Positions 1 to 32,417 of a DNA stretch of 32,417 nucleotides are shown here, piece by piece. Source of the DNA: an uncultured Chlamydiae bacterium (GTDB taxonomy: Bacteria; Chlamydiota; Chlamydiia; Chlamydiales; SM23-39); NCBI GenBank assembly GCA_903889795.1, contig CAISYW010000064.1, forward strand, positions 1 through 32,417, written 5' to 3'. The notes under the pieces are model-generated. The model did no database searches. It saw nothing but the letters and a program-made list of their open reading frames with translations, and was not told the origin of the DNA. Within the stretch, counting starts at the first letter, position 1, and each line of letters opens with the position of its first letter. Both the position numbers and the translations under genes were made by a program.

Positions 1-727
1 AAAGAAATGAGGCTGTTCCGTATCGATAAGCGATAGTCAAGAGGATTTGACCGATCGCTGTGGCTCCGCCGATGCCGATTGCCAGCAGCCATTCTTGTTC
101 TATCGGCTGCACCCATACGGCCCATGCAAATGGAAAACTTAAAATGGTTCCTAGAGAAAAATAATAAAATAGGGTGCGGCTCATTGGTTCTTTTTTGACG
201 TTGAGAAGTCGGAGAGCGGTGATCGCTATTGCGGATAAAATACCGGAAAATAAGCCATATAAAAAGCCGAGCTCGAAAATGTTTTTTGATGGATTTAAAA
301 TGATCGCTACGCCGATGAATCCGATGATGATTGACCACCAGACAGCTGCTTGAATCTTTTCTTTTTGCCAGATCAGCCAGATTAGAGGAATGAAAAATGG
401 AGTTGTATAATTGAGAGTCGTCGCGTCGACAAGATTTAAACTGCGGATGGCCAAAAAGTAGAGAAAATAACTTCCAACGCCCATTGTGTCGCGCATTAAG
501 TGCATGGGCAATTCATTCGTTTTCAGTCGCTTGAACCCCTTCCGCAGGGCAAGGGGCAAAATGCAAATCAAACTCACGATGTTTTGGATGAAAATGATTT
601 GGATCGTAGGGAATCGGCCGCGGAAATTGTAGACCAAAGAGCTTGCTATAGCAAAAAACAGGCAAGCAATTATCGTAATGGCAATTCCCAGCTTGAGTTT
701 GGCCGGTGTCGATTCTGTATTTTTCAT
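1..727 (-). CDS. EamA/DMT-family (drug/metabolite) transporter, truncated by the window edge
   Basis: My reverse-strand translation from the ATG at 727 reads MKNTESTPAKLKLGIAITIIACLFFAIASSLVYNFRGRFPTIQIIFIQNIVSLICILPLALRKGF...LVDATTLNYTTPFFIPLIWLIW...GGATAIGQILLTIAYRYGTASFL, with multiple TM segments and EamA-like repeats. It is open to the window edge, so it is absent from the ORF track. Confidence 0.85.
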   Translation of the reverse strand, partial: MKNTESTPAKLKLGIAITIIACLFFAIASSLVYNFRGRFPTIQIIFIQNIVSLICILPLALRKGFKRLKTNELPMHLMRDTMGVGSYFLYFLAIRSLNLVDATTLNYTTPFFIPLIWLIWQKEKIQAAVWWSIIIGFIGVAIILNPSKNIFELGFLYGLFSGILSAIAITALRLLNVKKEPMSRTLFYYFSLGTILSFPFAWAVWVQPIEQEWLLAIGIGGATAIGQILLTIAYRYGTASFL

Positions 728-837
728 CTATTTGTCAGCGCAGCAATCGAGGACTGGGGGGCACTGCTCCTATTTTCAGTTCATTCATTAAATTAAGGAT
801 AACTCGGATTTTTCGCATTACGCAACGGTGTTATTGT

Positions 838-1445
838 ATAAATAGCACCACAGAGATCGATACCACAGAGAGAAAAATCGGTTCATCCGACAAATGCGTA
901 CTCGTAGCGGGAGTAAAAGATTAAAGCCGCAGATTTTTATGGGTCTTAGTTATCAGCACAGTATATTGGAAAGAGCGCTACCGGGGGCAGAAACAAAAGA
1001 AACAGGCGTATAAAATAAGAACGACAGAAACATGATCTAGAGGATATGCGTGATATGCATGATGAAAAGATTGTACAGGTCAGAAGAATTCGAAACCGAG
1101 GAACAGAGCACTGAGGAGTTAATTCCGTTTTGAGACGCCGATTTTTTTATCATGCACATCATGCATATCCCTCAAATCATGTTTTTTAGCTTTTGTGGCT
1201 AACTTTTGAACGCATCGCTTGCCCTGACGCTCCTTCAGAGACGATTGCAAAACTCGCTTTGAGAGTCAAATTCGAAACCAGCGGAAAAAGGGCGGATTTG
1301 ACTCCGGATGGAATTTTGCAATTACCTCTTCAGGGAGGAGTTCTTCAATTTTCTTGAGGTTCAATCCATGCACTTCATGGACAGGTACGTAATTTTCATT
1401 CGACGAAGCAATCTGAAAAGCGTTTTTCTCTGTGGTGCTATTTAT
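838..1445. repeat. Region bounded by a 19-bp perfect inverted repeat (ATAAATAGCACCACAGAGA / TCTCTGTGGTGCTATTTAT)
   Basis: Left arm 838-856 and right arm 1427-1445 are exact reverse complements. Similarity continues imperfectly on both sides. A second, imperfect inverted repeat is nested inside (about 1028-1064 / 1149-1186). Confidence 0.75.
1246..1323 (+). repeat. Dispersed imperfect-palindrome repeat, copy 1 (TTGCAAAACTCGCTTTGAGAGTCAAATTCG...CGGATTTGACTCCGGATGGAATTTTGCAA)
   Basis: The arms are imperfectly complementary. The segment recurs inverted at about 14187-14260. Confidence 0.7.
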
Positions 1446-1540
1446 GCAACATAACCTGATTGGTACACTCCCTCGAATAGCTCAATGGCGTTGCAGAGTT
1501 TAGATCGATTTGGTAGATTGACTCGTTTACGCTTTGAACC

Positions 1541-2305
1541 ATGGGGGATGTTGTGGAAAATGAAAAAGGCAAATTACAGTGGTTAGAATTTGATCAATTA
1601 GAACCCTATCAGCATGTCGTTCATGGAGTCTTCTTGCGCCACGGCGGGATGAGCGCCGGACCTTATTCGTCTCTCAACGTCTCTAACGAGGTAGGCGACC
1701 ATCCTGATTCTGTCAAAGTCAATCGAATCGAGATTTGCAAAGCCCTCGATGTTGAGCATGTCGTATTTCCCCACCAAAAACATGGCGTCGATGTTGTTCG
1801 AATCACCAAAGAAAATTCATTGAAGGTTCATCAGGCGGACGCTATTTTTACGACGGAAAAAAATATCGCCCTTGCCGTCACGCATGCCGACTGTCAGGCT
1901 GCGATTTTTTACGATCCGGCTCATGAAGTGATCGCCGCCGCTCATGCCGGATGGCGCGGCAGCGTGCAAAATATTTATGCCAAGGTCGTTGAGGAATTGA
2001 AGAAAACAGTAGGTACAAATCCCAAAGATTTGCTCGTTTGTATTTCTCCTTCTCTTGGACCTTGCCATGCCGAGTTTAAAAATTTCAAAACGGAACTACC
2101 GCAAGATTTTTGGCCTTTGCAAGTGAAGCCTCATTATTTCGACTTTTGGAAAATCAGCCGCATGCAGCTTATGGGCTCCGGCGTTTTGGAAAATAATATT
2201 GAGATTTCTGAAATCTGCACTTTTTGCAATTCCAAGGATTATTACTCCCATCGGCGCGATTCGAAGACGGGGCGGCATGCGACTCTGATTGTTTTGAAAA
2301 ACTGA
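1541..2305 (+). CDS. pgeF: Peptidoglycan editing factor PgeF / YfiH (Cu-oxidase_4, formerly DUF152) family protein
   Basis: 254 aa. Motifs: PHQKHGVDVVRI, DAIFTTEKNIALAVTHADCQAAIFYDP, AAAHAGWRGSVQNI, SPSLGPCHAEF. Confidence 0.88.
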   Translation: MGDVVENEKGKLQWLEFDQLEPYQHVVHGVFLRHGGMSAGPYSSLNVSNEVGDHPDSVKVNRIEICKALDVEHVVFPHQKHGVDVVRITKENSLKVHQADAIFTTEKNIALAVTHADCQAAIFYDPAHEVIAAAHAGWRGSVQNIYAKVVEELKKTVGTNPKDLLVCISPSLGPCHAEFKNFKTELPQDFWPLQVKPHYFDFWKISRMQLMGSGVLENNIEISEICTFCNSKDYYSHRRDSKTGRHATLIVLKN

Positions 2306-2314
2306 GCTTGATTT

Positions 2315-2851
2315 ATGAAGGTTCAGTCGTTGTCCCTGAAGGGTCTTCTTGTAATCCAGGCGCAGGTCTTTCAAGATGAAAGAGGGCTTTTTTATGAAAG
2401 CTATCGGCGATCTCGGTATGCCGATGTCGGAATTGATATTGAATTTTCCCAGGACAACATCTCTTTTTCTAAAAAAAACACCCTTCGCGGTCTTCACTAC
2501 CAAGAATCGCCCGGTCAAGCGAAATTAGTCTCAGTTGTACAGGGGTCGATTTGGGATGTCGCAGTCGATATTCGCCCCGATTCATCGACTTATGGAAGCT
2601 GGGCCGCTCTTGAGTTGAATGATGAAAATTTTAAGCAGCTTTACATTCCCGTTGGATTTGCTCACGGCTATTGTGTCTTGAGTGATTTCGCACGTGTTCA
2701 ATACAAAGTCAGCTCAGCGTTTGATCCTCTCATGGAGCGAACGATTGTTTGGAATGATCCCGGCTTGGCGATTGAGTGGCCGGTGAAAAATCCCATCCTT
2801 TCCGATCGTGATCGCAACGCACTGCCGCATCGACAGAAGGTTGGTCGATGA
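2315..2851 (+). CDS. rfbC: dTDP-4-dehydrorhamnose 3,5-epimerase
   Basis: 178 aa. FQDERGLFYESYRRSRY, FSQDNISFSKKNTLRGLHYQ, KLVSVVQGSIWDVAVDIRPDSSTYG, YIPVGFAHGYCVLSD are hallmark RmlC motifs. Confidence 0.95.
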   Translation: MKVQSLSLKGLLVIQAQVFQDERGLFYESYRRSRYADVGIDIEFSQDNISFSKKNTLRGLHYQESPGQAKLVSVVQGSIWDVAVDIRPDSSTYGSWAALELNDENFKQLYIPVGFAHGYCVLSDFARVQYKVSSAFDPLMERTIVWNDPGLAIEWPVKNPILSDRDRNALPHRQKVGR

Positions 2852-3714
2852 GAGTGTGGGTTACGGGAGCGAATGGTTTGCTGGGAACGGCATTGAAGCA
2901 GGCCCTTTTTGATCAAGGAATTGCTTTTGTCGGCAGTTCAAAATCTCAAGCGGATGTCACCGACCTGTCTTCTTTGAATCAATTTTATCGAAAGTGGGGG
3001 CCTTTTACTCATCTTGTTCATTGCGCGGCTTATACTCATGTTGATTTGGCCGAGTCGTATCCTGAAGATGCTCGAAGAGTCAATGCCCTTTCACCGGCCA
3101 TTATCGGCTCTCTGGCGGCTGAGAATCATTTTCGCGTCGTGCACATATCGACCGATTATGTGTTTGATGGACAATCCGAGCGCCCATACATTGAAACAGA
3201 CCGGATTGCGCCGCATTCAGTCTATGGCCAGACAAAAGCCGAGGGAGAAAAACATCTTTTGACGGCCCAGCCGGAGGCTTGCATTCTTCGCACGTCGTGG
3301 CTCTTTGGATTGGGGGGCAAAAGTTTTGTTTCGACGATGCTGCAACTGATGCAACAGCAAGAAGAGATACAGGTTGTTTCCGACCAAAGGGGGCGGCCTA
3401 CTTTTGCGTCTGATTTGGCAAAGGTGATTATCTCCGCTCTTGGTTGGTCAGGGATTTATCATGCGGCAAATAGCGAAGAAACGAGTTGGTTTGATTTTGC
3501 CGGAACGATACGGACAGAGGCTCTTGCCATGGGATGGCCGATCGTCTGTCAACATATTCGGCCGATACGAACTTGCGAATTCGCCGCTTTGGCGCCGCGG
3601 CCTCTTTATTCGGTTCTCGATACGCAAAAAATTGAAAAAATTCTGGGATACCCGCTTCGCTCCTGGAGAGAAGGGTTAATTGATCAATTGAGGACAATCG
3701 ATGCGCGCTCTTAA
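2848..3714 (+). CDS. rfbD: dTDP-4-dehydrorhamnose reductase
   Basis: 288 aa. VWVTGANGLLGTAL, HCAAYTHVDLAE, HISTDYVFDGQSERPYIETD, LRTSWLFG. Start overlaps the rfbC stop by 4 nt. Confidence 0.95.
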   Translation: MRVWVTGANGLLGTALKQALFDQGIAFVGSSKSQADVTDLSSLNQFYRKWGPFTHLVHCAAYTHVDLAESYPEDARRVNALSPAIIGSLAAENHFRVVHISTDYVFDGQSERPYIETDRIAPHSVYGQTKAEGEKHLLTAQPEACILRTSWLFGLGGKSFVSTMLQLMQQQEEIQVVSDQRGRPTFASDLAKVIISALGWSGIYHAANSEETSWFDFAGTIRTEALAMGWPIVCQHIRPIRTCEFAALAPRPLYSVLDTQKIEKILGYPLRSWREGLIDQLRTIDARS

Positions 3715-4702
3715 AAGTGTCTTTGTTACCGGCGGCGCGGGCTTTATTGGTTCGGCATTCATTCGCTATCTATTGCAGCATTCCGATTTTATCGGACGCG
3801 TTGTGAATCTCGACCGATTAACTTATGCGGCCAATTTGGAGTTGCTGCAAGACGTTGAATCTCATCCGCGCTATCGATTCGTACAAGGGGATATTAACGA
3901 TCAGACATTGGTTGAATCCCTGATTGAAGAAGAGAAGATTGATACGATAGCCCATTTTGCGGCTGAAACGCATGTGGATCGGAGCATCGCATCCGCAAGG
4001 CCATTCATTGAAGCGAATGTGCTCGGCACTTTGACTCTTCTCGAAGCGGTTCGAAAATTTCCTGAAATTCATTTCCATCATGTCTCAACTGATGAGGTCT
4101 ATGGAATGCTCGGAGAAAGCGGCGCGTTTAATGAATCGTCTCCATATCGGCCCAATTCTCCCTACGCGGCATCGAAGGCTGCTTCCGATCATCTGGTTCG
4201 TGCCTTTGCTCATACTTACAAACTCTCTACAACGATTTCTCATTGCAGTAACAATTATGGGCCCGGTCAATTTCCTGAGAAAATCATTCCGCTGATGATC
4301 CACCGCGCTTTTGCAGGTCAACCTTTACCCATTTATGGCCGCGGGGCAAATATACGCGATTGGCTCTATGTCGATGACCACGCGAGAGCGATTTTTCTGA
4401 TCTTGCGGAAAGGAAAAAGCAATCAAACCTATGATATCGGGGGAAATTGCGAACTCAGTAATCTCGAGTTAGTGAATATTCTTCTTGAAACGCTTGCTCA
4501 AGAGACGGGTAAAAACCTAAATGACTTACTCTCTTTGATTTCCTTCGTTACAGACCGGCCGGGTCATGATTTTCGCTATGCTATTGATAGCTCGAAGATC
4601 CAACACGAGTTGGGTTGGCAGCCGCACATGCAAATCCGCTCAGGTCTCATTGAGACGGTCCGCTGGTATGCCCATTCAATCGTGGGGCGGTACAAACCCT
4701 AG
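3701..4702 (+). CDS. rfbB: dTDP-glucose 4,6-dehydratase
   Basis: 333 aa. VTGGAGFIGSAFIRYLL, VNLDRLTYAANLELL, HFAAETHVDRSI, HVSTDEVYG, PYAASKAASDHLVRA, CSNNYGPGQFPEKIIPLMI, RDWLYVDDHARAI. Overlaps rfbD by 14 nt. Confidence 0.96.
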   Translation: MRALKSVFVTGGAGFIGSAFIRYLLQHSDFIGRVVNLDRLTYAANLELLQDVESHPRYRFVQGDINDQTLVESLIEEEKIDTIAHFAAETHVDRSIASARPFIEANVLGTLTLLEAVRKFPEIHFHHVSTDEVYGMLGESGAFNESSPYRPNSPYAASKAASDHLVRAFAHTYKLSTTISHCSNNYGPGQFPEKIIPLMIHRAFAGQPLPIYGRGANIRDWLYVDDHARAIFLILRKGKSNQTYDIGGNCELSNLELVNILLETLAQETGKNLNDLLSLISFVTDRPGHDFRYAIDSSKIQHELGWQPHMQIRSGLIETVRWYAHSIVGRYKP

Positions 4703-4972
4703 ATCTTCAATAAGTTGGTTCGCGGCGCGTTCGATTTCAGGCGTGATTTGATGCCATGGATCATAGGTTAATTGAAATTGAATCGCTTCCGAAAAAACAA
4801 GTACATCCCCCTGAATTTTTTCGTCTAAATAGATCGACTGGTTTTTCAGCTTGTCAATCAATGCATTCACCACCGATTGCTGGCCGAGAGTGAGACAATT
4901 AATAATTTCACCAATCTCTTGCGCCACATCTATTTTTGCGCGAATGGGAAGTTCGTCGTGATAGTTTTCCAT
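4676..4972 (-). CDS. Small hypothetical protein (98 aa)
   Basis: Complete ORF convergent with rfbB (27-nt 3' overlap). Acidic, helix-rich-looking sequence. No family recognised. Confidence 0.55.
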   Translation of the reverse strand: MENYHDELPIRAKIDVAQEIGEIINCLTLGQQSVVNALIDKLKNQSIYLDEKIQGDVLVFSEAIQFQLTYDPWHQITPEIERAANQLIEDLGFVPPHD

Positions 4973-4984
4973 AATAACACCCTC

Positions 4985-5002
4985 TAATTATAATTATAAT
5001 TA
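4985..5002. promoter_or_regulatory. Perfect 18-bp AT-only palindrome TAATTATAATTATAATTA upstream of the 98-aa ORF and within the sufB intergenic region
   Basis: Read directly. It lies 13-30 nt upstream of the minus-strand start codon at 4972. Confidence 0.4.
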
Positions 5003-5054
5003 ATTGTTTAATTTTAATACCAGATTGTTTTAATTTGTTTATTACATTGCCGGA

Positions 5055-5083
5055 TTGACATATGGGGAAAATCGATATATTAT
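5055..5083 (+). promoter_or_regulatory. Candidate sigma70-type promoter for sufBCDS: TTGACA - 17 nt - TATTAT
   Basis: Exact -35 consensus at 5055-5060 and a one-mismatch -10 (TATTAT) at 5078-5083. The -10 sits inside the 13-bp palindrome GATATATTATATC (5074-5086). Confidence 0.6.
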
Positions 5084-5096
5084 ATCCACTGATTTT

Positions 5097-6518
5097 ATGG
5101 GCGTTAAAGAAGAATATAAATATGGATTTGTCACCCCGATCGCTTCGGATGTTTTTCCGAAAGGACTGAGCGAAGAGGTGATCCGTGCAATTTCGGCGAA
5201 GAAACAAGAGCCTTCGTTTATGCTCGAGTTTCGTTTGCAGGCCTATCGTAGCTGGCTGCAAATGAAAGAGCCGACTTGGGCGAATATCGAATATTCCCCC
5301 ATCGACTATCAAGCCATCTCCTATTACTCCGAACCCACATCCAAACCCCGTTTGGATAGTCTCGACCAAGCCGATCCGGAGATATTGAAGATGTTGGATC
5401 GCCTGGGGATCTCCGTCGATGAACAAAAACATTTGACCAATGTAGCGATCGATGTGGTATTTGACTCGGTCTCTTTGGGGACGACGTTTCAAAAACAGCT
5501 CAAAGAACATGGGGTGATTCTCTGCTCGATCTCCGAGGCGGTTCGCGATTATCCTGAACTGGTTAAGAGATACTTAGGAACGGTTGTTCCGGTAAAAGAT
5601 AATTTTTTCGCGGCACTCAATTCCGCGGTCTTCAGCGATGGTTCATTTATCTATATCCCTAAGGGCGTTCGCTGTCCGATGGAATTATCGACCTACTTTC
5701 GAATCAATGAAAAAGCAATTGGGCAGTTCGAGCGGACTTTGATTATCGCAGAAGATGATTCCTATGTCAGTTATTTAGAGGGATGTACAGCTCCCGCTCA
5801 TGATACGAATCAGCTGCACGCGGCAGTCGTTGAGCTGGTTGCTCATTCTCGATCCGAAATCAAGTACTCGACGGTGCAAAACTGGTATGCGGGCGATTCG
5901 AAGACGGGTCTGGGGGGTGTTTATAACTTCGTGACAAAGAGGGGATTATGTGCAGGCGATCATGCGAAGATCTCCTGGACGCAAGTGGAGGCCGGCGCCG
6001 CGATCACCTGGAAATATCCAAGCTGCATTTTGCGCGGCGACCACTCTGTCGGTGCGTTTTATTCGGTGGCTCTTACGAGCGGCAAAATGCAGGCGGACAC
6101 GGGCACGCAGATGATTCATATTGGCCAACATACCCGTTCAACGATCATTTCGAAGGGTATTTCCGCCGACGAATCTCATAATTCCTACCGCGGCCGTGTC
6201 GTCATGGGTCCTCATGCTCATTATGCGAGGAACCATTCGCAGTGCGACTCAATGCTGGTGGGCGGGCGCTCTTCGGCGCATACATTTCCTTCGATTAGCG
6301 GAGGCAACGCAACGGCCCAAGTGGAACATGAAGCGAGCGTTTCCCGCATGAATGATGAACAGATTTTTTATTTACAGACGCGGGGGCTGTCGAAGGAAGA
6401 TGCGATCACTCTCATCGTGAATGGCTTTTGCAAAGAGGTGATTTGCGAATTGCCCCTTGAATTTGCGCAAGAAGCTCAAAAACTGCTCGCGCTAAAACTG
6501 GAGAACTGTGTTGGATAA
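5097..6518 (+). CDS. sufB: Fe-S cluster assembly protein SufB
   Basis: Protein from the in-frame [49 protein letters not shown]... with SufB motifs [32 protein letters not shown] and QCDSMLVGG. The ORF-track start at 5055 (TTG) is the -35 hexamer, so 5097 is preferred. Confidence 0.95.
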
Positions 6519-7257
6519 CATGATGTTAGAGATTCGTGGGCTGCATGTATCGATCGAAGGCATACCGATATTGCAAGGGCTCACTCTTTCCCTGCCGTAT
6601 GGCCAGGTACACGCCATTATGGGCCCTAACGGAACGGGAAAATCGACACTGGCTAAGGTTTTGGCCGGTCATCCATCCTATCGGATTGATGAGGGTGAAA
6701 TATGGTTTAAGGGAAAGTCGCTCTTGAGCATGCCGCCGGAGGAGCGCTCTCATTTCGGTCTCTTCATGAGTTTTCAATATCCCGTGGAAGTGGCTGGCGT
6801 GAGCAACGAACAATTTTTGCGCCACGCAATGAATGCGCATCGACAAGCGCACTCTTTGCCGCAGTTATCTCGCGAGGCGTTTGCTTTGCTTCTCTCTCAG
6901 AAAATGGAGCGGATGCAGATTCGTTCTGAATTCAAAGATCGCAGTGTGAATGTGGGTTTTTCGGGCGGTGAGAAAAAACGCAATGAAATTTTGCAGATGT
7001 CTCTTCTCGAGCCCGATCTCGCGATTTTGGATGAAACCGACTCGGGGCTCGACATCGATGCCATGCGTATTATTGCGGAAGGCGTGAATGATTTGCGAAG
7101 CTCCACCCGCTCGATGCTCATTATTACGCATTATCAGCGGCTGCTCGATTATATCCGTCCTGATCAAGTGCATGTGATGGACAAGGGAAAGATTGTGCGC
7201 AGCGGCGGTCCCGAGCTGGCATTGATTTTGGAAGAAAAGGGGTACGAGTGGATCTGA
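6508..7257 (+). CDS. sufC: Fe-S cluster assembly ATPase SufC
   Basis: Walker [52 protein letters not shown] (SufC-type signature and Walker B). The start could be GTG 6508, ATG 6520 or ATG 6523. Confidence 0.95.
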
Positions 7258-8192
7258 AGGATCGAGTCGAATCTGCCTCCTGGCCCGAATGCCGCTCCTC
7301 GCGCATCGTGTTTGTCGATGGCTGCTTCAATGACTCTTTGTCCGATCTTGGCGCGATCCCATCCTCCTGTGCTATTCTGCAACGGGATGAGACGGCTATT
7401 TTTTATATTCCTCCATCGATCATTGTTTCCTCTCCTGTGCAGATTATCTCTCTTTTTACCCAGCCGGCTATCTCGGTTTTGCGGCTGCAAATTCTTCTGG
7501 GCCGTCATTCACATCTCGAACTTGTGCAGAGTATCGCGGGAGAGGGCGTGGCCGTGGATTATATGGATATCATGGTAGATGAAGGAGCGCATTTGCGCAT
7601 GGCCGAGCAGATCCTGCCTTCAAAGAAAGCTCATTTATTGCGTTTTATGCGTGCGACATTGCAGAGAAATGCTCGGTTGAGCAGCTTTTCCTATTCTGAA
7701 GGGGCGCTCATTCTGCAAAGAGATTGGCAGGTGTTCTTGAATGGAGAGGGAGCGGAAGCGACGTTGAAGGGGCTTGATGATCTCAGTGAGAATTGTCAAG
7801 CGCATACTCGCATTTGTGTACAGCATTGTGCGCCTTCGTGCCGATCGCGCCAGCACTTTAAGAAAGCTTTGCAAGACAAGAGCCGCGCGAGCTGCGAGGG
7901 GAAAATCTGCATTGACTCCACGGCTCATCATTCCGATGCAGAGCAGCTCTGTGAAAATCTTCTTCTCAGCGACGAGGCTCTCGCCGTTGTGAAGCCCTTT
8001 TTAGACATCTTCGCCGATGATGTGTCAGTCAAGCATGGTGCGACCTTTTCCCAGCCGAGCGATGATGAGCTCTTTTATTGCCAATCCCGCGGGATTTCGT
8101 TGCGAGAGGCAAAAGAGCTGTGGCGGCGCGGATTTTGCCGCGCTCTGATCGATGCCATAGAAATTCCCAGCATGCGAGAAAGGCTTTTATGA
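7248..8192 (+). CDS. sufD: Fe-S cluster assembly protein SufD
   Basis: C-terminal ...KPFLDIFADDVSVKHGATFSQPSDDELFYCQSRGISLREAKELWRRGFCRALID is the SufD/SufB C-terminal signature. Operonic position after sufC. Confidence 0.92.
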   Translation: MDLKDRVESASWPECRSSRIVFVDGCFNDSLSDLGAIPSSCAILQRDETAIFYIPPSIIVSSPVQIISLFTQPAISVLRLQILLGRHSHLELVQSIAGEGVAVDYMDIMVDEGAHLRMAEQILPSKKAHLLRFMRATLQRNARLSSFSYSEGALILQRDWQVFLNGEGAEATLKGLDDLSENCQAHTRICVQHCAPSCRSRQHFKKALQDKSRASCEGKICIDSTAHHSDAEQLCENLLLSDEALAVVKPFLDIFADDVSVKHGATFSQPSDDELFYCQSRGISLREAKELWRRGFCRALIDAIEIPSMRERLL

Positions 8193-9367
8193 ATCCTTGG
8201 CGCGAATCATTTCCAATTTTTCGCCACCATCCTGATTGGATTTATCTTGATTCAGCTGCCACTGCGCATAAACCGGAGTGCGTCATTCATGCGCTAACGC
8301 AATTTTATTCCAAGGATTATGCGACGGTACATCGCGCCATTTATAGCGCTTCGATGCGGGCCACGGAACAATATCACGATGCGCGCGAAACGGTACGCCA
8401 TTTCTTGAATGCGGCCTATCCGGAAGAAATCATTTTCACACGGGGCGCGACGGAATCGATTCATCTCGTTTCCCGCATTTTTCATTTGGAGAGAGGCGAT
8501 GAAGTTCTTCTTTCCCAGATGGAGCATCACTCCAATCTCGTTCCCTGGCAGATGCTGGCTGAAGAAAAGGGGATCGTTCTCAAGTGGATTCGCGTATTAG
8601 AAGACGGCTCGCTCAAGCTCCCTCTGGAGCTTTCCGATAAAACGAAATTAATCGCCATTACCCACGTCTCGAATGTGACCGGCACCATCACTCCCATTCG
8701 TGAAATCGTGCAAGCGGCGCGCAAAGTGGGCGCTGCGGTTCTCGTCGATGGCGCGCAAGCAGCGCCTCATATGCCGATCGATGTTCAGGCGCTCGATGTC
8801 GATTTCTACGCTTTTTCCGGTCATAAATGCTACGGCCCTACCGGCATTGGCATACTCTACGGTAAAAAAGAGCGGTTGATGTCTCTGCCGCCGCTGCAGG
8901 GCGGGGGCGCGATGGTTGATCATGTGGACTTTGAAAAGAGTACATATCAGGAACCTCCTCTTCGCTTTGAGGCAGGCACGCCCATGATCGGTTCGGCGAT
9001 TGGTTTGAAAGCCGCTCTCGATTTTCTAGGGCAGATCGGTCTTCATGCAGCGGCCGGCTGGGAGCAGCATTTATTGACGCTGGCAACGGAAAGACTCTTG
9101 CGCATTCCCAATCTCAAGATCATCGGCACGGCGCCGCACAAGGGACCGATCATCACCTTTACTATTGAAAAGGTTCATCCGCTCGATCTCGCCGCGCTGC
9201 TCGATTGCAAAAATATCGCAATCCGCACCGGCCATCTCTGCGCTCAGCCGCTTTTGCGCCAGTTCGGTTGTGAATCGGCTATGCGCGCCTCATTTGCTCT
9301 CTACAATACTGAAGAAGAAGTTGATCGCTTCATACGTGCGATTCAAGAGAGTCTGAAAATTCTTTAA
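8189..9367 (+). CDS. sufS: Cysteine desulfurase SufS
   Basis: MNPWRESFPIFRHHPDWIYLDSAATAHKPECVI..., FTRGATESIHLVSR, SQMEHHSNLVPWQ, VDGAQAAPHMPIDVQALDVDFYAFSGHKCYGPTGIGILYG (PLP Lys), RTGHLCAQPLL (active-site Cys region). In-frame ATG at 8189 overlaps the sufD stop; the track start at 8078 is too far upstream. Confidence 0.95.
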   Translation: MNPWRESFPIFRHHPDWIYLDSAATAHKPECVIHALTQFYSKDYATVHRAIYSASMRATEQYHDARETVRHFLNAAYPEEIIFTRGATESIHLVSRIFHLERGDEVLLSQMEHHSNLVPWQMLAEEKGIVLKWIRVLEDGSLKLPLELSDKTKLIAITHVSNVTGTITPIREIVQAARKVGAAVLVDGAQAAPHMPIDVQALDVDFYAFSGHKCYGPTGIGILYGKKERLMSLPPLQGGGAMVDHVDFEKSTYQEPPLRFEAGTPMIGSAIGLKAALDFLGQIGLHAAAGWEQHLLTLATERLLRIPNLKIIGTAPHKGPIITFTIEKVHPLDLAALLDCKNIAIRTGHLCAQPLLRQFGCESAMRASFALYNTEEEVDRFIRAIQESLKIL

Positions 9368-9417
9368 AGGGGGGAGTCAATCCCGAAGGTGCCGCCATTA
9401 GCGTAGAGAGCCTTACC

Positions 9418-9675
9418 ATGGATTTTAAACGCGCCAGAATCATCGCTTGTGATGCTAGGCCAAATTATATTCTTTGGGTTCGATTCGATGATGGTGTCGA
9501 AGGGGAAGTCGATTTATCTGATCTCGTTGGTCAAGGCGTATTTAAAGCTTGGGAATCAAAAGATTTTTGGGAATCGGTCAAAATCGATCCCGAAAGCGAT
9601 ACGGTCTGTTGGGGTGAGGAAATTGATCTTGATCCTTATACTCTAAAACAAGAGATACTAGAATCTCAGAAGTGA
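9418..9675 (+). CDS. DUF2442-type small protein
   Basis: 85 aa: ...NYILWVRFDDGVEGEVDLSDLVGQGVFKAWESKDFWESVKIDPESDTVCWGEEIDLDPYTLKQEI matches the recalled DUF2442 pattern. Confidence 0.75.
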   Translation: MDFKRARIIACDARPNYILWVRFDDGVEGEVDLSDLVGQGVFKAWESKDFWESVKIDPESDTVCWGEEIDLDPYTLKQEILESQK

Positions 9676-9751
9676 AGCGAGTATCTCAGCATCTCCCAAG
9701 AGACTCACCGGAAGAATCGTTTTAATATTATTCAAGCTTTTTGAAGAGCCC

Positions 9752-12700
9752 TTAAAACATTTTGCCGACACGCATCGTGGCCTGGTTGTTGGAATAATTC
9801 GATCCATATTGTCCATCATATTGCAGCGATCCAAACCATCCGCTGCGATGTTGACAAAAGAATTCCACAGCAGCCGCAATGAGGTTTTGCGTTTTGATAA
9901 ATGATGTGACGGTGAACGATGAGGGAGCTCCCGTAAGAAAGGCCGTCACTTGGCCGACCTGAAAGGGGATCAGATTGACATAGCTCGCCTTGCCGCGCAG
10001 GAAAAAGGTTCCCCAGCTCTGATCCCGAGTATAGTATCCATTGAGCCCTGCCTCGCTGCGCAGTGCAGAGGAAAAATGTCGTGAGCGGTTCATGTTGAAG
10101 GGCGAAGCACTCTGTTCATTATAGGCTGAATCTCGGTTGCATGCCCAATCGACGGAGATGAATGGCTCAAGAATGCCCGGAAGGAAGCTGTAGTAGTATC
10201 CACTTGAAAGGTGCGCGTCGCCCTGGAAGGAATTGTACGAACTCCTGGCTGCGGCATCAAATCCGGGGAAGAATATATTGCGCTGATTTTCAGTGTGCTG
10301 CATGCCTCCCCAGAGGGCTCCTTCAATAAAAAGCCGGTTGAATTCGACGGTACTATAAATGGAGAGCAATCCGCTATTGATGGCAGCATGGCCAAAGTGT
10401 TGTTTTTCGTGGATGGATGCGTGGGTATAAGCCAACGCAGCTCCTAGCGTAGTACGTCCGAAGGTGAAGTCGCCGCCGATTAGCAGCCCGCCGCTTGTCG
10501 AGTTAAATCCCGGAACTTGGTGTTGTTCTTTTTGGTGGGTTAAATCACCAAATCCGGTAGCCCATAAAGAGTGATTTTTTGGACGGGGAAGCGGGCGCCT
10601 TTTGGGAAGTCGATCCATTACTTGCGCTCTGCTGCATGCGGTTAATTCATCAACCTCGAGGTCTGTATTATCGGCGAGAAAAGCTGCATCGCGCTCTTTG
10701 CCGATCATTCGCATGACGCGGTCATCGTTATTGCGCGAGTCCAGGATATTGCTGAGTGTGAAATTCGTGTTTTGTGAAATGGTTGTTGCGATTGCATCGC
10801 GAGCCGGGCTAATGGTATCTAATGCGTCTCGGAGCGGTTGGCCGGATAGTTCGTGAAGAAGGGAAAAGGTTTCCCCGACCAGATGGGAATTCGCGTTGAG
10901 ATACCTCGCAACGATTAGCCGGTTGCCGCGAAGGCCGGTAGTATCGATGCCGGATTGATGGTCAGAGTTAATAATATAAAAAACTTGATAGGGAGAGGAT
11001 GCGACCTGTTTATAAATAGAGCCATTCAGATGAGAAGTAACAAAATCAAAATCTCCGATTAATGCTGATTGAGCACTGATAATTTCATATGAAGTTCCTG
11101 CCGGATAAAAACCGGAAGGTACATCGATGAGAAGTTCGCCTCCAAGAGTGACCGTTCCATTGACAACCAATTTAGAACAGGTGCCGTTGGGATCGATTTC
11201 TATCTCTGTTACTCCGCTCGTCGTATAATCACCCTCTATGGTTAATGTGCCAATGGAGTTGCCGGGATGAACGGTTCCATTAGCATTTACGACGACACTG
11301 TTATTAATCGTTCCGACGCCTTTAAGGATGCCCCCGGAAACGCTTCCAACATTTATTACATTAGAATCGAGCGAAGAGCCGAGTGCTAAGGCAAGAGCTC
11401 CGTTATTAATATCCGTGTTCCCGGTATAACTTTGCGCTGTCGTGAACGTGAGAGTTCCGGCTCCGTTTTTAACGAGCTTGCCGTCCGTCCCTGCGATTCC
11501 ATTGCTAAAAGCTAAAGAAGCGGCGTTATCAAATTGAAGGGTGCTGGAATCGTTCAGAGTCACGTCAGAGGTTAGTGTCGCACCTGATGCTAAGGAAAGC
11601 GTTCCGCCGTCATTAACAGTAGTGGATCCGGTGTACGTATTTGCCCCGGAGAGCGTGAGTGTTCCGACTCCGTTTTTAATGAGCATGCCGCCAGTCCCTG
11701 CGATGCCATTGCTAAAAGATAAGGAAGCGGCATTATTAAATTGAAGGGTGCTGGAATTGTTCAGAGTCACGTCAGAGGTAAGTGTCGTGCCCGATGCTAA
11801 GGAAAGCATCCCTCCATTATTAACAGTAGTGGTTCCGGTGTAGGTATTTGCCCCGGAGAGCGTGAGTGTTCCGACTCCGTTTTTAACGAGCTTGCCGCCC
11901 GTCCCAGCGATGCCATTGGTGAAAGATAAAGAGCCGGCATTATTAAATTGAAGGGTGCTGGAAGTGCTCAGAGTCACGTCAGAGGTAAGTGTCGCGCCCG
12001 ATGCTAAGGAAAGCGTCCCTCCATTATTAACAGTAGTGGTTCCGGTGTAGGTATTTGCCCCGGAGAGCGTGAGTGTTCCGACTCCGTTTTTAACGAGCTT
12101 GCCGCCCGCCCCTGCGATGCCATTGCTAAAAGATAAAGAAGCGGCATTATTAAATTGAAGGGTGCTGGAATTGCTCAGAGTCACGTCAGAGGTAAGTGTC
12201 GCACCTGATGCTAAGGAAAGCGTTCCGCCGTCATTAACAGTAGTGGATCCGGTATATGCATTCGTTCCGGAGAGCGTGAGTGTTCCGGCTCCGTTTTTAA
12301 CGAGCTTGCCGCCCGTCCCAGCGATGCCATTGCTAAAAGATAAAGAAGCAGCGTTATCAAATTGAAGAGTACTCAGATCGTTTAGAGTCACGTCAGAGGT
12401 AAGTGTCGCACCTGACGCCAGAGAAAGCGTTCCTCCATTATTAACAGCAGTGGATCCGGTGTACGTATTTGTCCCGGAGAGTGTGAGCGTTCCGGCTCCG
12501 TTTTTAATGAGCATGCCGCCTGTGCCTTCGATGGAGCCGCTATAGTTAGTGTCAGTGGCACCTCCGATTGTGAGGGTGCCCGATCCTAATAGAATGGAAC
12601 CGGTTCCGGCGAGGCTTTTGATCGACTCATTGTAATTATTCAGATTCCATGAGCCGATGTTTTGCATAACGACAGCGACAGAAGGATCGATTTGACCCGA

Positions 12701-13891
12701 TTCCCGATGGAAGACCGTACCGCCGTCGACACTTCCAATGGTCAGGATCGTGTTAGCAGGAATTGCGACGCTGGACGATTTGTTTAGGTATAGAGTGCCA
12801 TTGATGACGCTTGTATTTCCCGTGTAGTCATTGCTCACGCTTCCGCTTATTTCCATAGCGTGGTTGACACTAGGGCCAGACATAGCTACCACAATGCCTG
12901 ATCCGCCAGTGATCTGACCGGTCACAAAGAGGGCGGTGGAATCTTCAGAAGAACCATCGAAATAAATGCCTCTTGTAAGAGTAAGAGGAAGAGTGATGGA
13001 TCCGCTTATCGTCGCAGGATGCACCGGGACATCGCATAGAATTTTAGCATAATCGCCTGTTCCGGTGAAAGCGATAGGTCCAGAAATGATTACATTATTA
13101 CTTAAAGCAAGCGGAATATGTAAGGATGTGTTTACATTGTTAAGAGAGAGTGTCGCGCCTCCTTGAGTTAAGGTGGTGTTGTTATTAAAATTTATGCTCC
13201 CTATTTCTGTAGAATACCCATTCATGTCAAACGTACCGTGATTTTGCAGAAACACCTGCAAATTATTGCTGAATTGATTCGAATGTCCCAGCTGAAGAAG
13301 AGCGTAGCCTCCAACAGTGACCTCAGCGCCATTTATCGCGCTGCCGGAAGTGTTATTTAAATAAAGCGTACCAGAAGCAAGATAAACATCATTTGCGATC
13401 GTTCCACGGATAATTGTATCTCCCGTTGATGTTGCGGAAAATTCAATCCCAGAAGTTCCCGAAATGTTGCCGGATAATGTAAAATCGGATGTCGAATTGT
13501 TGTTCACATTGAGGTCGTTAATCAATGTAATGGGAGCTGAAATAGTATGCTCACCCTGGGTAATCGTAATATTATTGTCGGTATAATCAAAAATCAAAGC
13601 GCTCGCGGTACCCTCTTGGATCGTGTAGCTATTGGGGCTGTTGAACGTAATTGAATTCACCGTAATGTTGGAAGTACCAGAGCTTCTTAGAGAAATTACC
13701 GCGGGGCCGGTAATCGTGCTTTCAAAGTGGGCGATATCATCCGAACCATTTGGGACGGTCGCGCCACTCCAATTCCCGGGGACATCCCAGTAGCCGTCGC
13801 CTGTCAGATTCCAGGTTGCGTTCGTCTGTCCCAAAAGGGCAGACGCGGCAAGGAGCTGTAGAGAATAATATAATAGTTTGTGTCTAGTCAT
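9752..13891 (-). CDS. Autotransporter with passenger-associated (PATR) repeats and C-terminal beta-barrel
   Basis: 1379 aa. N-terminal signal-like segment (MTRHKLLYYSLQLLAASALLGQTNA); repeated GxGTLTLSGxNTYTGxTTVNxGGTLSLASG units; barrel-like C-terminus (LWATGFGDLTHQKEQHQ... to ATMRVGKMF) ending in Phe. Confidence 0.9.
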   Translation of the reverse strand: MTRHKLLYYSLQLLAASALLGQTNATWNLTGDGYWDVPGNWSGATVPNGSDDIAHFESTITGPAVISLRSSGTSNITVNSITFNSPNSYTIQEGTASALIFDYTDNNITITQGEHTISAPITLINDLNVNNNSTSDFTLSGNISGTSGIEFSATSTGDTIIRGTIANDVYLASGTLYLNNTSGSAINGAEVTVGGYALLQLGHSNQFSNNLQVFLQNHGTFDMNGYSTEIGSINFNNNTTLTQGGATLSLNNVNTSLHIPLALSNNVIISGPIAFTGTGDYAKILCDVPVHPATISGSITLPLTLTRGIYFDGSSEDSTALFVTGQITGGSGIVVAMSGPSVNHAMEISGSVSNDYTGNTSVINGTLYLNKSSSVAIPANTILTIGSVDGGTVFHRESGQIDPSVAVVMQNIGSWNLNNYNESIKSLAGTGSILLGSGTLTIGGATDTNYSGSIEGTGGMLIKNGAGTLTLSGTNTYTGSTAVNNGGTLSLASGATLTSDVTLNDLSTLQFDNAASLSFSNGIAGTGGKLVKNGAGTLTLSGTNAYTGSTTVNDGGTLSLASGATLTSDVTLSNSSTLQFNNAASLSFSNGIAGAGGKLVKNGVGTLTLSGANTYTGTTTVNNGGTLSLASGATLTSDVTLSTSSTLQFNNAGSLSFTNGIAGTGGKLVKNGVGTLTLSGANTYTGTTTVNNGGMLSLASGTTLTSDVTLNNSSTLQFNNAASLSFSNGIAGTGGMLIKNGVGTLTLSGANTYTGSTTVNDGGTLSLASGATLTSDVTLNDSSTLQFDNAASLAFSNGIAGTDGKLVKNGAGTLTFTTAQSYTGNTDINNGALALALGSSLDSNVINVGSVSGGILKGVGTINNSVVVNANGTVHPGNSIGTLTIEGDYTTSGVTEIEIDPNGTCSKLVVNGTVTLGGELLIDVPSGFYPAGTSYEIISAQSALIGDFDFVTSHLNGSIYKQVASSPYQVFYIINSDHQSGIDTTGLRGNRLIVARYLNANSHLVGETFSLLHELSGQPLRDALDTISPARDAIATTISQNTNFTLSNILDSRNNDDRVMRMIGKERDAAFLADNTDLEVDELTACSRAQVMDRLPKRRPLPRPKNHSLWATGFGDLTHQKEQHQVPGFNSTSGGLLIGGDFTFGRTTLGAALAYTHASIHEKQHFGHAAINSGLLSIYSTVEFNRLFIEGALWGGMQHTENQRNIFFPGFDAAARSSYNSFQGDAHLSSGYYYSFLPGILEPFISVDWACNRDSAYNEQSASPFNMNRSRHFSSALRSEAGLNGYYTRDQSWGTFFLRGKASYVNLIPFQVGQVTAFLTGAPSSFTVTSFIKTQNLIAAAVEFFCQHRSGWFGSLQYDGQYGSNYSNNQATMRVGKMF
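11461..12500 (-). repeat. Five tandem 207-bp (69-aa) in-frame repeats in the autotransporter passenger
   Basis: AGAGTCACGTCAGAGG anchors occur at 11556, 11763, 11970, 12177 and 12384, exactly 207 bp apart. A second anchor (CTCCGTTTTTAA) runs from 11461 to 12496, i.e. 1035 = 5 x 207. Confidence 0.95.
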
Positions 13892-13984
13892 TTGAATCTC
13901 CGGAAAGTCGAGCTATACAGCCTGCGGCAAGGTCTTTAAATTTTTCATCGGCGTCTTTTGCGTCTCAGCGCATTGCTCGTTCTC

Positions 13985-14003
13985 GCAAACTTTCTAAGTT
14001 TGC
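13985..14003. repeat. Perfect hairpin GCAAACTT-TCT-AAGTTTGC upstream of the autotransporter gene
   Basis: 8-bp perfect stem with 3-nt loop, about 95 nt upstream of the autotransporter start codon. Confidence 0.5.
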
Positions 14004-14043
14004 TTCGAATCTCCGCAACGCTACCGGGACACAATACTTCCGC

Positions 14044-14073
14044 CAAAAAATGAAGAATCTAACCGCGCTCAGT
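14044..14073. repeat. Direct repeat copy A: CAAAAAATGAAGAATCTAACCGCGCTCAGT
   Basis: 28/30 identical to 15170-15199 (CAAAAAATGAAGAACCTAATCGCGCTCAGT). The two copies flank the group II intron remnant. Confidence 0.85.
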
Positions 14074-14186
14074 ATATTTTTCACTCTGTGCAAGGGTGTA
14101 ATTTTTTTTGCCTGAGCCACACACACATATATATAGTTAATATTTCAGGATGAACGCAAGAAAAACAAAGCAAACCTTGGAGGCAC

Positions 14187-14260
14187 TTGCAAAACTCCAT
14201 TTGGAGTCAAATCCGCCCTTTTTCCGTTGGCTTCGAATTTGACTTTTAAAGCGAATTTTG
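14187..14260 (-). repeat. Dispersed imperfect-palindrome repeat, copy 2 (inverted relative to 1246-1323)
   Basis: Reverse complement AAAATTCGCTTTAAAAGTCAAATTCGAAGCCAACGGAAAAAGGGCGGATTTGACTCCAAATGGAGTTTTGCAAG aligns with 1246-1323 with few mismatches. Confidence 0.75.
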
Positions 14261-15065
14261 GTGCGCCACGAGGCGCTTTATTAACGTGTCGCCTGAAATG
14301 GCGATCAAGGAAGGATACCCATCTGCCTTGCACTGAGTCTTGAACACAGGAAGGTAACGACCTGGGTTAAGCGTAGATAGGGAGGCTGTAGGCCGTAATG
14401 TGCAATAAAGTGATTGAGCCCCGAAATAGCAAAATGGGAAAGGTCCATGTTTTCAAAATAACAGAAGACAACACCAACTGATCCGATATGGGAAGGAGCA
14501 GGTGGCGCCCCGGGATCGGAGAGCACGGCATGCAACCGAAGGAAATAAAGCGAACGTGGGAGACCCTAATGGCCCTTTAATAAGAAGTATCAGGCAACAA
14601 GCAGAAAAGCAAGGAGCCCGAAAAGGCCATTAGGGAGTCAGATGGATCATACTACCTATGAAACCAGTAACGATGGTGGAGGGAAGGATCCTAGGTAAAT
14701 TATCAACCCAAGTAAAGGAAACGCCGCATGGGGCAACAGAACCTCTCAGCGACGAACACGAAACTGAACAGGATAGCCTGGTTATCAAAACAAGACCCGA
14801 AGAAGGAGTTCGGATGCTTAATGCACCTCTTCAACAACGAGTCACTACTAGAATGTTTCTACGAGCTCGATAAAAACAAAGCCGTGGGAAAAGTTTCGGT
14901 TGTTCATGAGAGCTGATCCTCTCCCCACCAGCAAAATAGTCCACTCACTGTTTAAGACATCAAGCAGGTGAAGGATAGATATCTGGAGCCCGTTGCCTTA
15001 ATTGGGCCCGGCGAGTTCTAACGAGGGGGAAGCCAAGCAATTGTCTCCTCTTCTCTCTCAATTAT
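14261..15065 (+). mobile_element. Degenerate, internally deleted group II intron (3' end approximate)
   Basis: GTGCG at 14261 matches the conserved 5' end. Paired CCCTAATGGCC / GGCCATTAGGG segments, an RT N-terminal remnant (14728-14916), then GAGCCCGTTGCCTTAATTGGGCCCGGCGAGTTC, which folds like domain V with a 2-nt bulge, and a GAGGGGGA...TCTCCTC domain VI-like stem. Confidence 0.72.
14728..14916 (+). pseudogene. Truncated group II intron reverse transcriptase/maturase (N-terminus only)
   Basis: MGQQNLSATNTKLNRIAWLSKQDPKKEFGCLMHLFNNESLLECFYELDKNKAVG then unrelated KVSVVHES-stop. 'ELDKNKAVG' is where intact RTs continue VDGVT.... RT domains 1-7 are missing. Confidence 0.75.
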
Positions 15066-15169
15066 CTCCTTGCTCTCAAAAAATGGACAAAGTCGTGGAA
15101 AAGAAAAAATTGATCACATTAACCCGAACGATAAGTTATACTGGCCGCTGAGACAAAAAATCCAATCGT

Positions 15170-15199
15170 CAAAAAATGAAGAACCTAATCGCGCTCAGT
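15170..15199. repeat. Direct repeat copy B: CAAAAAATGAAGAACCTAATCGCGCTCAGT
   Basis: 28/30 identical to 14044-14073. Confidence 0.85.
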
Positions 15200-15337
15200 T
15201 TTTATAGTTTGAGGTGTGAACGCATCGCTTGCCGCAATCCCACCATTTTAGGGGTGGGTCAAGGCAAGCTAGATGATAACGCGGTAAGCGGCGGAAGAAT
15301 CTCCTCTTTTCAGGGAGGAGTTCTTCAATGGCTGTGA
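15176..15337 (+). other. Short 53-codon ORF overlapping the permease start; possible leader peptide or repeat-derived frame
   Basis: My translation: MKNLIALSFYSLRCERIACRNPTILGVGQGKLDDNAVSGGRISSFQGGVLQWL*. It ends 10 nt inside the permease gene. Too short for the supplied ORF track. Confidence 0.35.
15227..15269. repeat. Hairpin GCTTGCC-GCAAT-CCCACC-ATTTTAGG-GGTGGG-TCAA-GGCAAGC in the permease 5' region
   Basis: Two stem segments (7 bp and 6 bp) separated by an internal loop, read directly. Confidence 0.55.
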
Positions 15338-16716
15338 AAAAGATCTCTCCTCTTTCTCTGGTTTTGTTGATCGTTGCAGCGATTGCCAGCATTCGTAACT
15401 TCCCCTCCGCTGCTTTATTTGGACCGTCGTTGATTTTCTTTTTTATTTTTTCAGCCATTATTTTTTTGATACCGATCGCTTTGGTTTCTGCGGAGCTGTC
15501 TTCCTCATATCATGAAGAAGGGGGAGTCTATCATTGGGTGCGCCATGCATTCGGTGAAAAATGGGCGATGGCGGCGATCTGGCTCCAATGGATCAATACG
15601 ATGATCTGGTATCCCACGATGCTCTCGTTTATCGGTGGAACGGCTGCCTATCTCATCGATCCGGCGCTGGCGGAAAATAAAGCCTACCTCATCAGCTCCA
15701 TTTTGCTGATAATCTGGGTATTGACTTTCTTGAGTTTATTTGGCATCCGCATCTCAGCTAAGGTCAATGACATTTGCGCCACGATCGGAACCGTTTTTCC
15801 TATGGTTCTCCTCATCTCGCTCGGTGCTGTTTGGGTATTCAGCCATCGGCCGCTACAAATAGAGATCAACAGTTCGACGCTCATTCCCTCATTGACGCAT
15901 GGAGGGAGCTGGGTCTCTCTCATTGCGATCATGGCCTCTTTTTTGGGGATGGAACTGTCCGGGGTTCATGTTTCCGACATTCGAAATCCGCAACGCAATT
16001 TTCCGCGCGCCGTGTTATGCGCCAGCGGCTTCATTCTTTTTGTCATGCTTTTTGGTTCGATTTCGATCGCTTTTGTGGTGCCGGAAAAAGAGATTCAATT
16101 GGTGGCGGGCGTGATGCAGGTCTTTTCAACTTTTTTCAAGGCATTTGGTCTTGAGTGGTGCATTCCGATTCTAACCATTTTAATCGTCATTGGAACGGTC
16201 GGCGGGATCATCAACTGGCTGATTTCGCCTGCCAAGGGGCTTTTGCATGCTGCCGAATTTGGTTTTTTGCCAAAATTTTTTTCTAAGAAGAATCGTTTTG
16301 CCGTAGCTCCGCGCATCATGGTGTCGCAGGCGATCGTCGTGAGCTTGCTTAGTCTGGCCTTATTGTTAGTTCCGAGTGTGAATGGCTTTTATTGGTTTTT
16401 GATGGCGCTCAGCACCGAGATGTACATGTTCATGTACGTGCTGATTTTTTTGAGCGCGCTTGTGCTTCGGCTTCGTGCGAAAACGTCTACCGGCACTTTT
16501 CGCATTCCCGGCGGGTTGGCGGGATTATGGATCACGGTTCTTTTTGGGCTGACTGCCTGTTTTGCTACGATCGGCATTACCTTTTTGCCGCCGGAAAATG
16601 TCGATATTGGTTCGCCTGCGCGCTATGCAATGACAATTTTGGGCTGCGGCGTGCTCGCAATTTTGCCTCTGTTTTTGTTTTTCTGGTATAAGCGAAATCA
16701 GAAAACGATTGTCTAG
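15328..16716 (+). CDS. APC-superfamily amino acid permease (GadC/YjeM-like antiporter)
   Basis: 462 aa with about 12 TM segments. N-terminal MAVKKISPLSLVLLIVAAIASIRNFPSAALFG...ALVSAELSSSYHEEGGVYHWVRHAFGEKWA is typical of this group. Strong RBS GGGAGGAG upstream. Confidence 0.88.
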   Translation: MAVKKISPLSLVLLIVAAIASIRNFPSAALFGPSLIFFFIFSAIIFLIPIALVSAELSSSYHEEGGVYHWVRHAFGEKWAMAAIWLQWINTMIWYPTMLSFIGGTAAYLIDPALAENKAYLISSILLIIWVLTFLSLFGIRISAKVNDICATIGTVFPMVLLISLGAVWVFSHRPLQIEINSSTLIPSLTHGGSWVSLIAIMASFLGMELSGVHVSDIRNPQRNFPRAVLCASGFILFVMLFGSISIAFVVPEKEIQLVAGVMQVFSTFFKAFGLEWCIPILTILIVIGTVGGIINWLISPAKGLLHAAEFGFLPKFFSKKNRFAVAPRIMVSQAIVVSLLSLALLLVPSVNGFYWFLMALSTEMYMFMYVLIFLSALVLRLRAKTSTGTFRIPGGLAGLWITVLFGLTACFATIGITFLPPENVDIGSPARYAMTILGCGVLAILPLFLFFWYKRNQKTIV

Positions 16717-16760
16717 GGGGGCTTTCTATCGTAACACTTGATGAAATTGCGCGCGAAGCT

Positions 16761-18167
16761 GTGGGCGAGCGCGGACTGATGGCTGATTTTCCGCCGAATG
16801 TTTTGCAGCAGATCGATACAATCGATGCAGCAGCCTCCCCGCGAAAAGTGGATTCGTTTCGCGATTTGCGGCATCTTTTGTGGGTATCGATCGACAATGA
16901 CGATTCTCGCGATCTCGATCAGCTTACTTATGCTGAGAGTGTTCATCCCGGCAAGGATAAGATTTATGTCGCAGTCGCTGATGTGGATGCGATCGTCAAA
17001 CGAGGATCGCCTGTCGATCAGTACGCTTCGCATAATACCACCTCCATTTATACGCCGACTCGCGTCTTTCCGATGCTGCCGCCTAAACTTTGCTATGATC
17101 TCACTTCGCTGAATGAAGAGTGCGATCGATGCGCGATCGTTGTTGAAATTTCGGTGGATGAAGCGGGGAAATATAGCCTTTTGAATATTTATCCCGCTCT
17201 TGTGCGCAACAGGGCAAAGCTGGCTTACAATCGAGTGGCCGATTGGATCGAGCGAGATATTCGTTTGCCGCAATCGAGGGCTATATTAGAACAACTGAAG
17301 CTGCAGGATTCCATTGCCGTGCGCATTCAACGGTATCGCACAGAGCAGGGAGCTCTCGGATTTGAGACGATAGAGGTTCAGCCGGTGGTCGTGAATAGCC
17401 AGGTGGTTCGCCTCGAGGAGAAAGCGGTCAATCGCGCTCATAAGCTGATTGAAAATTTTATGATCGCGGCCAATGTTTGCATGACGCGCTATTTTACAGA
17501 CTGGAACTTACCTGTGATGCGCCGCATTGTCAAAACGCCCAAACGCTGGTCTCGTATCGTACAGTTGGCAAATCAATTGGGAGAACGTCTGCCTGCGCGA
17601 GCCAACGTTAAATCACTGCGCGATTTTCTGTACCGGCAGCGGCATTCCAATCCGTCGCAGTTTCCTGATTTATCATTATCCATCATTAAACTTCTTGGCC
17701 GGGGAGAATATGTTTTAGGCATCCCCGGGGGTGATTCTCAGGGTCATTTCGATCTGGCATTGCGCGATTATGCGCATACTACCGCGCCGAATCGCCGTTT
17801 TCCCGATCTGGTCATGCAGCGTCTATTGAAAAGTCATTTATATGGCGAGGCGATTCCCTACCGCCGGAGCGAGTTGATCCGGATTGCGAAGAACTGTACG
17901 AAAAAAGAAGACGATGCGGTGAAAGTCGAGCGGCGGCTCGTCAAATGCGCTGCGGCCATGATGCTGGTTCATCTCATTGGCCATCAATATAAAGCCATGG
18001 TGACGGGCGCGTCTCAGAAAGGAACGTGGGTGCGCATCACAAATCCACCGATTGAAGGTAGGCTGACCCATGGATTTCAGGATGTCGATGTCGGCGACTG
18101 GATTGAGGTGCAGCTCATTCGCGTCGATATTCATAATGGACATATCGATTTTCGGGCTGTTGTTTAA
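16761..18167 (+). CDS. RNB-domain exoribonuclease (RNase II/R-related)
   Basis: LRHLLWVSIDNDDSRDLDQLTYAE, VAVADVDAIVKRGSPVDQYASHNTTSIYTPTRVFPMLPPKLCYDLTSLNEECDRCAIVVEISVD, ALRDYAHTTAPNRRFPDLVMQRLL are RNB motifs. Start codon uncertain (see findings). Confidence 0.9.
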   Translation: MGERGLMADFPPNVLQQIDTIDAAASPRKVDSFRDLRHLLWVSIDNDDSRDLDQLTYAESVHPGKDKIYVAVADVDAIVKRGSPVDQYASHNTTSIYTPTRVFPMLPPKLCYDLTSLNEECDRCAIVVEISVDEAGKYSLLNIYPALVRNRAKLAYNRVADWIERDIRLPQSRAILEQLKLQDSIAVRIQRYRTEQGALGFETIEVQPVVVNSQVVRLEEKAVNRAHKLIENFMIAANVCMTRYFTDWNLPVMRRIVKTPKRWSRIVQLANQLGERLPARANVKSLRDFLYRQRHSNPSQFPDLSLSIIKLLGRGEYVLGIPGGDSQGHFDLALRDYAHTTAPNRRFPDLVMQRLLKSHLYGEAIPYRRSELIRIAKNCTKKEDDAVKVERRLVKCAAAMMLVHLIGHQYKAMVTGASQKGTWVRITNPPIEGRLTHGFQDVDVGDWIEVQLIRVDIHNGHIDFRAVV

Positions 18168-19375
18168 GTTTCCTTAACGAGACGCCAGCACTCTCGGGCG
18201 ATTTCAAACGCTTCTTGTGTGTGAATAATCAATACTCGGATTTTTGAATTTTTGTGGGCGATATCGCAATCTTCCGGAGGCGGGGCATCATTTTTTTGGG
18301 CGTCGAGTTCAATGCCTAAAAATGAAAAACGATCGCAGACTTTTTTTCGCAGCAGGGGGGTGTTTTCGCCAATACCGGCGGTAAAGACTAAAACGTTTAT
18401 TCCCTGCAGCGATGCAATCATCGAACCAATGCTGGCGCACAATCGGTGAATGTAAAGATCGAAAGTGAGCTGGGCTCTTGGATTTCCCGATTGGATGCCT
18501 TTTAAGATTTCGCGCATATCGCTTGAAATTCCCGATACGCCCAAGATGCCGGACTCGCGATAGAGTTCATTGGTCAAGGCATGGACGTCGATATGTTTAA
18601 GCCGCTCGAGGATGATTCCGGGATCGATCGTGCCGGAGCGGGTGTTCATCATTAAGCCTTCGAGGGGAGTAAAGCCCATCGTCGTGTCCTGGCTTTTGCC
18701 GTCTTTCACGGCGCAAAGCGATGCTCCGGCGCCCAGATGGCAGATGACTATTTTTGATGCGGGAAACTCGTTTTGTATGATTTCCGCTGCGCGTTTTGAA
18801 CAATATTGATAACTGATTCCGTGAAAGCCGTAGCGTTGAATGCCTTCTTCGAACCATTTGTAGGGGCCGGGATATATTGCAGCTTCCGGAGGAAGCGTGC
18901 GATGAAAGGCGGTATCGAAAACGGCGATTTGCGGTAAGCCTTTGAACATCTTCTCCATCGCTTCGATGCCGGTCAATGCAGCCAAATTATGAAGGGGAGC
19001 AAACTCGGCTAAACGGGAAATATGAGATTTAACGTCTTTATTAATGAAAACGCTTTCGCGGTAATATTTTCCTCCATGAACGATGCGATGGCCAATTGCA
19101 TCCACTTCATCGAGAGACGACAACACGGCTGTTTCTCCATGAACAAGCGAGTTCATCAGTTCTGCCCGCGCCTCATCTAATGATCGGGTAGTCAGTTTGA
19201 AAAACTGTTTTTTCCCGTGCTCGTTCTTCACTTCGATCGATACGTCATCAAATGTGCCTTTCCATTGCAAACTGCCTTCCCATGTCGGAGAAACGGGTTT
19301 TTGAGAATGATTTTTGAGGATATAGAGAGATGATTTGAGACTGCTTGATCCGCTATTGAGAACTAAAATTTTCAT
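18164..19375 (-). CDS. ackA: Acetate kinase
   Basis: 403 aa. MKILVLNSGSSSLKSSLY, GHRIVHGGKYY, AVFDTAFHRTLPPEAAIYPGPYKWFEEGIQRYGFHGISYQY, ICHLGAGASLCAVKDGKSQDTTMGFTPLEGLMMNTRSGTIDPGI, FTAGIGENTPLLR. Confidence 0.97.
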   Translation of the reverse strand: MKILVLNSGSSSLKSSLYILKNHSQKPVSPTWEGSLQWKGTFDDVSIEVKNEHGKKQFFKLTTRSLDEARAELMNSLVHGETAVLSSLDEVDAIGHRIVHGGKYYRESVFINKDVKSHISRLAEFAPLHNLAALTGIEAMEKMFKGLPQIAVFDTAFHRTLPPEAAIYPGPYKWFEEGIQRYGFHGISYQYCSKRAAEIIQNEFPASKIVICHLGAGASLCAVKDGKSQDTTMGFTPLEGLMMNTRSGTIDPGIILERLKHIDVHALTNELYRESGILGVSGISSDMREILKGIQSGNPRAQLTFDLYIHRLCASIGSMIASLQGINVLVFTAGIGENTPLLRKKVCDRFSFLGIELDAQKNDAPPPEDCDIAHKNSKIRVLIIHTQEAFEIARECWRLVKET

Positions 19376-19977
19376 CTTTGTGCCGTTTCATTCCACAGTT
19401 TAATGACGCGTTGATCGTGTTCCATAGCGAGAATGCTCACGGATGCCACGGAAAGGGAAAAAAGCTTGCCATCTTCGGCCTGGAGGCCGAGCCATCGGGC
19501 GGCAAAGACCCGAGAAAAATGACCATGAGAGAAAATGAGAATATTTCCGCTTTCATGAATGAAGGACTTCAGGAGGCGGTCGGCTCTTTCAGCTACTTCG
19601 TCCGGGGATTCGCCTCCGGGAGCTCCATCGTCGAAAATATTCCATCGAGCATGTTTTTCCCAAATTTGGGGAGTCGTGATTCCCTCATACTCCCCATAAT
19701 TCCATTCCATGGCGCTCGGCTCGATTGTTTTTCGATGATCAAAGCCGGCCAGCTGGCAGGTTTCTTGCGCCCGCAGCATCGGTGATACGATCACCTTGTG
19801 AAAGACAATCCCTTGGAGTCTTTTTCCAAGCATGATCGCTTGCTTTCGTCCGTTTTCGGTGAGGGAAACCTCGCTAAAACTGGTATGCTGACCTGTGAGG
19901 GTCCACTCGGTTTCTCCATGCCGACACAGAAAAATTTGCAAGCGATCAGGGTTTTTAGTGGTGATGTCCGCCACCAT
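19372..19977 (-). CDS. Histidine phosphatase (phosphoglycerate mutase-like) family protein
   Basis: From the in-frame ATG at 19977: MVADITTKNPDRLQIFLCRHGETEWTLTGQHTSFSEVSLTENGRKQAIMLGKRL...VSPMLRAQETCQLAG...MEWNYGEYEG...ILIFSHGHFSRVFAARWLGL. RHGE and the second His motif are present. The track's longer N-terminus is the out-of-frame read of the upstream His-rich tail. Confidence 0.9.
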   Translation of the reverse strand: MVADITTKNPDRLQIFLCRHGETEWTLTGQHTSFSEVSLTENGRKQAIMLGKRLQGIVFHKVIVSPMLRAQETCQLAGFDHRKTIEPSAMEWNYGEYEGITTPQIWEKHARWNIFDDGAPGGESPDEVAERADRLLKSFIHESGNILIFSHGHFSRVFAARWLGLQAEDGKLFSLSVASVSILAMEHDQRVIKLWNETAQR

Positions 19978-20362
19978 GATGTCCGCCGCCGTGATGCCTT
20001 CCACCGTGATGACCGCCATGATGTCTTCCACCATGATGTCCTCCGTGATGCCCGCCGTGATGGCGCCCACGATACCATCGATGGTATCCCGGCTCATTAT
20101 CAAACCATGTGCCATAGTACCAACCCGGACCGATCCAGACTTCCTGAGTGGCGCCGCCATAGTAGTGACGATTCACGCGAACCCATCGATAGTATGCAAC
20201 GTCGTCATCAAACCAATATCCATAGTAATACCCGGGTCCGGCCCAGACTTCTTGGACTACTGCGTCATCTGGCCCGACGCCAACCTCGACTCCGGTTTTT
20301 ACCATGGCATCGATAGAAATAAATGGAATAATTAGAACAAAAAAAGCTAATAACTTACGCAT
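19955..20362 (-). CDS. Secreted small protein with two EVWxGPGxYYGxWFDxxxxYxRW repeats and a His/Gly-rich C-terminus (candidate metal binder)
   Basis: 135 aa. Signal peptide MRKLLAFFVLIIPFISIDA; QEVWAGPGYYYGYWFDDDVAYYRW and QEVWIGPGWYYGTWFDNEPGYHRW; tail GRHHGGHHGGHHGGRHHGGHHGGRHHGGGHHGGGHHH. Paralogue of the adjacent upstream ORF. Confidence 0.82.
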   Translation of the reverse strand: MRKLLAFFVLIIPFISIDAMVKTGVEVGVGPDDAVVQEVWAGPGYYYGYWFDDDVAYYRWVRVNRHYYGGATQEVWIGPGWYYGTWFDNEPGYHRWYRGRHHGGHHGGHHGGRHHGGHHGGRHHGGGHHGGGHHH

Positions 20363-20404
20363 AAACCCCTTTCGCTTCTCTCAAGTTTCAAAAGATACCT
20401 GTTT

Positions 20405-20764
20405 TTATCGGCGTCCGCCGCCATGACCACCACCGCCATGACCACCACCGCCATGACCACCACCGCCGTGTCGACCACCACCGCCATGACCGCCGTCATG
20501 ACGATCGCCACGTCCATCATGACGTCTGCCATCAGCATGTCGATCGCCGTGCCCACGATGGCCGCGGCCACCATGATGACGATGGTATGAGTCCTCATCA
20601 TCGAACCAATATCCATAGTAGAAGCCAGGTCCGACCCACACTTCTTCAACCGTGCCATCGTCGCTGTCGTCTGTGCCGACTTCGATTGCAACGCCTGTTT
20701 TTGCCATTGCACTAATTGAATAAAACGGAATTAACAAAACGAAAAATGCTAATAACTTTCGCAT
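20405..20764 (-). CDS. Secreted small protein, paralogue of 19955-20362, with a His/Gly/Arg-rich tail
   Basis: From the in-frame ATG at 20764: MRKLLAFFVLLIPFYSISAMAKTGVAIEVGTDDSDDGTVEEVWVGPGFYYGYWFDDEDSYHRHHGG...GGHGGGGHGGGGHGGGRR. The track start at 20869 adds 35 unlikely residues ahead of the signal peptide. Confidence 0.82.
   Translation of the reverse strand: MRKLLAFFVLLIPFYSISAMAKTGVAIEVGTDDSDDGTVEEVWVGPGFYYGYWFDDEDSYHRHHGGRGHRGHGDRHADGRRHDGRGDRHDGGHGGGGRHGGGGHGGGGHGGGGHGGGRR
20422..20466 (-). repeat. 15-bp tandem repeat (CATGACCACCACCGC) x3 encoding GGGGH units
   Basis: Copies at 20422, 20437 and 20452, with degenerate copies downstream. Confidence 0.85.
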
Positions 20765-21218
20765 AATCACCAACCTTTCCATAATTTGCATGATGTTGAA
20801 ATGTTTTAATAATTGCAATAATAATAGTAATTCTCGGCTTTGTGAGATTGTTGATAAATGGGTTTGCAATGTGTTTATTTAGAAATGGTTGCGTGTTTTG
20901 TAGGCAGGTTAAATAAGTCGTTCACCAAATACACAAACAAATACAGATCAATAAATTGCGATGAATTCCGTAAAAAAAGTACAAAGTCGATTTATAATTA
21001 ACAAAAAATAGGGATGTTTTGTGTTACTAATTGCTGGAAATTGTTATACCAAACGTGACTCAAAAATCGGTTTTTGGCGTGCGTCGTTAGCTTGTTAGGA
21101 AAATTTTTTTCCAGTGCATAGGCTCACTCAGAAGAAAACTAACAGGATATTATGATGGACAGGATAGAAAATAAAAGAGAACTGCCTCACTCTGAAATTC
21201 GGTATATACTGCATTAAA

Positions 21219-22079
21219 TTAATGAACGAGTGATTGGCCTGCTTGGGTCACATATTGATTGATCGCCTTGATCCATAGAATGGATTCTTTTCCCATGACG
21301 GTAATAATCAAGGACCATGCGGCGGCGATTAAAGCGATGCCAACCCAGGACTTGAGCGGGATCCCGAGAAAGACGACTTGTACTTGAGGCGCCATGCGGT
21401 TGGCAATTCCCAGGAAGAGATCAGTTAGCAGCATGCCGATCAGGGCGGGCGCCGATAGCTGGATCGCCAGATTCATGATGTGCTGCAGCATACCTGTTAT
21501 CTGTTTCCAAAACGGAAGTTGGAGATTAAAGAACGAGGCGCTAATCAGACCGTCGACGGGAATGATTTGATAGGAGCGGGCCAATGCTTCGAAAAAGAGG
21601 AATGGACCGCCGAGGGCAAAGAAAATGGCAATTAACACATAGTTATAAAGAATTCCCAAGGGACCCGTTTGCGTTTGCGTGGTGGGGTCGGTTACTTGCA
21701 ATGCAGACGAGCCGCGGGAGTGATCCATCAAGGTTCCCGCTGTTTGGGCAATATAAAAAGGCGCTGCCGCGATAAAGCCGAGCACGGTTCCAAATATGAT
21801 CTCTTTCAACAGGTAGCCGATATAGACTGTGTTATATGGAATATTCCCGTGAATGGCGAGTAGGTTCTGAGGCAAAAATAACGCGCATAAAGCGACGCTG
21901 AACATCATTTTTACCATGGCGGGTAAGTTTTTAGCGCCTAGAAAAGGAGCGAGCGTCACGATAGGAAGAATGCGAGCCAGGGTGAGAAAAAAAACTGACA
22001 GGATCGTTGTTGGATGCAGGTTCTGGATCGAGAGAATAAAGGAAACGAAATCGTCAGTTGCGCTAGCGGCGTTTTCCAT
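21219..22079 (-). CDS. sctT: Type III secretion export apparatus protein SctT (YscT/CdsT family)
   Basis: 286 aa multi-TM protein. ARILPIVTLAPFLGAKNLPAMVKMMFSVALCALFLP, KEIIFGTVLGFIAAAPFYIAQTAGTLMDHSRGSS. Clustered with sctS/sctR. Confidence 0.93.
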   Translation of the reverse strand: MENAASATDDFVSFILSIQNLHPTTILSVFFLTLARILPIVTLAPFLGAKNLPAMVKMMFSVALCALFLPQNLLAIHGNIPYNTVYIGYLLKEIIFGTVLGFIAAAPFYIAQTAGTLMDHSRGSSALQVTDPTTQTQTGPLGILYNYVLIAIFFALGGPFLFFEALARSYQIIPVDGLISASFFNLQLPFWKQITGMLQHIMNLAIQLSAPALIGMLLTDLFLGIANRMAPQVQVVFLGIPLKSWVGIALIAAAWSLIITVMGKESILWIKAINQYVTQAGQSLVH

Positions 22080-22085
22080 AATGCG

Positions 22086-22358
22086 CTATCCGCCGGACCA
22101 TTTGGCGATTCCCTGGAAGATTGTATTGGTAAACTGCAGTACTTGACCGCTTAGCCATCCCCCGAGCATGACGATCGAAAGAATCACGGCAAAGAGTTTT
22201 ACGGTAAAAGAGAGCGTTTGCTCCTGGATTTGGGTGGCGGCTTGGAAAATGGCCACCAAAAGTCCAAGCACCATGCTAATGAGGATCGGAGGAGCGGACA
22301 GAATGAGTACCAGCATCAGCGCCTGATACGTGAGCGTGTGGATTTCGTTCTGAATCAT
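22086..22358 (-). CDS. sctS: Type III secretion export apparatus protein SctS
   Basis: 90 aa. ALMLVLILSAPPILISMVLGLLVAIFQAATQIQEQTLSFTVKLFAVILSIVMLGGW is the FliQ/SctS signature. Confidence 0.95.
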   Translation of the reverse strand: MIQNEIHTLTYQALMLVLILSAPPILISMVLGLLVAIFQAATQIQEQTLSFTVKLFAVILSIVMLGGWLSGQVLQFTNTIFQGIAKWSGG

Positions 22359-22376
22359 GAAAACCTTTTGCTCATT

Positions 22377-23189
22377 TTATTTAAAAGTTAAAGCGACCCC
22401 TTGAACAATCACCGTCCAGCCGTCCACCATGACAAGCAAGAGGAGTTTGATGGGAAGGGCGATTGTTAAAGGCGAAAGCATCATCATGCCCATCGCAAGC
22501 AAAATATTCGAAACAACCAAATCAATTACAAAGAATGGTAAATAGATAAGCACGCCGATTTCAAAAGCCGTCTTTAGCTGCGATGTGATAAACGATGGAA
22601 TCAACACAATGAAATCGCTCTGTTTTAGTTGAGTTTTGTAGGGCTCGGGAAAGGTGCGATTCGCTAGTTGATAAAAGCTCGTGATGTGTTTGCCAATCGT
22701 ATTTCGCTGTAAAAAGCCGCGCAGAGGTTCCTTGGCTTTATCGACAATATTGATGATATAGGCGGCATTTTGGCCTGAAAACATTTCCTGCGGATTTTGC
22801 GACTGGATCACTTCTTCAGCTGCATTGAACATGAGGAGACCCGTGGGAAACATGACATAAATCGTGACGAGAAGAGCAATGCCATTGAGCACCTGATTGG
22901 GTGGTGTTTGCTGGACGCCGATAGCGTTGCGGAGCAGGGAAAGAACGATTTGGATTTTAACAAACGAGGTGAGCAGCATGATGGCAAATGGCAAAAGCGA
23001 AAGACCTGCAAGAACGGCGAGCTTAGTCAGCATTTGCGGGTTGGCGGAGGTTTCCGGGGTGATGGGTAGCTGGATGGGTTGCTCAGCCTGGGCGGCGGGT
23101 GAACTGACAGGAGCGGCTTCTTGCGCAAAGGAAGAGGTCGCTAATAGAGCAAATAAACAGATCCAGCGCAAATTTTTCAAGAGACTCAT
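22377..23189 (-). CDS. sctR: Type III secretion export apparatus protein SctR
   Basis: 270 aa. FVKIQIVLSLLRNAIGVQQTPPNQVLNGIALLVTIYVM, FIVLIPSFITSQLKTAFEIGVLIYLPFFVIDLVVSNILLAMGMMMLSP (FliP/SctR). N-terminal signal peptide-like extension. Confidence 0.95.
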   Translation of the reverse strand: MSLLKNLRWICLFALLATSSFAQEAAPVSSPAAQAEQPIQLPITPETSANPQMLTKLAVLAGLSLLPFAIMLLTSFVKIQIVLSLLRNAIGVQQTPPNQVLNGIALLVTIYVMFPTGLLMFNAAEEVIQSQNPQEMFSGQNAAYIINIVDKAKEPLRGFLQRNTIGKHITSFYQLANRTFPEPYKTQLKQSDFIVLIPSFITSQLKTAFEIGVLIYLPFFVIDLVVSNILLAMGMMMLSPLTIALPIKLLLLVMVDGWTVIVQGVALTFK

Positions 23190-23198
23190 TATTTTACC

Positions 23199-23822
23199 CT
23201 ATTTTTTCATAAACGATTCGAATGCCGATTCGAGCGCGCGCCATTGATTTTCGAGTTGAGCATTGATAATTCCTGCTTCAGTCTCGATGATGCAGCCGCC
23301 GGGTTCGATATCGGATCTTTCCTGGAGCGAGAAGCTGTCGAGATGCTCAAATATCTTTTTAATTCTTGCCCGATCTTTTTCCAGTGATTCGAGATCTTCT
23401 CGATTTACATAAAGGACAATCTTGCGATGCTGCGTCACGGGTTTTAGTGCGGTGATGACAATGTCGACGATGCGGTCGGAATGCAGCTTAAGCTCTTCGC
23501 CAACGATTTTACGCGCTGCTTTGAGAGCTAACGGAAGAATTTTTTTGTGGACCTCTTCGCGGATCTCTTTGAGTTCGTGATCGAGGGATATGATATGGCT
23601 ATTCAGAGATTTGAGACCTTCCTGAAAGCCTTCTTGAAAAGCCGCCTCTTTGATCTTTTCCGCTTCTGCGAGAGCGGCTCGTTTATATTCGAGCTCTTCG
23701 ATCTTGACTGTTTTCAGGATTTCGTCGGCTGTTTGCAAAATAGAGCATTCCGACGCGGGAATGATTTTTTGGTTGGGAGCGATGTAAACATCTTTTTGCG
23801 AAAGCAGGGTAAAGAATTTCAT
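23199..23822 (-). CDS. sctL: Type III secretion stator protein SctL (YscL/CdsL-like)
   Basis: 207 aa. Charged coiled-coil N-terminal half; KILPLALKAARKIVGEELKLHSDRIVDIVITALKPVTQHRKIVLYVNREDLE...SDIEPGGCIIETEAGIINAQLENQWRALESAF is a FliH/SctL-type C-terminus. Confidence 0.9.
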   Translation of the reverse strand: MKFFTLLSQKDVYIAPNQKIIPASECSILQTADEILKTVKIEELEYKRAALAEAEKIKEAAFQEGFQEGLKSLNSHIISLDHELKEIREEVHKKILPLALKAARKIVGEELKLHSDRIVDIVITALKPVTQHRKIVLYVNREDLESLEKDRARIKKIFEHLDSFSLQERSDIEPGGCIIETEAGIINAQLENQWRALESAFESFMKK

Positions 23823-24673
23823 AAATCATGTTCCAATAGTTCTTCGACTTGCCGCACTGCTGTGTCTACAGAAGATCCGTTTTTTTCGCGCTCGCACAGC
23901 TTAAATAGAGCGCTGCCCCGTCCGATGTCGAGCAGATGGCATACATACCACGCCAGTGATGGGTCTTGTCCCGAAAGAGCCATGCCGAGGCGGGAGAGAC
24001 CTTTTTTGTGTAAAAGATGGCGCAGGGAATCTTCATTTCCGTCCCATCGATCAAGGCCGATTTTCGGCGGCGGACTCACTTCATGTTTGGCTGCCGTGAG
24101 TTTGAGAAACCGGCGTTGCTTCTCTGAGAGGTAACTGTAAATTTTCTTTAGGATTTTTGTCTCGACAATTTGCCGGATTTCCACAGAGAGGTCGTGCATC
24201 GCGATGAAATCGATCAGAGTAATGAGCTGCGTTTTCGTAAGGTTCAGGATCTTGTTGAGAGGCGAAGGGGGAAGGTAGGCAATGGGAATGAGGCGGTCGT
24301 GCGGGCCTAGCAAGCTGTCCAATAATACTTGCCTGAGATAGGAGCGGCCCATGACGGAAATATCAATTTTTGCCATTTTGCATGGGATTTCTGAAGCGAG
24401 GGCGCGCGCGGCTGATTCATCCAAAACAGCAAGAAATTGTGACTGTTCCGGCAAGGAATAGGATTTCAGTGTGGGTAAAAACCAGGACCAATGCACCTTT
24501 TCAAGCATTTTTTCATAGCCATTGCTCTCGATTGGCGGCGTTTGAGCAAGGGGAAGAAGAGTTTTGATGCTCTCGCGTTCGTTATCAGGTAAAAAATGGA
24601 GCAGGCGCTCCTGTTTTTCCGCCTGTAGCCGACTTAGAAAAGAGCTCAGAATGATATCGACGGCAGAGCGCAT
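23819..24673 (-). CDS. T3SS cluster protein, CT560-like (SctK-type position)
   Basis: 284 aa between sctL and sctJ, the position of CT560 in the Chlamydia order CT559-CT564. Assignment rests mainly on synteny. Confidence 0.65.
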   Translation of the reverse strand: MRSAVDIILSSFLSRLQAEKQERLLHFLPDNERESIKTLLPLAQTPPIESNGYEKMLEKVHWSWFLPTLKSYSLPEQSQFLAVLDESAARALASEIPCKMAKIDISVMGRSYLRQVLLDSLLGPHDRLIPIAYLPPSPLNKILNLTKTQLITLIDFIAMHDLSVEIRQIVETKILKKIYSYLSEKQRRFLKLTAAKHEVSPPPKIGLDRWDGNEDSLRHLLHKKGLSRLGMALSGQDPSLAWYVCHLLDIGRGSALFKLCEREKNGSSVDTAVRQVEELLEHDL

Positions 24674-24683
24674 GGCATCTCAT

Positions 24684-25544
24684 TTATGAAAGCGGAGTTT
24701 CGTCACTCTTTTTCTTTATGAAAATCTGTGGATAAAAGCGATACACCAGCCATCCTAAAGCGCCGCCCATCAACAAGAGAAGAACGATCATAGAGAAGAA
24801 AACCACTCTAAAACGACTCAATGATGCTTTGGTCATGACAATTGACCAGATGCTTACATACGTTTGCTGATAATTTCTGCCGCTGATGGCTTCCTGGTCG
24901 GGTTGGAGCGAAATATCGGCGAAACGCGAGCGGTCGGAGATGACAGCGACATTGTCATATTCGAGCCCATTGATACTGCCTGAGAGTAGACGTTTGATTT
25001 TGGTTTCAATATGGCTGTTGGGATCTTCCAGCACGCCTTGATGCTTCACATAGACGGCGGCGGTTGTTTTCTGTGGGGTCGTTCCCGGAATTGTTTCAAC
25101 AGGAGGAAATGAAATTTGGACATCGGCGTCAAGAACACCGTCGATTTTTCGAATGGTATTGCAAATTTGTTCTGCCAGTCCGGCGTTGTAACGGATGTTC
25201 TCTTCCCGCTCAGTGGACATAAGACCGCCACCGGCGAAGAGTTTTAACAAGTTAGTTCCCTGGATGCGGGGCAACCCGTAGCGAGTCAAGAGTGCCATCG
25301 CTTCGGTCGTTCGTCCGGCTTCCACCGTGATGCTGTATTGATTGACAGGCCCGCCGCCGCCTACTCCTGCAACGGCTTGGACTTTTTGAGCTTCGATTCC
25401 TTTCGATGCCAGGAAGACGATGATTTCATTGGCATCGCGCTCTTCGACGTTATTGACGATCGCGCGATTTCCCTCGCAAGCAGCGAATAAAAGGAGGCTG
25501 AGGATTGATAATGTTCGAAGAAATGTGCGCATATTTTTCCTCAT
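24684..25544 (-). CDS. sctJ: Type III secretion inner-membrane ring lipoprotein SctJ
   Basis: 286 aa. Lipobox LLFAAC; DANEIIVFLASKGIEAQKVQ, SITVEAGRTTEAMALLTRYGLP, GLAEQICNTIRKIDGVLDADVQISFP; C-terminal TM segment. Confidence 0.95.
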   Translation of the reverse strand: MRKNMRTFLRTLSILSLLLFAACEGNRAIVNNVEERDANEIIVFLASKGIEAQKVQAVAGVGGGGPVNQYSITVEAGRTTEAMALLTRYGLPRIQGTNLLKLFAGGGLMSTEREENIRYNAGLAEQICNTIRKIDGVLDADVQISFPPVETIPGTTPQKTTAAVYVKHQGVLEDPNSHIETKIKRLLSGSINGLEYDNVAVISDRSRFADISLQPDQEAISGRNYQQTYVSIWSIVMTKASLSRFRVVFFSMIVLLLLMGGALGWLVYRFYPQIFIKKKSDETPLS

Positions 25545-25760
25545 TTACGGTGCGATGGGCTGATTATTATCACACCCTTACCTTCTTATATCATCTGGGC
25601 AGTTTGCGCTAAATGAATTTTCTTACAGATTCATTTTCTCAGATGAAAAAGTTGATCCCTTTTGCGTTGCAAAGTCGTTCAAAATGTAGTTAGTGTGTAA
25701 TTTAATTTTGTTAGTAAATAATCGTATTGTTTTGTCGATGAATCTATTTGTTTAATCTTT

Positions 25761-25789
25761 TTGACAAGATTGAAATTCACGGATATATG
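25761..25789 (+). promoter_or_regulatory. Candidate promoter for the RND efflux operon: TTGACA - 17 nt - TATATG
   Basis: Consensus -35 at 25761 and a weak -10 at 25784, just upstream of AGGAG and the ATG at 25806. Confidence 0.4.
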
Positions 25790-25805
25790 TCGGCTTTAGG
25801 AGCAA

Positions 25806-26963
25806 ATGTTCATGAATCTTATGAAGTATCGTTTTTTTGTGCTTGGCTATATTTTCATCCTTGCGATTTGTTCCTGCAGCAAAGCCCCGAAACCGGCAGG
25901 GCCTTCGATTGGCGTCATCGCCATGCGCATTGAACCGCAGACAATTCCTGCCGATGTGGAATATGTTGGCGTCGGCGAAAGTTCCCATATCGTTGAACTT
26001 CGTGCGCGGGTTGAGGGGTATTTGCAGTCGATTGATTATCAAGAAGGGGGAGTGGTTCGTACGGGCGATTTGATGTTTGTGATTGATCAACGTCCCTTTA
26101 CCGCTGCTGTAGAAAAGGCCAAAAGCGCTGTAGAGAAACAAAAAGCTCTTTTGTGGAACGCGGAGCAGGTAAAAGGAAGAATGTTCCCTCTCTATCAGCA
26201 AAATGCGGTGAGTCAGCGAGACCTCGATAATGCAATTTCCGATCAATTATCCGCCGAAGCGAATGTGCAAAGCGCAGCCGCGGATCTATACCAAGCCGAA
26301 TTAAACTTAAGCTTCGCTTCTTTGGCCGCGCCAGTGACGGGGTTGGCGGGTCAGGCAAAATATCGTGAAGGCGCTCTGATTTCTCAGGGGGAACAAAGCC
26401 TTCTGACGACGATTTATGTAGTGGATCCGATTTGGATCAATTTTTCTGTGGCAGACAGGGATCTTCTGCAATGGCGTAGGGAAGTCGAGAAAAAGCGGCT
26501 TGAATGGCCTCAGAATATGAATTTCAGGGTTGAAGCAATCCTTTCGGATGGAACGGTTTTGCCAACGGAAGGGTTGATTAATTTTACGAATCCGGCAATT
26601 GAACAAAGCACGGGAACGATGCTGTTCCGCGCTATCTTTTCCAATCCGAATCTTTTACTTTATCCCGGGCAATTTGTCCGAGTGATTCTCAAAGGAGCGA
26701 CACGTCCCAATGCAATATTGGTTCCTCAAACCGCAGTGATCCAAGGACAAAAAGGTCCATTTGTTTTTGTCATTGAACAAGGCAAAGCGGTTTCGCGGAG
26801 CGTGGTGCCCGGAGATTGGTACAAAGATTACTGGATCATCCATGAAGGACTCAAAGCCGGCGATCTCGTTGTCGCTCGTGGAGTGAACAAAATACAAAAT
26901 GGCACTTCTGTGACGATCCAGGAGGTGCTGCCCGGCGTCGCCAAAGAGAAATCGGAAAAATGA
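25806..26963 (+). CDS. RND efflux periplasmic adaptor (membrane fusion) protein, AcrA/MexA-like
   Basis: 385 aa. Lipoprotein-like N-terminus; ELRARVEGYLQSIDYQEGGVVRTGDLMFVIDQRPF, DLYQAELNLSFASLAAPVTGLAGQAKYREGALIS, LLYPGQFVRVILKG. Confidence 0.94.
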   Translation: MFMNLMKYRFFVLGYIFILAICSCSKAPKPAGPSIGVIAMRIEPQTIPADVEYVGVGESSHIVELRARVEGYLQSIDYQEGGVVRTGDLMFVIDQRPFTAAVEKAKSAVEKQKALLWNAEQVKGRMFPLYQQNAVSQRDLDNAISDQLSAEANVQSAAADLYQAELNLSFASLAAPVTGLAGQAKYREGALISQGEQSLLTTIYVVDPIWINFSVADRDLLQWRREVEKKRLEWPQNMNFRVEAILSDGTVLPTEGLINFTNPAIEQSTGTMLFRAIFSNPNLLLYPGQFVRVILKGATRPNAILVPQTAVIQGQKGPFVFVIEQGKAVSRSVVPGDWYKDYWIIHEGLKAGDLVVARGVNKIQNGTSVTIQEVLPGVAKEKSEK

Positions 26964-29900
26964 TCTCTCGCTTCTTTATTCATCACCCGATTTTTGCGAG
27001 CGTCATCTCTCTGATCATCACGCTTGCCGGGTTATTGGCGATGTACAAGCTTCCCATTGAGCAGTTCCCGAATCTCACTCCTCCGCTGATCCAAGTGAGC
27101 GCCATCTACAATGGCGCGAATGCCGATACGATGGCGAACGATGTGGCTTCCCCTCTGGAGCAGCAAATTATCGGCGCCGAAAACATGATCTACATGTATT
27201 CGCAAAACTCCTCAACGGGAATGATGGCGCTGGACATCTACTTTGCGATTGGAACCGATGCCAATATGGCGCAAGTCAATGTGCAAAATAAGATCAATCA
27301 GGCGATACCTCAGCTGCCGGAATCGGTGCAAAAAGAAGGGATCACGATTACGAAGCAAACGCCCAATATTCTGCTCGTCATCGCATTGCAATCTCCCGAT
27401 GGGCGCTACGACGATACATTCGTAAGTAATTTTGCCAATATCAACGTAGTTAACGATCTGAATTTATTACCGGGGATCAGCCGAATCGCAGTGGTTGGCC
27501 AGCGCAACTTTGCGATGCGCATTTGGCTTCGGCCTGATTTGATGGCTCAGATGGGGATATCTCCAAATGATGTCGTGATGGCGATCCGAGAACAGAATAT
27601 GGACTTTGGACTCGGCCAGTTGGGACAAGAGCCGAATAGCCGGCCCGTGCCGTTGACTGTTCCATTTTCAACACAAGGCCGGCTTTCGACTCCCGAACAA
27701 TTCGAAAACATTATCTTGCGCGCGGATGTAAGCGGCTCGATGGTTCTTTTAAAGGACGTCGCAACCGTCACCCTTGGGGCGCAAGATTATACGGTGAATG
27801 GAAGTTTTGCGGGAAAATCGGCGGTTCTCTTGTTGGCCTATCAAGAATATGGAGCAAACGCGATTCAGGTTTCCAAATCGGTGCATCAGGCCATGGCGCG
27901 GATGGCTAAAAATTTTCCCGAAGGGATTCAATATACGATCACTCATGATGCGACTTTGTTCATCAAAATGTCGATCGAAGAGGTAGTCCGCACCATCTTT
28001 GAGGCGGCCATCCTTGTCATTTTTGTCGTATTTATTTTTTTACAACAATGGCGCGCGACGTTGATTCCTCTGATGGCTCTGATCGTTTCCATCATTGGCA
28101 CATTTGCCGGGATGTATCTCTTGGGATACTCAATTAATACCCTCACTCTGTTCGGTATGGTGTTGGCCATCGGGATCGTTGTTGACGATGCGATCGTAGT
28201 GATCGAAAATGTTGAGAGAAATATGCGCGATCACGCCCTTCCGCCCAAAGAAGCGGCCTTGCAGGCGATGAAAGAAGTGACCGCACCGATCATCGCCATC
28301 GTGTTTGTTTTGTGTGCGGTGTTTATTCCGGTCGCCTTCTTGGGTGGCATTGTCGGTGAACTCTATCGCCAATTTGCCATCACGATGGCCATTGCCGTTT
28401 GCATTTCAGGAATCGTTGCATTAACTCTTAGTCCGGCCATTGCCTCACTTGTTTTAAAACCGCAGATCAAGACTCATGCCTGGGCCGAGCGATTCAATCA
28501 GGGATTTGATTGGATTAAACAGTGGTATCTGCGTGCGACCCGCTATCTTTTAGCCAGGCGATTTGCCGGTTTGTCGGTTTTTGCCGCGCTTCTGTTGGCC
28601 ATTGTCTTTTTATTTATCAAAACTCCAACCAGTTTTGTTCCTAATGAAGATCAGGGCTATTTGATCGCGCTTGCCAATCTGCCCGATGGGGCCAGTTTGG
28701 AAAGAACCGTTCAGATCGATAAAAAAATCGAAGAGATTGCTCTGCTTCATCCGGGCGTCGACCACGTTTTATCGCTAACGGGATTTAGTCTCACTGAGGG
28801 GTTGTATCGGACAACGAGCGGTGCCAATTTCATCGTTTTGAAAGATTGGAAGTTGCGCAAAGATGCGAACTTGCAGGCCGATCAGATCATACAAGATCTA
28901 AATCGCGACTTTGCGGCCTTGCCCGATGCCTCGATCGCCGTCTTCAGCCCGCCGGCAATTCAAGGCCTTGGTACGGTGGGCGGCTTCGAATTTTGGCTGG
29001 AAAATCGCGGGGATAGAGGCAATGAGGCTCTGCAGAAGGCGATTGAAGCGCTTATTGAAAAAGCAAAAGAGCGCCCGGAGCTGCTTCCGCTCCATTCGAC
29101 AGCACAATTTGACAATTTGCAATTCTATATCGACCTCGACCGCATCAAAGCCCGCATGCTTGGGGTTTCGATCAGCGATGTATTTGAAGCTCTCCAAACT
29201 CTCGTTGGAGCGGTCTATGTCAATAATTTTAATAAATTCGGACGCGTTTATCAGGTGATCGTTCAGGCAGATCCCGAATTTCGGGAGAAGCTGACCAATC
29301 TCGGAGATATGTATGTTCGATCTGAGCATGGAAACATGGTCCCACTCAAATCGCTCATTTCCATTCGCCTTTCCAAAGGCGCCAATTTAGTCAGCCGCTT
29401 CAATGAATTTCCCGCGGCTCAATTATTTGGCGGCGCGGCGCGAGGCTATACTTCGGGGCAAGCGATTCAGGCAATGGAAGATATTGCAAAAGAGGTCCTC
29501 CCGTCGGATATCTCTTATGGATGGAGCGGATCGGCCTATCAGGAGATCGCTACCGGCGGAACCTCGACGACTGTTCTTTCAGCGGCTCTTTTGGTGGTTT
29601 TTTTGATCCTTGCCGCTTTGTATGAAAGATGGTCGGCGCCCGTTGTTATTTTATTGGCTGTACCTTTTGGCGTTTTTGGCGCTTTTTGCGCCATTACTCT
29701 CAAGGGAATGTCGAATGATATCTATTTTCAAATAGGCCTGGTCACTCTGATTGCTCTTTCTGCTAAAAACGCTATTTTAATCGTTGAATTCGCCCTCAAA
29801 AAACACAAAGAGGGGCTGACAATTTATAACGCGGCAATCGAAGCGGCCAGTTTGCGTTTTCGAGCGATCGTGATGACGTCGCTTACCTTTATTTTTGGAG

Positions 29901-30049
29901 TCTTGCCCCTCGTAATCAGCTCGGGAGCCGGTGCCGCGAGCCGTCATAGTGTCGGCGTTGGAGTCATGGGCGGAATGATCGCCGCAACGACGTTGGCTCT
30001 TTTTTTCATTCCTTTCTTTTTTACCCTTTTACATCGGGACAAGAGATGA
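26960..30049 (+). CDS. RND efflux pump permease, HAE1 family (AcrB/MexB-like)
   Basis: 1029 aa. MISRFFIHHPIFASVISLIITLAGLLAMYKLPIEQFPNLTPP; GMVLAIGIVVDDAIVVIENVERNM (TM4 Asp pair); LPDGASLERT; GLVTLIALSAKNAILIVEFA. Start overlaps the adaptor stop. Confidence 0.97.
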   Translation: MISRFFIHHPIFASVISLIITLAGLLAMYKLPIEQFPNLTPPLIQVSAIYNGANADTMANDVASPLEQQIIGAENMIYMYSQNSSTGMMALDIYFAIGTDANMAQVNVQNKINQAIPQLPESVQKEGITITKQTPNILLVIALQSPDGRYDDTFVSNFANINVVNDLNLLPGISRIAVVGQRNFAMRIWLRPDLMAQMGISPNDVVMAIREQNMDFGLGQLGQEPNSRPVPLTVPFSTQGRLSTPEQFENIILRADVSGSMVLLKDVATVTLGAQDYTVNGSFAGKSAVLLLAYQEYGANAIQVSKSVHQAMARMAKNFPEGIQYTITHDATLFIKMSIEEVVRTIFEAAILVIFVVFIFLQQWRATLIPLMALIVSIIGTFAGMYLLGYSINTLTLFGMVLAIGIVVDDAIVVIENVERNMRDHALPPKEAALQAMKEVTAPIIAIVFVLCAVFIPVAFLGGIVGELYRQFAITMAIAVCISGIVALTLSPAIASLVLKPQIKTHAWAERFNQGFDWIKQWYLRATRYLLARRFAGLSVFAALLLAIVFLFIKTPTSFVPNEDQGYLIALANLPDGASLERTVQIDKKIEEIALLHPGVDHVLSLTGFSLTEGLYRTTSGANFIVLKDWKLRKDANLQADQIIQDLNRDFAALPDASIAVFSPPAIQGLGTVGGFEFWLENRGDRGNEALQKAIEALIEKAKERPELLPLHSTAQFDNLQFYIDLDRIKARMLGVSISDVFEALQTLVGAVYVNNFNKFGRVYQVIVQADPEFREKLTNLGDMYVRSEHGNMVPLKSLISIRLSKGANLVSRFNEFPAAQLFGGAARGYTSGQAIQAMEDIAKEVLPSDISYGWSGSAYQEIATGGTSTTVLSAALLVVFLILAALYERWSAPVVILLAVPFGVFGAFCAITLKGMSNDIYFQIGLVTLIALSAKNAILIVEFALKKHKEGLTIYNAAIEAASLRFRAIVMTSLTFIFGVLPLVISSGAGAASRHSVGVGVMGGMIAATTLALFFIPFFFTLLHRDKR

Positions 30050-31488
30050 AAAGGGTTTTTGTTCTCTTTCTTCTTTTTACATCCTGCACGCTCTATCCGC
30101 CCTATCATCGCCCTAGCTTTGAGTCCGCTGATGAATGGCGAACGCCTTTGAATACTGACGGCGCTGTCGATATTGGCTGGTGGAAACAATTCGGCGATGA
30201 ATCTCTGAATCATCTGATTGATGAAGCCTTGGCCAATAACCAGGATCTAAAAGTTGCGATCGCTCGCGTCGATGCGTTTCAGGCGCAGCTCGGCATCGTC
30301 CGCTCGCAGCTCTATCCGCAGATTGAACTCGACGGGCAGGGAGATCATCATAAAAATTCAAGTAATAATACGTCTCCTCCTTCTAGCGGCAAACAAATCT
30401 TAAATGCTTTTAATTTCATATTTCACGCTTCATATCTCCTCGATTTGTGGGGCGAGGTCCGCAGTGCCGTGGAGGCGTCTTATCACGATTATCTGGCCTC
30501 TATCGAAGCGCGCCGCATCGTTGTCTTAGCCATCGTCAGCGATGTTGCCAATACCTACGTGCAGCTTCGCCAATTCGATCAGCAGCTCGTCATCGCGAAA
30601 AAGACGGTTGAGGATCGCGCTCGCTATTATTATTTGGCCAAAGTCCGTTTTGATCTCGGCTTGACCTCGGAGATGCCGGTTGAACAAGCCCTCACTGAAA
30701 TCGAAGTTGCTCAAGTGGATGTGGAGAATTTTCAGATTGCCATAGCTCAGACAGAAAATCTCCTGAGCGTTTTGATTGGCAAATCTTCGATCGCCATTGA
30801 CCGAGGAATCCCTCTGGATGGATTGTCGATGCCTCCCGCTGTCCCGAGCTGTCTGCCTTCAGAGATCGTTTCACAGCGACCCGATCTGCGCGCGGCTGAA
30901 CAGCGGCTTATGTCAGCAGGCGCCCAGATTGGCGTTGCCAAGGCTAAGTTTTTCCCGCAGATCTCCTTAACGGGAAACTTCGGGTACGAAAGCATTCAGC
31001 TCAACACTCTTTTAAATAACCAATCCAACATTTGGGAATATGGCGCGAACGTTTTACAAGAAATTTTCACCGGCGGCCGGTTGATAAGCAATCTGCAACT
31101 CACCCAAGCTCAGCAAAGAGAGGCTCTTCATAGTTATCTCTCGACTCTTTTAAATGCTTTCAAAGAAGTCAACGATGCTCTGATCTCGCACAAAATTAAT
31201 CTTGAGTTGGTTGAAACGCAGCGCAAGCGATTGGAGGCAACGCAGAACTATCTTCGCTTATCTAATTTGCTCTATCAAGAGGGGGAAACGGATTATCTGA
31301 CTTTTCTCGACGCCGAAAGACAGTTCTATCGCAGCGAGATTGATTACGAAGAGGCCAAAGGAAACAGTTTTCTCTCTTTAGTTCGGATTTATCAAGCGCT
31401 GGGGGGAGGCTGGGTCTTCGATGCGGATGCTGTTGCGTTGGATCAAGATGGGCGTTGTGAAAAATATAAAGGCGGGGCGATCGACTAA
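30046..31488 (+). CDS. RND efflux outer-membrane factor, NodT/OprM family lipoprotein
   Basis: 480 aa. Lipobox LLFTSC; GWWKQFGDESLNHLIDEALANNQDLKVAIARVDAFQAQLGIVRSQLYPQIELDGQG; PSEIVSQRPDLRAAEQRLMSAGAQIGVAKAKFFPQISLTGNFGYES. Overlaps the permease stop. Confidence 0.95.
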   Translation: MKRVFVLFLLFTSCTLYPPYHRPSFESADEWRTPLNTDGAVDIGWWKQFGDESLNHLIDEALANNQDLKVAIARVDAFQAQLGIVRSQLYPQIELDGQGDHHKNSSNNTSPPSSGKQILNAFNFIFHASYLLDLWGEVRSAVEASYHDYLASIEARRIVVLAIVSDVANTYVQLRQFDQQLVIAKKTVEDRARYYYLAKVRFDLGLTSEMPVEQALTEIEVAQVDVENFQIAIAQTENLLSVLIGKSSIAIDRGIPLDGLSMPPAVPSCLPSEIVSQRPDLRAAEQRLMSAGAQIGVAKAKFFPQISLTGNFGYESIQLNTLLNNQSNIWEYGANVLQEIFTGGRLISNLQLTQAQQREALHSYLSTLLNAFKEVNDALISHKINLELVETQRKRLEATQNYLRLSNLLYQEGETDYLTFLDAERQFYRSEIDYEEAKGNSFLSLVRIYQALGGGWVFDADAVALDQDGRCEKYKGGAID

Positions 31489-32168
31489 GACCGCCAGAGC
31501 AAAAAGTCTAATAGAGCGCTGCACCCTCTCCGGATCCATCCGCGTTGTTGAATGGTCGCCTGAATAAGCTGTACCTCGTTTTCTGAATGCTGAATCGATT
31601 TCTGCAGCTGTTCGGCAAAAGATTCTTTTTCATGTACAGACCTCTGGCAGACTGAGCACTCTTTTAACGTTTCGCCGAAAGAACATTTATCAAATAAAAA
31701 AGGCTCTTGAAGAGCCCCTTTGTAGAATAATTTTTCTGGGCTATCGATCAGCCTCGTCTGTGTGTAGGATAAATAATCGCGAAGCGCTAGTGGAAATCCT
31801 GGCATTTTTTTGTTTTGTAGAGTCAGTATCGATGTCAAGTGGTTGAGCGCCTTGTTCAGATACTCAGCCTCCAATTGGTATTGTTCTTTTGCATATTGAG
31901 TGCACTGCAGCCACTGGCGCATCCATGGAAGAAGCGCGCACCGGATTTTTAAAACGCTTTTCAGTTCAGAAATAGAGGGGTTGATCGAAAGACGCTTCCT
32001 TGCAAAAATGTCAGACTTCATTGCAAACGCATATGAATAGGAAAAATTAGACAAGACGGATTCTATATCCAGCAATCGCTGGTGCTGATCTTTTTCCAGC
32101 ACGATGATTTTTTCAAGCGATTCGATATCACTTAGTTTAGGCAAAGAAACGACACCAGCTACTGCCAT
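31485..32168 (-). CDS. Uncharacterised protein (227 aa)
   Basis: Complete ORF MAVAGVVSLPKLSDIESLEKIIVLEKDQHQRLLDIESVLSNF... with Cys cluster KCSFGETLKECSVCQ. Convergent with the OMF gene and sharing a stop-codon overlap. No family recognised. Confidence 0.65.
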   Translation of the reverse strand: MAVAGVVSLPKLSDIESLEKIIVLEKDQHQRLLDIESVLSNFSYSYAFAMKSDIFARKRLSINPSISELKSVLKIRCALLPWMRQWLQCTQYAKEQYQLEAEYLNKALNHLTSILTLQNKKMPGFPLALRDYLSYTQTRLIDSPEKLFYKGALQEPFLFDKCSFGETLKECSVCQRSVHEKESFAEQLQKSIQHSENEVQLIQATIQQRGWIRRGCSALLDFLLWRS

Positions 32169-32417
32169 ATTAATCCTCGTTGTTGCAATTTCTGTGGGGC
32201 GAACATTTTACAACAAATAAATATTTTGAAGACATCCCCTAGTTTTGCCTCGCTTACGCATTTTGCCACGTTATTTTGAAATCAATCTACTGGGACAATT
32301 GCCAAATCTACCCATGAAATAGTGCCAAATTCCTCGGCATCCCGCTCTGTAGCGCCGAGCTTTCCCGCTGCGTTCCGGATTAAAGGAACGACCGATAAGG
32401 CGAAGCAGAGCTACCTG

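What the first reader, a model, noticed from the sequence alone, without database searches (positions are those of the whole stretch)
19955..20764. Tandem paralogous secreted proteins with an EVWxGPGxYYGxWFD motif and runaway His/Gly tails
Two adjacent minus-strand ORFs share a near-identical signal peptide (MRKLLAFFVLxIPF) and an EVWxGPGxYYGxWFDxxxxYxR module: two copies in 19955-20362, one in 20405-20764. Their tails have diverged (HHGGHHGG... versus GGGGHGGGGH.../RHDGR). Secretion plus His-rich tails suggests extracytoplasmic Zn/Ni/Cu binding or buffering. The aromatic module upstream of the tail matches no family I recognise. Possibly a small undescribed envelope protein family.
Basis: partly seen in the sequence, partly recalled or inferred. 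Interest (0 to 1): 0.65.

Follow-up and report, generated by a model that had tools for sequence, protein, structure and literature searches.

The report
Secreted aromatic-module proteins of environmental chlamydiae
Two neighbouring genes in a chlamydia-like bacterium encode small, apparently exported proteins with an unusual tryptophan/tyrosine-rich module and a histidine/glycine-rich tail; the module defines a phylum-restricted protein family that no library searched here describes, and its job is unknown.

Summary
Two tandem minus-strand genes (19955-20362, 135 aa; 20405-20764, 119 aa) share a signal-peptide-like N-terminus (17 of 20 residues identical) and the module VWxGPGWYYGxWF-DNExxYxxW (two copies and one copy). 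They are under protein-level constraint (dN about 0.18 against near-saturated dS).

The module defines a family found in 34 of 234 chlamydial genomes (60 modules, E at most 1.3e-6, then a sharp gap). A scan of 84,980 GTDB genomes returned 14 loci, all chlamydial. Pfam, NCBIfam, PHROGs and PDB gave no reliable match. AlphaFold2 predicts a beta-hairpin plus helix (local pLDDT 80-87), with no Foldseek match.

The His tail is not the defining part. Tails vary from HHGG and HDHD to RGG and Q/K-rich; 15 of 50 members have under 10% His. Metal binding by the window's tails is chemically plausible but untested. Neighbours are not conserved, so the adjacent type III secretion genes look incidental.

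Best reading: small exported envelope proteins in which a folded aromatic mini-module does the binding or anchoring and a fast-evolving low-complexity tail coats or chelates. The function is inferred, not shown. A weak motif resemblance to fucose lectins (RSL/BambL) is noted, but family membership is not met.

The parts
19955..20362 (-). Gene A: signal-peptide-like N-terminus + short V/acidic linker + two aromatic modules + (HHGG)n tail, 135 aa
20303..20362 (-). Signal-peptide-like N-terminus of gene A (MRKLLAFFVLIIPFISIDAM)
   Evidence: sequence; heuristic score, no SignalP available
20177..20251 (-). Module 1 of gene A, EVWAGPGYYYGYWFDDDVAYYRWVR (approximate)
   Evidence: profile match G000:C64:20165-20257, E 2.7e-12 (model built with window sequences included)
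20069..20143 (-). Module 2 of gene A, EVWIGPGWYYGTWFDNEPGYHRWYR (approximate)
   Evidence: profile match G000:C64:20057-20149, E 3.6e-14; 36 residues after module 1
19958..20065 (-). His/Gly tail of gene A, HHGG repeats with mixed synonymous codons
20405..20764 (-). Gene B: paralogue with one aromatic module and a G/H/R/D tail, 119 aa
20570..20644 (-). Module of gene B, EVWVGPGFYYGYWFDDEDSYHRHHG (approximate)
   Evidence: profile match G000:C64:20558-20650, E 5.1e-13
20408..20566 (-). Tail of gene B: R/H/G/D-rich, then near-exact GGGGH 15-bp repeats
19372..19941 (-). Downstream histidine phosphatase (His_Phos_1), likely TTG start 13 bp after gene A's stop; the same module-gene/phosphatase pair occurs in G195 and G196
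   Evidence: start codon inferred

Best explanation
The two genes are a tandem duplicate pair of a Chlamydiota-restricted family of small exported envelope proteins. Each has a Sec-type signal peptide (a likely lipobox in a few relatives), a flexible acidic/Tyr-rich linker, one or two copies of a 25-residue mini-domain (W-x-G-P-G-W-Y-Y-G-x-W-F then D-N-E-x-x-Y-x-x-W, predicted beta-hairpin + helix), and a low-complexity tail rich in Gly with His and/or Arg. Most likely the aromatic mini-domain is the specific part: it packs against or binds a partner in the envelope or on the cell surface (glycan, envelope protein, or another copy of itself). The tail is a fast-evolving multivalent polymer that coats, sticks to polyanions, or in the His-rich members binds metal or responds to acid pH. 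Shown here: the genes, the family, the module's conservation and restriction to the phylum, the variability of the tails, and repeated tandem duplication. Inferred: export, the fold, ligand binding, and everything about the tail's chemistry in vivo.
For: Purifying selection between the paralogues. 34 of 234 chlamydial genomes and 60 modules at E up to 1.3e-6, with nothing between that and 0.01. The genus-independent constant is the module: in 59 modules, G9 (not part of the pattern used to collect them) is 59/59, position 11 is W or Y in 58/59, position 12 is F or Y in 58/59, position 18 is always aromatic, and W21 is 40/59. 42 of 50 N-termini pass a simple signal-peptide-like score (63 of 271 background ORFs), and the rest lie just under it or are uncertain starts; three have lipobox-like Cys, and two more (LLPTGC) look similar by eye. 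AF2 gives hairpin + helix for each module with pLDDT 80-87 and disordered linkers. Cys occurs as a flanking pair just before W1 and after the helix in 5 of 7 Cys-bearing modules, consistent with one compact unit in an oxidising compartment (four of the five are tandem paralogues, so two independent cases at most). Tandem arrays of 2-5 genes recur in several genera, some with near-identical N-termini.
Against: No localisation, expression or binding data. Neither model is globally confident (pTM 0.39 and 0.42), and Foldseek finds nothing, so the fold is provisional. The family is patchy (34 of 234 genomes; MAGs are incomplete), so it is dispensable to most chlamydiae. No conserved neighbourhood points to a pathway.
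Confidence: 0.5

Rival explanations
1. Extracytoplasmic metal (Zn/Ni/Cu) binding or buffering is the main function, carried by the His tail; the module only anchors the protein.
For: Window tails are 49% and 19% His; median tail His in the family is 26% against 2.3% in background ORFs; several relatives have HDHDHD or HHDHHD runs typical of metal-binding loops. Histidine-rich loops of the periplasmic protein PA4063 contribute to zinc binding (PMC8561739, abstract).
Against: 15 of 50 members have under 10% His in the tail and the tail is the least conserved part. No conserved metal transporter or regulator neighbour. In one genus (g123) a separate His-rich exported protein lies nearby, but it matches no metal family in Pfam.
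Confidence: 0.22
2. The module binds carbohydrate in the manner of the RSL/BambL/AAL fucose lectins, through two tryptophans five residues apart (WxGxGW), making these small adhesins.
For: Module 2 of gene A matches fucose-binding lectins in the PDB at E 0.0049 to 0.3, and a relative at 0.08. Profile comparison with two lectin repeats gives 70% probability over 14 columns (not independent, because the lectin was chosen as the top hit). In BambL, Trp74 and Trp79 contact fucose (PMC5478714).
Against: The family profile finds no PDB chain at E up to 10 and a third relative does not hit lectins. There is no conserved Arg/Glu pair before the module, module spacing is 25-37 rather than about 45 residues, most members have one module, and AF2 predicts a hairpin plus helix instead of a propeller blade. 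Both motifs are Trp/Gly/Tyr-rich, so convergence is easy.
Confidence: 0.13
3. Self-assembling coat protein: acidic/Tyr linker, aromatic module and His/Gly/Arg tail condense outside the cell in a pH- or metal-dependent way, like histidine-rich squid beak proteins.
For: Linkers are negatively charged in 46 of 50 members (median -6) with Gly-rich tails carrying His/Arg. His-rich squid beak proteins phase-separate (PMC6884462, abstract). Rhabdochlamydia elementary bodies have an unexplained five-layered envelope (PMC9723776, PMC6490308), and the family occurs in three genomes of a genus that looks like Rhabdochlamydia.
Against: Analogy only. Tail net charge is near zero in the median and negative in 17 of 50. 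No envelope proteomics.
Confidence: 0.12
4. Type III secretion substrates or accessories, since the pair lies next to sctJ-sctT.
For: Genes start about 450 bp downstream of sctT on the same strand.
Against: A signal-peptide-like N-terminus is not the type III route. None of the relatives examined lies beside T3SS genes.
Confidence: 0.03

Closest known systems
RSL/BambL/AAL-type six-bladed beta-propeller fucose lectins
   Same: W-x-G-x-G-W-Y-x-G-x-aromatic motif; two Trp five residues apart; short repeats, sometimes two per chain
   Different: No Arg/Glu sugar ligands, spacing 25-37 instead of about 45, predicted hairpin + helix, no profile hit
Histidine-rich periplasmic metal-binding proteins (ZrgA/PA4063 type)
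   Same: Apparent export and His-rich low-complexity stretches in many members
   Different: No homologous fold or domain; His not conserved in the family; no zinc-transport neighbours
Histidine-rich squid beak proteins and similar Gly/His/Tyr-rich coacervating proteins
   Same: Composition: Gly, His, aromatic residues, low-complexity repeats
   Different: No sequence homology; these have a defined 25-residue module and are bacterial

Membership tests
RSL/BambL/AAL fucose lectins | Blade motif with two Trp five apart (W-x-x-x-G-W) | tested here: met
   W1 59/59 (part of the search pattern) and W6 37/59, otherwise mostly aromatic or Leu; phmmer E 0.0049 at best
RSL/BambL/AAL fucose lectins | Conserved Arg and Glu sugar ligands upstream of the Trp pair | tested here: not met
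   No conserved Arg or Glu in the 16 residues before W1
RSL/BambL/AAL fucose lectins | Four-stranded blades of about 45 residues forming a six-bladed propeller | tested here: not met
   Spacing 25-37; AF2 hairpin + helix at moderate confidence; no Foldseek propeller hit
RSL/BambL/AAL fucose lectins | Fucose binding | not testable with these tools
   needs glycan array or ITC
Histidine-rich periplasmic metal-binding proteins | Conserved His-rich metal-binding segment | tested here: not met
   15 of 50 tails below 10% His; met for the window pair themselves
Histidine-rich periplasmic metal-binding proteins | Exported or periplasmic | tested here: inconclusive
   Signal-peptide-like N-termini by a heuristic only
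Histidine-rich periplasmic metal-binding proteins | Measured Zn/Ni/Cu binding | not testable with these tools
   needs ITC or IMAC with untagged protein
Any Pfam / NCBIfam / PHROG family | Score above the curated cut-off | tested here: not met

The most novel reading that the evidence does not exclude
A phylum-specific minimal (about 25-residue) folded aromatic module that anchors multivalent, metal- or pH-responsive low-complexity tails to the surface of environmental chlamydiae, forming a protein coat that varies by tandem duplication and tail turnover.
Probability: 0.15. Interest if true: 0.7.

Novelty: new variant of a known kind. Interest (0 to 1): 0.4.

Why it matters
Environmental chlamydiae share few characterised surface proteins with the pathogens, and what builds the unusual envelopes of Rhabdochlamydia-like lineages is unresolved (PMC9723776). 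A defined, apparently exported module with a clean profile gives a handle for annotating dozens of orphan genes. If the three g124 genomes are Rhabdochlamydia as they appear, a cultivable species may carry a copy, so localisation could be tested.

Tried and rejected
Family libraries Pfam, NCBIfam and PHROGs and the PDB by sequence and profile: no reliable match. Weak stray hits (MotB plug, mitochondrial 6.8-kDa proteolipid, LupA, SH3_16) come from one member each and do not recur. Foldseek against PDB: nothing below E 6. Plasmids (nucleotide and protein) and IMG/VR contigs: no relative. Conserved neighbours: only a histidine phosphatase and an RNase II-like gene shared by the window, G195 and G196; elsewhere neighbours are genus-specific. 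Direct link to the adjacent T3SS operon: rejected, not conserved. MORN and choline-binding repeats were considered from memory for the G-x-Y-x-G-x-W look; Pfam did not report them. A possible rule that tandem pairs combine one His-rich and one His-poor tail is visible in five of six pairs but is not significant by a rough hand estimate. The upstream linker of one relative used as a query found nothing in a sample of 50 genomes that did not include its own genome, so that search is uninformative.

Full report
WHAT IS THERE. The window is contig C64 of a 1.57-Mb, 83%-complete chlamydial genome (the phylum is inferred from the chlamydial-type T3SS genes and from the named relatives). On the minus strand, after sctJ...sctL-sctR-sctS-sctT and a gap of about 450 bp, lie two genes, 20405-20764 (119 aa) and 19955-20362 (135 aa), then a histidine phosphatase and acetate kinase. 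Both small genes have purine-rich ribosome-binding-like sequences ahead of their ATG. Their N-termini are 85% identical over 20 residues, and over 59 aligned codons silent divergence is near saturation (pS 0.72) while replacement divergence is low (pN 0.16). They are therefore old duplicates held by protein-level selection. The first gene carries two modules 36 residues apart, the second one.

THE FAMILY. With the tail removed, the first protein finds relatives in other chlamydial genera at E down to 3e-17. Profiles built from the modules find 34 of 234 chlamydial genomes, 22 genera in four families as the tool numbers them, with 60 modules at E from 3e-17 to 1.3e-6 and nothing else below 0.01 (first round). 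The 84,980-genome GTDB scan with the motif WxGPG[WL]YYG returned 17 stretches, 14 of them relatives, all in records that are chlamydial by title or that match the chlamydial genomes already found. The scan used one strict pattern, so divergent relatives outside the phylum could be missed. Viral contigs and plasmids gave none. None of the 34 genomes belongs to family f4, whose 1.0-1.3 Mb near-complete genomes look like the Chlamydiaceae (inference from size).

ANATOMY. Consensus: [V/I]-W-x-G-P-G-W-Y-[Y/W/G]-G-x-[W/Y]-F-[D/G/S]-[N/D]-E-x-[D]-[Y/F]-x-x-W-[R/H]. The members tabulated were collected with the pattern W.G[PA][GA].Y, so those positions are conserved partly by construction; G9, the aromatic positions 11, 12 and 18, and W21 are not. 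AlphaFold2 models of the window proteins with 18 relatives or paralogues give, for each module, two short strands and a helix at pLDDT 80-87, with disordered linkers and low pTM (0.39, 0.42). Foldseek finds no PDB match. In G132 and G201 a Cys just before W1 is paired with a Cys after the helix in the same module (5 of 7 Cys-bearing modules). This fits a compact unit in an oxidising compartment, but only two lineages are involved. Linkers are acidic in 46 of 50. Tails range from HHGG and HDHD to RGG and Q/K/S-rich; 29 of 50 have at least 20% His and 15 of 50 under 10%.

GENE DYNAMICS AND CONTEXT. Tandem arrays occur in the window (2), G130 (3), G132 (5), G134, G165, G167, G201 and G065 (2 each). 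In the window, G132 and G167 some array members are each other's nearest relatives, with N-termini up to 85% identical, so duplication is lineage-specific there; in others the members are as distant as unrelated copies. The only neighbour shared across genera is the histidine phosphatase (with an RNase II-like gene further off), adjacent to or overlapping the module gene in G195 and G196 and 13 bp downstream in the window. G132 has a different, apparently exported histidine phosphatase nearby and divergent, which may be coincidence. The type III secretion genes next door are not conserved neighbours.

WHAT IT PROBABLY DOES. The constant part is the module, so the module should carry the specific function; the tails turn over quickly and probably act through bulk chemistry. 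I favour exported envelope proteins whose module binds or packs against an envelope or surface partner, with the tail as a multivalent coat. Metal binding by the His-rich members, including the window pair, is plausible but cannot be the family's general function. A local resemblance to fucose-lectin blades overlaps two fucose-contacting tryptophans of BambL (PMC5478714; the residue-to-residue correspondence is my inference from spacing), but the Arg/Glu ligands, spacing, predicted fold and profile test do not fit. It is a lead for a glycan array, not a classification.

LIMITS. No SignalP was available; export rests on a hydrophobicity heuristic (42 of 50 against 63 of 271 background ORFs) plus three lipobox-like N-termini. 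Start codons of the 50 tabulated relatives were chosen by a script favouring signal-peptide-like starts, which biases that count upward. Most genomes are MAGs, so absences are soft.

Noticed in passing
window 14295-14525 (+): Rfam match to a group II intron (RF02005 group-II-D1D4-6, 122.8 bits) between the autotransporter-like gene and the amino-acid permease; no long reading frame overlaps it in the ORF list.
   Followed up: no
window 11447-12533: Five copies of a 207-bp repeat (89% alike) inside the 1379-aa autotransporter-like ORF 9752-13891 (-), encoding GTLTLSGxNTYTG repeats.
   Followed up: no
L089:6837-10284 (G132): Five tandem family genes with nine modules; four have two modules, the first of each with a flanking Cys pair, and very different tails.
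   Followed up: partly
L062/L063 (JAFEGK010000007.1): Record titled Verrucomicrobia bacterium SZAS-16, but its contig corresponds to genome G165, which the genome set places within the chlamydial phylum; the deposited label looks wrong.
   Followed up: partly
L087:5239-5907 (+), L088:9840-10502 (-): A second, unrelated His-rich exported-looking protein (221-223 aa) lies 1-3 kb from the module gene in genus g123; no Pfam family above cut-off.
   Followed up: partly
window 19372-19941 (-), L076:556-1134, L077:5057-5629: Histidine phosphatase adjacent to the module gene in three genomes of two genera, with overlapping or near-overlapping stop and start; possible operon.
   Followed up: partly
tandem pairs in window, L080, L093, L095, L111: In five of six two-gene arrays one tail is His-rich and the other His-poor; not significant by a rough estimate.
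   Followed up: partly
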